Assembly (NCBI GenBank): GCA_002104905.1
Contig: MCFE01000067.1
Span: 124,001-188,000 of the forward strand
Length of the DNA stretch: 64,000 nucleotides
Origin: Basidiobolus meristosporus CBS 931.73
Taxonomy: Eukaryota > Basidiobolomycota > Basidiobolomycetes > Basidiobolales > Basidiobolaceae
Direction: 5' to 3'
The notes under the pieces were generated by a model that searched no databases, was not told where the DNA came from, and worked only from the letters and a program-made list of their open reading frames with translations. A program made the translations under genes and the position numbers. This document shows positions 1 to 64,000 of this stretch, piece after piece. Each line of letters begins with the position of its first letter. Within the stretch, counting starts at the first letter, position 1.

Positions 1-1447
1 CCTGATGGAATCAATACCACATAGTCAAAGGACTTAGAAATTATGGCAGCCTGCTGATGGGATCATCACAATAATTTTTCATAGGGCTCAGTTTTAGCTT
101 TGACAATTCTGGATGCAGGATCATTGATCCAAATGATGCCCATATTGCTCTGGGTATTTGAGATAAGAAACTATACAAGATAAATTCTATTTCATCATAT
201 CTGGGAGCTAATAAAAGTGACTTAAATGAAGAAATGCCAATGCTTTGGCACAGGAGATTTGGTCACATTTATTTTGGTCAATACTGCAAAATAATCAAAG
301 ATCAGCTAATTCTGGACTAAAAATTGATTTGGGCACTGTAATACATGCATATATGAACAACAGGCCAGACAGCTGTTCAAGAGCTCTGGGCTAATCAAAA
401 TTATGTAGAAATTAGATCTAATCTCTCATATCTGTCTGAACCTATGCAAAATTTATTTTTAGGCCGGAAGAAGTATTTGATCACTTTTAATGAAAATTAT
501 ACAAGATACATATAGGTCTACTTGATGGTGAGAATGAAAGAGGCTCTGTTCAAGCTCTGGGAGTTCAAAGCCATGGTGGAAAGAGAAACCAGTACAGAAA
601 TTAAGATAATAAGCTCTGACAATGGTGGAGAATATTCCTCAAAACACCTCATCTACTTCTGCAAGATTCATGGGATAAATCAAGAGACTACTGTACTGTA
701 CTTGCCACAGCAAAATGAAGTGGCAGAACATGCAAACTGATTAATGACTGATATGGCCAGACTTATGTTCCATAATCCAGTATTAGCTTATGATACTTGA
801 GTGGAATCAGTTGCCACTGCTTTATACCCTAGAAATAGGAGTATAGCAGAATACCTTGTGATTCTACTCCATTTGGGCACTGTATGGATACAGACCATGT
901 GCAGAACATCTAAGAGTGTTTGGGTGTACCGCATATGCCACAAAGCTGTCCAGTAATTGGTCAAAATCTGACCCAAGTAATGTAAAATGCATATTTTTGG
1001 GCTACTGCAATGGGAGTCAGGCAAACAGGCTCTACATTACCAAAGCAGAGAAGCTGATCAAGTACAGGGATGTATAATCTGATGAAAATCTGAAATTGGC
1101 ACAAAAAATTGCATCAGATGATGACAAAAATCTGATCTCAAGTCCACCAATAATCAGGATTGAATTAAAGCAATACAATGATAATCTTTTCACTCCAGAG
1201 GGCTCTACTGCCATGGTTCAGCCTAAGGCAGTGTCCAGGAATATCCCAGAAGTGATCATTCCTTTATCACAAAGTAGGAGATCCAACTAGACCAGAAATA
1301 GCCCAAATTACTATATCAATCAGGGCATAAACACTACCTATGCCTATTCAATCCATATTGATGAGCCACAGACTGTAAAAGAGGTGCTAAATAGCCTTCT
1401 GACAAGCCTTTGGAGACCTGCAATGACTAAGGAATATCAGGCCCTGA
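1..1447 (+). mobile_element. Decayed Ty1/copia pol remnant (pre-integrase, integrase, start of RT)
   Basis: Broken reading frames on the + strand match copia-type pol in the usual order. A GAG-pre-integrase stretch lies near 240-330 (LWHRRFGH). An integrase core follows at about 480-780 (SDNGGEY, then LPQQNEVAEH, a variant of the TPQQNG-AER motif). The conserved block just before the reverse transcriptase lies near 1340-1445 (EP-T-KE, W--AM-KEY-AL). Many stops and frameshifts make it non-functional. It is cut off at about 1447, where a copia-type LTR begins in the same orientation. The left end runs off the window. Confidence 0.85.
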
Positions 1448-1692
1448 TACTTAGAATGTTTTCACCAAAATATCATGTACCCAGAACATGAAAATTTGAT
1501 AAGTAGTTCAAACAGCCCCAGACTTTGCACGCATACTCTTGGGACCTTTCTAAGCCTATTTTATGTGTTTGCTCTGCCAAGACCATGTAAAAGTATAAAT
1601 ACCACTATAACATTCAATAAATCATCAAGTGAAAACCACATAATCTACTTGTTCTCCCTATCACCTTCAATATAACCAAGACTCTTACCACA
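1448..1692 (+). repeat. Truncated copia-type LTR, 5' to a gag copy
   Basis: This stretch matches the 3' two-thirds of the complete LTR at 3394-3725 read on the opposite strand. It ends in TTACCACA, the degenerate form of the family terminus TTACAACA. Four bases after the end lies TTATGAGCCC (1695-1704), a candidate primer-binding site, and the gag ATG sits inside it at 1697. The LTR lacks its 5' third. Confidence 0.75.
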
Positions 1693-1694
1693 GA

Positions 1695-1704
1695 TTATGA
1701 GCCC
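1695..1704 (+). other. Candidate primer-binding site overlapping the gag start codon
   Basis: TTATGAGCCC follows the LTR terminus. It is the reverse complement of GGGCTCATAA, the anticodon-loop region typical of eukaryotic initiator tRNA-Met. Priming from an internal (half-tRNA) iMet fragment is known for copia-type elements. The inverted gag copy has CTATGAGCCC at the same place, one mismatch. The gag ATG lies within this site. The assignment rests on recall of the initiator tRNA loop, not on a tRNA found in this window. Confidence 0.55.
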
Positions 1705-2975
1705 CAAGCTGTCACTCTCTGCAATGTCTACTACTGCTATTACTGGAATTCTTCCCTCTGCTGAAAAGTTGGATGGATCTAACTACCAAGTGTGGAAGGT
1801 GAAGATGTAGATGCTGTTACAAGAAAGAGACCTTTGGGATATTATCATGGGAGAAGAATGCCCTCATAAAAATGTGGGAGAGGAATTCTTTAAGTACCAG
1901 ACAAAAGAACAAAGTGCCCTTAACTGCATTTGCCTTAATGTCAAAGACAAACTAATTATTCAATGCTCAAGTGCAAAAATGGCAAAGAGGGCCTGGAAGA
2001 CATTATAAGACACCTACCAGTCATGTTCTGCTGCCAAGAAAATGTATCTTAGATGAAAATTCTTGACTACAAAGATGCTGCCAGGAGAAGAAATGAAAAA
2101 TCTTAATAACAGAATTACCCTGCTGGTGGATGAGATGGAATCTGTGGACATACCAACTACTGATGAGGATGTGATAGTAACCATCCTTAATAGCCTGGTA
2201 GACAGGTTTCAGGGCCTTGTATCAGTCCTAGAGTCCGGCACTGCAGACCTGAACTTAAGTTATGTATATGGTGTTGCAATATTCTGAGGAGTATTGGAAG
2301 TGATGTGGAGAACTAGAGGATTTACATGTTATTCACTTGTAGATTTATTGATCAAAAGTATGGTATTTATACTTTTGATAAAGTAGAGGAAACAAACATG
2401 TAGAGTTTGTTAAGGAAGGTCCCAAGAATATGTGTGCAAAGTTTGGGGTCTTTTGGACGACTTTGAGAAAAATAATAATCTGGGTACCTGACAATTTGGT
2501 GAAAATATTCTAAGTAAATCCCGACAAGAAATCTAGTCAGGACAGAATGCTAATGACAGAATAAGATCTATGTGACTAAGTTAGCATGAATATTTAGGTG
2601 ACAATTCAATAATTACAACATATGGAAGGCTCATGCATGAAGAATTAGGAAAATTAAGCTCCAATAAGAAGGAATAAGATGCATTAATAAGCAATGATAA
2701 CCAGCAAAGAAGATACCCAAGACCTTTTAAAGGCAATAGCAACCTGTTTTACAGCTACTGCAAAAGGAAAGGACACACATCAGACCAGTGCTTCAAAAAG
2801 AGTGATAGTCAGCAGAAAAAGCCTGAATAGGGAAATGCTGCCACAACTGAAGATAGACTATGCATATCTGCACTAAATATGACCACAAACAAGGATTCTC
2901 AGACATGATATAGGGACTCTGGAGCATCTCAACACTTTACACACCAAGAAGAACTTCTTACCAGCAGCGTAATTC
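1697..2975 (+). pseudogene. Copia-type gag with start of protease, interrupted by a solo LTR
   Basis: Gag starts at ATG 1697 and shows a UBN2/retrotran-gag type N-terminus (KLDGSNYQVWKVKM, then a TAG, then MLLQERDLWDII). A second reading block covers 2063-2271. A solo LTR (2272-2620) splits the gene. Beyond it are a degenerate zinc knuckle (YCKRKGHTSDQCF, about 2751-2800) and the copia protease start DSGAS near 2918. At about 2975 the sequence turns back on itself into an inverted gag copy. The TAG near 1809 is shared with that inverted copy, so both descend from an already broken parent. Confidence 0.8.
2272..2620 (-). repeat. Solo copia-type LTR with perfect 5-bp target duplication
   Basis: It begins TGTTGCAATA and ends ATTACAACA, and it resembles the LTR at 3394-3725 along its length. 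The five bases before it (2267-2271) and after it (2621-2625) are both TATGG, a perfect target-site duplication. It lies inside the gag of a related element, so it marks a later insertion followed by LTR-LTR recombination. Confidence 0.85.
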
Positions 2976-3393
2976 TGATAATTAGATTTTTCATTTCTTC
3001 TCCTGGCAGCAACTTTGTAGTAAAGAATTTTTGTCTCAGATACATTTTCTTAGAAGCTGAACATGACTAGTAGGTGTCTTCTAATGCCTTCCAGGCATTC
3101 TTTGCCATTTTGCTCTTGAGCATTGAATTAGCAATTTGTCTTTAACATTAAGGCAAATGCAGTTAAAGGCACTTTGATCTTTCTTCTGGTACTTCAAGGC
3201 TTCCTCTCCCACATTTTTAGGAGGGCATTCTTCTCCCATGATAATATCCCAAAGGTCTCTTTCTTGTAACAGCATCTACATCTTCACCTTCCACACTTGG
3301 TAGTTAGATCCATCCAACTTTTCAGCAGAGGGAAAAATTCCAGTAATAGCAGTAGTAGACATTGCAGAGAGTGACAGCTCAGGGCTCATAGCC
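2976..3393 (-). pseudogene. Inverted copy of copia-type gag N-terminal region
   Basis: On the minus strand gag starts at 3389 (MSPELSLSAMSTTAITGIF) and runs leftwards to about 2976. It is close in sequence to the + copy at 1697-2105. It shares the TAG after KVKM and adds a frameshift near 3120. Its own LTR (3394-3725) lies directly upstream. Together with the + copy it forms a large inverted repeat with a spacer of about 0.9 kb. Confidence 0.8.
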
Positions 3394-3725
3394 TGTTGTA
3401 AGAGTCTTGGAGATATTGGAAGTGATTGGGAGAACAAGTAGATTATGTGGTTTTCACTTAATGATTTACTGAATGTAAAAGTAGTATTTATACTTTTACA
3501 TGGTCTTGGCATTACAAACACGTAGAATAGATTAAAGAAGGTCCCAACAGCATGTGTACAAAGTTTGGGGCTGTTTGGACAACTTATCTAATTTTCATGT
3601 TCTGGGTAAATATTCTAAGTAAATCCCGACAAGGAATTTGGTCAGTATTCTCTAGGATTTGAAGGTGATGATCTAAGTGACTAAGTTAGGTGAATTTTTA
3701 GGTGGAAATACGAATTTTTACAACA
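3394..3725 (-). repeat. Complete copia-type LTR (5' LTR of the inverted gag copy)
   Basis: About 332 bp with TGTTGTAA at one end and TTACAACA at the other, a perfect terminal inverted repeat. It lies immediately upstream of the minus-strand gag start. No matching 5-bp duplication is present, as expected for one LTR of a truncated element. I used it as the reference for the other LTR pieces in this window. Confidence 0.8.
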
Positions 3726-4456
3726 CTAAGTGACTAAGTTAGGTGAATATTTAGGTGGAAATACAAATTTTTACAACAAAAACCACATAATCTACTTGTC
3801 CTCCCAATCACTTCCAATATCTCCAAGACTCTTACAACAGTATAAATGCTAATTTTACATTCAATAAGGCATTGAGTAGATTTACATTATCCACTTGTTC
3901 TCCCAGTCATTTCCAGTATCTCCAAAACTCTTACTACAAGAAGTACCCAGACCATCACCTTAAGTCAGTCTAGGTATACTCAAGTTATACTTAGGAAGTA
4001 CTGGATGAAAGATTGTAAGCAGCTACCCTAATGAAGACAAACTTTCATCAAGAATCAACCAAATCAAGAGAGCTTGTTACTCTCTAAAAGACCAGACTTT
4101 TCTAACAAATTTAGTGTTAGCAGTTTAATGAATTTCATGAATGTAACATGATCAGACTTCAATAGATTATTAAAGAAAATCCACATAATCTACTTGCTCT
4201 CCCAATCACTTCCAGTATCTTCAGAAGTCTTACAACAAAGCCAGTCATAAAAAATATACTTAAATAGGATCCTAAGAGCATATACATACTATGTGGGGGC
4301 TTTTAGACAGCCTAACAAATCTTTATACTCAGAGTACCTGACACTTTGCTGAAACTTGTCAAGTCAATTTCAACAAAGAATTTGGGCAAGGAATAGTGAA
4401 GTTTGTAAGCTAGGATTTCAATGACATGTTTAGGAGTAAATACCAGATTTACCACA
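3726..4456. repeat. Cluster of LTR fragments in both orientations
   Basis: Several short pieces of the same LTR are joined here. An LTR-terminal piece lies at 3724-3777. Pieces in the opposite orientation ending at CTTACAACA or CTTACTACA lie at about 3778-3840 and 3841-3938. An LTR end is at about 4168-4232, followed by a diverged LTR body at about 4243-4456 ending in TTTACCACA. None has coding sequence. The stretch 4457-4888 shows no gene and no clear repeat. Confidence 0.65.
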
Positions 4457-4888
4457 TTACAAACAGTTGATTCACTATCCTACATCCAACAAGGGCATAT
4501 TATACAAACATACATGGCCATAATCTTGCCACTGTTTACTTTCGCTCAATATACCAATACATAGCCCATTCACTACTTAACACCCAATGGATTAGTCCAT
4601 GTGAATGTAGAGTGGAGAGGACTTAAATGAATCCTGACGATTTTACACTCGATTAATCCTGGGATTGGTTTTGCTTAATGACATTATCAAAGGACACCAC
4701 TTGGTCAGATGATTAATGCACATATGTGAAATAGGAGATAATCCAGGTTTGGTGCATATCACCGGTTTGGTATATATCGATTCGTCCTGGAAACTCGATC
4801 AACCGCCCATGAATAAGATTCGAATTCCGGGAACAACTAAGTGAAGTGAATTTCCACCGAGACTTCAGTGACACCTTGATACGATACA

Positions 4889-6972
4889 ATGGACGATTTC
4901 GACTACAATGCGGTATCTTGGGATACCGGAGACACCACCCATCACGTAAACGACCCGTTGTTTGAGGAAGGTGGCCTCGAGGTTGGCAGCTCGTTCGCTG
5001 ATTTCCAACCGCCCGAGGTCGCGTCCCCCTTCTCCCAGCCCGGTGATGAACCGAGCACCACAGACCTGGTAAGAAGCGCTTGTTGGTGGTTGCGTTGCCT
5101 CCCTCGAGCTAGTGTTACTCGATATTGATGTCCACTCGTTTCGCTAGACCCAACCGGAAATTGTCCCAGCATCCGCGACGGACGCCGCTCAGGATCCTCT
5201 CGCCCCAGCCAAGATGCAGATCTCCATCACCCAACCCCATAAAGAATACGAGGGAACCACGGCGCAACACATCTCCTACCTGATAACCACCCAGGTAACT
5301 CTCATTGACCACCCACGCGCGGAAGTTTAGTTCCCCGTTGAGCAGTTGGACTAAGGAAAACCCTCCGTTGCTAGACTGAATTGAAAACCTTCCCAAAGTC
5401 CGAGTGCCAAGTGCGCAGGAGGTTCCAGGAGTTCGTGTGGTTGTATAACACCCTTGTTGACGAGTACCCTGCCTCCATGGTTCCTCCTTTACCAGGGAAG
5501 CACCGAATGGGTAAGCCCACCCTTATCTCTACTCTTACCTTGACAACCGCCTCTTAACCATCCTGTCTCCACCCTTACGCTAGAATACTTCAAGGGAGAC
5601 CGTTTCGGAGAGGAATTCGTGGAGAAGAGAAAAGATAGGTAAGTCCCGCATTCGCACCCGCACCCTCCCCGGTTAGTCACTCAACTCCTTCCACCGCCAA
5701 CTAGTTTGGAACGGTTTTTGCAAAGGGTGGCCAGACACCCTACCCTCCAAAAGAGCGTTTGCTTGAGAAACTTCCTCACGGCCGAGAAATTGGTAGTTGC
5801 CCCTTAGGTTGCACTACAGACCATCCTATCTGACCAATCCGTCTGCTCTCATGTAGTCGACCACGGCACCCAAGGGGGAAGGAGCACTGGAGAATCTCGG
5901 AGAAGTGCTGATCAACGCGTTCACCAAGGTACAGAAGCACGACGAACGATTCTTGGAGATCAAGGAGAGCGTGGAGAAGTTCTCGGAGAACCTCCATACC
6001 ATCGAGCGGCTCCACCAGAAAATCCTCAAGAAGCAGATGGGTAGAGACGGCTCTCTGAAGTGGTGGGAATGGCCAGACCGCTAATCGACTTACACCATCT
6101 AGAACTCGAGCCCGATTACGCGGCACTAGAGACGGAGATCAAGGCGTTGAGTCAACTGGAGACCAGAATTGCCGAGCCGTTGTTGAAATTTGCCTCGGCC
6201 ATCGAGAAACAGGCCGAAGTGACGAAAGAGATGGTATGTGCCAGCGCCGGGGTCGCCCAACCCACACCTGCTAACCCACACCGGCCTAACCCTGCTCGTT
6301 AAAGATCGGTTCAGAGGAGGCAGGATTCCTCAGTCAGATCCATGAATACATTAGTTACTGCACCAACGTCAAGGTACCTCCACCACACTGCACTCAACCC
6401 GTCGACGCGTGTACTGAACATTTATTAGGGAGTCATGAAGCTGCGCGAGCAGAAGCAGATAGACTTCGAGGAACTCAGCGTGCTGCTTGACCAACAGAAG
6501 AGCGAACGTGAAAAGCTCGTCAACCATGGCAGGACCTCCGGGATCTCGTCCTTCCTCAAAGGGAAGTATGACGAGATCAAGGGGGTGGACCAAGAAAAGG
6601 CTCGACAGCAGAAACTGGAGAAAGTGGAGGCCAAGGTTAAGGAGGTAACGCAGATTCGGCTGGACCAGGTTTTTTGCGAGAGTCACTGACCACCGGCTCT
6701 TAGCTCGAGAGGGAGGTAGATAGCAGCGGCGACCTGGCCTCAAGGTTCTCGGAGGAAGTGCTCAAGGAGTTCGCGATCTTCCAGACCTCCAAGACAATCG
6801 ATCTAAAAGATTCATTCCACAACTACTGCAACAGCCAGATGGACTACTACAAATCGGTAAGTACCTACGAGCGATGTCCGTCGCTAACCGCGTCGCTAAC
6901 CATATCCACCCGCAGGGGATTTCCATTTGGGAGGAGATCATCCCAATCTTGGAGGGAATCCAACCACAATAA
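4889..6972 (+). CDS. SNX4: Sorting nexin SNX4/Atg24 (PX-BAR protein)
   Basis: Family members bind phosphatidylinositol 3-phosphate on endosomes, shape tubules and recycle cargo; the fungal form (Atg24) also serves selective autophagy. I join eleven exons: 4889-5068, 5148-5294, 5375-5510, 5584-5638, 5705-5792, 5857-6040, 6103-6233, 6305-6373, 6429-6644, 6704-6856, 6916-6972. These give 471 aa with every phase consistent. The PX domain (about residues 82-195) shows RRRFQEFVWLY, VPPLPGK, EYFKGDRF and ERFLQRVARHP. The rest is a BAR region with the Snx4-type segments LINAFTKVQKHDERFLEIKE and GISSFLKGKYDEIKGVD, and the C-terminal IWEEIIPILE. The start is the first ATG of the open first exon. Eleven exons in 2.1 kb is dense for this window. 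Confidence 0.88.
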
Positions 6973-7364
6973 AGCAGTGACCAATAAACTCCATCACGTG
7001 ACGCGAAGCGTCTGCATTTGTAAAAAAGAAAAAAATGATTTACGCTGTGTTGTTAGAGCTTTTGGCCAAAGGTGGAACAGGAGGAAACCCACTTCGCCCC
7101 GCAGTCCATGATTCTGGAAAGAACGGAAAGATAGATGAATGCCCCTAGCCAGACGATGGTAGACCAACACCCACAACACCCACTAATCGAAGCACCCGAT
7201 GTGCAGTAGAGAACATTTTCAATAAAACTTGCCAGATCAAAGCCAGTCAGCCAATCACACCGCCCAGCATCGCAGAGGGATTTTTTTTCCGAGTTTGGGC
7301 AATTTTATGAAACCAATTTTGTCGGGTGGCTCTTTCTTTCTCTTCCTTACCGAAGTTTGCAAAC

Positions 7365-7694
7365 ATGGAAAACGATCAAGGTGTTCTCGTCGACTTGTAC
7401 GTCCCCAGAAAGTGGTATGTACCGAAGGCATCGCGACCCCCTGCGCCATCCCACCATTACTAAGCTGCTTTTCTCTCCCACAGCTCTGCCACTGGCCGTC
7501 TCATCCCCGCCAAGGACCACGCCTCCGTCCAAATCAACATTGGTGAGGTCGATGCCGAAGGCCGTTACACCGGTTCTTTCCAAACCTATGCCTTCTCCGG
7601 CTTCGTCCGCAAGCTCGGTGAATCCGACGACTCCCTCAACCGCCTTGCCACCAAGGACGGTTTCTTGAAGAACGTCTGGTCTTACCAAAAGTAA
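7365..7694 (+). CDS. RPS21: 40S ribosomal protein eS21
   Basis: A component of the cytosolic small ribosomal subunit needed for late 18S rRNA processing. Two exons, 7365-7414 and 7484-7694, give 86 aa, the normal family length. The N-terminus [16 protein letters not shown] and the segment [15 protein letters not shown] are diagnostic. The intron splits the Cys codon after PRK and has GTATGT and CAG borders. It lies about 390 bp downstream of the SNX4-like gene on the same strand and about 370 bp before PAT1. Confidence 0.95.
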
Positions 7695-8065
7695 TTGAAG
7701 GGCGTCTGGTCTCACCCACCCCCTAGCTAACCCTACATGTTGACGCTTTCATCGGAACTATAATAAACTGCGATTTCTCGCCAACATTGTGCGTAATTTG
7801 TTGGATTTTTTTTATGTTGTTGATCCGGATTTGATGATGCAAATTTAATGGATCCCCTATACCAATGATCTATACTAATCCACGGCTGGTTTGTGGTCGG
7901 TGATTTGCCATTTGCGATAAGTAAAACGAATCGAACCTCGATTACCTGGGCTTTTTGAACCATTGCTGGTATTTTCTCTAACCTAGCAACCAAAACCTAG
8001 CGCAGCCCAATCCCTTCCACTGGTACCCATACCAGAACCTTCTTGACAACGAAGCTGCGAACGTG
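7695..8065. other. Intergenic spacer between eS21 and PAT1
   Basis: About 370 bp holding the eS21 3' end and the PAT1 promoter. I see no coding sequence or structured element. Confidence 0.5.
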
Positions 8066-10887
8066 ATGGCAGACTCGTTTTTCGGTTTTAACACCGCCCT
8101 TCCCCCGCTGTCCTCCCAGGAGCGACAGAACCTCCGGAGGGGCCCGTACTCGGCGAACGAGAACGGTTTCGACAAGTTAAACAACCAGCTACACTCCCTC
8201 CACCTCAACGAGGGCCTTTCCTCTTTAGATGAGGAGAAGTACGACCGTCTGGGTGACCAGTTGCAAGAGGAGAACGACAATTTGAACGATGAAACATTCG
8301 GCGCGGTCGGCACCGCTAATATGAGTGAGTTTTTTTTTCAATCTGTGGTTCCAAAGAACAATCTCAGTCCCCCCCTTTACGATCCGACTTCGAGGGCGAA
8401 TTTTGGTCTCGAGTCGGTCCACATTGCCACCAGGCTCCATTTCTCTACCTTCCCACCCCACCTTCCCCTCCACCCAAAGCCTATGGCTACTTGTGAAGTG
8501 GCGATCTGCGGAACTTGTTGCACCGTCGTTAAATGTTGCGTTATTTTCCCTGTCTAGATCGGGATTTCGACTTCGCCGCCAACACCGACAAGATCGCCTC
8601 CGCCCTTGAAAAGGAGCAACGTCAGTTGTTCGGGGATAGAAGAGCCTCGCAAAACCCTGGTTATGAACAATACGGTAAGTTCAGGGGACGCCTTCTTTCC
8701 CTTGGTTTGGTCTTTGCTGACCGGAGTCGACGCTTTTATTAACTTGTGTGCTGCTTCGTGCGTCTGTAGGGGCCCAAAAGCCTACTCGTAACTCGCTCGC
8801 CGCCCTGTGGGGTGAGGAGGCAGGTCAGCAAGGAAACAGAGGGTACGACAAGACCTACGACTACGCAGAGATGGTCCATTCTCCCGTGTCTCCCAGTATT
8901 TCCAAGCAACACCAGGATATTTGGAATCAAGGGGATGGAAATCGTGGTAAGTAAATCCCACCGACCCGCCCCGACTTGCTCAACCCAGCTTACCTAACGC
9001 ATTCCAGAAATCCCTTACGGCTTGAGCAGAACCAGTTCGTACGGGGATGGCGGCCAAGGAGAATTCGGCTTTTCTTCTCCAAGAAATCGCCCCGTCGCAC
9101 TTAACCAGGCACCTAACGACCTTGGCTACATGTCGCCAAGAAATCGTCCGGCGATGCTTGGAAGTCCCCGTACCGAGCCTCCCTACATGTCTCCTCGCAA
9201 CCGACCCGCCCCTCCACCAGGCGTGATGTCGCCTATGGGAGGTAGATACTCCTTGGAGGAGATTGAAAACCAACTTCTCCGATCGCTACCTCAATCTGGA
9301 ATGCCAAACAACCTCCAAGGCTATGACAGACGAGGCATCGAGATGGACCCCGCCTTGGCCCCAAGAACCGGGCCTATCCCCAACGCCAACTACCTTCAGA
9401 GCTACGAGAGGGAGGCGATCTTCGCCATGAAACAGCAAAGACTTCGGGAGAAGCTGATGCGAATCGTAAGTCGGCGTCGGCCACCTTCCCATCCCCACCC
9501 GCTCTTCCGGAATGCCCCATATTGACCACCGTTTCGTATTTAGGGACGTTACAACAACCTGATGACCCAGGGCGACAAGGACTACATCTCCCGGATCCAG
9601 ATCTCCCAGCTCGTCACCGACGACCCATACGCCGACGACTTCTACTACCAGATGTACAACGCGTTCAACAAGAAGGTCGACCCCGGGCTCTCCTCCCCCG
9701 CTGCCGAGAAGCTCCCCTCTGGTGGACGCCGTGGGCTGACCAGGATGCAGCAACAGATCAAGCGAGTGGTCGAGGAGGCCAAGCGTAGACCCCGGTCTAC
9801 CCAGTTCTCCCTCGAAGGTGCGCTCGGTAAGATCGCCCTCAAGTCCGTCAAGAACCCCAAGCAGATCCTGCAAGTCAGTGGGAAGGCGAGCGAGGAATCC
9901 GGAGGCTCGTCCCCGGTAATCGAGACGAAGACGGTAGCCAACAGCCAGGACGATCGGAAGAGGACGTTGAGAGTGATTGAAAACGTCTACAACAAAACGC
10001 TCGAGTTGGAGCAGCTGATGCGACAGAACCAGAAGGACCCCCGCGCACGCCAGGACCAGGAGAGCTTGGAGAAGTGGGTCCAGGAGTGTGAAGAGATCAT
10101 CGCGGAGATCTGGGCCGAGCTTGGCACCAACAACCCCATCTCCACGGAGTATCCTCACCCCTTCATCAGGTTCCTCAACATCCCCAAAGGAAAGAAGCTC
10201 ATTCCGCGTATCTTGCGACACGCGATTCCCGAGAAGGGTCTTAGCATGGTGACCACGCTCGTGGCCAATTTCGAGAGTCTGAATGTGTGTCGTGGCGGGG
10301 TCTTCGGGCCGCAGTCGACCATCTTGCCGGAAACCTTGGAGGAGATCGACCTGTTCGTGAACACGGTGATCGCCTCCCTCCTCGAGAGATTCATCATGGA
10401 GGTGCCGATGAAAACCATCAACGGTCTGCTCTCCGTTTTCATCGAGAGGAACAACATCGCCTGGGTGGCCCGCAGCAAGGTTGGCCTCAGCATGCTCACC
10501 ATGTTCCTCACACGTGCGGTGATGCTGAAACAAGGGGTGGGCACCCACCAAGGGTTCGTGCCGGACGAGGTGGAGCTTTCACAATGGAACGAGGTGTACA
10601 CCGAGCTCTTCGCCCAGCTCCAGTACCACTTCGGCATGCTCTTCCCACCGACCACCTCCATGATCGACGACCTTTACGTGTGGGAGTTCTTGGCCGCCCT
10701 CGGATCACAGGCCACATCCCAACAGCAGCATGTGCTTGTGACCGAGGTCAGGGAGAAGATCTACGAGAGCCTCATGGCCGCCACCTCGGGACAATTGCCA
10801 CCCGAGGCTGCCCAGCACAAATACTCCAACGTGAATCTGTTCCTTCACTCGTTGGGGCTTGACGCATCTCAGATCCCCCTTCGCTAA
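8066..10887 (+). CDS. PAT1: mRNA decapping activator Pat1
   Basis: Pat1 links the Lsm1-7 ring and Dhh1 to the decapping enzyme in P-bodies and promotes decapping of deadenylated mRNA. Five exons, 8066-8324, 8558-8674, 8770-8946, 9008-9465 and 9544-10887, give 784 aa with consistent phases. The N-terminus begins MADSFFGFNTALPPLS. The middle is Pro/Arg-rich with repeated MSPRNRPA-type motifs (about residues 205-260). The C-terminal half carries the Pat1 segment MTQGDKDYISRIQISQLVTD and the alpha-solenoid region to the end. The ATG at 8066 is the first in a long open exon. A short upstream coding exon cannot be excluded. Confidence 0.92.
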
Positions 10888-11284
10888 CCCACCAAAAGCA
10901 TCCACTGTGTACCTCACTCGATAGTAAATATTGAACCCACACCTCCCACAGACACCAATGTACCGGGACGTACGTCTTAACTCCCCCTTCTTCCTCCCGA
11001 AAAGACCACCACGCTTATATATAAATGAAAAAAAATCCGTATTCCAATAACACCTGGTCATCCTCCACGTTTCCGATTCCACACTAGAGAAAATAAAGGT
11101 GGTAGATTGGTGGCTACTAGTTGGGTAAGGGAGGATTTTATTTACGCGTTCTTCGGTTAAGGTGGATAACACCGATGGAATGGAACCGTATTCGCTTTCT
11201 AACGACAATCTCTACTGGTTGGGGTGGACAAGAAACCAAAAAAAGGAGACTCGGTGGACCCTCTAAACGCCGGGTGGGGTGGGT
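10888..11284. other. Convergent intergenic region
   Basis: About 400 bp between the 3' ends of PAT1 (+) and the COX7C/Cox8-type gene (-). AATAAA-like and T/A-rich stretches lie near 11025-11095. No gene is seen. Confidence 0.45.
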
Positions 11285-11569
11285 TTATTGGGACTTGGAC
11301 AATTGCCAGGCGGAGGCGATGAAAGGAAGGGCGTATCCGAGACCGAAGAAAGAGACCATCTTCACGGCGAGGGCCTTCTTCTTCTTGACGTCGAAGGGCA
11401 AGTGCTACGGGTGGAAGTGGAGGGTGTTTAGTGGTGTGTCGGGTAACGGGGTTCACGTAAAAGGAACACTTACAGCGCCGTTCTCGTTTTCGAAGTGGTA
11501 GGCACTTCTGGTGACGTTGGGGCGAACAAGGGAGCGGGAGCGGATGGCGGCGCGAGCAAAGACGGACAT
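11285..11569 (-). CDS. Cytochrome c oxidase small subunit, COX7C/Cox8 family
   Basis: A short inner-membrane subunit of respiratory complex IV. Two exons on the minus strand, 11569-11474 and 11404-11285, give 71 aa. The donor is GTAAGT and the acceptor is TAG. The N-terminus MSVFARAAIRSRSLVRP looks like a mitochondrial targeting sequence with no acidic residues. The mature part has HFENENGAHLPFDVKKKKAL and then one membrane segment, VSFFGLGYALPFIASAW, as in human COX7C and yeast Cox8. Each exon is too short to stand out as an open frame. Identity rests on the H-E-NG--LPF-V--K-ALA-KM pattern plus length and topology. Confidence 0.8.
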
Positions 11570-11934
11570 GGTTCTGAAGGTGTTTTGGTCAGAGGAGAGG
11601 GAGCGGTTCAGTGGGATAATATTTCCTCGCCGATGAAATCGCCCAATCCTCCCCGGAGTTTCGGGAAGTACTTGGGGTAATGGGTTAAAAAAAACTCAAT
11701 CGACCATCACTTTAAACGGGAGAGGTTCCCCAGATGCAAAACCCAATGCCATTCGGCATTCCATTTTCATTCGGTCACCCCAAACCCAATATATCTGGTG
11801 GAAGGTTGATTAACCTGGGCTTTGTTTAAGCAGTGTTGATTAACCTGGGGTTTATTTATCGAGATGTATGAAGGTGAGAATGCTAGATATGTAGAGAGAT
11901 TCGTTAATCTATGGGGAGGGTGGTCTGGAATCGA
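11570..11934. other. Intergenic region
   Basis: It holds the presumed promoter of the COX7C/Cox8-type gene and the 3' end of the Bot1-like gene. An imperfect short repeat, TTGATTAACCTGGG(C/G)TT, occurs twice near 11806-11853. No gene is seen. Confidence 0.4.
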
Positions 11935-12996
11935 TCAGTTGTATTTGAAATCGTCCTTGGAAAGACCACCGGTGTGGTTCGACCAGACAAGCTTGATCTT
12001 TCTCTGTCTCTCGGACCTGGTGGCCTCGCGAAGGGTGCCGTCTCTTTCACGAACCCAAATCTTACGATCTGTGATGTCGAGCTTCTTGTTGGTATCGGTG
12101 AACATGAACTTCCAGCGTCTGGTGGCCTCGGAGGGATCCTTAGCGATGACACGTGGCTTCTCCTCCACCTCTTGCTTGACAACAGCTTCTTGCTGGAGTT
12201 CATCTTGGATTTGCTGGAAGGGCTTACGCTTAAGCACCTTGGCGGCGTCCACGGGAGTGAAGGGGATGTCTTCATCGACAGTTTTGAAGAAGGGCTTGGA
12301 TACTCTGGGAACGGTTTCATCGATGGGCTCAGGGGTGATACGGTTGTCAACGCCCATCATACTTTCCATCCCCTTGCGGAATTGAGTTTGCATGCTGAAG
12401 CCCTGAAAGCGAAGTCATATTTAGTGACACGAAACCTGGCTGTTCGGAAGGCTCTCATACAATACCTTGTCAACCATCTCTCTTTCGTGAGCCTTCAGCT
12501 TAATGATGGCCTCGACTCTTTTCAACGACAGGCCATATTTGGTGGCCAGCTTTCTGGGGGTCCAGGTAAGTGGCTCGAAGGTATGGGTCTTGAAAATCTC
12601 CTCCTTGATATAATCGGAAACCGGAGCGGAGGGCTTGAAGAGTGGGTTCATGGGGAAGGGGGTCTCGTAAACATAGTTGGTTTGTCCCCACACTGGCTTC
12701 TCGAATTGTTTGCCTTCAGCAGCGAACCACAAGGTAGCCTTTCTTAGTTTTCCTTCGGGCAAGTTGTCCTCCTCCTCCTCCTCTTCCTCGTCCTCCTCTC
12801 CTTCTTCAACAGACTCCTCGGTTGCCTCCTTGTCCTCTACAGGTGGCTTGTCGCCCTCTTTTTCATCAAAGGTAGACAGGCTGTTGTGAATGCGGGCGCC
12901 GGCGGTATAGCTAAATCCACGGCATTGACGAAACACAGTCAAGGCCTGGACGTGAACACGAAGCCCTTTGGCGAGAGTTTGGGTGGTCGATAACAT
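11935..12996 (-). CDS. Mitochondrial small-subunit ribosomal protein, Bot1/mS45-like
   Basis: Bot1 (S. pombe) and Mrps35 (S. cerevisiae) are mitoribosomal small-subunit proteins of the 'eukaryotic mitochondrial regulator' family. Two exons, 12996-12466 and 12402-11935, give 332 aa. The start MLSTTQTLAKGLRVHVQ is a typical presequence. An acidic run of about 20 Glu/Asp near residues 64-78 is low complexity. The diagnostic part is the helix-turn-like segment RKLATKYGLSLKRVEAIIKL (about residues 150-169), followed by KAHERE. The C-terminal exon has WKFMFTDTNKKLDITDRKIW and a basic tail. I am fairly sure of a mitochondrial role and less sure of the exact orthologue. Confidence 0.65.
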
Positions 12997-14457
12997 CGTT
13001 TCAAGTCACGGCAAGTTGCTACTTTCTCCGTGAGATAACTGGCTTTGCTGCTGGGGAAGAAATGAAATAGCAGAGAAAAAGTCCACTCGGAACCAGGGGG
13101 TTTCCAGGCTCTAGTAATTTTCAACGAAATACAATTTTTTCAATCTTGTTCGCATGCCACTCCCACTGTTCCGGAATCTCCTGACCGAAAACTGCACCCT
13201 GCCCTCTTCATTCCAGAAAAAAGTGGATTTCGATCACAACAATTTGAAATTCGGTAAATCGATTTTGAGCGTATTCTTCCCCTGAGCACAAGATTTGAAA
13301 TGCGAGCTAAAAGGTGCACTGACTCTGTTCACCGCTAGCAAGTCATCCCAGAAGTCGGTGGATATAGTGGCTTTGATGTTGGCGTAAAAGCATGTCGCAA
13401 TACTAATATGGTCAAAACTAGCGAGTTGATGTGGCCAGTGTTCTCAGACAGCAACCAGAAGCAGTCCGGTTTTGTAATAAGGCACTACCGCACTGAACCT
13501 ATTTATTCACATGAAAACCAAATTTGCTTGGTGAGTAAAGGAGCATCCATACCAGTTAGGAAACCAAATGCGAAGTAATCCCCGAAATGGGCTTATTGCC
13601 TACTCACACCTCGCATCAGCCCTCTCCCTCCACACGAAACCTTGTTGAGCCAGCATTGATCAGATACACGTAATGCTACATCCCTCAGCTCCCTCCACAC
13701 CTCATTCTCAACCTTGTTACTAAGCGGTCCTCCTTAATCAGACCTCCTCACTCCAAACACTTTTGTAATTAATCTTCCTCACTTGAAATACTGTTGAAGC
13801 TTATCTAGTCCAAGCAGTATTGCACACAGAATGTTCTTGAAACATGTAACTGATCCCAATAGGCTGCACTGTATCATTGCAATATTAATGTTACTCTGGG
13901 CGTATGCTATGTATAATGTTTCACGAGCGACTGGTGCTCTGACCATATACCATGGGAGTTGAGCGTACACCAATGAGATTGAACTAGGATCAAAGTAACT
14001 GGTAACGAAGGGGCCAGATACGTAAGCGCTGGCGTTGTGGAGGAGAGATCCTCCGGCTGTTGATCAACTTGCTTCCTATTCATAGAATGTACTTCGCGTC
14101 CATCCAAACCATTAGGCTTCTGATGGAAGAAATGAAGTAGCAATGCATATGGTGACAGAGACATTCCTACTCAAGTTCGAAACTGAGTCCTCAACGCGGT
14201 CCCATGCTTGCTTTCTCCACATCCTCATCTAGCCAAATACCAACTGCGTCATTTGGAAATATCGAACAATAGTAGATTGGCTGGTTGGGAGTGCATGGTA
14301 GGTAGATTGGTTTGATATCTATCGCAAACATACGGGCTTATTGTCAGTAAAAGAGGTTTCATTGTGTTTGGTTATGTGTAGTTGTGGCAACAGAGGGATC
14401 TCAGATGATGTCAGTATTTGTTGACCCGCACTGACTCTAATCTGATCCGTGAGTTTC

Positions 14458-14524
14458 ATCTAAGGAGGCACATACCTATCTGACTGGTATAATCTAAGGA
14501 AGTGTATATCTATCTGACTGGTAC
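14458..14524. repeat. Imperfect two-copy tandem repeat, about 33 bp unit
   Basis: Two adjacent copies start ATCTAAGGA and end ATCTGACTGGTA; the middle differs. Confidence 0.65.
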
Positions 14525-14914
14525 AGGGAGCAGTGTGAGTCTGAAGAACAAACCCATTGGCTCTCTGGACAGAATTTCACCTATCGTTGTTACATTAGTG
14601 ATTCGGATGCCATGGAAAGGATCCAGGCTTACTCAGTTATTACCATAGTCAGCAAGGCTGGATATATCCCAAGTGTTTCGCAAAACGTCAATCAGACTTC
14701 GAGATACTCAATATGGACATACTTTCATTGAGCTGGGTCCGAAATTGGCAAAAAGGGATGAACAAGTGACATCAACTAGTTAGGGATTAACTTGGTAACC
14801 AGTTAGAATGGTGTGGTGATAATCACTATATAATAGAGATCTATGAATTCCAAGGTAGCCAACACCTAGCGTTGTGGCCATCCTTGCACAAGAATGATGG
14901 TCAGCTCCTATAAT

Positions 14915-14986
14915 GATCAGACCACATCTGTCATCATGGCAATCAATATTGATCAGACCACATCTGTAATCATAGCAATCAATATT
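14915..14986. repeat. Two-copy 36-bp tandem repeat
   Basis: Units 14915-14950 and 14951-14986 begin GATCAGACCACATCTGT and end GCAATCAATATT. They differ at two positions by eye. Confidence 0.85.
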
Positions 14987-15511
14987 GATCTCTAATGTAT
15001 GATGGCTGAAAGGCAGCGGATTGATATGATACCTAAAAAGGTCTGTGTAAGCTCAGGTGTAGCCACTTGATTAAAGCGAAATCCGGTGTGTATATGGATG
15101 TAGGTTGGATGAATGGCCCTATCATAGTTTCTGATTCATGGTGGATGGATTTGTAACGGAATCTAGCATAGCACGTGTAGCAGCAGGAAGCATGGAATCG
15201 GCACAAAACTTATAGAAATGCGTAATCCACATCTGCTGTATCCTCTCGACCAAAAGCCCGTGTTGGGAGAGGGGGAACCTATATACAACTGGGGTACGGT
15301 GTCAAACACCCGATGAACTTTATTACAAATACTACCAAAATGTCCAAAAATGTGACAACAATCCGCTCTCGAATCCACCTCTGAATCATGGATTGACTGG
15401 AGAGATCAGATCAGAAAACGTTCTCCAAATTCAATCCTAGTAACAAGAATACTCTGGGTTTGTTGTGGGTTCAACAGCGGATCATCATAGCATCCTTGTG
15501 TCCATTAACCC

Positions 15512-15532
15512 TATATATATATATATATATAT
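15512..15532. repeat. (TA)n microsatellite
   Basis: An uninterrupted run of TA dinucleotides of about 21 bp. Confidence 0.9.
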
Positions 15533-15739
15533 CCATTATGTATACTTCAATACTTGGTGCACACAAATGATAGTTCTAGAGATCCACATTTTCCCCCAAG
15601 GTGATTGCTTATTTCAAATATGCTGACTCTGACCATTGACTCATCCGAATTCAACCAGAGATTTCATCCAGAATAGGTACATAATTAATATAGGGGTGAC
15701 TTTGCCAAACCTTGCGGCGAGGTTACGGTTGCTACCAAG

Positions 15740-15752
15740 GCTTATATATAAA
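15740..15752 (+). promoter_or_regulatory. TATA box of the HSF-type gene
   Basis: TTATATATAAAGG lies about 50-60 bp upstream of the ATG at 15799, a usual TATA distance, in an otherwise mixed-composition stretch. Confidence 0.5.
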
Positions 15753-15798
15753 GGCGGGTGACCCTCGGGCATTTTACCAAACCACCTATTGGAAAAAA

Positions 15799-16638
15799 AT
15801 GCCCCAGGGACACACCGCAAAACTCAACGTTCGGGTGGCGCTGTTCGTGCTAAAACTTTACAAGTAGCTTTATTTCAACAACACTTCCTCCCCACTCGCA
15901 CTGACCAGAACTGTTGGTTTGTAGCATCCTTTCGGAACAAACATACTCGGATATCATTGCTTGGGAGCGGTCAGGCTCTGGGTTTATTATCAAAGACCAG
16001 GCTGGCTTCACTTCCAAGGTGCTTCCCCAATATTATGAAACCAGAAAGTTCACTTCCTTCACTCGTCAGTTAAATGTAGGTTGAAATGGTGAAACCTCAC
16101 CTGGAGTTTCCTCCTCCCCTCATAAGAACTTGCACTAACCTACCCACAGATTTATGGCTTCTATCGGGTTTCCGACCGAAGAAGGTCCAAACAAGAATTC
16201 GATGGGTCGACAATCATCTACTCCCACCGATACTTCAGACGCGACCAACCAGACTCCCTATATTTAATTCAGCGGGTGTCTGGGCCCTATTCCCAGGCGA
16301 GAGCGAAATACACCACAACCCCTAAGGTGGCGCTGAAACCGAAAACGCCACAGTCCACAGAAACGCGAAGGATTATGTACCAGGAGAGTCAGCCAGGTGC
16401 TTGTACAAATTGTGAGATACTCAACCAAGAAATATCGAATCTAAGGAAAATCATCGACCACTACACAACCCTCCTCAGCGAGCCACCGGCAGTAGCCGAG
16501 TGGAAACCAATCACCTGTCAAGAGAAATCGAACGATACCCTGTACTTTATAGACAACTCATCACCCACCTATTGTTGCGATTTCTCTACCATGTTCACCG
16601 GACAGATCCCCTTTTTGGGCAATTTTACTGAATTTTGA
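15799..16638 (+). CDS. Small HSF-type DNA-binding transcription factor
   Basis: HSF-family proteins bind nGAAn-type sites through a winged helix. Three exons, 15799-15863, 15925-16075 and 16150-16638, give 234 aa. The joined N-terminus has the order of an HSF domain (about residues 11-115): FVLKLYNILSEQTYSDIIAW, then GSGFIIKD, VLPQYYETRKFTSFTRQLN, IYGFYRV, and IIYSHRYFRRDQPDSLYLI. A short leucine-zipper-like segment follows (NQEISNLRKIIDHYTTLL, about residues 160-177), the place of the HR-A/B trimerisation region in Hsf1. No receiver domain follows, so it is not Skn7-like. It is far shorter than classical Hsf1 and lacks room for a long activation region. It faces nitrate reductase tail to tail with about 120 bp between stops. 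Confidence 0.82.
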
Positions 16639-16757
16639 TTTGGTGTAAGTAAAGTGAAAATGATGCATACCCTCTTGATACATGGTTCGTTTATTGACTG
16701 ATAAATGTACACATACTACGGTGATGCTGAGGAATAGATAGGGGGATGAGCTTTGAT

Positions 16758-19499
16758 CTAGAAGTTGACGATGGACTCGGGCTTGAAGTTCAGCTTCTCA
16801 AGGACTGGTGCGCATCCGCATTCAAGCATAGGAGCAGGCCCGCACAACAATATGAGGGATTTGCTCTCTTCGGTAGAGGGCTGGGGAAGGTGGGTCTTGC
16901 ACATCTCCAAGTTGACAAAGCCAACAGAGTATTTCCAGTCAGCCTCGGTGCACTTGTCAACAGTGTACCACACCTTGAACTGCTCTGGGTGCTCTTGGGT
17001 GAGACGGTCCAACTCATCGCGAAGCAGGATGTCATCGGGGCTGCGGTTGGCGAAGACCAAGGAGAGCTTGGTCTTGTCGTTGGGGTTTCTGAGGACCGAT
17101 TTGATGACTTGGAGGACAGGGGTGATGCCACTGCCGCCAGCAATCATACCAATGTGGTCGACGGTGCCCTTGGTTTGGCCGTTGTTGAGGTTGTAGTTAC
17201 CGCAGCCCTCGTAGACGAAGTGGCCAATAGGGCCCTTCATTTCAACGGTATCTCCGATCTTCAAGCTGTCGAGGTATTGGGACATGACTCCACCCTCGGG
17301 GAACATAGGGTCGGTGTTCTTGCGGTACACCTTGATGACCAGGTCGACGTGGCCCAATTCCTCATCCAACGAGTTGGGAGTGTATGCACGGACAACATTC
17401 TCTCCGTTGATCTTGGCCTTCAAGTAGACGTGCTTGCCCACTGGGAGACCCATGCGATGCTTGCTACTTGGAAGTTGGAAGCGCAGCAGGATGGTGTTGT
17501 GAGTGATCTGGATCTTCTCGATCAAGGGGAATGTGCGGTATTCTCTTGGCGCAAGGGCGACGGCACTGTCGATCTCGTTCTGGGGGACATTCTGGGTGTT
17601 CTTCTTCATCTCGCCCTCCAATTCACCCACGTAGTACTTCTCCAAGATCTCGTGGGCATTGGTGGAGTGGACAGCAACGAAATCCTCGGTACAGTCCATG
17701 GCTGCGTTGAGGGTGAGACTCTCAGCGCCGCCCGGATGCTCCTTGATGAAGTCGGTCACGTCGTACACCCTCTTGTTAATAACCATCCAGCAGTCATCAG
17801 GCTGGTTGTGCTTGCTGATCTCTTCTTGGGTGAAGCTCTTGTCGCCCTTTGGCTTCTCGACCGGCTTCTCCTCGGTCTTTTGTCCACCGTACTTGTCAAC
17901 CATCCAGCCTTCCTTCTCGGAGACACAGGGGTGCTGGAATCTGAAGACCATCTCGCCCTCGTCATTCTCCTCGAGGTTGACCTTCAATCTGAAGTAGCAG
18001 TTGTTCATCTGGCCAATAATGTTCCAGGTGATGTTAACAGGTTGGGTGTTGAGTGTGGAGTCCCAAGCACGGACAATGATTTCCTCGCATCTGAGCAATT
18101 TGTTGAGAGGAAGATCGTAAGACCACAGAGCCCAGGCCCAGTACTTCTTACTGATAGGTGAGGGGTCGTGTCGGTCGATGTTGGCCAGGATCCAGGACTT
18201 GCCGTCGTCGAGGGATAACTCGACACGAGTGACCTTGCTGCCGTTACCGGTGTAGGCGTAACCACGGCACTTGTAGGTAGGCTGAGAGATGGGGACTACC
18301 TCGTTGTTTCGGGGGTAGGCGAAAGCGGAGTTGATGTTCATTGGGTTGATGATGTAACTGGGGTTTTGCCACCAATTGTCTCTGACGGACTCCTCGAATT
18401 CAACGTGGGAGGGGATGATACGGTTGTCGTAGATGTGGTACCAGTTGTCAGACTCGACCTTGGAGACGAAGATCTTCTTGACCCACTTGACCATACGTCC
18501 ACCAATAATGCCTGGGACGAGGAGTCTGATGGGGAAACCGTGATCGGGGGAGAGTGGGACTCCATTCATCTCGTAGGCCATGAGCACCTCGTTGTCCTCG
18601 TTCATGGCATATTTGTAGCTGATGCTGGTGGCGTAGAGACCGTTGGGGAGCATCTCGGCTCCTTCGAAGTGAACATGCCAGTCATCCTCCTCTTCGGTGG
18701 GAACCTGAACCCCGCAAGCAAGAAGCAAGTCTCTAAGCATGAGACCACCAAAGATAGAGGTGGAAACGCCAGCGGAGCCCCAACTGAAACCTTTGGATTG
18801 TTTGACGAGGTTGACCTCTCTACGACGGTTACCAGCGCAAGGGAAGGTGACGGGGAACTGTCTCTTGGGGAAACCAGCCAACTCGTCCATGGTGAAGGTC
18901 TTGGGGTTGTCAACCAAACCGGTCACCTCCAAAGTGTGAGTCTCCCAGTCAAGCTTGGGGACAAGACCGTGGTTGCGTACGTAGAAGGTGGCATTGGATG
19001 TGATGTAACCCTCATCGAAAAGTATAGTTGGATCGGGCTCACCATTGAAAGGGTGCTTGCCGGTAAGTCTAATTAATTTGGGATGTCTCTTAATCCAGTT
19101 ATCTGGCGTTTGCTCGTCGCGCTTGTCGAACACGATCTCCTCGTCGGCAGCGAATTTAGGGAAGCTCTTGTAAATCATCCTGGCCTCGCTATCTATATTG
19201 TGTCTAAGTAGGTTTGGGTGGCATTCCACCATGACTTTATGTGATTTATATATGTGCTTGGACCTGCTAAAGAGTCCTTTATCCGACATTCCATTTCCAT
19301 CGTTAAGCGGTCGAGGTCCATCTCCTATTAGATCGAAATAGTCAAGCCATACCTCGAAAATCTCTACTCCATTGGCCATTGGCTCACAGTCCAAGCGATT
19401 CCAAACCGGTGGATATCTAACATCAGCCAGGAAGATTCTCCCAAAAGATATCAGTCTAGACATTGCATGTCCAAATATGGTAACAAAAGCAATAAGCAC
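16758..19499 (-). CDS. Assimilatory nitrate reductase [NAD(P)H]
   Basis: Reduces nitrate to nitrite in the cytosol using NAD(P)H. The open frame is 913 codons without introns. Domains in order: molybdopterin domain (about residues 120-400; VTFPCAGNRRRE near 218 carries the Mo-ligand Cys, then GSAGVSTSIFGG), Mo-cofactor dimerisation domain (about 400-515), cytochrome b5 (about 560-640; EHPGGAE near 586 with the haem His), FAD-binding (RAYTPNS, GPIGHFVYEG) and NAD(P)H-binding (AGGSGITPVLQ near 789; LLCGPAPM near 887). The C-terminus is SIVNF. The true start is unclear: conserved sequence begins near residue 105 (TPDNWIKRHPKLIRLTGKHPF), and Met41 or Met71 could serve. No nitrite reductase or nitrate transporter lies nearby. 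Confidence 0.93.
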   Translation of the reverse strand: MLIAFVTIFGHAMSRLISFGRIFLADVRYPPVWNRLDCEPMANGVEIFEVWLDYFDLIGDGPRPLNDGNGMSDKGLFSRSKHIYKSHKVMVECHPNLLRHNIDSEARMIYKSFPKFAADEEIVFDKRDEQTPDNWIKRHPKLIRLTGKHPFNGEPDPTILFDEGYITSNATFYVRNHGLVPKLDWETHTLEVTGLVDNPKTFTMDELAGFPKRQFPVTFPCAGNRRREVNLVKQSKGFSWGSAGVSTSIFGGLMLRDLLLACGVQVPTEEEDDWHVHFEGAEMLPNGLYATSISYKYAMNEDNEVLMAYEMNGVPLSPDHGFPIRLLVPGIIGGRMVKWVKKIFVSKVESDNWYHIYDNRIIPSHVEFEESVRDNWWQNPSYIINPMNINSAFAYPRNNEVVPISQPTYKCRGYAYTGNGSKVTRVELSLDDGKSWILANIDRHDPSPISKKYWAWALWSYDLPLNKLLRCEEIIVRAWDSTLNTQPVNITWNIIGQMNNCYFRLKVNLEENDEGEMVFRFQHPCVSEKEGWMVDKYGGQKTEEKPVEKPKGDKSFTQEEISKHNQPDDCWMVINKRVYDVTDFIKEHPGGAESLTLNAAMDCTEDFVAVHSTNAHEILEKYYVGELEGEMKKNTQNVPQNEIDSAVALAPREYRTFPLIEKIQITHNTILLRFQLPSSKHRMGLPVGKHVYLKAKINGENVVRAYTPNSLDEELGHVDLVIKVYRKNTDPMFPEGGVMSQYLDSLKIGDTVEMKGPIGHFVYEGCGNYNLNNGQTKGTVDHIGMIAGGSGITPVLQVIKSVLRNPNDKTKLSLVFANRSPDDILLRDELDRLTQEHPEQFKVWYTVDKCTEADWKYSVGFVNLEMCKTHLPQPSTEESKSLILLCGPAPMLECGCAPVLEKLNFKPESIVNF

Positions 19500-20311
19500 A
19501 TTGGAGTGACATTTTTGTCGAGACTACTTCCTAACATGGTACCCACATGATGTCCCGCACATTAATGTTCAATCAATAGGTGAATTAAGTGGAGTCCCAC
19601 CATCGATCTGTTGATGCTGGACCCATCATTTACCAAGATGAGATATGGATTGAACAAATCCAGAATGGCTTGGACAAATAAAACAATTTGGCAAATGGGC
19701 TTTCTTGGATGAGGCGAGGTCCCAAATATGATTGGCGGTGGTCTAACGATCGATTAATGCAGCTTACCCTTAAGGAAATATAAACCCACAGAGCTAGGTC
19801 AACCTGGTTTACTTCCACTTGCTCACTCACTCACTTGCTAAATGGGTTCAATTACAAATCGTTATGCAAAATAGCAATAGCTTGACCCTAAAGTGAATGA
19901 TGACTTAGAGATAATGCCTCATTGCGCGTCTTCATCGAAGGAGTGTCAACCAGTTAGTGCACGAGCCTTAATTTTAAAATATCTCTGCTTATATATATAC
20001 GCGTTTATCCCCGGGTCTAGGTATGCCGCAAACATTCCATCTTCCAGGAGGACTACATTACTGCCATTCATTGCACTTTCCCGCACACTAACTAAACTAT
20101 CTTATAATCCAATTCCCCAATTTGGTAACATTGGTCTTTCAGACAAGTGGTTAAGCTTCGATTAAGTTAGCCCCTTTGGCTCAGAGTTTGACTAAGTTGA
20201 CAATACGTAGGTTTACATTCACCGGAGGTTTATTTGAATAGGCGATGGTGTAGGGTAGAAGGTGCTTGAAGCATTTACATCATTATAAAGATAGAAAGCA
20301 GTATCAAGTGT
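19500..20311. other. Intergenic region upstream of nitrate reductase
   Basis: About 810 bp between the nitrate reductase 5' end and the uS12 3' end. It should hold the nitrate reductase promoter. I found no clear clustered GATA-factor sites and no gene. Confidence 0.4.
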
Positions 20312-20849
20312 TTAAGATCTGGGCTTCTCCTTCTTCTCCTTGTACAAAGCAAGGAGGGAGACACCGGAGACCTTGACGACCTTGAAACGAACACCTGGAA
20401 TATCACCAACGGCACGTCCCTTACGACCGAAACCGGAGATGAGAACTTCATCGTTCTCCTCGACGAAGTTCAAACAACCATCGTTGGGAACGAAGGCGGT
20501 GATCTTCTTACCGTTCTTGATCAATTGGACACGAACGCACTTACGAATGGCGGAGTTAGGCTGCTTGGCTTCGACACCAATCTTTTCCAAGACGATACCC
20601 TTGGCGTGGGAAGACCCACCGAAGGGGGAGGACTTGAAAGCGGTACCGAGGGCACGCTTCTTGTATTGTTTGTCGGCCCAACGTTCTTCGCGACGGTGGT
20701 TGCGAAGCTTGCGAGCGGCTTGAAGACCTCTAGGCTTACCCTTACCTGCGTTAATCAAGGTCGGTTAGCATGGTGATCGAACATGTATGCGTAGATCCTA
20801 GGAATGGATGGGTCCATCCATCGGCTTGCTATCCAAGAAACTTACCCAT
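20312..20849 (-). CDS. RPS23: 40S ribosomal protein uS12 (S23)
   Basis: Decoding-centre protein of the small ribosomal subunit. A four-base first exon (20849-20846, ATGG) is joined to 20745-20312, giving 145 aa, the normal length. The join restores the expected MGKGKPRGL start. The frame shows [19 protein letters not shown], then [20 protein letters not shown] and [20 protein letters not shown]. The Pro of QPNSA is the residue hydroxylated in eukaryotes. A mini-exon at the start codon is common in fungal ribosomal-protein genes. Confidence 0.95.
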
Positions 20850-21160
20850 TTTAGTAGGATATCAAACGGTTGAAAGAGGGGGTATCCATGCGAGAGGTAG
20901 ACTTTTTATTTTCCGGCAACCACGTCAAAATTTTGGGTCGGATGTGGGGATCACGTGGATGGCCGAGACGGCATCAACTTTGACATACCTTATCCCAGAT
21001 GGCATAACTCCCGGGCGAAGCAAGAAAAAAAAATCATGAGATTTCCTGTATGCGCTCGAGTAAGAAAAGAAAAAAAATCGGCTGGATTTTCAGGGTGAAT
21101 GGGAATGTGAATGGGCTAGCATACTGGTTCTGGTTCGTTCTTGCAACCATAAGCATTCTC
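20850..21160. promoter_or_regulatory. Divergent promoter region, uS12 / BMS1
   Basis: About 310 bp separates the divergent start codons of a ribosomal protein and a ribosome-biogenesis GTPase, so shared control is plausible. A/G-rich tracts lie near 21025-21075. No specific factor site was recognised. Confidence 0.4.
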
Positions 21161-24100
21161 ATGGAACAACGCGAAAACAAGGCACATAGAGTACGTCAGG
21201 CCGGACCCAAGTCCGACAAGGCCCGTCGTAAGAATGAAGAAAAGAACAACCCCAAAGTAACGTCGAACGCCGAACATGGTCGCAGTTTCATGTGCTCATT
21301 CTCCCTTCTCTTTCCATCCGTTTTAGGCATTCGCTTCGTTCTCCGGTCGCAAGGCAGAGAAAATTATTCGCAGAAATGCCGACCGCGACCAAAAGAAATT
21401 GCACGTCCCTTTGGTTGATCGTACTCCGATTGAGGCGCCACCAGTGGTGGTTGCGGTTGTTGGGCCTCCCGGGGTAAGTTTCCTGTAGCATTTATGTCGG
21501 GTCAGCTGAGATATTAAATATGCCAGTGTAGTCAGGAAAGAGTACTCTTATCAAGTCCCTCGTGAAGAAATACACGAAACACAACTTGAACGAAATCAAG
21601 GGACCCATCACGGTCATCTCCGGCAAGAAGCGTAGATTAACGTTTATCGAGTGCACGAACGACATGAACGCCATGATCGATGTTGCCAAAGTGGCGGATT
21701 TGGTTCTATTGCTGATCGACGCATCCTTCGGCTTCGAGATGGTAAGCATTCACACACTCTGGACAAGTCACTTGGGGGGTCGTATTTAATTAGAAGCGCT
21801 CTTAGGAAACATTCGAATTCCTCAACGTCCTTCAGGCGCATGGATTCCCCAAGATCATGGGTATCCTGACACATTTAGACAAGTTCCGGGACAACAAGAA
21901 GTTGCGCAAGACCAAGAAAAGATTGAAGAATCGATTCTGGACCGAGATCTATCAGGGTGCCAAGTTGTTCTACCTTTCCGGAGTGCTTAATGGAAGGTAT
22001 CCCAACACTGAGATCCTGAACTTGTCCAGATTCATCTCTGTGATGAAGTTCCGTCCATTGATCTGGAGAAACACTCACCCGTATCTGTTGGCGGATCGTA
22101 TTGAAGACATCACTGATCCTGAAGAGGTTCGTCAGAATCCAAAGATCGATCGCGATGTCACTCTCTATGGCTACCTTCGTGGTACGAACTTCAAGCCGGG
22201 AATGAAGGTTCACATTCCTGGTTCCGGAGATCACGTTGTGGAGGAGATCGACATCATCAATGACCCATGTCCTCTTCCCGAGAAGGTGCGCAAGAGTTTG
22301 AGCGAGAAGCAAAAGCTCATCTACGCACCGATGTCTGACGTGGGCGGTATCATGTACGACAAGGATGCTGTCTACATCAACATTCCTGGAAGTTTCACCA
22401 AGAAGAGTCAGTACGCCAAAGACGAGGAGGTGGATGAGGACGAAATTGATCCCGAGGCCGAGGCTGGCCCTGGTGAAAAGATGGTCATGAATCTGCAGGA
22501 TGCTGACGATACCTTGGAAGACCAGCTGCAACAGAGTGAGCTGAGACTCTTCACCAACTCTGCGCCCATGAAGGCCGACTCCATCGCCACCAATGGACCC
22601 ACCGAGTCCCTGGAGGAAGATGAAAGCGGTAGAGTTAGAAGAAGAGCCGTCTTCGGCGACGCTGATGAGGAAGACGACAACTCCGACGAGGATGATGACA
22701 ATGAGGAGGAAGACGATGAGGCATATGAATCTGACGAGCAGGGTCAAGCCAGACGTGCTGCCGTCAAGGATTACACTGGAACGAAGAAGCATCCCGACTC
22801 TGACGACGACAAGGAGGAAGAGTATGCATTTGCCGAGAGTGACAGTGATTTGGGTGAATACAGCCAGGAGGAAGACACCGACTTCGATGGATCCCTTAGA
22901 TGGAAGTCAGATTTGGTTGAGAAGGCCAAGAGCTCGTTCTACGAGAAAAGGAGAACCAACCTGATGCAACTTGTTTACGGGGACAAGGATCCCGAGCTCA
23001 TCTATAACGGCGAAGTAAGCGAAGAAGATAGCCAGAGCGAGGAGGAGGCGAGCGATGACGATTTGTTCACCGTCAAGAAAGCCCCCAAAGCAACGGCTGA
23101 ATCACCCTTCACCGACTCGTGCAAATCCAGCCTCATCCCTGACGATGACCTTGCACAGTGGGACGATGATGACACCCTGGACTCTATTCGTAACAGATTC
23201 ATCACCGGCAGCTTAGACGAGGAAGCCCAAGAAGACGGTGCCCAGAAACCCGACGACGAAGAGGAGGTCTACGGTGATTTCGAGGATCTTGAAACCGGGG
23301 AGGTTGTCCAAGCGCCAGAGGCCGAGGAGGAAGAGAAGACTCCCGAAGAGCTGGAGAGAGAGGCGATCGCCAAAAAGAAGGAAGACCTCAAGAAAAAGTT
23401 CGACGCCGAATATGATGGTGATGAGGATGAGGACAAGGGAGATTTCTATGAGGAAGCCAAGGAGGCCATCGCCAAGCAACTCCAGCTTAACCGTGAAGAG
23501 TTCGAGGACGATGACCCTCTTGTTCGTGCCCAGGTAGAGGGATTCCGTGCCGGTACGTATGTTCGTATGGTGTTCAAAGGCATGCCATGTGAGTTCGTCC
23601 AGCACTTCGACCCCGTTTACCCGGTTATCGTCGGCGGCCTACTGTCCAACGAGGAAAACTTCGGATTCATCCAGGTGCGTATCAAGCGTCATCGTTGGCA
23701 CAAGAAGATCCTCAAGACGAACGATCCATTGATCTTTTCTCTCGGTTGGAGACGCTTCCAATCCATGCCAATCTACTCGTTGGACGACCGCATCCGCAAC
23801 CGTATGCTGAAGTATACCCCGGAGCACATGCATTGTCTGGCCACTTTCTACGGGCCCATCACCCCTCCCAACACCGGTTTCTGCTGCGTTCAATCGGTCT
23901 CGAAGAGCACGCCCAACTTCCGAATCTGCGCCACCGGAGTGGTCCTTGATATCGATCACTCGGTCGAGATCGTGAAGAAGCTCAAGCTGACCGGTGTCCC
24001 CTACAAAGTCCACAAGAACTCCGCCTTCATCAAGGACATGTTCACATCAGCCCTGGAGGTGGCCAAATTCGAGGGCGCTCATATCCGAACCGTCTCGGGC

Positions 24101-24748
24101 ATTCGTGGTCAAGTGAAGAAACCGCTGGCCAAGCCGGACGGTCACTTCAGAGCCACGTTCGAGGACAAGGTGCTGATGAGCGACATTGTGTTCTTGCGTG
24201 CTTGGTATCCTATTAAGCCCCGTAAGTTCTACAACCCCGTCACCTCTCTCCTGCTGTCGTCCAAGAAGACATGGCAAGGAATGAGGTTGATCTCGGAGAT
24301 CAGACACGAGAAGAACATGTCCGCCCCCTCCAACCCCGACTCCCACTACAAGGACATCCATCGGGAAACCCGTAAATTCAACCCACTCAAGGTTCCCAGA
24401 CAGCTCCAATCCGAATTGCCCTTCTCCTCCAAGCCTAAGCAGCTTGCCAAGCAAAAACGACCAGGACTCCTTCAAAGAAGAGCGGTCGTGCTCGAGCCCC
24501 ACGAGAAGCGGATCTACTCCCTCATGCAGCAGATCCAGACCCTCAAGAAGGACAAGGACCGCAAGCGTAAGCTCAAGCAAGCCGAGCGCAAGGAGGTCCA
24601 CAAGAAGAAGGTCGCCAAGGAGGAAGAGAAATACAACGAGCGACAGAAGAGAGACAGAAGAGAGTTCTTCAAGAAGGAGGGGCTGGCCCAAAAGCGCACC
24701 GCCGCCCAAGCCTCCGGCCGATATGCCAAGAAGAGCAAAACCGAGTAA
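21161..24748 (+). CDS. BMS1: Ribosome biogenesis GTPase Bms1
   Basis: Nucleolar GTPase of the SSU processome that binds Rcl1 and U3 and is needed for early 18S rRNA maturation. Four exons, 21161-21256, 21327-21473, 21532-21741 and 21806-24748, give 1131 aa, close to the yeast length. The N-terminus is basic ([20 protein letters not shown]). An intron falls inside the P-loop GPPG|SGKST (residues 78-86). The GTPase region continues through [19 protein letters not shown] and ILTHLDKF. A long acidic Asp/Glu/Ser middle follows (about residues 340-640). The conserved C-terminal half has [26 protein letters not shown] and KTWQGMRL, then a Lys/Arg tail likely acting in nucleolar targeting. Confidence 0.95.
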
Positions 24749-25261
24749 TTCAATAGGATTGGATATCAAATGTATAATACAAAGACTGCTCAAGACTACT
24801 CTTACCCTACATCGCTTGCCCCCCTCGGGAGCATTCCTTCCTCGTCTAGATATACAGTCCTCCCTGCCATTTATTATTCATGAGTAATATAGAAATACGA
24901 TACTACGGGTTGTTAGCTAGCATACGCTCGCACATGACCAGATCAATTCAATTCCGAATCACTTTATTTACTAAACAATTTAGAATACATCAGATCAAAC
25001 CAAGTCTAAATGCTACCGGTAGAATGGCACAGAAAGTGAGGCCAACAGAGAGAAATATCAAGCAGATCCTCTCCTCGGGGAAGAGGACGATGACTGATCA
25101 AAAGTGTTAGTAGATGTAGAGCAGGTGGTGATCCATTGGCAGAGATGTTAATTGCGGAAGGTTGCTTCCTAAAAATGGCGCTTTTTCTTTTCATGTCAAA
25201 TTTAATCGATCATTCAATTGCTGGAATTTTGGTTAAGAAATAATGATTGAGATAGACTTAA
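24749..25261. other. Convergent intergenic region
   Basis: About 510 bp between the 3' ends of BMS1 (+) and the SR-protein gene (-). It is A/T-rich with no recognised gene or repeat. Confidence 0.45.
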
Positions 25262-26377
25262 CTAATCTCTGGGGGACCCTCTGGGGGAGCGAGATGGACT
25301 ACGAGATGCTGGGCGGGCACCAGGTGAGGCGTCGCGGTCATTTCTAGGTGAACGAGAGCGGCTACGAGAGCGCTCCTCGTCACGCTTGGGCGAACGAGAA
25401 CGGGAGTAATCGCGTCTGGGGGAGCGAGAACGGTCCTCGTTTCTTCTAGGGGAAGGTGAGCGGGAATCTAAGCGTTTGGGAGAGGGGCTGCGGGAGCGGG
25501 AGTTTTCTTCACGTCTTGGGCTACGGGAGCGGGAGTCGTCTCTAGGTTTGGGGGAGTTGGAGCGAGAGCGGTTCTCCTTGGCTCCGGGGGAACCTGAGCG
25601 AGAACGGGAGCGGGAGCGGGAGCGGGAGTCGTCACGCTTAGGTGAGCGAGAGTCTTCACGTCTGGAGGATCTTCTACCGCGACGAGGAGATCTGGAGCGG
25701 GATTCTGAGCGGGGACGTCTACGTTCTCTTCTGGGAGATCTTGATCTGGAACGGCTGTCTCTTCTTCTAGAGTAAAACCCTGCTTTAGTGACCGTCTCTT
25801 GGGTAGCGCTGGTGCACTCGGACACTTACCTAGGGCTTCTGGAGCTTCTTCTGGAATTACGGCAATCACGAGCCCAATGTCCTGTGAAAGAGATCGTTCG
25901 GTATCAATAACGTGTGGCTAGTAACATGTTAGGAAACATAGGTCCCGACCTTCACGTCCGCAACGGAAGCATTCGTTTTCGCTGGAGCGACGAACAGCGC
26001 CCTTGGCGAACTCGACGACAATACGTGCGCCGTTGAAACGCATGCCATCGCAACCGCGAAGGGCGTCCTCGGCATCGCGTCTGTCGTCATATTCTACAAA
26101 ACCATAACCTAAACACACAACGGATTAATCTCTCATAACGACCACCAATCCCAAACGAGCGGATACTTTACAGTGAGTGGTTCCTCTCTGTTGAATTTCG
26201 TGAAAAGGGAAGCATAAAGTTGGGTGAGTTCCTTCGTTTCTCCGCATGATCAAGGGGTGGGCCGGAAATTACCTTAACATCGCATCTAACGATCTTTCCG
26301 TACTTGTAGAAAATGTCTTCAAGTTCGGAAGAACGAGTGTCACTGGGTAGACGACCGACGAACAATTGGGTGCTCAT
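25262..26377 (-). CDS. SR-type splicing factor: RRM, CCHC knuckle, RS domain
   Basis: SR proteins bind exonic RNA and recruit spliceosome parts through the RS tail. I join five exons, 26377-26273, 26187-26172, 26108-25950, 25881-25830 and 25766-25262, giving 278 aa. The RRM (residues 1-75) starts [20 protein letters not shown] and ends [19 protein letters not shown] and [14 protein letters not shown] zinc knuckle ([14 protein letters not shown]) follows, completed only across an intron. The rest is Arg-Ser/Pro repeats to the stop. Exon 2 is a 16-nt microexon needed to keep frame inside the RRM, and intron 3 has the weak donor GTCGGG. The domain order resembles animal SRSF7 and plant RSZ proteins. 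The exact orthologue is uncertain. Confidence 0.82.
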
Positions 26378-26885
26378 TTCAAATGGATTTGTACCGGGGG
26401 AGGAATATAAATACTATTAAAATAAAAGAAAGGGTAAACTAAAGCACAACGGGAGATATTGGGCTATGTTCAGGGCTAACTAAGTGGCGAAGAAAAAAAC
26501 AGAAAGAACCACAACGCAAGTCCTTCGAATTATCGGGTTTTTTACACTTGGTTCTCTAGATCCCTTACCTGACCAAATTCGGGACTAATTTTTTTTCATT
26601 CCATCTATTTTCCAGTCACCTTTTTCCTTGACCCTACCTCCGTCACGTGACACGGCACGCGTAACTCCCGAAATCTCGAGGGAATCCGATGGTTTCGTAT
26701 TGTTTACAGCGGGAAAACATGGCCATTTGATCATCAAGATAATACTCTCGTTTACGGACATAATGATGTCAAAATGAGCAGCGACAGATGGTGGATCAGG
26801 TACATGGCCTACTGCAATGGGGATTTCGCAGGTCAGGAGATGTTTATTTATATAACAAGGAATAGAGGTGTGATGGGTGGTGGCT
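26378..26885. other. Intergenic region
   Basis: About 500 bp between the SR-protein 5' end and the AspRS 3' end, both on the minus strand. No gene or repeat is seen. Confidence 0.4.
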
Positions 26886-28520
26886 TTATGGCTCAAGACG
26901 CTTGGGGTCACGAGGGAACATGCATGATTTACGGATGTTGCCCAAGTTAAGGTAGAGCATGATAACACGCTCCATACCAACACCACCACCAGCATGAGGG
27001 GGAGCTCCGTGGCGGAAGGAGTCGATGTAGGATCTGATGGTGTCGGGCTCGACGCCGACGGCGGCTGCTCTTTCCTCAAGATAGGCGGGGTCGTGGATAC
27101 GCTGAGCACCAGACATGATTTCCTCACCGCGGATGAAGAAATCGTAGGAGTTGGAGTATCCAGGTCTGGAGGGATCGGGCATGGTGTAGAAGGGACGAAC
27201 GGCAAGTGGGAACTTGTCCAACATGTAGAAGTCGGTGCCATACTTCTCTTTGACCAACTTTCCGAGGAAACGCTCGTTCTCGGTGGTAAGATCCTCGAAG
27301 TCGCCCATCTCGACTCCGTTCTCGCGAAGCAGGGCAACGGCGTCCTTGTACTCAAGGCGAAGAGGCTTGGGTGGGTACTCGATCTCTTCGAATGGATACT
27401 GGCGTCTGATGGTCTCGATTTCAGCGCGGTATTGGGTTTTGAGGCCATCGAAGATGTAGGTGAAGAGATCACCGATGAGGTACATCACCTCGTGGTAATG
27501 CTCTTCAAAGGCCATTTCCAAATCCAACCCGATGAACTCGGTCATGTGTCTGTGGGTGTTGGAGTTCTCGGCTCTGAATACGGATCCAATCTCGAACACT
27601 CTCTCGAAGTCACCGCACACGCACATTTGCTTGTAAAGCTGTGGGGATTGGGCAAGGAAGGCCTCTCCCTTGAAGTAGGACACCTTGAACACATTGGCTC
27701 CTCCTTCAGAGGCAGCTCCGATGATCTTGGGGGTGTGGATCTCAATGAACTCGTTCTTGGTCAAGAACTCGCGGAAAAGTCTGCACACACCGGACTGAAT
27801 GCGGAAGATAGCCTGGTTGGTGATGGTACGGAGGTCGATGATACGGTTGTCGAGTCTGGTATCAAGGTTGACACGGCTGAATTGAGCTCCCTCTTGAGCA
27901 AAGGCCTCCTCGGGTCTAGAAGCATCTTCAAGAGTGAAAGGAAGTCTGGCAACAGCCTCGCTTACGATCCAGAGCTGCTCGATGTTAAGCTCGACATCTT
28001 GGATGGTGCAGCTCTTGACAGGCTCGGCGGCCTTGACGATCTTGGCTTCGACCAAAATGATGGACTCGGCGGGAATCGAGGTGGCGAACTTGACCATTTG
28101 CTTGCTGATTTGCTGTTCATCAGCCGAGACAAGGGCCTGGATGGTGGAGTTGCGTTGTCTGAGCATGAAGAAGCAAAGCTTAGATCCAGTGGCACGGGCA
28201 GTTTGAACACGAGCTCTGAAGTGGATGGTCTCACCGACACGCTCAGTGTTGATGTCCTCGATACGCTCTCTACGTTGGTCAGTTCTCTCTTGAGATTGGT
28301 TCATAGGCAATTTGCCATATTTCCCCTTGGAGCAGTCGGTAGCGTTAGCTTCTCTGGCAGCCTTCTCGGCGGCAAGTCTGGCAGCGGTCTCTTGCTTTCT
28401 CTTCTCCTTCTCTTGCTCTTTCTCGAGCTTCTTCAGAGCCTTCTTGGAGAGGGGCTTGCCCTCGGCATCAAGAATAACTTGGTCGAGCTGCTCGGTGACT
28501 TTTTCTACGTTCTCCGACAT
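26886..28520 (-). CDS. DPS1: Cytosolic aspartyl-tRNA synthetase
   Basis: Charges tRNA-Asp with aspartate. Intronless, 544 aa from the ATG at 28520; the frame stays open a little further upstream but without another ATG. A Lys/Glu-rich N-terminal extension (about residues 15-60) is typical of the eukaryotic cytosolic form. An OB-fold anticodon-binding domain follows ([19 protein letters not shown], about 80-190). The class II catalytic core has motif 2 [15 protein letters not shown] (about residue 320) and motif 3 [14 protein letters not shown] (about 512). The C-terminus is PRDPKRLEP, the normal family ending. It is divergent from the CDS1 gene with 427 bp between start codons. Confidence 0.95.
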
Positions 28521-28947
28521 ATTGGAATTAGGAACCAACAAGAGACGTCGTCATGGATGGCAGTTTCATTTATAGTGGAAAGATTTTTTTTAATCTTCGG
28601 ATTGAATTTTCAAGCAATTCGCTGGGAATTTGCTGGGAATTTGCTGGGAATTTCCTTAATTCGACATCGAGCATGTACAAATTGGGTCAGAAATGCCTCT
28701 AGATTTCGTCATGATTGTGGTGTTAGTGGAGGGCTGATCCCAACGTCGAGAACCTGAATCATAGGTGTGATAGAATGATTCATTAATACGCGATAATGTA
28801 AATCATTAATGTTCCAATCTGGCTTGCCCAATGACTTGGGTTGATTTTGAGAGATTTATTTGGAATTTCCTGCGGATTCATGTGCCATTCATGGTGATTT
28901 TCGAAGTTGCTCTTCTCCACCACAAAAATCCTCCTGTGTAATCGAGT
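28521..28947. promoter_or_regulatory. Divergent promoter region, AspRS / CDP-DAG synthase
   Basis: 427 bp separates the two start codons. It contains a three-copy 11-bp tandem repeat at 28621-28653. No known factor site was recognised. Confidence 0.4.
28621..28653. repeat. Three-copy 11-bp tandem repeat (GCTGGGAATTT)
   Basis: Three uninterrupted units of GCTGGGAATTT lie in the divergent promoter between AspRS and CDP-DAG synthase. Confidence 0.85.
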
Positions 28948-30733
28948 ATGGTAAAGCGTCGTAAGAATCACAGAAGCTCCGAAAATCTCCACGCAGACAG
29001 CGTCGCCTCCAACGGCGTTCAGAATGGTGTGGAAAATGGCGGTGCCAAGTGTGAGGTATTCTAGTTCGCTCTCCACCCATCTGGGCTTCCCCACTGAAGC
29101 TGACATGCCTCGATGTTCTTTAATCACTAGGACGAAAAGCCCGCCTTGCTGATAGATCAAGCGGCCGAAAAGAAGTGGAAAAACTGGTGGGTGAGAACCA
29201 CCTGGACCCTCATCATGATCAGCGGTTTTTTCTTGATCATCGCCGCCGGACATTTGTACGTGGTGATATTCGTTATGTTGCTACAGAACCTCGTGTTCAA
29301 GGAGGTGATCAGCCTGTCACACGAGCCAAACAAAGAAAGAAAACTCCCTTGGTTCCGTGCGCTCTACTGGTAATTCTTAGCTCTAGTGCAGTCGGAAAAG
29401 GAGGGTTGAGTAATGTTGTTCCCATTCCAATAGGTACTCGTTATTGACGACGAATTACTTCCTCTATGGTGAATCGATAATCTATTACTTCAAGAGATCG
29501 GTTCTTGTTGATGCCTTTCTGCTCCCCCTTGCAACATACCATCGATTCATCTCTTTCATGCTTTATTGTATTGGTAAGGCTCTTCAACACACCATACGTC
29601 CAAAAGAATTGAGTGCTAAACTAAACTTCTCAGGATTCGTCTGGTTTGTTACCAACCTCAAGAAGGGCCATTACAAGTTCCAGTTCAAACAATTTGCGTG
29701 GACCCATATGGCCTTACTGCTTGTTTGTTTCCAGAGTCACTTCATTATCAACAATATATTCGAGGGGATGATCTGGTTCTTCTTGCCTGTTGCTCTGGTT
29801 ATCTGCAACGACATCTTTGCATATATATTTGGTTTCTTCTTTGGTCGTACTCCTCTGATCAAGTTGAGCCCTAAGAAGACAGTGGAGGGATTTATCGGCG
29901 GTTGGGTGTCCACCGTGATCTTCGCCTTCATGGTAACTAAGTTCCATCCACCTCCCTTGCCACCAATTTAACTAACCAGACGCGTATGATTAGTTTTCAA
30001 TCGTGTTAATCAAGTCCAAGTATATGTGCTGTCCAGCAGAGAACTTCTCTACCAGCGCGTTTAGCGATGTTCAATGCGATTTGAACCCCGCATTTATCCC
30101 AGTGGAGTACAAACTCAAGCCATGGATGTTCCGCTTGCTTTATCACTTGGTATTGTACCAACTTGTGCTTTGTATTCCCTGTGGCCTCTGTGTATTAACC
30201 AGGACTTTTCACTCCAGTTCCGTACGGAAATTCGCCATGTCTACATCGCCCCTCTTCAGTTGCATGCATTTGTGATGGCATCCTTTGCATCCTTAATCGC
30301 TCCTTTTGGTGGTTTCTTTGCCAGTGGATTGAAGCGAGCATTTAACATCAAGGTTTGTTTGATTGTCGTTCAATGTATGCGCCGTTCTCACCAACAGTCG
30401 TCGCTTTTAGGACTTTGGGGATTCGATTCCAGGTCATGGCGGAATCACCGACCGTATGGATTGCCAATTTCTCATGGGCTTCTTCTCGTATATGTATTAT
30501 CAGAGCTTTATTAAGGTTTGTAACGTCACATGGGTTCGTCTAAAGGAGTTTGCTAATGATGTTTCCACCAACAGAGTGTAACAAGCAGCTCCATTGTTAT
30601 TCTCCAAGACATCATTAACAATCTGTCCACTAACGACCAAGTCGACCTATATATGAATCTACAAGAGTACCTTGTTGGTCAAGGACTTTTATCGGAGAAG
30701 GTTATAGAATGTACACAGGCACTTCTTAGCTAG
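28948..30733 (+). CDS. CDS1: Phosphatidate cytidylyltransferase (CDP-DAG synthase)
   Basis: Makes CDP-diacylglycerol from phosphatidic acid and CTP in the ER membrane, the branch point to PI, PS and cardiolipin. Eight exons, 28948-29055, 29131-29369, 29434-29573, 29634-29932, 29994-30149, 30203-30352, 30411-30515 and 30575-30733, give 451 aa with all phases matching. Several membrane segments are visible, for example [20 protein letters not shown] and [20 protein letters not shown]. The CDS signature is complete near residues 354-381: [20 protein letters not shown], then GGITDRMD. Its two halves are joined across an intron. The N-terminal 36 residues are polar and Asn/Gly-rich. Confidence 0.93.
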
Positions 30734-31130
30734 AAAGTGATAACTAGATTTTTTTGAAAAGCCAATTTCAATCTTGCAACTGATCTACGAGTGTTTCTGT
30801 ATATGACTTTGCATTGTATTTCCTATTTATAAAATCGCAACTAATTCACCAATCTCTCCTTACCGACTTCTATGGAATTGTTGTAATAAATATACTACAC
30901 TTTTTGGCCAAATCCCTACAATGCGGTTTCCCCTTATTTACCTGATAACTTACCCCTCTATTGATCCTCTAATCATGATCGAGTGTAGAGATGATAATCC
31001 GTGCCGGTTATCGTGCATATAAAGCAGGAGGAAACGGTAGTGAAGTATTACTGTAGCCATGTACATAGATAAAGCCTGAGGATAGACAAATCTACAGCAG
31101 GCAGGGTGGGTAGAGCCTTGCATTTCCTGG
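30734..31130. other. Intergenic region before the secreted-protein array
   Basis: About 400 bp, A/T-rich. No gene or repeat was recognised. It marks the change from housekeeping genes to the multicopy array. Confidence 0.4.
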
Positions 31131-31140
31131 CTATAAGTAG
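31131..31140 (+). promoter_or_regulatory. TATA box of array gene A (CTATAAGTAG)
   Basis: CTATAAGTAG lies 57 bp upstream of the ATG at 31197. The same 10-mer stands at the same place in copies B, C, D, F and G. Confidence 0.7.
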
Positions 31141-31196
31141 GTTGCTCACTGTGAGGTTTTGACACACCGTTCTCGGAAGCAGCATCTTTACTCATC

Positions 31197-31571
31197 ATGA
31201 AGTTCATTCTTTCCTTGTTGACTGTGTCTTGTGTTATCTTGGCCACCATGGGTGCCCCATTGCCACTCGATGCTATGGTAGATGTTCATACCGGACCCAC
31301 AAGCCCTTCCTCAGCCAATCCACCATCAGGTGCAGGTGCTGGAGGATGTGATGATATCCAAGCAAAGGTCAACGCACTTGGCCTTAACATCAAAGCAGTG
31401 GTGTGTCTGGGTGCCAAAGACTCATTGCCTGCTGAGGCGACTGCCCCACCAGCCAACCCACCCGCAGGTTGCCCAGATGTGGATGCCAAGATCAGGGCGC
31501 TAGGACTCAACATCCGAGCAGTTGTCTGCCTTCGAGATGGGATTCAGGTGTTTGCCGATGTAACGAACTAA
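31197..31571 (+). CDS. Array gene A: small secreted protein with two CX18C repeats
   Basis: 124 aa, intronless, family not recognised. Residues 1-20 form a signal peptide (MKFILSLLTVSCVILATMGA). A short acidic/hydrophobic piece follows (PLPLDAMVDVHTGP), then a Pro/Ser/Gly linker. Two homologous repeats come next: CDDIQAKVNALGLNIKAVVC and CPDVDAKIRALGLNIRAVVC. Each has two Cys exactly 18 residues apart. They are joined by an Ala/Pro linker, and the protein ends DGIQVFADVTN. The two repeats could each close one disulphide loop. It is the first of seven intact tandem copies. Secretion is inferred from the signal peptide; no function is proposed. Confidence 0.85.
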   Translation: MKFILSLLTVSCVILATMGAPLPLDAMVDVHTGPTSPSSANPPSGAGAGGCDDIQAKVNALGLNIKAVVCLGAKDSLPAEATAPPANPPAGCPDVDAKIRALGLNIRAVVCLRDGIQVFADVTN

Positions 31572-31913
31572 TACTTGGACCATTGATCATTCATACTCAT
31601 CATTGCTCAATAATATGGAATATCGTGACTGAAGGCAATACAATGCCAGAATAAACAACACATTGACATATCATTCAAATATAATCTTGCTTGATTATGC
31701 TGTAAAGGTACCGCTCATATGAGACGTGAGGCAGTTCAGCTCTTACAAATTGACAATTGAACAATCATCAATGGACGAGTAGCTCATTGTGACCGCACAC
31801 CTTGGAGCAAGATGATCGACCAGTTTGAAGAGGACGCTTAAGCATTTACCAGGCTGTAAAGCACACTGTCAACTGTATCTAGTGACTCTTGATTGAAAAG
31901 ATCAAACATCTGA

Positions 31914-31985
31914 GGCTCAATGGTCTAGTAGTATGATTCCTCGTTCGGGTCGAGGAGGTCCCGGGTTCAATTCCCGGTTGAGCCC
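31914..31985 (+). tRNA. tRNA-Pro(CGG), copy 1
   Basis: 72 nt without intron. The acceptor arms GGCTCAA and TTGAGCC pair fully. The anticodon arm is CCTCG-TTCGGGT-CGAGG, anticodon CGG. The T arm is CCGGG-TTCAATT-CCCGG. A T-run (TTTT) follows within about 10 bp as a Pol III stop. It lies 342 bp after array gene A. Confidence 0.95.
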
Positions 31986-32159
31986 CTCATTTTACCTCAC
32001 AATACGCTTATTAATAGTACTAAAATTGCAAAAATTGCATATTTTAAGCCTGATTATCAATTCAGTTATATTTGAAGTGCTAGCTTAGCTCATAGAAACC
32101 AGAGAGTAGTCGAGTATAGAATGAACAGATAATGCGTTCTCATATATGGCAACAGATCA

Positions 32160-32436
32160 GAAATGTTGCTACATGCTCAAAATACACACGAGTACAGTTG
32201 ATCCGTGCTTGTTTACCACAATTTCATCTCAATAACACCTTTGAGAGGTGGAAATTGAAAAGAAGCAGGGGTAAATGGCTATGAGATGTAAGGGTATGAG
32301 CATATTGATGAGTGGTAGAGAGACAAATCGATTTCAGGCAGGATGAGTGCAGGGTTGCCAATGCCAACTATAAGTAGACTGACGCTTGCTACCAGATCTT
32401 CACTTACTATCACTTCGAGCTAATTCACTACTCATC
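32160..32436 (+). promoter_or_regulatory. Conserved promoter module of array gene B
   Basis: About 275 bp that recurs almost unchanged before genes C and D and in part before F. It includes CTATAAGTAG at 32368-32377, 59 bp before the ATG. Confidence 0.65.
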
Positions 32437-32811
32437 ATGAAGTTCATTCTTTCCTTGTTGGCTGTGTCCTGTGCAATCCTATCCACCATGGGTGCCCCAT
32501 TGCCACTCGATGCTATGGTGGATGTCCATACCGGACCCGCAAGCCCTTCCCCAGTCAATCCGCCGTCGGGCGCAGTTACTGGAGGATGCGATGATATCCA
32601 AGCAAAGGTCAACGCACTTGGCCTTAACATCAAAGCAGTGGTGTGTCTGGGTGCCAAAGACTCATTGCCTGCTGAGGCGACTGCCCCACCAGCCAACCCA
32701 CCCGCAGGTTGCCCAGATGTGGATGCCAAGATCAGGGCGCTAGGACTCAACATCCGAGCAGTTGTCTGCCTTCGAGATGGGATCCAGGTGTTTGCCGATG
32801 TAACGAACTAA
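32437..32811 (+). CDS. Array gene B: small secreted protein with two CX18C repeats
   Basis: 124 aa from the ATG at 32437. An in-frame ATG at 32386 would add 17 residues but would break the signal peptide and lies just downstream of the TATA element, so I reject it. The protein has the same plan as gene A. The repeats and C-terminus are identical to A by eye. The linker after the signal peptide differs (ASPSPVNPPSGAVTGG). The 3' UTR begins like that of A. ATG-to-ATG distance from A is 1240 bp, the same as from C to D. Confidence 0.85.
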   Translation: MKFILSLLAVSCAILSTMGAPLPLDAMVDVHTGPASPSPVNPPSGAVTGGCDDIQAKVNALGLNIKAVVCLGAKDSLPAEATAPPANPPAGCPDVDAKIRALGLNIRAVVCLRDGIQVFADVTN

Positions 32812-33544
32812 TACTTGGACCATTGATCATTCATACTCATCATTGCTCAATAATATGGAATACCATGACTGAAGGCAATACAATGCCAGAATAAACAACA
32901 CCGACATATCATCCAATAACCGCATAGTTTGATAGTGTTCGTAAAGCATAGCAATATTATACTGGACGATACTAGAATACTACAATAGTAAGTAGCATTA
33001 TTATACGATTCGGCCATACTCTCTTAGTTAAGGGATTGGCTAATATTCAAGTCCATATATACGACTTCACAATGTGAATACCATGACTAGAGGCAAATTA
33101 AATTCCAGAATAAATAGCACATTGACATATCATCCAAATACAATCTTGCTTGATTGCACTGTAAAGGTACCTCTCAAATGTAGAATGGGGTAGTTCAACT
33201 CTTGCAAAATGATAATCAAATAATCATGGATGGACGAATCGCTAATCGTCTTGAGAATTAACCCTGTTATGATGTTATGGAAGCAAAAAGTCATCTCTTA
33301 CGCAGCATGGTGAAATACGATCAGCCTTTTTGAAAAGGACATTTATGCGATTGCTCTCATCGTGACAGATGAATCAAATGATTCCTCAGTGAATCAGTCT
33401 TCTGTTACGTACTGAAAGAGTAATGTCCTTTAAAGAGTACGGAAATAAATAACGTGTATGTTATCTCGTAGATTCGACGGGGTAGTTTAAGGATATCTTT
33501 TAAAAGGTTAGGATGGTGACTAGTAGAAATATATTCAAAGTAAT

Positions 33545-33725
33545 ACTCGTTTCTACCGCTTTTCTTCTAACCAAACTTATTCTTTATTTGATTGTTTGAT
33601 TGGTATTTATACCTTGTTATGAGTCTGGTGATTTGTCTCGTTTACTTTTTTTCCGAGGCTACTAAGCCGTCTTTGTATGCGTTGATGTCACTTAACATCG
33701 AGTGATTCCTTACTCGTAAACTACC
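33545..33725. repeat. Dispersed repeat ending just upstream of tRNA-Pro copy 2
   Basis: About 165-180 bp similar to 51500-51655. Both contain TTCTAACCAAACTTA, TTTATTTGATTG, GATTGGTATTTATACCTT and TTACTC in the same order. It ends a few bases before the tRNA at 33732. It may be a piece of an LTR element that inserts beside tRNA genes. Confidence 0.6.
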
Positions 33726-33731
33726 ATCGGA

Positions 33732-33803
33732 GGCTCAATGGTCTAGTAGTATGATTCCTCGTTCGGGTCGAGGAGGTCCCGGGTTCAATTCCCGGTTGAG
33801 CCC
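33732..33803 (+). tRNA. tRNA-Pro(CGG), copy 2
   Basis: Identical in the mature part to copy 1 by eye. It lies 920 bp after array gene B; the extra distance holds a second copy of the array 3' UTR region (about 33075-33185) and a dispersed repeat. A TTTT run follows. Confidence 0.95.
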
Positions 33804-34099
33804 ATCATTTTACTTCACTTTATGCTCTTCAATATCTTTATTCGCACCTATGCAGCACCAGTGTATTAATGGGACAACATACAGTACATTAGTAGTACAG
33901 CATATCATGTGCCCGACAGTCAGATCATTAAAATTTCGAATGTCAACTTAGTAAAGCATTAAATAACTGATGATTCGCTTTTGTGGGTAAAATGGTTTAA
34001 CCATACTGATCAGTGTCGGTTCGAACATCTATTCTATGATATGGGTGTGCTGAGCTTCTACACATTTTAATATGATCCACGCATGGTAGACATTCATGA

Positions 34100-34373
34100 A
34101 TGTCACTACATGCTCAAAATACACACGAGTACAGTTGATCCGTGCTTGTTTACCACAATTTCATCTCAATAACACCTTTGAGAGGTGGAAATTGAAAAGA
34201 AGCAGGGGTAAATGGCTATGAGATGTAAGGGTATGAGCATATTGATGAGTGGTAGAGAGACAAATCGATTTCAGGCAGGATGAGTGCAGGGTTGCCAATG
34301 CCAACTATAAGTAGACTGACGCTTGCTACCAGATCTTCACTTACTATCATTTCAAGCTATTCCACTACTCATC
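34100..34373 (+). promoter_or_regulatory. Conserved promoter module of array gene C
   Basis: Nearly identical to the modules before B and D. CTATAAGTAG lies at 34305-34314. Confidence 0.65.
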
Positions 34374-34748
34374 ATGAAGTTCATTCTTTCCTTGTTGGCT
34401 GTGTCCTGTGCAATCCTATCCACCATGGGTGCCCCATTGCCACTCGATGCTATGGTAGATGTCCATACCGGACCCACAAGCCCTTCCTCAGCCAATCCAC
34501 CATCAGGCACAGGTACTGGAGGATGCGATGATATCCAAGCAAAGGTCAACGCACTTGGCCTTAACATCAAAGCAGTGGTGTGTCTGGGTGCCAAAGACTC
34601 ATTGCCTGCTGAGGCGACTGCCCCACCAGCCAACCCACCCGCAGGTTGCCCAGATGTGGATGCCAAGATCAGGGCACTAGGACTCAACATCCGAGCAGTT
34701 GTCTGCCTTCGAGATGGGATTCAGGTGTTTGCCGATGTAACGAACTAA
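34374..34748 (+). CDS. Array gene C: small secreted protein with two CX18C repeats
   Basis: 124 aa from the ATG at 34374, with the same plan as gene A. The linker is TSPSSANPPSGTGTGG, whose first part matches A and whose end matches F, so it looks mosaic. Signal peptide residues 1-20 match B. The downstream block to the next gene (865 bp, including a tRNA-Pro) is the same length as the one after A. Confidence 0.85.
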   Translation: MKFILSLLAVSCAILSTMGAPLPLDAMVDVHTGPTSPSSANPPSGTGTGGCDDIQAKVNALGLNIKAVVCLGAKDSLPAEATAPPANPPAGCPDVDAKIRALGLNIRAVVCLRDGIQVFADVTN

Positions 34749-35090
34749 TACTTGGACCATTGATCATTCATACTCATCATTGCTCAATAATATGGAATAT
34801 CGTGACTGAAGGCAATACAATGCCAGAATAAACAACACATTGACATATCATTCAAATACAATCTTGCTTGATTATGCTGTAAGGGTACCTCTCATATGAG
34901 ACATGAGGCAGTTCAGCTCTTACAAATTGACAATTGAACAATCATCAATGGACGAGTAGCTCATTGTGACTGCACACCTTGGAGCAAGATGATCGACCAG
35001 TTTGAAGAGGACGCTTAAGCATTTACCAGGCTGTAAAGCACGCTGTCAACTGTATCTAGTGACTCTTGATTGAAATGTTCAAACATCTGA

Positions 35091-35162
35091 GGCTCAATGG
35101 TCTAGTAGTATGATTCCTCGTTCGGGTCGAGGAGGTCCCGGGTTCAATTCCCGGTTGAGCCC
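35091..35162 (+). tRNA. tRNA-Pro(CGG), copy 3
   Basis: The mature sequence matches copies 1 and 2 by eye. It lies 342 bp after gene C, exactly as copy 1 lies after gene A. A run of five T follows. Confidence 0.95.
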
Positions 35163-35336
35163 TTCTTTTTACCTCACAATACACTTATTAATGGTACTAA
35201 AATTGCTAAAGTTGCATATTTTAAGCCTGATTGTCAATTCAGTTATATTTGAAGTGCTAGCTTAGCTCATAGAAACCAGAGAGTAGTCGAGTATAGAATG
35301 AACAGATAATGCGTTCTCATATATGGCAACAGATCA

Positions 35337-35613
35337 GGAATGTTGCTACATGCTCAAAATACACACGAGTACAGTTGATCCGTGCTTGTTTACCACGATT
35401 TCATCTCAATAACACCTTTGAGAGGTGGAAATTGAAAAGAAGCAGGGGTAAATGGCTATGAGATGTAAGGGTATGAGCATATTGATGAGTGGTAGAGAGA
35501 CAAATCGATTTCAGGCAGGATGAGTGCAGGGTTGCCAATGCCAACTATAAGTAGACTGACGCTTGCTACCAGATCTTCACTTACTATCATTTCAAGCTAT
35601 TCCACTACTCATC
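35337..35613 (+). promoter_or_regulatory. Conserved promoter module of array gene D
   Basis: Nearly identical to the modules before B and C. CTATAAGTAG lies at 35545-35554. Confidence 0.65.
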
Positions 35614-35988
35614 ATGAAGTTCATTCTTTCCTTGTTGGCTGTGTCCTGTGCAATCCTATCCACCATGGGTGCCCCATTGCCACTCGATGCTATGGTGGAT
35701 GTCCATACCGGACCCGCAAGCCCTTCTTTAGCCAGTCCACCATCAGGTGCAGGTGCTGGAGGATGTAGTGATATCCAAGCAAAGGTCAACGCACTTGGTC
35801 TTAACATCAAAGCAGTGGTGTGTCTGGGTGCCAAAGACTCATTGCCTGCTGAAGCGACTGCCCCACCAGCCAACCCACCCGCAGGTTGCCCAGATGTGGA
35901 TGCCAAGATCAGGGCGCTAGGACTCAACATCCGAGCAGTTGTCTGCCTTCGAGATGGGATTCAGGTGTTTGCCGATGTAACGAACTAA
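35614..35988 (+). CDS. Array gene D: small secreted protein with two CX18C repeats
   Basis: 124 aa from the ATG at 35614, with the same plan as gene A. The linker is ASPSLASPPSGAGAGG and the first repeat starts CSDIQAK instead of CDDIQAK. ATG-to-ATG distance from C is 1240 bp. The 3' flank diverges from the others after about 80 bp. Confidence 0.85.
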   Translation: MKFILSLLAVSCAILSTMGAPLPLDAMVDVHTGPASPSLASPPSGAGAGGCSDIQAKVNALGLNIKAVVCLGAKDSLPAEATAPPANPPAGCPDVDAKIRALGLNIRAVVCLRDGIQVFADVTN

Positions 35989-36569
35989 TACTTGGACCAT
36001 TGATCATTCATACTCATCATTGCTCAATAATATGGAATATCGTGACTGAAGGCAATACAATGCCATAATAAATAATACGTTGCCATATCGTCTAAATAAT
36101 GCACTGCTTTATTGCGTTTGCGAAGAGCCATGCGCTGAGGAAGTGAATTCGTATTTTAAAATATTGCCAGATTAGTTGGTCGAATATCATGAATACAAAC
36201 AATGATGTTTTGATATTACGGCAATAAGCCTATAGCAGTATGATGGATTTTTAAATATGAGATTTAGTGACACAAAAATAGGAGTATTTCTTGACGATTT
36301 TGCTCTTCAGTGAGAATATCAGATAAGGCCGCCGTAGTAATCATGTAGATGCCATAACCACAAAGCCTGAATGCCTTATGCAGGATTCATAGCCAAATGA
36401 CCAGGTAGATGAGGTGTATTCTTTGTTGGTCATCCGTGCTGATGGCATTTTTTGGGTTTCACATACCGAGATAAATCAGCGGTGTACGTGTGGCAACCTG
36501 ATTCTTTGCACAACTTTGATGTAGGTCGGGGTAAGTGATACTTCACGTATATGTATGTGGTAAGAGGGT

Positions 36570-36630
36570 CGAGCAAAATTGAATGTGATGGTTCCTTGTT
36601 TGGGTTAAGGAGGCCCTGTGTTGCTCATTT
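36570..36630 (+). pseudogene. Decayed tRNA-Pro relic after array gene D
   Basis: GTGATGGTTCCTTGTTTGGG and then TTAAGGAGGCCC follow the D-arm to T-arm order of the intact tRNA-Pro copies with several substitutions. The T arm and 3' acceptor are lost. Its place matches that of the intact tRNAs relative to the secreted-protein genes. Confidence 0.6.
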
Positions 36631-36988
36631 AAATTTCTAGCGTGACATATTGTACGTCCTGCATAATCTATCCAGTAAAATATAAAGTGCCAGCCTAACC
36701 CATGGAAGCAAGATAGTCCAGCTGATACGCTCTGTTGGAAAAAGTGACTAAACTCATTATGGGATACTGAATCAAGATCCTGGAGATCATATATGGCTGT
36801 GAAGCTAGAATATGCAGGTACACAATTCGATCGTGCCTATACGAACCAATTGTAGCTCAATAATACCTTTGAAAGCCAGAAATTGAAGAGAGGCAGGGGG
36901 AGTGACATTAAGTTGTAAGGATACCAACATATTGATGGGTGGTAGCGACACATCGATTTCCGACAGGATGAGTTCAGGGTTGATACAA

Positions 36989-37002
36989 CCAAATATAAGC
37001 GG
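36989..37002 (+). promoter_or_regulatory. TATA-like element of array gene E
   Basis: ATATAAGCGG at 36993-37002 stands where CTATAAGTAG stands in the other copies, about 50 bp before the ATG. Confidence 0.5.
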
Positions 37003-37052
37003 ATTGTAGAGGTGTTTAACCATCATTCCCTCAAACAACATCTAGACTCATC

Positions 37053-37430
37053 ATGCAGTTCATTCTTTCTTTGTTGGCTGTGTCTTGTGCCATCTTGGCC
37101 ACCATGGGTGCTCCCTTGCCACTTAACGCTATGGTGGATATCCATACCGGGCCCGCTGGCGCCCTGACACCCAGCAGCCCGCAACCAGGTGCAGGTACTG
37201 TAGGATGTGATGATATCCAAGCAAAGGTCAACGCACTTGGCCTTGACATCAAAGCGGTGGTGTGCCTGGGTGCCAAAGACTCATTGCCTGCTGAGGCGAC
37301 TGCCCCACCAGCCAACCCACCCGCAGGTTGCCCAGATGTGGATGCCAAGATCAGGGCGCTAGGACTCAACATCCGAGCAGTTGTCTGCCTTCGAGATGGG
37401 ATTCAGGTGTTTGCCGATGTAACGAACTAA
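37053..37430 (+). CDS. Array gene E: small secreted protein with two CX18C repeats
   Basis: 125 aa, start MQFILSLLAVSCAILATMGA. It has the most distinct linker of the central copies (AGALTPSSPQPGAGTVG) and LNAMVDI instead of LDAMVDV. The first repeat has LGLDIK. The second half is identical to the other copies by eye, so the two halves have different histories; gene conversion of the 3' half is a likely cause. Confidence 0.85.
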   Translation: MQFILSLLAVSCAILATMGAPLPLNAMVDIHTGPAGALTPSSPQPGAGTVGCDDIQAKVNALGLDIKAVVCLGAKDSLPAEATAPPANPPAGCPDVDAKIRALGLNIRAVVCLRDGIQVFADVTN

Positions 37431-37807
37431 TACTCGGACCATTAATCATACATACTCATCATTGCTTGATAATAAGAATACCATGACTAGAGGCAATACA
37501 ATATCAGAATAAATAATATATTGCCATATAATTCAAATACATAATTGTTTAATCATGCCGTAAAGGTACTTCTCGAATGTAAGTTGGGACTGTTCAGCTC
37601 TTGCAGAAGGACAATCCAATATTCATCAACGTGTGCGTAGCCCGTCATGTTTAAAATTAATCCTGCTATGATATTATAGCAGCAAGAAACCGTTTTATGC
37701 ACTGCCTGGTGCAATATTATCGGTCTGATGTGAAAGAGTGATTACTGTATTATACTACCTAATGATGGATGAAAAAAAATTCCTCACCGAAATCTTCATG
37801 CATCCAA

Positions 37808-37879
37808 GGCTCAATGGTCTAGTAGTATGATTCCTCGTTCGGGTCGAGGAGGTCCCGGGTTCAATTCCCGGTTGAGCCC
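37808..37879 (+). tRNA. tRNA-Pro(CGG), copy 4
   Basis: Same mature sequence as the other three by eye, 377 bp after array gene E. A TTTT run follows. Confidence 0.95.
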
Positions 37880-38380
37880 TTACTTTTACCTATCCATACA
37901 CACTTCAATATCGTTATTCACACCCATATAGTACCAGTATACTATTGGGACAACACATAGTATATCACTAGCACAATATATTACCTGCTTGACGGTTGGG
38001 TCAGTAAAATTTCAAATGCCAGTTTAGCTCATAGAAGCCATGTAGCATAGTTGAATATTAAAAATAAAAGACTAATATGATTTCAGGTAAGATAAACGAC
38101 TTCGACCACATGCAGACTAATATCAGGTCAAACTTCTGTTTGATGATGAATTAGCACATACTGAAGTCGGATTCATGTACGGATCAAGACCGAAAATGCA
38201 GGTGTGCACATTATATCGTATTTAAAAAACGATATTTTTATTTTAATGGTGCCCTTATAAGGTGGGGTTTGAAAGAAGCAGGGATGGATGGCTATGGGAT
38301 GTAAGGATATGAGCATACTAATGGGCAATAGTGAGATAAAGCGATCTCAGACAGGATGAGTGCAGGATTGCTACTGCCAA

Positions 38381-38390
38381 CTATAAGTAG
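38381..38390 (+). promoter_or_regulatory. TATA box of array gene F (CTATAAGTAG)
   Basis: The motif lies 59 bp before the ATG, inside a stretch (from about 38278) that resembles the B/C/D promoter module but is more diverged at its 5' side. Confidence 0.65.
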
Positions 38391-38449
38391 ACTGACGCTT
38401 GCTACCAGATCTTCACTTACTATCATTTCAAGCTATTTCACTACTCATC

Positions 38450-38824
38450 ATGAAGTTCATTCTTTCCTTGTTGGCTGTGTCCTGTGCAATCCTATCCACC
38501 ATGGGTGCCCCATTGCCACTCGATGCTATGGTGGATGTCCATACCGGACCCGCAAGCCCTTCTTTAGCCAGTCCACCATCAGGCACAGGTACTGGAGGAT
38601 GCGATGATATCCAAGCAAAGGTCAACGCACTTGGCCTTAACATCAAAGCAGTGGTGTGTCTGGGTGCCAAAGACTCATTGCCTGCTGAGGCGACTGCCCC
38701 ACCAGCCAACCCACCCGCAGGTTGCCCAGATGTGGATGCCAAGATCAGGGCGCTAGGACTCAACATCCGAGCAGTTGTCTGCCTTCGAGATGGGATCCAG
38801 GTGTTTGCCGATGTAACGAACTAA
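38450..38824 (+). CDS. Array gene F: small secreted protein with two CX18C repeats
   Basis: 124 aa from the ATG at 38450, with the same plan as gene A. Its linker joins the start of D (ASPSLASPPSG) to the end of C (TGTGG), a clear mosaic. Repeats and C-terminus match the others. Confidence 0.85.
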   Translation: MKFILSLLAVSCAILSTMGAPLPLDAMVDVHTGPASPSLASPPSGTGTGGCDDIQAKVNALGLNIKAVVCLGAKDSLPAEATAPPANPPAGCPDVDAKIRALGLNIRAVVCLRDGIQVFADVTN

Positions 38825-39254
38825 TACTTGAACCATTGATCATTCATACTCATCATTGCTCAATAATATGGAATACCGTGACTAGAGGCAATACAACACC
38901 AGAATAAACATTGACATATCATCCAATAACAGCATAGTATAAATATAATAGATTATATTAGAATACTACAGTAGCAAGTAGCGGTTTGATAGATAAGGAT
39001 TTAGCGAATACTCAAGTACATACATTCGGCTTCTTCGCCGTGAATTGCCACGAAATATAAGCTATAATGGTCGCTTCTTTGCTCAATATAACGCAAGTCA
39101 TATTTAAGCCTCCTTCCCCAAGATTCGTAGCTGAAATATAGTACAAGAAATCTTTTGTATGTATCGTACTACTGTGAACAAATTTCTAATAGACGGGCTT
39201 TAGCTAGAGTAAACCGATTCTTAGTGGGCTGCTTTATTATGGTAAATGATACTT

Positions 39255-39302
39255 TGTTAATGGCTCCTCATCCTGGTCCTAAATCCAATTCTCGGTTATT
39301 TT
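39255..39302 (+). pseudogene. Possible tRNA-Pro relic after array gene F
   Basis: GGCTCCTCATCCTGG and then GTCC-AAATCCAATTCTCGGTT keep the spacing of the anticodon arm and T arm of tRNA-Pro with many changes. It sits about 430 bp after gene F, within the range seen for the other tRNAs. Confidence 0.35.
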
Positions 39303-39685
39303 AGTTGGACTATGAAGAAAAAGATCAAATTCCCTGCATTCAATACATGAAAATTTAGGAGGAAGAGAATAGAAGGTAAGATTGCTATACTATTATCGGT
39401 ATAAATCGAGGGTAAATATATATATATAGTGTATATAGGAGACTGAATTCACCATCATACATAGCACATTTACTGAAAATGATACATAGGTATATCAAAG
39501 CTGGAAATATGCAGATAGCCAGTAGGATCATCAAGACGATTTGATAGCAATAATACCCATAACCTTAAACAGTGAAAGGAGGCAGGAGTGAATACCTAAG
39601 AGATGTAAGGATCCGAATATATTGCTGGGTACTATAGAGAGGCTAAAATATTTCAAGCAGGATGCGTGCTGGGTAGGAAAACTGA

Positions 39686-39695
39686 CTATAAGTAG
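39686..39695 (+). promoter_or_regulatory. TATA box of array gene G (CTATAAGTAG)
   Basis: The motif lies 59 bp before the ATG at 39755. It is kept although the rest of the promoter has diverged. Confidence 0.65.
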
Positions 39696-39754
39696 TCTGC
39701 TAGTTTTCACAATGTGCCTAACGATCATCCTCTCATACAGCTACTCCATTCATC

Positions 39755-40114
39755 ATGCAGTTTATTCTATCTTTGTTGGTCGTGTCCTGTGCTATCTTGA
39801 CCACTATGGGCGCCCCACTACCACTTAATGCTGTGGTAGATATCCACACCGGAACGGCTGTACCCTCAGCTCCCACCGGTGCTCAAGGATGTAGTGATAT
39901 CCAAGCAAAGGTCAACGCACTTGGCCTTAACATCAAAGCAGTGGTGTGTCTTGGAGCCAAAGACCCATTGCCTGCTGAGGTAACTGCCCCACCAGCCAAC
40001 CCACCTCCAGGTTGCCCAGATGTGGATGCAGAGGTCAGGGCACTAGGACTCAACATCCGAGCAGTCGCTTGCCTTCGAGATGGGATTCATGTGTTTGCCG
40101 ATATAACGAACTAA
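39755..40114 (+). CDS. Array gene G: diverged small secreted protein with two CX18C repeats
   Basis: 119 aa, start MQFILSLLVVSCAILTTMGA, linker AVPSAPTGAQG (shortest of the set). Repeats are CSDIQAKVNALGLNIKAVVC and CPDVDAEVRALGLNIRAVAC. The four Cys and their spacing are kept while several other positions change. This is what is expected of an older copy under constraint. No clear tRNA follows before the pseudogene copy. Confidence 0.82.
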   Translation: MQFILSLLVVSCAILTTMGAPLPLNAVVDIHTGTAVPSAPTGAQGCSDIQAKVNALGLNIKAVVCLGAKDPLPAEVTAPPANPPPGCPDVDAEVRALGLNIRAVACLRDGIHVFADITN

Positions 40115-40514
40115 TATCTAGGTCATTAATTATTTTTATGGGATTATATACATGCGTCTAATACCTTAATACCAATAAATACGTATGTCACGCCAATTAT
40201 CTTTAGTCACAATTTCCAGAATATGGTAGCAATGTAAGTAAGATGGCAAGGGACTGATACTGTATTGTGATTTCGGAATATAATTTTTGCCGCACTTTTT
40301 GGAAAGTTGGCCCATAAATAATGAATTTGTACACATTACAATGATGATACTACTCCCAATAGTTGGAAACTAACTCTCTTTAATCTCACTATTCGAGAAT
40401 TTTGGTTGGGACTGCAGCAGAGGAAGTGGGTGTATACATATAGATGTACAATATTCTGATCAGCATCAAGCAGCCTAGAATGCTGTGAATTTTCAAACTA
40501 ATTCATTAATCATC

Positions 40515-40892
40515 ATGAAGCTCATTTTATCCTTGTTGACTGTATCTTGTGCTATATTGACCACCATGGATGCTCCATTGCTACTCAATGACATGATGGA
40601 TATTACACGAGGGCCATAAGTCCCTCTTCTCTAGCCAACCTACCATCAAGCATAGATGCTGAAAGATGCGATGATATCTAAACGCAGGCCAACAAACTTA
40701 GTCTAGGTATCAAAGCAGTTGTGTATTTGAATGCCAAAAGACCCAATACCAGCTGAGGCGACTACCCCACCAGCTAACTTACCCCCAGGTTGCCCAGATG
40801 TGAATGCCAAGGCCAGGGCATTATGACACAACATCCGAGCAGTTGCCTGCCTTCGAGATGGGATTCAAGTGTTTACTGATGTAACGAACTAA
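40515..40892 (+). pseudogene. Array copy H: broken secreted-protein gene
   Basis: It starts MKLILSLLTVSCAILTTMDA and ends with the family's V-T-N stop. A deletion near 40603 shifts the frame and there is a TAA near 40679. The second repeat is mutated as well. It marks the distal edge of the array. Confidence 0.8.
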
Positions 40893-43141
40893 TACTTAGA
40901 CCACGGATCATTTATACCTATCATTGCTCAATAATATGAAATAGCGTGCTTAGAGAAAGCTATTGCCATAATAAATGATCCATTGTCATATCGTCTAAAT
41001 ACAATCTCGCTTGGTTATGCTGTAAAGGTACCTCTCAAATGTAAAGCAGGGTAGTTCAGCACTTACAAATTGATATCCAGACAATCAAGCATGAATGAGT
41101 TGCTCATCATGTCAATAATATATTCTGTGTTGATGTTGTGGTGGCACAAAACTATTTCTTGTGCAGCATGAAGCAACATGATCAGCCAGTTTGAAGAAAG
41201 TGCTTCAGTGACCACTGTATTGTGTTGCATCTTGATATATGTATCAATTCCATCACAGTATTAGTGCGCCTGAGGTAACAGTCTGGCAGCGCAAGAGTTG
41301 GAATTATGGATGTTGCTGGAGCTATTTGGAACCTTGAAGTGCGTCAGGGCCACAGAATAGTATATGGCTTTATTCTTAGTAATGCTGCTAGGAATTGTAC
41401 CTATAATGATATGACAAAGATCAGCTTAAAGTCTGAAGCTTGGCATCTGAATAACTCGTATTGCTGATGCACAAGTACAAATTCATAGCTAAGTAGGTAA
41501 CTGTAGCAGCCAAGGTGTACAGAAAGCAAGCAAACATATAGCTCATGTATAGCGGAGATGAGAAATGGGAGGCCATATAAAGTAGATTCTAAGTCAATAA
41601 TCTCTGGCGCAGCCTTTGAATTGATCTGTCCTCCAAACAGGTCTCCTACAATGGGCATATACCTTAGAGTAATAGATCCTTGGCTAGAACTATAGTTAGT
41701 GGTCAAAGCCTGCAGCAAGCTCAATTCTAGTGAGCAAGCTACTTTGATGAGTCTCATGAATCATTAGTCAATAGATATCAAAAGTTAAATATGATCAACC
41801 TGAGCCTGTCATATGGTATAGGTAGGTTCGCTAAAGTTTTTGCCAAATGGAAATACGTGCTTTTACCAAGTAATAGACAGTAGATGTATTTGAGGAAGGA
41901 TTTAATCTACATGCTCAACATTGACTAAATGAACCAGAATAGCTTCGCAATATTACCAAATACCAACCAAAAATCAGGTAGGTGGTCTGTAAAACAGTTA
42001 CCAAGCAAGGCAACCAATAAGGAGTGCTTTTAGGAAGAAAAGCCATGGGATTTAGGCGGTGGTTACTCTGGAGCGGAGTTCTATTCCACTCACCAAGTTG
42101 GATAAACATTTGGATCTCTCGGGTAGCAGAGATGTATCTGGTTCACTAGTGCAGGAAAAATGATCTTTGAAAGGCTTTTCAGATGGACTCATTTCCTAAC
42201 TGGATAACCAATCTCATAGCCTGATCTATATCTCCGATCACTATTTTGTTTGTGGCTCACCAATCCTGACCAGGCTGCCCAATTAAGCTATTAAGGCTTC
42301 GCCCAAAATAGCATATTTTCTCAGCGTAGATTGCAGCTAGCTGGTTCAAAGTCTCTTCCACTGATGGCAACTCCACTAGTCTATATTTTAAGCCCCATAA
42401 CAACGCAGATATACTATTATGTAATCCACCAAAAATGACAAATCACAACATACTATTCAAGGGAGCATCAGTTTATCCATATGTTATACTTTAACATCAT
42501 CGAAGTCATGTTTCAATTTGTCGCTCCTTATGGCACTGCTTAATCCATTATCCGACACATATGCGGCAAATAGTCTTTGAATGGATTGGTACTAGAGCCA
42601 TAGAATGTCGGTATTGTTCAACCTTATGGGAAAAGTAAGCCTGGTTTCAACCTTCTTAAAGCCACCTTTCTATTATCTTAGTCCAGCAGGATTTACATTT
42701 CGGAGGATATTCGGAGATTTCAGGTAAGTAATGTCCGCCAAGGTATGGGTACTTTTTGTTTATATTCAAGAGTCATGAGCATTAATTTCCTGTTCTGCAA
42801 CACACTCGACTCTCAATTTTTATCATATGAACAAACCCTAGTAAACAAATAGGTTTATCCGAATCCAATATTTTAAGCCACTGAACTCCTTCCAAGCCTA
42901 ATTCTATTAGGAGGCCATTTACCGGGATGGTTTCTCCAAACTAAAAGCTAAGCCAAATTAGGCAATCATCATCGGAAATATACCAAGGTAATCGGCATCA
43001 CAACTATACTCCACAATCGGTGGACAAGATCCTCCAGAAGAACATCATCAACATATTCCAGAATCAAGTAAACATTAGATTTATTGACAAACGCATTCTA
43101 CAAATGTACTGAGCAATCACTCTTATATGCAAGGTGGGCTT
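40893..43141. other. 2.2-kb gene-poor interval
   Basis: The first about 150 bp resemble the 3' flank of the secreted-protein array. The rest is A/T-rich with only short open frames. One minus-strand frame (41401-41757) and a short peptide-like stretch near 42240-42380 are open but match nothing I know. Confidence 0.4.
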
Positions 43142-44554
43142 CTATGCCTGTGCAATGGATTCGGGTTTGACCTTAGGATCCTCCTCATCTTCGTTACAGG
43201 TCTCCTTGACATTTCTAGCAAGAATCAACGTGAATGGGAAACTGATCACCAAGAGACTCCAAGCAACAATGAATTCAGCAATGTAAGGGGCTTTCACTGC
43301 GTCGATTCTCCAAGCAATAGCAGCACCAGCAGACTGGATACCCTTGTAGTAGCCGCTGTAACGACCCAGCTGACTGGAATCATTGGTCATAGTACCCATA
43401 ATCCAATAGGCATAAGATTGAGTAGCTGCATCAAGTAACCCGTAGCAACAGTAAAGGAACCACCGGGGCCAGAAAAATGAGCGGTCACGAATGAAGTCGT
43501 ATTTTTGGTACATGCCATCATGGTGTAAAGAGTAGCGGCTGTATTGGGCTTGCATACCCAAACCGCCACCCCAAATAATCATGATACAGGCCCAAACACC
43601 ACATAAGCCATAGATGGCTCTAGTACGACGGCTAAGGCCCTTGTAATCAAGGAAGGAACCAATGATCATGGCACCAATCATCTGGAAGAACCAATAAAAG
43701 GCATTATTGAATGAGTTGGAACGATTGTCAAACAATGCAGAATTGACATCGTTAAACTGATAAGTGTAAAACCAATTGGAGGCGATGGAAACTGGAGTCA
43801 AGAGAAGCATGTTCTTATCCATGAAGAGGAGCAAGATTGCCTTGGCCTCTGTGAAGGCATTCTGAAACTTTTCCACTTGCACACGAGAGCCATCATTACG
43901 AACGATTTTTTCAGGCGGCAGGAGTAATATGCCCATAGCAGCACCGCAGCACATAATGCACAGGAAGGCAACATATGTAGAGTAACTAGCACCACCTCCA
44001 GTGTTATGGTAGTCAAGGCCAAAAGGAATCCAGGCGCCCATAACGCCTCCCATATTGAAGATGACCCAGAAGACAGCCACACATTTTCCTTTGTCTGCTT
44101 CATTCGGATAGGACATCATGATAACACCTTGCGCAGTCCAAAGAATACCTGCTCCAATGCCAAGAATAGCCGAGGTGGTGATGACGAATGCTTCAGCGTT
44201 TGGAGTATTGTAAATCACGCCGTCGATTTTATAAGCAGTTTTCCGAACATACAGCAGAGAGCCAGTATAAAGAGCATAGGTGACTCCACCACCCAATAGA
44301 CAACTACGGATACCAAAATAATTGTAGAAAGCGCCACCAAAGACACCAAAGACGGCAAAGGTACAGTAAAGAGCCACGTTTCCATTGGTTGCGGTATTAC
44401 CTGCTTGCTGACCACCGGCACCCATACCGTTGATACAGTTGAACATGCCAGGGCAACAGAAGCAGACAAAACCAATCAGAACCACTTGGGTCATAGGACT
44501 ATTGTAGCGAAATTTGCCAATTCGGATCTTTGACAGATCGTAATTAAGCGCCAT
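43142..44554 (-). CDS. UNC93-like major facilitator protein
   Basis: 470 aa, intronless, with about 11-12 hydrophobic segments. The UNC93/DUF895-type start is visible: a polar N-terminus, a membrane segment (VVLIGFVCFCCPGMFNCI), then NGMGAGGQ, a YxxFAVFG helix, and the helix pair ending LWTAQGVIMMSYP. Further on come NMGGVMGAWIPFGLDYHN and WFLYCCYGLLDAATQSYAYW. Members sit in the plasma or vacuolar membrane; the substrate is unknown in fungi. The C-terminus is short, polar and acidic (ETCNEDEEDPK). No partner gene lies nearby. Confidence 0.83.
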   Translation of the reverse strand: MALNYDLSKIRIGKFRYNSPMTQVVLIGFVCFCCPGMFNCINGMGAGGQQAGNTATNGNVALYCTFAVFGVFGGAFYNYFGIRSCLLGGGVTYALYTGSLLYVRKTAYKIDGVIYNTPNAEAFVITTSAILGIGAGILWTAQGVIMMSYPNEADKGKCVAVFWVIFNMGGVMGAWIPFGLDYHNTGGGASYSTYVAFLCIMCCGAAMGILLLPPEKIVRNDGSRVQVEKFQNAFTEAKAILLLFMDKNMLLLTPVSIASNWFYTYQFNDVNSALFDNRSNSFNNAFYWFFQMIGAMIIGSFLDYKGLSRRTRAIYGLCGVWACIMIIWGGGLGMQAQYSRYSLHHDGMYQKYDFIRDRSFFWPRWFLYCCYGLLDAATQSYAYWIMGTMTNDSSQLGRYSGYYKGIQSAGAAIAWRIDAVKAPYIAEFIVAWSLLVISFPFTLILARNVKETCNEDEEDPKVKPESIAQA

Positions 44555-44614
44555 GGTAATTTGCGAGTTGGATGAAATGATAATGTGATGGGGCTATAAC
44601 ATACAAAATGCTCC

Positions 44615-44622
44615 TATTTATA
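44615..44622 (-). promoter_or_regulatory. TATA box of the UNC93-like gene
   Basis: On the minus strand TATAAATA lies about 60 bp upstream of the ATG at 44554. Confidence 0.6.
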
Positions 44623-45587
44623 CTCATCTGTTGAGACTAGCTTCTGGCTTTTGTGGCGATGGCTGATGACTGATGGCTTTTTCCCACCAGAACTAGACGT
44701 ACAGCTTTTCCAAAAAGGACTAGACGTACATATCCCCGCGCTCCATTCCCAAATCTATCTGAAATTCCCAGATCTGGGGTTGAATGTGTATTTTTGGCAT
44801 TTCCCGTGTGAGATTATCTGGGAGTGCTGCTTCAAGAAATTTCTTCCCGTTTTGGCTTAAAGTAAGATTCTTCCTTTGATGCTGTTAAGTAAGCCACTTC
44901 GGGCCTGGCCATTTTAAGCTAATTTTCAAATCCCGCAAATCAAAACTACCAGCAAACTAAAGTCGTTTCTATCATGATGTTGATTTCATTTGCATGAACC
45001 CTAAATATAAAGAAAGTGCAAATCATGATGCCAATACTGCTATGCATTATTTCGTGCTTTTCAAGAAATCTGCGTCAAGTCCATGATTTAAATCATGCAT
45101 ATTTTGTACTACTAAAGGTATATTTGTAACAATCATACAGACTGCTAATAATCATCTCAACACATGCTAGTAAGTATATAGTGAGTTTATTGTTAGCTTG
45201 AAGCTCAGTATTTTATAAGAACCTAGTTTTACTTAACTGCCAAAATGGACTTTTGCATGTTGGCACATTGAGTTGATATTAACATCATTCAGTGAACATT
45301 GTACAAGAAGTGGTACAAATGTCTTGAGAAAGGTTCGTACTATCATAAGTAGAAGCTGGCTCTTTTGGACATGCTTGAAGTATCAGATAACATTATATAT
45401 TCCAATCTAATGTGCAATAGAATACTAGTCATAAATATATGAATAATGAAATGTAGCGCAAAATAGCCTCAAAGGTTTTCCTATTTGAAGAAAATAACAT
45501 ATAGATTTGGGAGTGTTTGCAAGTACTTGCCTACCATCAGATGTTGCAATGGCCATATTGCAAATACTCAGCGGAAATGTTGTAAGA
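44623..45587. other. Gene-poor interval
   Basis: A/T-rich, with the near-direct short repeat ACTAGACGTACA(G/T) at about 44692-44730. No gene was recognised. Confidence 0.4.
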
Positions 45588-45913
45588 GTTTTGGCAGTGT
45601 TAGAAGTGACTGAGAGAACAAGTCGGTTATGTGGTTTTCACTTAATGATTTCTTCAATGTCATAGTGGTATCTATACTCTCACATGATCTTGACCAAAAA
45701 ACACAGTATATGCTTAAAAAGGTCCCAAGAACATGTGTGCAAGGTTTGGGACTGTTTGGACAGCTTTGAGAAATTTCATGTTCTTGGTACCTGATGTTTT
45801 GGTGAAAATGTTCTTAGTAAATCCCAACAAGGAATTTTGTTAGAATTCTCTAGACTATTATCTAACTGACTAAGCTAGGTGAGCGTTAAGGTGCAATCAT
45901 GAAACTTACAACA
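45588..45913 (-). repeat. Copia-type LTR, apparently solo
   Basis: About 326 bp from TGTTGTAAGAG to TTACAACA, similar along its length to the LTR at 3394-3725. No internal region lies next to it and I see no matching 5-bp flanks. Confidence 0.8.
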
Positions 45914-46784
45914 AGAAGTTGCTAACTGTTACATTAGCCAACAATTGCAACCTGCAGCAAGTAAGCTCCTAATCAGAATGGATACTCTTTGAAAGATACT
46001 CAGGCATTCAGGGTATATGTTAAGTACTAGAAGTAACCAGAATACCACAAGGCTCCATTCCTAGGTAGAAACTAATAACTATGAGTATCTTTACCTCAGT
46101 ATTGATAAAATAGCAGCTGCTAGGATGATTGCAATATTCACATTGTTGATTTCAAATGTCACTTGCCATGTCTGTATTTGCATTTCTGATTGCAATCTGG
46201 TAGCATTAACATTTCACAAATTGCACTACAAAATGACTATGCTGTGTGTGCTGCTCCAAAAGTCCAAGTATAAGCTATAAAATGCACACAGTCAATACAA
46301 ACAAATCCAATCAGCACAAGAATGCAACTTGCATCATCTGTGCAAATTTAAATGGACAGTGCTATAGTCCATATGAGAAATCTCAAAGCTGGAATATGTT
46401 GGATCTTTAGCTGGAATTCTAGCAATATTCTGATGGTATTTTGCTGCTATTCTGCCAGTGTTTCTGCATCAAATTTTGAAATGCAATTTTTGGTGAAAGT
46501 AATGAGCAGCTGATTACCAAATTTTGTAGGAATGCTGCTCAGTCTAGTCTCACTTGGAAAAGATGTCTGCTTGTCTGCTGTAAAGCTAGTACCTGAGATG
46601 CTGAAAGTTGTCACCATTGGATAATGTGGAGTTCAGCTGTTATAGAAATATTATTATGCAGGCCAATTCCAACTTTTTTACTTCAGAAGTACTGGTGTGT
46701 TGAGCTTGCACTGCTCTCCTATTCATATTATTGAAAGTAGAGTAATACAATCTGCTATATTTTCTGTACTACTGGAAGTAGGTG
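45914..46784. other. Gene-poor interval between two LTRs
   Basis: A/T-rich with no long frame on either strand. The two flanking LTRs have the same orientation, so this could be the remains of an element interior, but I found no retroelement protein motif in it. Confidence 0.35.
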
Positions 46785-47132
46785 GTCTTATAAGAGCTTT
46801 GGAGATATTGGAAGTGATTGAGTAAATAATTGGATTATGTGGTATTGATCCAATGCTTGAATGAGTACAAGATAGTATCTATACTTGTATATGGTAGTAG
46901 CCAGAAAAAGAAAACCTATTATGCTTATCAAGGTCCCAAGTGCATATGTCCAAAGCTTGGGTTGTTTAGATCATTGATCAAAATTTCATGTTGTGCGTAC
47001 ATGCTGCTTGAGTGAAAATATTCAGAGTAAGTCTCAGCAAGGAATTAGGAACAAGTTCTTAAAGACTTGTGGACTATGCTCAAGGAGATTAAGCTGGATA
47101 AATGTTGAGTTGTAGTTACTAAATTTGCAACA
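46785..47132 (-). repeat. Diverged copia-type LTR
   Basis: Shares with the reference LTR the order GAGATATTGGAAGTGATTG, GGATTATGTGGT, AGGTCCCAAG, AAAATATTC-GAGTAA and CAGCAAGGAATT. It ends in TTGCAACA. It is clearly older than the copy at 45588. Confidence 0.65.
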
Positions 47133-47761
47133 TATAGTGCATTTGTTCTCATAAATAGTGCAGGTTCCTTCTGGTAGTGTTGCCCTTGCTAACACACTTT
47201 AAAAATAGTGACACCTTCCCACAAATGCTATAGCACAATAGTAATATCACCAGAATACTGTAGTGCTTGCCACTAAGGATACTAACAGAGAAACAGGGCT
47301 CAGCTCTTGGGGGTAGAAGACACAAAGCACTGCGTTATTATTCTCATCCTCTATCAGTTTATACTGCACACTATATTTTCAAGACATACAGGTGTTAATG
47401 CTACCTGACCTAATATGAGAATGACTAATGGTTAGTTCAGTGGTAGGTCTCAAATAATGATGGTTTAAGAATGTTGATGACCTAACCATTACAAGTGTTA
47501 TTGTTGGGGCCTGAGATCCAGTTAGCATTAACAACAAGTCTAGTACCCTCCATTGCACTACCTTGCTAAGCCTGGACCAATGGTAAAGAATACTTAAAAG
47601 GCCTGAGGTGGGAGAAGAAAGGCAGAGTGAGTTATTGGTATTAATTTCCAGACATAGCTTGGACCCTATCTTCACCCAACCCCCCTAACTCCCTTTGAAA
47701 AAATCACTCTTAATATCCTTTCTCTATTTGGGCAAAAAGTTAAAACACAAGAGAGAGATAA

Positions 47762-47824
47762 GGACATTAGCCTAATGGATAAGGCATCAGACTTTGGATT
47801 GTGGGTTTGAGTCCCATGCGCCTC
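47762..47824 (+). pseudogene. tRNA-Arg-like relic with intact A and B boxes
   Basis: TAGCCTAATGGATAAGGCAT and then CAGACTTTGGATT follow the 5' half of eukaryotic tRNA-Arg. GTGGGTTTGAGTCCCA is a good T arm and B box. About eight bases that should form the 3' side of the anticodon stem and the variable loop are missing, and the acceptor ends do not pair. It cannot be a working tRNA. It may be a dead tRNA or the head of a tRNA-derived SINE. Confidence 0.65.
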
Positions 47825-48513
47825 AATTGTGCATCTCGAGTATATTTTGGGCGAAAACATACCTAGCCTGACTATTGGGAAAATCTTCTTTGCCGATTTG
47901 CATCATGCCTGAAAAACAAACGATAGAGACATAACCTCCACTAAGTATGAGCCAAGTTGTATTGATAAAGCTACCTTCTACTGCCATACTTGTCACATGT
48001 ATGCTCACACTGATCTACCCACCACGTGTTAGCAGACTGTGTAGATATTACTCTTGCTCCATAAATGAATGCTATGCACTGGATCAATACCTTTAACAAC
48101 AGTGCCTCATGGCGGATCCATCAGGTTGATCGATCTCACGATTGACAGTTTCGGGGACACATGATGGATATGATTTAAAATGGTCGGAAATCTGGTGTCA
48201 TGGAATGGTCTAAACTGTGCCCGCATTTGTAGTACCAATATTAAGGCGCTACTGTGTACATTGATACACAGAAGGTATATTTGCCAGTATGGTTGAGCAA
48301 GGATGGAGGAAATTCCAATGTTTAGTAGAATCAACGAGATTATATTTACCGCGAAAAACACTCTCTTATCACGATGCAAGTTTGGTTGCACAGATTCCCC
48401 AGCTTTCTTTGCTTAGTTTGCATGGTGTGATGAATGGGAGTGGCAGATTGCCTTTGACTTGTAAGACCAGGGAAATAAATGATTACGCAACCAAATTTTA
48501 GCTAGAGCATCAA

Positions 48514-48577
48514 TAAACCCTGACAACAAACCTGTATGCTCACTGTAAACCCTGACAGCAAACTTGTATGCTCACTG
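48514..48577. repeat. Two-copy 32-bp tandem repeat
   Basis: Units 48514-48545 and 48546-48577 begin TAAACCCTGACA and end TGTATGCTCACTG, with two differences by eye. Confidence 0.85.
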
Positions 48578-49031
48578 TAACTGGCTGCCTTTTGTCCCAC
48601 CTTACTGCATTCAGATTCTAACACGATCTAGATGAATCTATTTTGAATGCAACCGGTTTTTCCAGCGTAGCATTTGATTTGGTAATCCGTGCTCTTTACG
48701 GAGCTTAGAGCAGTATCTGGTATCAATCTAAGTAATAAAGCGGAATACAGAGAATATAATAGAGTTCTACTCCTTTGAACTTGCTTATGTGAGTGGAATT
48801 CTGAAGCGATTAATTCCATCCACTCTATTCTTCTTCGGGCAAGGCTTGTGCCACATGTTCATTGGCGACTCGCATCGGTGTTGACCTATGTAGTGCTATC
48901 GTTACGCTACCCAAATAAAATATCACCTCCCATAAACTTCCAATAGGCGCATTATGTTCACAGGCTGCTGTCAGGTACGATGAAGGACGAATTGTCATAC
49001 TTTCCTCTTCGATCATCACCTAACGCCATCC

Positions 49032-49041
49032 GCTATATAAC
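49032..49041 (+). promoter_or_regulatory. TATA box of the chitin deacetylase gene
   Basis: CTATATAACA lies about 60 bp upstream of the ATG at 49095. Confidence 0.55.
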
Positions 49042-49094
49042 ATCTGATATTTCCTTGATACTCTCTCAGGTTTCTTGGGTAACCGGCCTTCATC

Positions 49095-50861
49095 ATGAAA
49101 TCCTTGCTTTCTTTGTTTGTGATTGCACTGGCAGCAACATCCATCGAGGGGGCTCCGAAGTACAGCTATGACCAATGTGGCTCTCGATACGGCACCTGTG
49201 CACCAGGCTTGTGCTGCAGTAAATGGGGCTCCTGCGGTTCCACCTCGGAATACTGCTCTACTGGTTGCCAAACTAAATTCGGCAGCTGTAGTGGTAGTGC
49301 TTCAAAACCAACCACCACAGTCCCAACTCCGCTGAGACAGCTCAATGAACAATGCGGTTCCGGGTTCGGTTCATGCGCATCAGGATTATGCTGCAGTGAA
49401 TGGGGCTGGTGCGGCTACTCCTCCGACCACTGCACTGGAGGCTGCCAAAAACAGTTTGGTACTTGCAGTGCCAGTAGCACAACGGCCGCTACTCTCCCCA
49501 CCACTACGAAGTCCCCCACCCCAACACCATTGAAGCAACTTAATGAGCAATGTGGAGCCAATTTAGGTACTTGTGCACCAGGCTTGTGTTGTAGTGAATG
49601 GGGTTGGTGCGGCTACTCCTCCGACCACTGCACTGGAGGCTGCCAAAAACAATTTGGCACTTGCAGTACTGGCAGCACAATGACCACCACTTCCACTTTC
49701 ATCACGAACTCCCTTTCTCCAACTCCATTGAGGCAGCTAAATGAACAGTGCGGCGCCAGTGATGGTACCTGCGCGCCAGGATTATGTTGCAGTGAATGGG
49801 GATGGTGTGGATACTCATCTGATCATTGTACTGGAGGCTGTCAGAAGCTTTTTGGTACTTGTAGTGAGGGAGCAACCACCATCATCTCCTCAACAACCTC
49901 TGATACAAGCTCTAGCACTATTCAACCCACTTCTACCGCCACCTCCACTACAGCCACCCCGACTCCGACTGGACTAAGATACCTCGATGAACAGTGTGGT
50001 TCCAAATACGGCTCCTGTGCACCTGGTTTGTGCTGTGGCCAAACTGGTTACTGTGGCTACACCTCAGGACACTGCTCTGCAGGCTGCCAAAAGGATTTTG
50101 GAATTTGCGACAATAAAATAGAGGCAGAGGTGATTACCGGATGTAAAGCACCCGGAACTTTCGCAGTTACCTACGATGATGGACCAAGTGTTCTGACTTC
50201 AGGGCTGTTGGATTATCTGGACGAAGTGAAAGTGAAGGCCACCTTCTTTGTTAATGGGAACAACAGAAAGAATGGTGACACTGGAAACCCAATGTTAACC
50301 ATCTACGAGCTCGCTGATGTTGTCCGACGCGCCTACAACTCCGGACATCAAATCTGTTCTCACACCTGGGCTCACACTGACATTATTACCGTGAACGAGG
50401 AAGAGGTCGTCTATGAAATGACCAGACTGAATCACGCCTTCAGTAAAATCCTCGGCAAGGTTCCCACTTGCATGAGACCCCCCTATGGCGATACCGATGG
50501 GCCATCACGCAAGATTCTTTACAAAATGGGCTACACTGTTGTCAGCTGGAATGTGGATCCAGTTGATTGGAATCCGGTGAATTCCATTGATGAGATGTAC
50601 CAAGAGTATATTGATCAGACTGGATCTACCAGCACTAAAGTTGGCAAATTCATCTCCCTGAACCATGATGTGTGGAATACTACTGCTGACTTCAGGCCCG
50701 AGAGCTATCCCAAGACCATTCCACTTGCTAAGCGATCTATCGATTATTTGTTGGAAAGAGGTTGGAAGGTAGTTAACCTTGCCGAGTGCTTGCAAAGCCC
50801 GCCGCTATACCGTGATCCCAACCCTTCGGATAGTAAATGCGGCACAAAAGCCTGTGTTTGA
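49095..50861 (+). CDS. Secreted chitin deacetylase with five CBM18 domains
   Basis: 588 aa, intronless. NodB-family enzymes remove acetyl groups from chitin to give chitosan, acting in or outside the wall. Residues 1-20 form a signal peptide (MKSLLSLFVIALAATSIEGA). Five hevein-like chitin-binding modules follow between about residues 28 and 336, each of the form QCGS--G-CA-GLCCS-WG-CG with 8 Cys. They are separated by Thr/Ser/Pro linkers. The NodB domain starts near residue 350: TYDDGP (about 358), SHTWAH (about 421), RPPYGD (about 461) and WNVDPVDW (about 484-491) give the metal-binding Asp-His-His and the later catalytic motifs. No GPI signal is visible at the C-terminus. Modules 2-4 are closest to each other, suggesting recent duplication. 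Confidence 0.93.
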   Translation: MKSLLSLFVIALAATSIEGAPKYSYDQCGSRYGTCAPGLCCSKWGSCGSTSEYCSTGCQTKFGSCSGSASKPTTTVPTPLRQLNEQCGSGFGSCASGLCCSEWGWCGYSSDHCTGGCQKQFGTCSASSTTAATLPTTTKSPTPTPLKQLNEQCGANLGTCAPGLCCSEWGWCGYSSDHCTGGCQKQFGTCSTGSTMTTTSTFITNSLSPTPLRQLNEQCGASDGTCAPGLCCSEWGWCGYSSDHCTGGCQKLFGTCSEGATTIISSTTSDTSSSTIQPTSTATSTTATPTPTGLRYLDEQCGSKYGSCAPGLCCGQTGYCGYTSGHCSAGCQKDFGICDNKIEAEVITGCKAPGTFAVTYDDGPSVLTSGLLDYLDEVKVKATFFVNGNNRKNGDTGNPMLTIYELADVVRRAYNSGHQICSHTWAHTDIITVNEEEVVYEMTRLNHAFSKILGKVPTCMRPPYGDTDGPSRKILYKMGYTVVSWNVDPVDWNPVNSIDEMYQEYIDQTGSTSTKVGKFISLNHDVWNTTADFRPESYPKTIPLAKRSIDYLLERGWKVVNLAECLQSPPLYRDPNPSDSKCGTKACV

Positions 50862-51499
50862 ACGATTGATTTAATGCCCTTCATAGCCGCATGACATATA
50901 TGTCTAATAAAAAGTAAGTCGAGAAACGGTCAATCGAGTCGTACTGGATATGGATCAGTTCAAAGTTTGATGATTAACAATAGCTATCAGCAATCTTAAA
51001 GTCTCCGCTTGGGGACACCAATTTATCATTACGTACAAGTTCCTTATTCAGTATTGGCTTACTGTCCTGTGATCAATGCCTGCTGTATCACTTCGGGGCT
51101 AACCCGATTGATCCGATCTGGATGTGCTGAGATCGATCAAGTCAATACCAACATACTGAATATAGATTCGTTCGAGATTTCTGAAAAGAGCATACCTCAT
51201 ACTTTCCTATACAGTATGAATTCGGAAAATTTAACTGACTATTTTGCCCTTTTCAGCAGAACGCATATAATATGTATAGGTGTAGTAAGAGCCATCTTGC
51301 TGGAACTATGCTACGATATCGCACTGAATTTTCACTGCTACACCACGAAGTGTACAGTGTAAAACACACTCCTTATAAATTCCAGGTGGTAATAATCCAG
51401 TATCTCCGGAGTTTACAGCAGATTACATTCGCAGCTCGTTTATACCTATTTACATTGTGCATTCCAAAATGTATCATCAATTGTGCTATTTGTTTCTAC
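50862..51499. other. Intergenic region after the chitin deacetylase
   Basis: A/T-rich; it holds the deacetylase 3' end. The open frames at 51009-51362 and 51272-51517 have no recognisable content. Confidence 0.4.
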
Positions 51500-51655
51500 C
51501 ACTCTTACTGCTTCTAACCAAACTTAAACTTTATTTGATTGGTTGATTGGTATTTATACCTTATTGTGATTTGTCTTGATATGCTTTTCGTTGGATACTA
51601 AGTTGTCTTTGTACGCGTTGATGCCACTTAACATTGGGTGACTCCTTACTCTTTA
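51500..51655. repeat. Dispersed repeat, second copy
   Basis: Similar to 33545-33725, with the same order of short blocks. No tRNA lies next to this copy. Confidence 0.6.
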
Positions 51656-51762
51656 ACATTAAGTTGCTACAAGGTTAAGGGGCCATGTAGTAAGAAATAA
51701 CAATTATGGACAGTGGCATATTTGCCCAGGGGGAAGAAGACTTTTATAAAAAGGGTTAGGGG

Positions 51763-51918
51763 TGTAGTAAGAATTTGTAATTCCACCAAAATATTCACCT
51801 AACTTGGTCACTTAGATCATTACCTCCAAATCCTAGAGAATACTGACCAAAATCCTAGTTGCGATTTACTTAGAATATTTACCCAGAGCATGAAAATTAG
51901 ATAAGTTGCTCAAACTGC
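51763..51918 (+). repeat. Truncated copia-type LTR, cut at a TTAGGG tract
   Basis: It begins TGTAGTAAGAATTTG and matches the first half of the family LTR read in this orientation (compare the complement of 3565-3725). It stops at 51918 where TTAGGGTTAGGG begins. Just before it, at 51753-51761, is GGGTTAGGG. Confidence 0.7.
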
Positions 51919-51933
51919 TTAGGGTTAGGGGGG
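51919..51933 (+). repeat. Telomere-type tract 1 (TTAGGG x2 plus GGG)
   Basis: Two perfect TTAGGG units join the LTR fragment to the 3' end of a LINE copy. This is the first of six such junctions to the right, all with the G-rich strand on +. Confidence 0.9.
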
Positions 51934-52442
51934 AGACAGTCACCAACATGTGAAATCTTTATTTCAGTTGAAACAAAGAAGCCAGCACTACTGTTGTAGC
52001 TTTGATACAAGAGTGTGTAGCTGAGGGGAATTTGTAGGTAAGTTAATAAGAAGTGATGATAGCTCTTCAGTGCTCAAGACACTGTTCAGTGGGAAGGGGG
52101 GTAGCAAGAGAGGTAAGAATGACTTGTGAATAACATTAATGAGGGGAATGTGATAAGGATTGATATTCATCATAAAGGGAGTGTGCTGCTGCAGATATTG
52201 CTGCCAAAGGTCTGTCAAGTACTTCAGGTAGGCCAGCTTGGGTTTTTCTGACTACAGAATAAATTGAGCAAACTTCTTGACTTCAGGATCTCCAGGTATA
52301 GTTCTCCAGCAGGAGTCAGATGTAGTGTGGTGTGTTCTCTTCCATGCCTTAATCAGTGGGTTGTTGCAGTGGTGAAGTCTGAGATATAATCTGGTTCTAA
52401 GGTAGAGAAGTCTGATCTTATAGGGCATAAACCCAAAAGCAC
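51934..52442 (-). mobile_element. LINE family A, copy A1 (5'-truncated)
   Basis: The 3' terminal about 510 bp of a non-LTR element read on the minus strand: the C-terminal end of ORF2 (stop at 51988), an AATAAA signal and the TCACC-GGTGA hairpin. It is very similar to copies A2 and A4. An in-frame stop near 52250 and the 5' truncation make it dead. The truncated end abuts an LTR. Confidence 0.85.
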
Positions 52443-52889
52443 TGTTGTGCATCAACATTTAAAACTTAGCCAATTTTACTCCGTTTGAAAATCTAGTACC
52501 CTAACTGATTTTCCCTAACCCAAACATAACAAATCCAGTTACAGTTTATTTTATCCCACCTCAGAATCTATTTTTAGCTATCACACCTGATCTATTTTCA
52601 AATGGTCATTACGTTATCAACCTATCTGCCAAGCCTTCACAGGTGATTAGTCATCTGAGATCTATCCAACCACTGTGCAGTTGCCAAGACATCAGTTGAT
52701 TGATGATGTAATTTTCATTTATCTTATGCACCTATGAACACCCAAATTGATTTCAATCAATCCAGTCCCTTGGCACTTACTAATTCAACTTGATCAGAAA
52801 AGTATAAATAAAGTTTACTGAACCTTTTGGTTTAGTGTGTGTCTCAACAAAGTTAAGATTCTGTCTCAGCAAAAATAAGTAATCCAACA
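52443..52889 (+). repeat. Putative Ty3-type 5' LTR
   Basis: About 447 bp with TGTTG at the start and CAACA at the end, upstream of a Ty3-type gag. A TATA-like GTATAAATAAA lies at about 52802. Only one copy is present, so the limits are inferred. Confidence 0.5.
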
Positions 52890-54805
52890 ATTCAATTCTA
52901 GTTTCTATCCAAGCCTAGCATATCTAGCACTCCTAAAGAACACCAAGCCTAGCCTGCCTGGCAAACAAATATCATTGTCTTTATAGCCAACCCAGCTATA
53001 TCCAAGACCAATATCAGATCAGAATCTTTCTGCCAATATTTCTGCCACTCTCTGACAATTCTAAGATTCTGCACTTAATTGTCCCTTTGGTTCAGTTAAA
53101 CCATTCAAGAGTTTTATCACACTTTCTCTTGGATACAACATTTTTTTTGTTGAAATCCATTACATTCAGCCTGATTAGAAGATGTCCTCAGCAGCAAGCA
53201 ATCCAAACCTTTCCATGTTGGAAGAAGCCAGAAGAAATCAGGAAGAACTTACTGAACAGCTTGAAAACATCATGCTTGAAAGAAATACCATGATGCTTGA
53301 GCACTCAAAGCTTGCCAAAACAAGATCTGATATTCACCGTAGGATGAACTCCTTGAAGTTATATCCAGTTACCAAGATGAAATTGGAATAATTAAGGAAG
53401 CACTGGAGAATATTGCCATAGTAATTGACAGCATTGAAAATCTGCCAAGCCTTGCTCTGCGTCAGCCACCAAGAAGTCATGCCTGTGAATCCTCCAGATC
53501 TACATCTCCTTCTAGACCTGCCCCGGTGGTTGTCCCAAAATCCTTGCCTGTTTATGCTGAAGGCACCAATGCCATCAAGAATCCAACTGAGCTTCTTTGC
53601 AAGTTTAGTCATATCTTAGCTGCACACCAGCTAGACCCTGACACCAACTGGGCTAGACTTCTGCCTCTCTGTCTCACAATGCAAGATGCTGACTGGGTTG
53701 AAGTGAACATTCCTTCCAATAGTACGTGGAAAATTGCCCAAAACCTCTTTTGCAGCCATTTTGAAGATCCTCTCAAGAAAGCACATCTGAACTGCAACTT
53801 ATAGAAAACTAAAATGCAAAAAGGTGAATCTGTGCAACACTTCTGTGATAGATTCCAAAGACAAATGAGATTAGCTGGAGTTAGTGATGATAATCCATTG
53901 CTTACTGCTCATTTTCTTTCAAACTTTTTACACCAGCTACAGAGCAATATTGCTATTGTCAAAGCATGCAGCCCTGCATGTACCTATGACCAGATCTCAG
54001 AGATATGTACACTGGCAATCATCTTGACTGCAGCTGTTAGCCAGACTTCAGGCAACTCAACCCAAGATCCCACAACAGCCGGAAAAGAGACCAGTCATGT
54101 GACCAAGAAGCAGTCAACCGCTACCAAGCACTGTGAGCTTCATGGAAAATGCTATCATTCTACCAGTGAATGCAAAGGCATCACCAAGCAGTCAAACAAG
54201 TCAGGAAACACCTCAGAAAAGCAGCAAAACACCAAAACTGATAATCCATATGCTGATGACAAGTGCTTTAAATGTGGAAATATGGGACATAGATCACCTG
54301 CCTGTCCTGAGAAGAACTCCACACCATCAGCCAAAATACCCAGATCCTTGATGATCATTCAGCCAATGATACAATGGGGTATGAAGAAGTATATGAAGAA
54401 CTTACAGTTCAAGATTATCACAACCTCTTTGAGTTTCCGGCTAAAATTGCAACTGTTCAACAAAAGAAGCAACCAACCACACAGCTCAAAGCCATAGAAG
54501 TGCCACTCACCCTCAATGGCCAATCATATGTAGCACTACTGGATACTGGATCATCCAACTCTATTGTATCACCCAATGTAGTCAGAGAACTCAATTTGGA
54601 GATAGAAAAACAACAAGGAAAAATCGTTCTTGCAGCTAAGGATCACTCAGCCCCAAGAATTGGCATTACCAACCCAATCAACATACACTGTGGCTCAGTA
54701 ACCATAATCCATCAGATGGAAGTTATTGACATACCAGATGGACCTCAGGTAGTCATTGGTCTGGAAACCTTCACCAAACTTGGCTTTCACATAGGTGGAC
54801 TACCC
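52890..54805 (+). mobile_element. Ty3/gypsy-type gag-protease remnant, truncated at a TTAGGG tract
   Basis: Gag starts near 53182 (MSSAASNPNLSMLEEARRNQ) with a coiled coil. It continues after a frameshift near 53370 with a retrotrans-gag segment (about 53570-53990), interrupted by one TAG near 53802. A CCHC knuckle follows (CFKCGNMGHRSPAC, about 54264). The protease (VALLDTGSSNSIVS, near 54530) is in another frame that overlaps the gag frame at 54374-54497. The protease frame ends only because the TAG of a telomere-type tract follows directly at 54806. RT, RNase H and integrase are absent. Confidence 0.85.
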
Positions 54806-54819
54806 TAGGGTTAGGGGGA
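54806..54819 (+). repeat. Telomere-type tract 2 (TAGGGTTAGGG)
   Basis: Joins the broken Ty3-type protease to the 3' end of LINE copy A2. Confidence 0.85.
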
Positions 54820-56858
54820 GACAGTCTCCAACAGGTGAAATCTTTATATCAGTTGAAACAAAGAAGCCAGCGCTACTGTTGTAGCTTTGATACAAGAGTG
54901 TGTAGCTGAGGGGAATTTGTAGGTAAGTTTACAGGAAGTGATGATAGTTCTTCAGTGCTCAAGACACTGTTCAGTGGGAAGGGGGGTAGCAAGAGAGGTA
55001 AGAATGACTTGTGAACAGCATTAATGAGGGGAATGTGATAAGGATTGATATTCATCATAAAGGGAGTGTGCTGCTTCAGATATTGCTGCCAAAGGTCTGT
55101 TAAGTACTTCAGGTAGGCCAGCTTGGGTTTTTCTGACTGCACAATAAATTCAGCAAACTTCTTGACTTCAGGATCTCCAAGTATAGTTCTCCAGCAGGAG
55201 CCAGGTGTTGTGTGGTGTGTTCTCTTCCAGGCCTTAATCAGTGGGTTGTTGCAGTGGTGAAGTCTGAGGTATAATCTGGTTCTAAGGTAGAGAAGTCTGA
55301 TCTTATAGGGCATAAACCCAAAAGCACCAAGAATAGCATGTCTGTAGGGGCATTCAGGCAAATGAGGCACCAAGGAGGTAATGCACCATACTGCAAACTT
55401 GTCAAGCTTAGTGCAGTCTCTAGAAGTAAGAGAGAGAAGTGGTAAGCCAAATTCCAGGACAGGGAAGACAAACTGCTCGAGTAGAAGAAGGCAGCTGGGA
55501 GCTGAAGTTGTAGGAGGAGTAACAGCCAGTAGCTTGTGGAGTGCCTGTCTTGCCAGGATAATTCTCTTCTTCAGGTGTGCTCCAGAGTCTAGTCCAGTAG
55601 GAAGGAAAGGAAAGCCAAGATATGTAGCAGAAACCTGAGCAGGTAGAGTGGAGTTCTCCAAGTTGATGGGAGAGCCCAAAGGTACTGTCTTTGCAATGGA
55701 AAGCTGGAGATTATTCTTCTGCAGATACTGGTGGATGGTCTGGGAGTCTTGTTGCACATTGGAGGAGGATATTCTGATGTCATCAGCAAAGAGAGTAACC
55801 AGGCAGTCAGCTGAGAGTCTTGGGAAATCCCTCAGGAAGATGGCAAACAGTATAGGACCAAGCACAGAGCCTTGAACCACTCCATTAGGAACTGAGAACA
55901 CAGCTGATTGCTCACTCGGGTGCAGAATTCTTGCTTGTGGATCCAGAAACAGAGACCTGACAAGGAGGGTGAGAGAGGTCCTGGAGAAGCATTGCAACTT
56001 GGACCAAAGCAGATTTCTGTCAACTGAATCAAAGGCCTTAGTAATATCAAACAGAACAGAGGGATACTTGCACTGGAGAGAGTGATCTTGGCTAAGTATG
56101 ACTGCATATTCCAAGGAGAGGCCAGAAACAAAGCCAAACTGTGCAGGGTGAAACTTGAGGGAGTCAGAGTAGAGCTCCTGAGCAAGCAGAAGCTCAAACA
56201 CCTTTCTGCAGGTGGGCAGCAGAGATATTTGCCTATAGGAGCTAGGATCCAGGTGCTTTCCTTTACCCTTGTACAGTGGCAGAACATTTGCAAAGGACCA
56301 TTCCTCAGGAGTAGAAAGCTGGGCTGAGCATTGCTGAAACAGTGGAAGCAGAAGTGCAGACATGGCCTTGGTACTAGTCTTCAGAAGCTCACAGGACATT
56401 GTGTCCACACCTGGAGCAGTAGAGTTGGGAAGCCTCTTGAGCACATTATGGATTCTCCCTTGATCAAGTGCAAGTGGGATGGGCAGAGTCTTGAAGTCAG
56501 GATGAAAGCCAGGAGTTGAGTACTGCTTTGTAGAGAAGAAGATGTTAGCCAGCTGTTCTGTTGAAGGTAACTTCCTGGAAGAGGGCCTCATTGCCCTGTA
56601 GAGTCTTGATACTGTTCTTGTTATAGAGTTGGAAGATTGCAGAGGCAAAGAACTCATAATATGATCCCAGAGCTGAGTATGTAGAGTGTGGTGAATTGCC
56701 TTGGAGTGGTGTATGGCTGTCAGGAGGAGTTTCTCTGCTTTTGGGTTAGGGAAACTCAGGTAGCATTGTTGCAGGGCTGAAACAATGGATTCCCATTTTC
56801 TTGAGGTAACAGCAGTAGTCTTGCATGGCAGTGAGAGGGAGGCAGAGACCAGAATCAA
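54820..56858 (-). mobile_element. LINE family A, copy A2 (ORF2 with RT, 5'-truncated)
   Basis: A non-LTR element on the minus strand. The 3' end (left) has a degenerate hairpin (GTCTCCAACAGGTGAAA read on +) and an AATAAA signal. The open frame 54873-56858 encodes RT and the C-terminal part. The 5' end stops inside ORF2 at 56858, where tract 3 begins. It is nearly identical by eye to A4 over the shared 1.1 kb. Confidence 0.9.
54873..56858 (-). CDS. LINE-A ORF2, reverse transcriptase part
   Basis: 661 codons open from the truncation to a stop at 54873. RT motifs in order: NVLPLYKGKGKHLDPSSYR, LLPTCRKVFELLLAQEL, FDITKAFDSVD (motif A), GVVQGSVLGPILFAIF (motif B) and TLFADDIRI (motif C, with Phe instead of Tyr). 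A C-terminal region of about 230 aa follows without a clear RNase H or CCHC motif. The endonuclease part is missing through truncation. The frame has no stops, so the copy is young. Confidence 0.88.
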   Translation of the reverse strand: MILVSASLSLPCKTTAVTSRKWESIVSALQQCYLSFPNPKAEKLLLTAIHHSKAIHHTLHTQLWDHIMSSLPLQSSNSITRTVSRLYRAMRPSSRKLPSTEQLANIFFSTKQYSTPGFHPDFKTLPIPLALDQGRIHNVLKRLPNSTAPGVDTMSCELLKTSTKAMSALLLPLFQQCSAQLSTPEEWSFANVLPLYKGKGKHLDPSSYRQISLLPTCRKVFELLLAQELYSDSLKFHPAQFGFVSGLSLEYAVILSQDHSLQCKYPSVLFDITKAFDSVDRNLLWSKLQCFSRTSLTLLVRSLFLDPQARILHPSEQSAVFSVPNGVVQGSVLGPILFAIFLRDFPRLSADCLVTLFADDIRISSSNVQQDSQTIHQYLQKNNLQLSIAKTVPLGSPINLENSTLPAQVSATYLGFPFLPTGLDSGAHLKKRIILARQALHKLLAVTPPTTSAPSCLLLLEQFVFPVLEFGLPLLSLTSRDCTKLDKFAVWCITSLVPHLPECPYRHAILGAFGFMPYKIRLLYLRTRLYLRLHHCNNPLIKAWKRTHHTTPGSCWRTILGDPEVKKFAEFIVQSEKPKLAYLKYLTDLWQQYLKQHTPFMMNINPYHIPLINAVHKSFLPLLLPPFPLNSVLSTEELSSLPVNLPTNSPQLHTLVSKLQQ

Positions 56859-56879
56859 TTAGGGTTAGGGTTAGGGGGG
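56859..56879 (+). repeat. Telomere-type tract 3 (TTAGGG x3)
   Basis: Three perfect TTAGGG units plus extra G, between the 5' truncation of A2 and the 3' end of the ORF1-only element. It is the longest tract in the window. Confidence 0.92.
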
Positions 56880-57908
56880 ATGATAATCACCACAGGGTGA
56901 AATCTTTATTTAAATCATAAATAAAGAAGCCAAATTTGAATATGAATAGTTGAGATGCAGAAAGCCTACAAGATTAACTTGGACTTTGCTGTATCCCAAA
57001 TATCCTCAATATTGAAGTCTAGAGGAGAATGTAGCAAAACTGCTTGTTCACTGTAGTATTTCTTGAGGAAGTTTGTGACTTGAAGGGAAGGAGAGTTTTT
57101 CAACAAGCTGGTAAACCTTTTGAGGAGTTCTTTTTCCAGAGAGACTGGTACAAAGAGTGGAATGTCCAAATGATGTCTGAATATATGCTCTGAGAGCTCC
57201 CAATCCAGCATATTTTTGACTTCTTCTGTAAAATCTTCAACAATATCTTTGTCAAGAATAACTTCCAAGAGATCCCTGGCAATGTACTGAATGTTAATAA
57301 TCTTGGGCATATGAATACCTAGGTCCTTGAGGTAGTTTCTTTGTTCTGAAATTGGGAGATAGCCAGCATTTCTGAAATAGCAAACAGCCCAATTGGCAGT
57401 GGGAGGAGTATCAGGGCTGACAGGGAATCTTCTTCTAGCTTTAGGGTGCACTGGCTTAGGTGACTGTCTTGTTGAAAGGGCAGCTGGCTTTGGATGAGCT
57501 TGAAGTGCTTGGGAGTATGTCTGAGTATAAATGGCAGGAGTTGCTGGTTGCTGACAGTGGTCAGATTGACTGGAAGAAGAGCTGGTTGAGGGGTTGCAAG
57601 GTAAGGAAGAAGCTGAAAGAGAAGTAGAGAGTGCTGGGTGAAGTTCAGAGAGAGTTTTGAAGAGAACCTGAATCTGAGATTTCAACATTGAGTTTTCAGC
57701 TTCAAGAAGCAAAACTCTTTGTTCAAGATAAGAAGTCTGTAAAGAGTGAAAGTTGGGTAAAGACATGGAAGAATTAGATAATAAGAAGAAAGGAGTAGTT
57801 GGGGTGGGAAGGTGGGAAAATAGTTAAGAAGAAAAGAGAGGAAAGATCTGAAATTGAAAATCTCAGAATTTATAGATGGATGGACAAGGGTAGAGGATAG
57901 ATTAATCC
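56880..57908 (-). mobile_element. ORF1-only LINE-like element (A3)
   Basis: A short element of about 1.03 kb on the minus strand with one intact ORF1 and no RT. Its 3' UTR follows ORF1 directly and carries AATAAA, the hairpin TCACC-ACAG-GGTGA (+ strand reading) and a C-rich tail into CCCTAA, like the RT-bearing elements. The 5' UTR is pyrimidine-rich. Telomere-type DNA lies on both sides (56859-56879 and 57909-57918), so it looks like a complete unit and not a random truncation. Confidence 0.75.
56966..57766 (-). CDS. ORF1 protein of element A3
   Basis: 266 aa from ATG to stop without breaks. The N-terminus is a coiled coil (YLEQRVLLLEAENSMLKSQI, about residues 13-32), followed by a Ser/Pro/Gln-rich linker. 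The conserved C-terminal half (about residues 120-265; NWAVCYFRNAGYLPISEQRN) is homologous to ORF1 of LINE-B: the same order of a W--YF start, an I-NI block, an L-VILDK block and an end with an acidic/W motif. Likely an RNA-binding, particle-forming protein. The fold was not assigned. Confidence 0.75.
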   Translation of the reverse strand: MSLPNFHSLQTSYLEQRVLLLEAENSMLKSQIQVLFKTLSELHPALSTSLSASSLPCNPSTSSSSSQSDHCQQPATPAIYTQTYSQALQAHPKPAALSTRQSPKPVHPKARRRFPVSPDTPPTANWAVCYFRNAGYLPISEQRNYLKDLGIHMPKIINIQYIARDLLEVILDKDIVEDFTEEVKNMLDWELSEHIFRHHLDIPLFVPVSLEKELLKRFTSLLKNSPSLQVTNFLKKYYSEQAVLLHSPLDFNIEDIWDTAKSKLIL

Positions 57909-57941
57909 AGGGTTAGGGAAAAATAGTTAAGAAGAAAAGAG
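57909..57941 (+). repeat. Telomere-type tract 4 followed by a 25-bp copied tag
   Basis: AGGGTTAGGG (57909-57918) is followed by AAATAGTTAAGAAGAAAAGA, which repeats part of the A3 5' UTR at about 57817-57841. After this comes the G-run and 3' end of copy A4. Confidence 0.8.
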
Positions 57942-59111
57942 AGGGGGGAGACAGTCACCAACAGGTGAAATCTTTATTTCAGTTGAAACAAAGAAGCCAG
58001 CGCTACTGTTGTAGCTTTGATACAAGAGTGTGTAGCTGAGGGGAATTTGTAGGTAAGCTAATAAGAAGTGATGATAGTTCTTCAGTGCTCAAGACACTGT
58101 TCAGTGGGAAGGGGGGTAGCAAGAGAGGTAAGAATGACTTGTGAACAACATTAATGAGGGGAATGTGATAAGGATTGATATTCATCATAAAGGGAGTGTG
58201 CTGCTGCAGATATTGCTGCCAAAGGTCTGTCAAGTACTTCAGGTAGGCCAGCTTGGGTTTTTCTGACTGCAGAATAAATTCTGCAAACTTCTTGACTTCA
58301 GGATCTCCAAGTATAGTTCTCCAGCAGGAGCCAGGTTTTGTGTGGTGTGTTCTCTTCCAGGCCTTAATCAGTGGGTTGTTGCAGTGGTGAAGTCTGAGAT
58401 ATAATCTGGTTCTAAGGTAGAGAAGTCTGATCTTATAGGGCATAAACCCAAAAGCACCAAGAATAGCATGTCTGTAGGGGCATTCAGGCAAATGAGGCAC
58501 CAAGGAGGTAATGCACCATACTGCAAACTTGTCAAGCTTAGTGCAGTCTCTAGAAGTAAGAGAGAGAAGTGGTAAGCCAAATTCCAGGACAGGGAAGACA
58601 AACTGCTCGAGTAGAAGAAGGCAGCTGGGAGCTGAAGTTGTAGGAGGAGTAACAGCCAGTAGCTTGTGGAGTGCCTGTCTTGCCAGGATAATTCTCTTCT
58701 TCAGGTGTGCTCCAGAGTCTAGTCCAGTAGGAAGGAAAGGAAAGCCAAGATATGTAGCAGAAACCTGAGCAGGTAGAGTGGAGTTCTCTAAGGTGATGGG
58801 AGAGCCCAAAGGTACTGTCTTTGCAATGGAAAGCTGGAGATTATTCTTCTGCAGATACTGGTGGATGGTCTGGGAGTCTTGTTGCACATTGGAGGAGGAT
58901 ATTCTGATGTCATCAGCAAAGAGAGTAGCCAGGCAGTCAGCTGAGAGTCTTGGGAAATCATTCAGGAAGATGGCAAACAGTATAGGACCAAGCACAGAGC
59001 CTTGAACCACTCCATTAGGAACTGAGAACACTGGTGATTGCTCACTTGGGTGCAGAATTCTTGCTTGTGGATCCAGAAACAGGGACCTGACAAGGAGGGT
59101 GAGAGAGGTAC
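57942..59111 (-). mobile_element. LINE family A, copy A4 (5'-truncated)
   Basis: 3' hairpin TCACC-AACA-GGTGA, AATAAA signal, then an ORF2 frame open from the stop at 58003 to the truncation at about 59111. The RT part keeps GVVQGSVLGPILFAIF and TLFADDIRI. It is nearly identical to A2, so both inserted recently or one copied the other. Confidence 0.88.
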
Positions 59112-59118
59112 TTAGGGG
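59112..59118 (+). repeat. Telomere-type tract 5 (TTAGGGG)
   Basis: One unit between the truncated 5' end of A4 and the 3' end of LINE-B copy B1. Confidence 0.75.
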
Positions 59119-59199
59119 AGGGAAAGTCACCAAGTTGGTGAAATCTTTATTTGAGTTAGGAACTAATCTAGGTACAAATAAAGAAGCCAATTAAGAGGT

Positions 59200-62049
59200 C
59201 TAGAACCTCTCTAATAAGTAATCTAATTTATGTTTTGTTTCATCTCTTATGTTTGTTTCAATAAAGTAAAGTTCATCAGGGGTAAATATAAAATTCAGGG
59301 GTTTTGGGGGAAGTACAAATTGTAGATGTTTCTGATCAATATAATCCAAGACTGGAACCCAGCCTGGGATTAGGTGTAGTAGGAAAGGTGTGTGGACTTG
59401 TAAGTAGCTCTGCCACATAGATCTTAGATGGTCCTGAGCCAGTAGTCTTGGTTTCTCAGCTTTTTGAAGTTTTGAAGCAAGCTCTGTTACTACAGCAGAG
59501 CCAACCAGGGTGTGCCAGCAAGAAGATTTCAGGGAGGAGTTAGATTGAAGCCATTGTTTGATGGAGGGGTTATGTGATTTCTGAAGTTTGACTAGGAAGG
59601 AAGCACGGAGATAGACCATTCGGATTTGGTATGGGTAGAAGCCAAAGGCTCCATTAGTTGCATGGATATAGGGAGATACTGGAAGATAAGGTACCAAGGA
59701 TCTGATACACTGATGGAGAAATTTATCCAGGCGGTGAAGTTCTCTGGAGGTTAGGGGTATAATGTGGAGACCAAACTCAAGTACCGGCAGTACATACTGC
59801 TTCAGAAGTATAGGGATCTTTTGAATTGGAGTGTCTGGAGTGACTACTACCAGAAGCTTTTTGAGAGCCTGTTGAGCAAGACGGATCCTATTATTCAGGT
59901 GGAGCTTTGAGTCAATCCCATGTTGACAAAATGGCAGACCTAGATATATTGCAGTTTGTTGTGGCAGAATGCTAGTGTTCTGTATAGTTGTAGTGCATCC
60001 AATTGGGACTGTCTTGGAAATTGAGAGTGAGAGGTTGTTGGCAGCCAAGTACTTCTCAATGATGGCAGTATCTGCTATGGGATTAGGAGTAGCAATCTTG
60101 ATATCATCCGCATAGAGAGTTAGTAGTGGATAGGGAGAGTCTGGTGAGGGGCCTTTTGGAAATAAAGGAAAGTCATGTAGGAATATCACAAATAGTAAGG
60201 GACCTAGTACAGATCCTTGGACCACTCCATTTGGAACCTCATAAGTCTCTGATGTACAACTTGGATGCAAAATTTTGGCTGAGTTCTCACAAAATAGAGA
60301 ACGTACAAGAAGGGTCATTGGTAGTGTGGTAACTGCTAATAGCTTTCTCCAAAGCAGAGCTCTGTCCACAGAGTCAAAGGCTTTAGTAATGTCAAACAGA
60401 ATGGTTGGCAATGAGAATTGAAGTGAATGATCATGGCTTAGCACTACAGCCATATCCAAGGAGAGTTTGGGCAAGAAGCCAAACTGAGAAGGATGGAATG
60501 GATATAGTTGAGATTGCAAGGATCTTGCAATTATAAGCTCAAAGATTTTCCGGCAGGTTGGCAGGAGTGAAACTGGCCGGTAAGAACCTGGGAGTGAGTG
60601 TTTCCCCTTCCCTTTGTATAAGGGCATTACATTTGCCTGTGACCAGGCCTTTGGGGTAGTCAATTGTTGGGCACAGATAGAGTAGAATGGGAGAAGTAAG
60701 TGACTCATTTTGGAGTAGCACACCCGGAGTAGATCGTAGGTAATCAAGTCATGTCCAGGTGCAGTATTTGCAGGAAGCTTCTTTAAAATTTTCTCCAGAA
60801 GCTTTGCTGAAACCAAAATTGGAGATGTTGGACTGCTAGATATGTTACCAGTATGGTAGAAAGGAGGAGTGGGATGCACGGTTGAATCAAAGAATATAGG
60901 GGCCAGTTTGTCTGGTGATGGTATACTCCTTGCTTGGGGTCTCATGGCTTTATATACTCTTGATATGGACCTTGTGGTGGCATTCATATTTACTAAGGGC
61001 AAGGTATCCATGATATGAGCCCATAATCTAGTGTGCTCAGTGATCTGTAGTGACTTGGAGTAGGAGATTGCGCTTTCCAGGAGGTTCTGTGTTTTTGGGT
61101 TAGGGAAACATAGGTAGCTGGAATTTAAGGCAGAAATGATGGATTTCCATTTAAGTTGGTTTGCAGATGGCTTTTGGTAAGACTTGGTGGGCAGGGCCAG
61201 ACAGCCAGTGATTATGATGAAATGCTGGTAAAATAGCCATAATGCATTTACATCATCACAAATCCATGCAGGTAAGCTGGGAAATGCATATTCTGTAAGC
61301 AAGGATAGGTAGTTGGCAAAGTCCTGTGTCTGTGATACTGAAGCTTTGGCTGGCAGGATTGTAAATGGCTGAAGAAGGGTGCCAATTGGTAGGGTTTTTC
61401 TGGCAGAAATGATAATATGTATTGGCTTGTGATCAGATTTCTCTAGTGAACCACAGCTGATATCCTCTGGAATGCTTGTAACCTGGTGGATGTATTGTAA
61501 GGCAGCTGGAGTAGCTGTTACCCAGTCAACACAACGTTGAGCTTGCTGAGTGTTTACAGTGACCAGATGGTTTTGTCGGAGGAACTTTGTAAAGTGCTCC
61601 TCTCTAGTTCTAAGTCTGGATGAAATAGTGGTGATATTTTCAGGGTGGGGAATATTTATATCTCCCACTACCATACAAGGGATTGATGAGCTGTTAATGA
61701 ATTCTGATGTGGCCAAGAAAATTGCCAGTGTTATGGAGTTAGACAGAGATGGAGGGAGATAGATAATAATGGCTACTATAGTTGGAAGTGTTAGAGCATA
61801 GCAGTAATACTCATAGATGATGGATACATTTGCTGAGGGTGCAAGCTTAGAAGATGAAAGAGCAACAAGTGCCATTGAGTGAGCTGGAAGTCTTGGGTGA
61901 GCAGATGAATATGCATTCAGTCTAGAGGGAAGTTTTGGCAACTTAACATCAATTAGTAGGAGCAAGGAATATTCCTTTTTCAGTAAGTTTTCTAATTCAG
62001 CTACAGTTGGAGTGATGGAGTTGCAATTGAGTAAGAGTATGTTTTGTAG
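59200..62049 (-). CDS. LINE-B ORF2: AP-like endonuclease plus reverse transcriptase
   Basis: About 950 codons with no stop. The frame begins right after the UGA that ends ORF1b and lacks an ATG at its conserved start. The endonuclease part opens ILLLNCNSITPTVAELENLL and contains VVGDINIPHPE and SDHKPIHII; the usual catalytic Glu block reads LIDVKLPK, with Asp instead of Glu. RT motifs are NVMPLYKGKGKHSLPGSYRP, FDITKAFDSVDRALLW, NGVVQGSVLGPLLFVIF and LTLYADDIKI. The C-terminal region is homologous to that of family A. The intact length suggests recent activity. Confidence 0.9.
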   Translation of the reverse strand, partial: LQNILLLNCNSITPTVAELENLLKKEYSLLLLIDVKLPKLPSRLNAYSSAHPRLPAHSMALVALSSSKLAPSANVSIIYEYYCYALTLPTIVAIIIYLPPSLSNSITLAIFLATSEFINSSSIPCMVVGDINIPHPENITTISSRLRTREEHFTKFLRQNHLVTVNTQQAQRCVDWVTATPAALQYIHQVTSIPEDISCGSLEKSDHKPIHIIISARKTLPIGTLLQPFTILPAKASVSQTQDFANYLSLLTEYAFPSLPAWICDDVNALWLFYQHFIIITGCLALPTKSYQKPSANQLKWKSIISALNSSYLCFPNPKTQNLLESAISYSKSLQITEHTRLWAHIMDTLPLVNMNATTRSISRVYKAMRPQARSIPSPDKLAPIFFDSTVHPTPPFYHTGNISSSPTSPILVSAKLLEKILKKLPANTAPGHDLITYDLLRVCYSKMSHLLLPFYSICAQQLTTPKAWSQANVMPLYKGKGKHSLPGSYRPVSLLPTCRKIFELIIARSLQSQLYPFHPSQFGFLPKLSLDMAVVLSHDHSLQFSLPTILFDITKAFDSVDRALLWRKLLAVTTLPMTLLVRSLFCENSAKILHPSCTSETYEVPNGVVQGSVLGPLLFVIFLHDFPLFPKGPSPDSPYPLLTLYADDIKIATPNPIADTAIIEKYLAANNLSLSISKTVPIGCTTTIQNTSILPQQTAIYLGLPFCQHGIDSKLHLNNRIRLAQQALKKLLVVVTPDTPIQKIPILLKQYVLPVLEFGLHIIPLTSRELHRLDKFLHQCIRSLVPYLPVSPYIHATNGAFGFYPYQIRMVYLRASFLVKLQKSHNPSIKQWLQSNSSLKSSCWHTLVGSAVVTELASKLQKAEKPRLLAQDHLRSMWQSYLQVHTPFLLHLIPGWVPVLDYIDQKHLQFVLPPKPLNFIFTPDELYFIETNIRDETKHKLDYLLERF

Positions 62050-62943
62050 TCAGGCAGACTCTGAGGTTGCCTGTTCCTGCTGAAACTCTTGCACTGCCCT
62101 TTGTAAATTTCCAGAATTATTCCACAACTCTTCAAATGGAGCTTGTGTAATGTCTTTCAGGATTCTAATTGCTTCCTCTTTCAAGAAGTAGGCCACATCA
62201 TAGGTTGGAGCCTGTTTCTTAATGGCAGCAAAGAAAGCCATAATTGCCATGTGAGCTGGGGGCTTGTTGAATATTCCTGGCTCAGTGTCCATTGACTCTG
62301 GTGGAATGATTGTGAATTTGGTAGACACCCAGTTTAGATTTTTTGCCAGATACTTAGTCAATGCAGTGGAGAAGTTTCTGTCCACAATCATTTCTAGGAT
62401 CTTTCCTCTTCTCCAAGCTAGGTTAACAATTTTTGAAGTGTCAATATTTAGAGAGCGGAATGTATGTCTGATGTTTGATATAGTAGTCCATGGAACATTG
62501 GCAAAGTATAGCAAGGACCAATTCTGGAGCTGAGGTAAGTTTGCTGGAGGCTTATAGGTAGACTTCCTGGCAGGTTGTGTGGTAGGCTTTAGTGTTTCCA
62601 AGGTAGCAAGTTGTGGTTGAGACTTTTTAGAATTACGTATGACTTTGGAAAGAATTCTGCCAGCAACTGTGTCAGGAATGTTAGTACTTGTTGATGGTGC
62701 AGGGCCTGGCTCCTGGTACTGCTTTTGTAGAATACTTGAGTATGTCTCTTTTTGTTTTCCTTTATCCAAGGTGCTATGCCTTGGAATGGGATTTTGGGGA
62801 ATAGAGACTTCAGGTATCAACTCTGGGGTCTGGTGATTGTCCAACACTGTTGCTTGAGCTTCCAGCTTTTCCTCTAAGATTTGAACTCTCTGCTTAAGCT
62901 CATCATTTGACGCTATAAGTGTGCATTGTTTGGAGCCAGGTCA
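62050..62943 (-). CDS. LINE-B ORF1b
   Basis: The frame opens after a stop near 62944. An ATG at 62847 gives 265 aa, but upstream codons of the same frame encode a coiled coil (NDELKQRVQILEEKLEAQ) that repeats one in ORF1a. The conserved ORF1 half (NWSLLYFANVPWTTISNIRH, then IVNLAWRRGKILEMIVDRNF) is homologous to the A3 protein. It ends in UGA, followed in frame by CUA and then ORF2. Its role is likely RNA binding. Confidence 0.75.
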
Positions 62944-63677
62944 GGTGTTGAGTTATGAAGGCAGGTTGAGCAGCGTTCTAACTCCTTTGTTTGGTCATCC
63001 AACTTTTCTTCTAAGGTTTGAACCCTCAATTTGAGTGCACCATTTGAGGTTAGAAGCTCCAAGTTATCAGCCTGCAACTTCTTTAGATCCCTAAATATCT
63101 CAAATATCTGTGCCTGCAAGTCTTTAGCAGTGATATTTCTGATGGGTACTATTTCCTCTAGGAGTTCTTCTTGAGCCAGGTGAGCATTGGGACTTGAGCA
63201 CTCTACTGAAGGAGTTGCTGGAATTTCCTCAATGTCTGACAAAACTCCTTCACTTGCAGCATCAGTTGTATGATTATCCTGAGTAGCAGCAACAACCTCA
63301 AGTTCACAAGGACCAGTTGAAGTAAAACATTTCTTGGGTGGGACTATCTCAAGAGGCTTGGGTGGGACTTTTGCTTTGAATGGTGAGGTACTAGGATCAA
63401 GAATTGGGACTGGGACAGAAGCTATGGTGTCTATTTCAGCAGCAGTTGCTGTAGAGCTACTGGGGCTCTGACTGGCTGGTTTTTTGGTCTTTGCCTTCAC
63501 TCCTGCTACCAACTGGTCAAGACCACAAATCTTTGTACAGGCCTTGCATTGGACCTGCGTAACCTTATTCTTGCCAGCACAGCCATTGAGCTTCCATTTG
63601 CCTCTGACACCACAGGCAGTGCAGTCAAGTTTTGAATGCCATCTTCTGAAGAGAGTCAGATCCTCTTTTTCCTCACT
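62913..63677 (-). CDS. LINE-B ORF1a: zinc-ribbon-like N-terminus and coiled coil
   Basis: The frame is open from the element's 5' edge to a stop at 62913 (first ATG none; GTG near 63512). Near the start there is a Cys-rich block: CTACG, then C about 12 residues on, then QCKACTKIC, a possible zinc ribbon. A Ser/Pro/Thr-rich acidic linker and a C-terminal coiled coil follow (SNGALKLRVQTLEEKLDD). ORF1b starts in another frame with a similar coiled coil. Either a tandem duplication broke one ORF1 in two or a frameshift joins them. Confidence 0.6.
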   Translation of the reverse strand, partial: SEEKEDLTLFRRWHSKLDCTACGVRGKWKLNGCAGKNKVTQVQCKACTKICGLDQLVAGVKAKTKKPASQSPSSSTATAAEIDTIASVPVPILDPSTSPFKAKVPPKPLEIVPPKKCFTSTGPCELEVVAATQDNHTTDAASEGVLSDIEEIPATPSVECSSPNAHLAQEELLEEIVPIRNITAKDLQAQIFEIFRDLKKLQADNLELLTSNGALKLRVQTLEEKLDDQTKELERCSTCLHNSTPDLAPNNAHL

Positions 63678-63687
63678 GGGTTAGGGG
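63678..63687 (+). repeat. Telomere-type tract 6 (GGGTTAGGGG)
   Basis: Joins the 5' end of B1 to the 3' end of copy B2. Confidence 0.75.
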
Positions 63688-64000
63688 AGGGAAAGTCACC
63701 AAGTTGGTGAAATCTTTATTTGAGTTAAGAACTAATCTAAGTACAAGTAAAGAAGCCAATTCAGAGGTCTAGAACCTCTCTAATAAGTAATCTAATTTAT
63801 GTTTTGTTTCATCTCTAATGTTTGTTTCAATAAAGTAAAGCTCATCAGGGGTAAATATAAAATTCAGGGGTTTTGGGGGGAGTACAAATTGTAGATGTTT
63901 CTGATCAATATAATCCAAGACTGGAACCCAGCCTGGGATTAGGTGCAGTAGGAAAGGTGTATGGACTTGTAAGTAGCTCTGCCACATAGATCTTAGATGG
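63688..64000 (-). mobile_element. LINE family B, copy B2 (runs off the window)
   Basis: The first 313 bp are nearly identical by eye to 59119-59430: hairpin, AATAAA, ORF2 stop at 63769 and the ORF2 C-terminus. It is the next unit of the head-to-tail array. Confidence 0.9.

Follow-up and report, generated by a model that had tools for sequence, protein, structure and literature searches.

A community of telomere-targeted non-LTR retroelements most probably inhabits a telomerase-positive Basidiobolus fungus, where a cycle of end-priming and re-capping would build its copies into arrays. We put the probability of this reading at about 80%.

The array in the window

The window, a 64,000-nucleotide stretch of the 89-Mb Basidiobolus assembly, contains six LINE-type 3' ends (at approximately 51931, 54817, 56877, 57945, 59118 and 63687), all of which face left. 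The initial annotation had described six ends in one orientation, each preceded by TTAGGG. The orientation held for 6/6, and direct reading of the letters placed telomere units on the plus strand immediately before five of them. The exception was the join at 57944/57945, where TTAGGG is absent and the closest copy (57913) lies about 26 bp upstream, in the 5' region of the neighboring ORF1-only element. In the window, TTAGGGTTAG occurs three times compared to 0.11 expected by chance. The parts of the array are:

51919..51930, plus strand: TTAGGGTTAGGG tract before A1 (direct reading)
51931..52442, minus strand: family A copy A1, lacking the 5' part (96% identity to A2 over 514 bp)
52443..54804 (left limit approximate), plus strand: Gypsy-type LTR fragment with gag, CCHC-like motif and aspartic protease (PF13650/PF13975)
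54805..54816, plus strand: CTAGGGTTAGGG capping the Gypsy break (direct reading and comparison with uninterrupted copies)
54817..56857, minus strand: family A copy A2, 5'-truncated (661-aa RT frame at 54873-56858, PF00078, E 1.5e-23)
56859..56876, plus strand: three TTAGGG units (direct reading)
56877..57944, minus strand: family C ORF1-only element without RT (285-aa frame at 56966-57823)
57910..57918, plus strand: GGGTTAGGG motif inside the C 5' region, not a junction (recurs in another C copy, L014)
57945..59111, minus strand: family A copy A3, 5'-truncated and fused to C without TTAGGG (98% identity to A2 over 1169 bp)
59112..59117, plus strand: lone TTAGGG at the A3/B1 boundary (direct reading)
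59118..63677, minus strand: family B copy B1 with 3' hairpin, ORF2 (59200-62049, 949 aa, EN+RT) and ORF1
63678..63686, plus strand: GGGTTAGGG tract at the B1/B2 boundary (direct reading)
63687..64000, minus strand: 3'-terminal part of another B copy, B2 (97% identity to B1 over 320 bp), continuing to the contig end

The Gypsy fragment breaks off after the protease at 54804 while three other copies run on beyond that point; compared to these uninterrupted copies, the mid-element break carries CTAGGGTTAGGG followed by a family A copy. Comparison with an uninterrupted homologue also placed the C-to-A3 join between GAGAGG and GGGG. In B1, an in-frame TGA-CTA is found at 62047-62052 and ORF1 is split into two overlapping frames by a frameshift in this copy. 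The contig ends 334 bp past the window, within a B element, and the telomere is not reached.

Junctions across the genome

A genome-wide search for the 3' ends had been proposed from the window alone. Run on the draft assembly, a pattern for the 3'-end hairpin gave 1,532 forward and 144 reverse matches (1,676 in total), and the same pattern written backwards gave 0 + 0. TTAGGG was present 5-14 bp upstream in 1,279 + 101 matches, a count in which TTAGGGTTAGGG may count double (three such cases among the matches listed). We then merged the first 100 contig-ordered matches on a 140-base key, leaving 98 distinct junctions, and a TTAGGG-type unit stood directly before the G-run in 88 of these. By comparison, of the 824 GGG sites that the window contains, 18 (2.2%) follow TTA. 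The ten junctions without a clean unit include two that were unreadable to the parser and were scored as lacking it; part of the ten are degenerate telomere-like sequence and about five show nothing telomeric. TTAGGG is therefore not a strict requirement.

The interstitial tracts were tiny, with a median of 8 bp and a length of 9 bp or less in 64/88, and longer tracts of 11 to ~48 bp containing TAGGG, TTTAGGG or CTAGGG variants also occur. The left flanks of the 88 tracts comprised 80 distinct sequences, and copies of one family differed in both tract length and G-run. Together these observations largely exclude the outcome that could have overturned the initial annotation, namely that TTAGGG is a fixed part of elements with variable targets. 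That TTAGGG is fixed element sequence was rejected at the 3' junction, but it holds for the motifs internal to the 5' regions of families A, C and D. A tandem-repeat origin of the array was likewise rejected, as no tandem array was reported there and 80 of the left flanks were distinct. Among the fetched loci, an uninterrupted homologue of the left neighbor was found for 106 of 143 junctions. Truncation at the 5' end was frequent, at many different points and with short overlaps.

Position at chromosome ends

In the sample of the first 100 contig-ordered matches, all 36 copies on contigs longer than 100 kb lay no more than 22.2 kb from the contig end faced by their 5' side. Similarly, on contigs whose length is known, 47 matches to the endonuclease domain were located 0.3-19.1 kb from the right end. 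The sampled copies share a single orientation, with the element 5' end pointing outward. These positions, together with the TTAGGG-type units at 88/98 junctions, bear out the head-to-tail, telomere-targeted array.

Ten of the 15 right contig ends that we fetched terminate in 156-243 bp of TTAGGG, in eight cases directly on an element; in one full-length A copy, eight 5' monomers of ~99 bp are followed directly by the telomere. The other five right ends, that of the window's contig among them, lack a terminal telomere, as does the left end of contig C27 (locus L072, reverse orientation). Two genome matches to the TERT RNA-binding domain (TERT_RBD) exceeded the cut-off, one of them with an in-frame TAG.

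Element families

Two families (A and B) and an ORF1-only element had been thought to share this habit. The shared habit was borne out, but the number rises from three to at least five families: A and B, putatively autonomous; C and E, ORF1-only; and D, SINE-like. The RNA 3' end is common to all of them and consists of a stem (CUUUAUUU...AAAUAAAG), a hairpin (UUUCACC-loop-GGUGA) and a short C-rich tail. This structure was kept across 10 representatives. Covariation in the hairpin was considered and rejected, as just one of 15 pairs carried a double change; because the stem is imposed by the search pattern itself, the hairpin is read as conservation.

In families A and B, ORF1 is followed by an in-frame UGA and then by ORF2, which encodes an APE-like endonuclease and an RT; their ORF1 carries an N-terminal zinc-ribbon-like motif and a coiled coil. 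At the ORF1/ORF2 joint, two of 18 short stretches (L185 and L186) did not fit the search pattern. Among 150 scored of 278 candidates, hand counts gave 59 matches to the A-type 922-aa frame and 14 to the B-type 949-aa frame without a stop. From this coding content, both families are predicted to be self-copying. One stretch taken as a B 5' end (L194) proved to be family A.

Families C and E encode only the ORF1 protein and lack RT. The homology of the ORF1-only element to ORF1 was supported at E 4e-18, and 29 frames of 285-298 aa were counted by hand, four with an internal stop. Between subfamilies C and C' dN/dS was 0.17-0.26; it was 0.43 in one E-like frame pair and 1.43 in one pair of C copies separated by very few changes. 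An intact ORF under constraint and the lack of RT mark the ORF1-only family as a HeT-A-like Gag-only element.

Family D is ~0.5 kb long, non-coding and SINE-like, and a B box (GGTTCRANYCC) was present in 26 of 27 5' ends, which come from loci that overlap. ARAGORN found no tRNA in six loci and Rfam none in two, so that D as a recognizable tRNA gene was not supported.

Reverse transcriptase and endonuclease

The RT is of LINE type, with a match to PF00078 and LINE-1 ORF2p as its best solved match. In a tree built without named reference clades, from which 12 of 92 proteins were dropped as they had no usable RT stretch, A, B and P0001-P0005 formed one isolated group (100/100, branch 1.65).

An APE-type endonuclease is predicted N-terminal to the RT. 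Matches to PF14529/PF03372 ranged from E 3e-6 to 6e-3, with only P0001 reaching the curated cut-off, and the full B ORF2 gave no endonuclease match at E 0.01. The motifs LNCNS, GDxN and SDH are present wherever the sequence covers them, so the endonuclease may be in use. The Glu motif reads LIDV in all four covering members (A, B, P0002 and P0003), placing Asp at what we take to be the catalytic Glu site of APE-like endonucleases. We also searched the A and B frames together with P0001-P0005 for a REL endonuclease, using the zinc motif C-x1-3-C-x6-8-H-x3-4-C followed by RHD/N given in PMC12857005, and found neither the zinc motif nor RH[DN].

Proposed mechanism and alternatives

We infer that the C-rich tail primes reverse transcription at TTAGGG ends that are short or newly healed. 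The element RT would recognize the shared 3' hairpin, and the C tail of the RNA would pair with GGG at a 3' end made of TTAGGG and prime cDNA synthesis at that site, slippage giving the variable G-run. The new end, often 5'-truncated, would be capped again by telomerase, and repetition of the cycle would yield a head-to-tail array. As usually only about one unit is left between elements, the targets would be telomeres that are very short, worn down or newly healed.

Short interstitial tracts could alternatively arise if the endonuclease cut at the inner edge of the telomere, if they were copied from the RNA tail, or if longer fragile tracts were lost, the last being reported for MoTeR (PMC7367193).

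One possible but doubtful alternative is a TRAS/SART-like process, where an APE-like endonuclease nicks duplex TTAGGG at or near the inner telomere boundary and the remaining telomere stays distal to the new copy. The retained domain with LNCNS, GDxN and SDH is consistent with this, as is a new MoTeR1 insertion reported with a one-unit residue (PMC7367193). On the other hand, residual tracts have a median of 8 bp compared to 156-243 bp in the ten terminal tracts, so that the enzyme would need to cut only within the first one or two units. The Asp in 4/4 members and the junctions without any TTAGGG also argue against nicking.

It is rather unlikely that the RNA instead carries a telomerase-like, telomere-complementary tail (~CCCUAACCC, gained by reading through into its own flank), with the 6-9-bp tract copied from RNA and any bare DNA end as target. 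The tract length (6-9 bp in 62/88), the varied truncation points with short overlaps, and the capping of a non-telomeric end at the Gypsy break all fit, but tracts of 11 to ~48 bp with TAGGG, TTTAGGG and CTAGGG variants resemble telomerase products.

Growth of the arrays chiefly by subtelomere recombination or break-induced replication, instead of retrotransposition, is improbable. D copies do stand in tandem on contig C96 at a spacing of 526-534 bp, and MoTeR arrays can expand in this way (PMC7367193). However, G-run length varies along these successive D copies, the 88 junctions have 80 distinct left flanks, and the 5' truncation points are many and different. An assembly artefact, in which contigs were broken by the repeats, would fit the five right ends without a telomere but is hardly credible given the constant orientation relative to the end, the telomere closing 10/15 right ends, and the Gypsy repeat of the same assembly, which occurs on both strands (31 plus and 9 minus among 40 scored rows, hand count) with three hand-picked copies no closer than 48 kb to either end of their contigs.

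Comparison with known systems

Our literature search found no prior description of such a system. In Basidiobolus, an APE-like system whose partners are SINE-like or carry ORF1 without RT would mean that fly-like telomere retroelements arose independently in a lineage retaining telomerase. With more than 1,600 recorded 3' ends, the genome lends itself to the question of whether these elements are parasites of chromosome ends or helpers in maintaining them.

Like MoTeR1/MoTeR2 of Magnaporthe and FoTeR of Fusarium, these are fungal elements that lie at telomeres, point outward with their 5' ends, adjoin TTAGGG on the 3' side and have short interstitial tracts; head-to-tail arrays and a non-autonomous partner with a common 3' end are further features shared with MoTeR. 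MoTeR and FoTeR (CRE clade) encode RT and a C-terminal REL endonuclease (PMC12857005 and PMC7367193). They are the fungal telomere LINEs that our literature search turned up and, with Cnl1 grouped beside them, form one clade with this endonuclease (PMC12857005). In contrast, the Basidiobolus elements have an APE-like endonuclease, two ORFs with an in-frame UGA and no REL motif, a family-specific yet variable G-run, three non-autonomous families and >1,600 3' ends.

The TRAS/SART elements of insects (R1 clade) combine an APE-type endonuclease and RT with a telomere-repeat junction and fixed orientation, and the Basidiobolus elements resemble them in all of these. SART1 depends on a long poly(A) tail and on a minimum of three TTAGG units (PMC7265360). 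Unlike SART1, the sampled Basidiobolus junctions have no 3' poly(A) tail but a G-run (a C tail in the RNA) after the hairpin, and the median interstitial tract is 8 bp.

Athena/Coprina, endonuclease-deficient Penelope-like elements, attach at telomere repeats, some of them in fungi; the Basidiobolus RT differs in being LINE-type RVT_1 accompanied by an endonuclease domain. In UnaL2/UnaSINE-type pairs a SINE and a LINE have a common 3' stem-loop. D likewise carries the LINE stem-loop, but the sampled Basidiobolus copies are at chromosome ends.

In Drosophila, where telomerase is absent, HeT-A/TART/TAHRE are added head-to-tail at the ends with 5' truncation between additions, and RT-bearing and Gag-only elements share the labor. 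The Basidiobolus elements show the same end arrangement, truncation and division, in a genome that differs from that of Drosophila by its TERT domain and its TTAGGG termini. Tentatively, and on balance doubtfully, a multi-family layer that works alongside telomerase to cap and extend broken or eroded ends may have evolved in this early-diverging fungus independently of flies, comprising an altered (Glu-to-Asp) endonuclease, dependence on a free 3' end, a telomere-complementary RNA tail as a telomerase-like template, HeT-A-like ORF1-only partners and a telomere-restricted SINE. Overall, the system is probably convergent with HeT-A/TART and TRAS/SART, its fly-like state having evolved independently.

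Element 3′ ends in the window and the assembly

The initial annotation described six element 3′ ends in a single orientation, each preceded by telomere units. All six are confirmed in the window, with one shared orientation, and five of them abut such units. The exception lies at 57944/57945, where an element of the ORF1-only family C is joined directly to a copy of the LINE family A (copy A3); the TTAGGG nearby is part of the preceding element and not of the junction. The 3′ ends have in common a hairpin, TCACC-loop-GTGAAATCTTTATT on the strand read here, which gave 1,676 matches across the assembly (89.0 Mb, 1,311 contigs) as compared to 0 for the backwards control.

Further features lie elsewhere in the window. 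At 51753-51790, GGGTTAGGGG is followed by TGTAGTAAGAATTTG, a further subtelomeric repeat; a related 53-bp repeat is found at 3673-3778, and related sequence also lies left of an A junction in locus L003. A frame at 49083-50861, beside the subtelomere, encodes a polysaccharide deacetylase that has five Chitin_bind_1 (chitin-recognition) stretches. An aspartyl-tRNA synthetase is 94% identical to that of Basidiobolus ranarum, which identifies the host as a Basidiobolus; the following matches reach 73% (58% of the query covered) and 69% (98% covered).

Position and orientation at contig ends

Because hairpin matches are listed in contig order, the first 100 were not selected by position. Thirty-six lie on 10 contigs longer than 100 kb. 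Measured to the contig end faced by its 5′ side, none of the 36 is farther away than 22.2 kb; the median distance is 5.3 kb, and 31 are no more than 10 kb away. Under uniform placement, 12.6% would be expected within 25 kb. The subtelomeric location suggested earlier holds for every informative copy of this sample. The remaining 64 come from 16 contigs whose length (17.9-20.0 kb) makes them uninformative about position.

A genome search with the endonuclease domain (150 scored of 278 candidates) placed 47 matches 346-19,064 bases from the right contig end, all on the minus strand; these are matches placed on contigs of known length, a subset of such matches. Three plus-strand matches were all inside the first 2.9 kb of their own contigs. 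In contrast, a Gypsy element occurred on both strands (31 plus and 9 minus by hand count, 40 scored of 134 candidates), and three hand-picked copies were separated from both contig ends by 48 kb or more. The 39-to-1 strand bias in a separate genome search (40 scored of 405 candidates) arises in part because nearly all telomere tracts of the assembly sit at right ends.

Telomere-tract matches were forward in 6,700 of 6,769 cases (backwards control 0 and 12), a quirk of assembly orientation. The difference between two tract counts gives, very roughly, 250-350 telomeric ends, which suggests more than 100 small chromosomes or separated haplotypes.

Junctions with the telomere repeat

The first 100 contig-ordered hits yielded 98 distinct junctions, and in 88 a TTAGGG-type unit directly preceded the element G-run, bearing out the proposed telomeric target. 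These 88 had 80 distinct 30-bp left flanks; the single large cluster (8 junctions) is the 5′ end of full-length copies of the SINE-like element D. Their interstitial tracts were short (median 8 bp, maximum 34; 64 of 88 no longer than 9 bp, 81 no longer than 12 bp). Among all loci, the longest interstitial tract observed was ~48 bp, in L168. The other ten, two of which could not be parsed, included several degenerate units (GGGTAAGGG, GGGTTTGGG, TTAAGGG) and about five with nothing telomeric. A second, biased set, drawn from the surroundings of near-identical A copies and of their neighbors, had the unit in 42 of 45. The G-run after TTA ranged from 3 to 10, with family-specific modes (A, 6; B and the ORF1-only family E, 4; D, 5-6).

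Among the fetched loci, an uninterrupted homologue of the left neighbor was found for 106 of 143 junctions. Full-length D ends excepted, this neighbor mostly ends at a varied internal point, often with an apparent 1-4-base overlap with the telomere phase. The Gypsy copy in the window breaks off past its protease, and CTAGGGTTAGGG together with A caps the break; three other copies run on past this point. Ten of 15 fetched right contig ends terminate in 156-243 bp of TTAGGG and five do not; the ten tracts sit on truncated A (four), full-length A (one), D (two), E (one) and other or degenerate sequence (two).

In locus L046 (about 2060-2107), and possibly in L020 (about 340-395), two TTAGGG tracts enclose a very short 3′ fragment of A-like sequence (GGGGGGAGACAGTCAC). 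The L046 fragment could be the trace of reverse transcription that aborted almost at once, or of a trimmed end, before a further insertion.

Organization of families A and B

Family A: ~99-bp 5′ monomers (eight in locus L167), ORF1, in-frame TGA, ORF2 (922 aa)
Family B: plan as in A; ORF2 949 aa
ORF1-ORF2 joint, GCC-TGA-CTA: window 62047-62052; loci L160 and L163-L184; alike in A and B

ORF1 of A is a 523-aa stop-to-stop frame in L168; that of B runs continuously with the TGA in L165 and is frameshifted in the window copy. Both carry a zinc-ribbon-like motif (CxxC...CxC or CxxC), with Pfam matches below cut-off only. The joint reads GCC TGA CTA in 29 of 29 matched rows (23 A, 6 B), representing 27 distinct copies as L005/L182 and L163/window are duplicated; L185 and L186 gave no match and are outside this count. 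Stops in the context UGA-CUA are known to be leaky. Since, in addition, no ATG was seen close to the ORF2 start in A or B, programmed UGA readthrough from ORF1 into ORF2 is predicted.

The endonuclease encoded by ORF2 is APE-like (matches to PF14529 or PF03372 at E 3e-6 to 6e-3), and the related database protein P0001 alone reaches the curated cut-off; full B ORF2 had no Pfam endonuclease match at E 0.01. At the position of the catalytic-Glu motif of other LINEs, A, B, P0002 and P0003 have LIDV. The reverse transcriptase (RT) is of LINE type (PF00078; best solved match LINE-1 ORF2p). A motif scan of A and B found no REL or CCHC motif, and RNase H was absent from their Pfam matches.

ORF1-only and SINE-like partners

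The sole protein encoded by C (285 aa) and by E (271 aa) is related to the C-terminal half of ORF1 (C versus A, 30% over 155 aa, E 4e-18). For this protein, 541 candidates yielded 137 listed matches, 136 of them scored. In L009, E is linked to its own 3′ end through 40 identical bases of the 3′ region. Between C subfamilies dN/dS was 0.17-0.26; three pairs inside one subfamily gave 0.23, 0.40 and 1.43, the last on very few changes. D is ~518 bp long (L009), with a B box at 26 of 27 5′ ends and no tRNA call.

The 5′ regions of three families (A, C and D) contain telobox-like motifs, TTAGGGTTAGGG or GGGTTAGGG, and E has GGGTTAGG; they are possibly promoter sites for a putative telobox-binding factor.

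Telobox-like motifs: L167 1633-1644; window 57910-57918; L009 1455-1463 and 936-943

Proposed mechanism of insertion

The telomere-targeted LINE system is real, large and well supported. Its location, orientation, telomeric 3′ junctions, 5′ truncation and telomere directly on 5′ ends are established at the level of sequence, and an end-priming mechanism is likely. The shared 3′ hairpin would be recognised, the C tail would prime on GGG with slippage, and telomerase would re-cap the new end, insertion taking place when the telomere is nearly gone. The genome has two matches to the TERT domain, one carrying an in-frame TAG.

The short tracts may come from a short or fresh telomere, from endonuclease cutting at the inner edge of the telomere, or from an RNA tail. 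Alternatively, tracts of three or more units may have been lost by breakage, as PMC7367193 describes for MoTeR.

Relationship to known systems

In the RT tree (80 of 92 rows usable), A, B and five database proteins formed one isolated group (100/100, branch 1.65). Within this group the partner of A is P0005 and that of B is P0001, which makes it probable that the two families are older than the split from the organism that supplied these sequences.

Further known systems for comparison include HeT-A/TART, the TRAS/SART clade and Athena/Coprina. A literature search whose coverage excluded most subscription journals and bioRxiv turned up no account of telomeric retroelements in either Basidiobolus or Zoopagomycota, and words beginning with transpos- or telomer- are absent from the main text of PMC7466969, which reports the B. 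meristosporus genome. SART1 depends on a long poly(A) tail as well as on three TTAGG units (PMC7265360). MoTeR and FoTeR belong to the CRE clade and carry an REL endonuclease (PMC12857005, PMC7367193).
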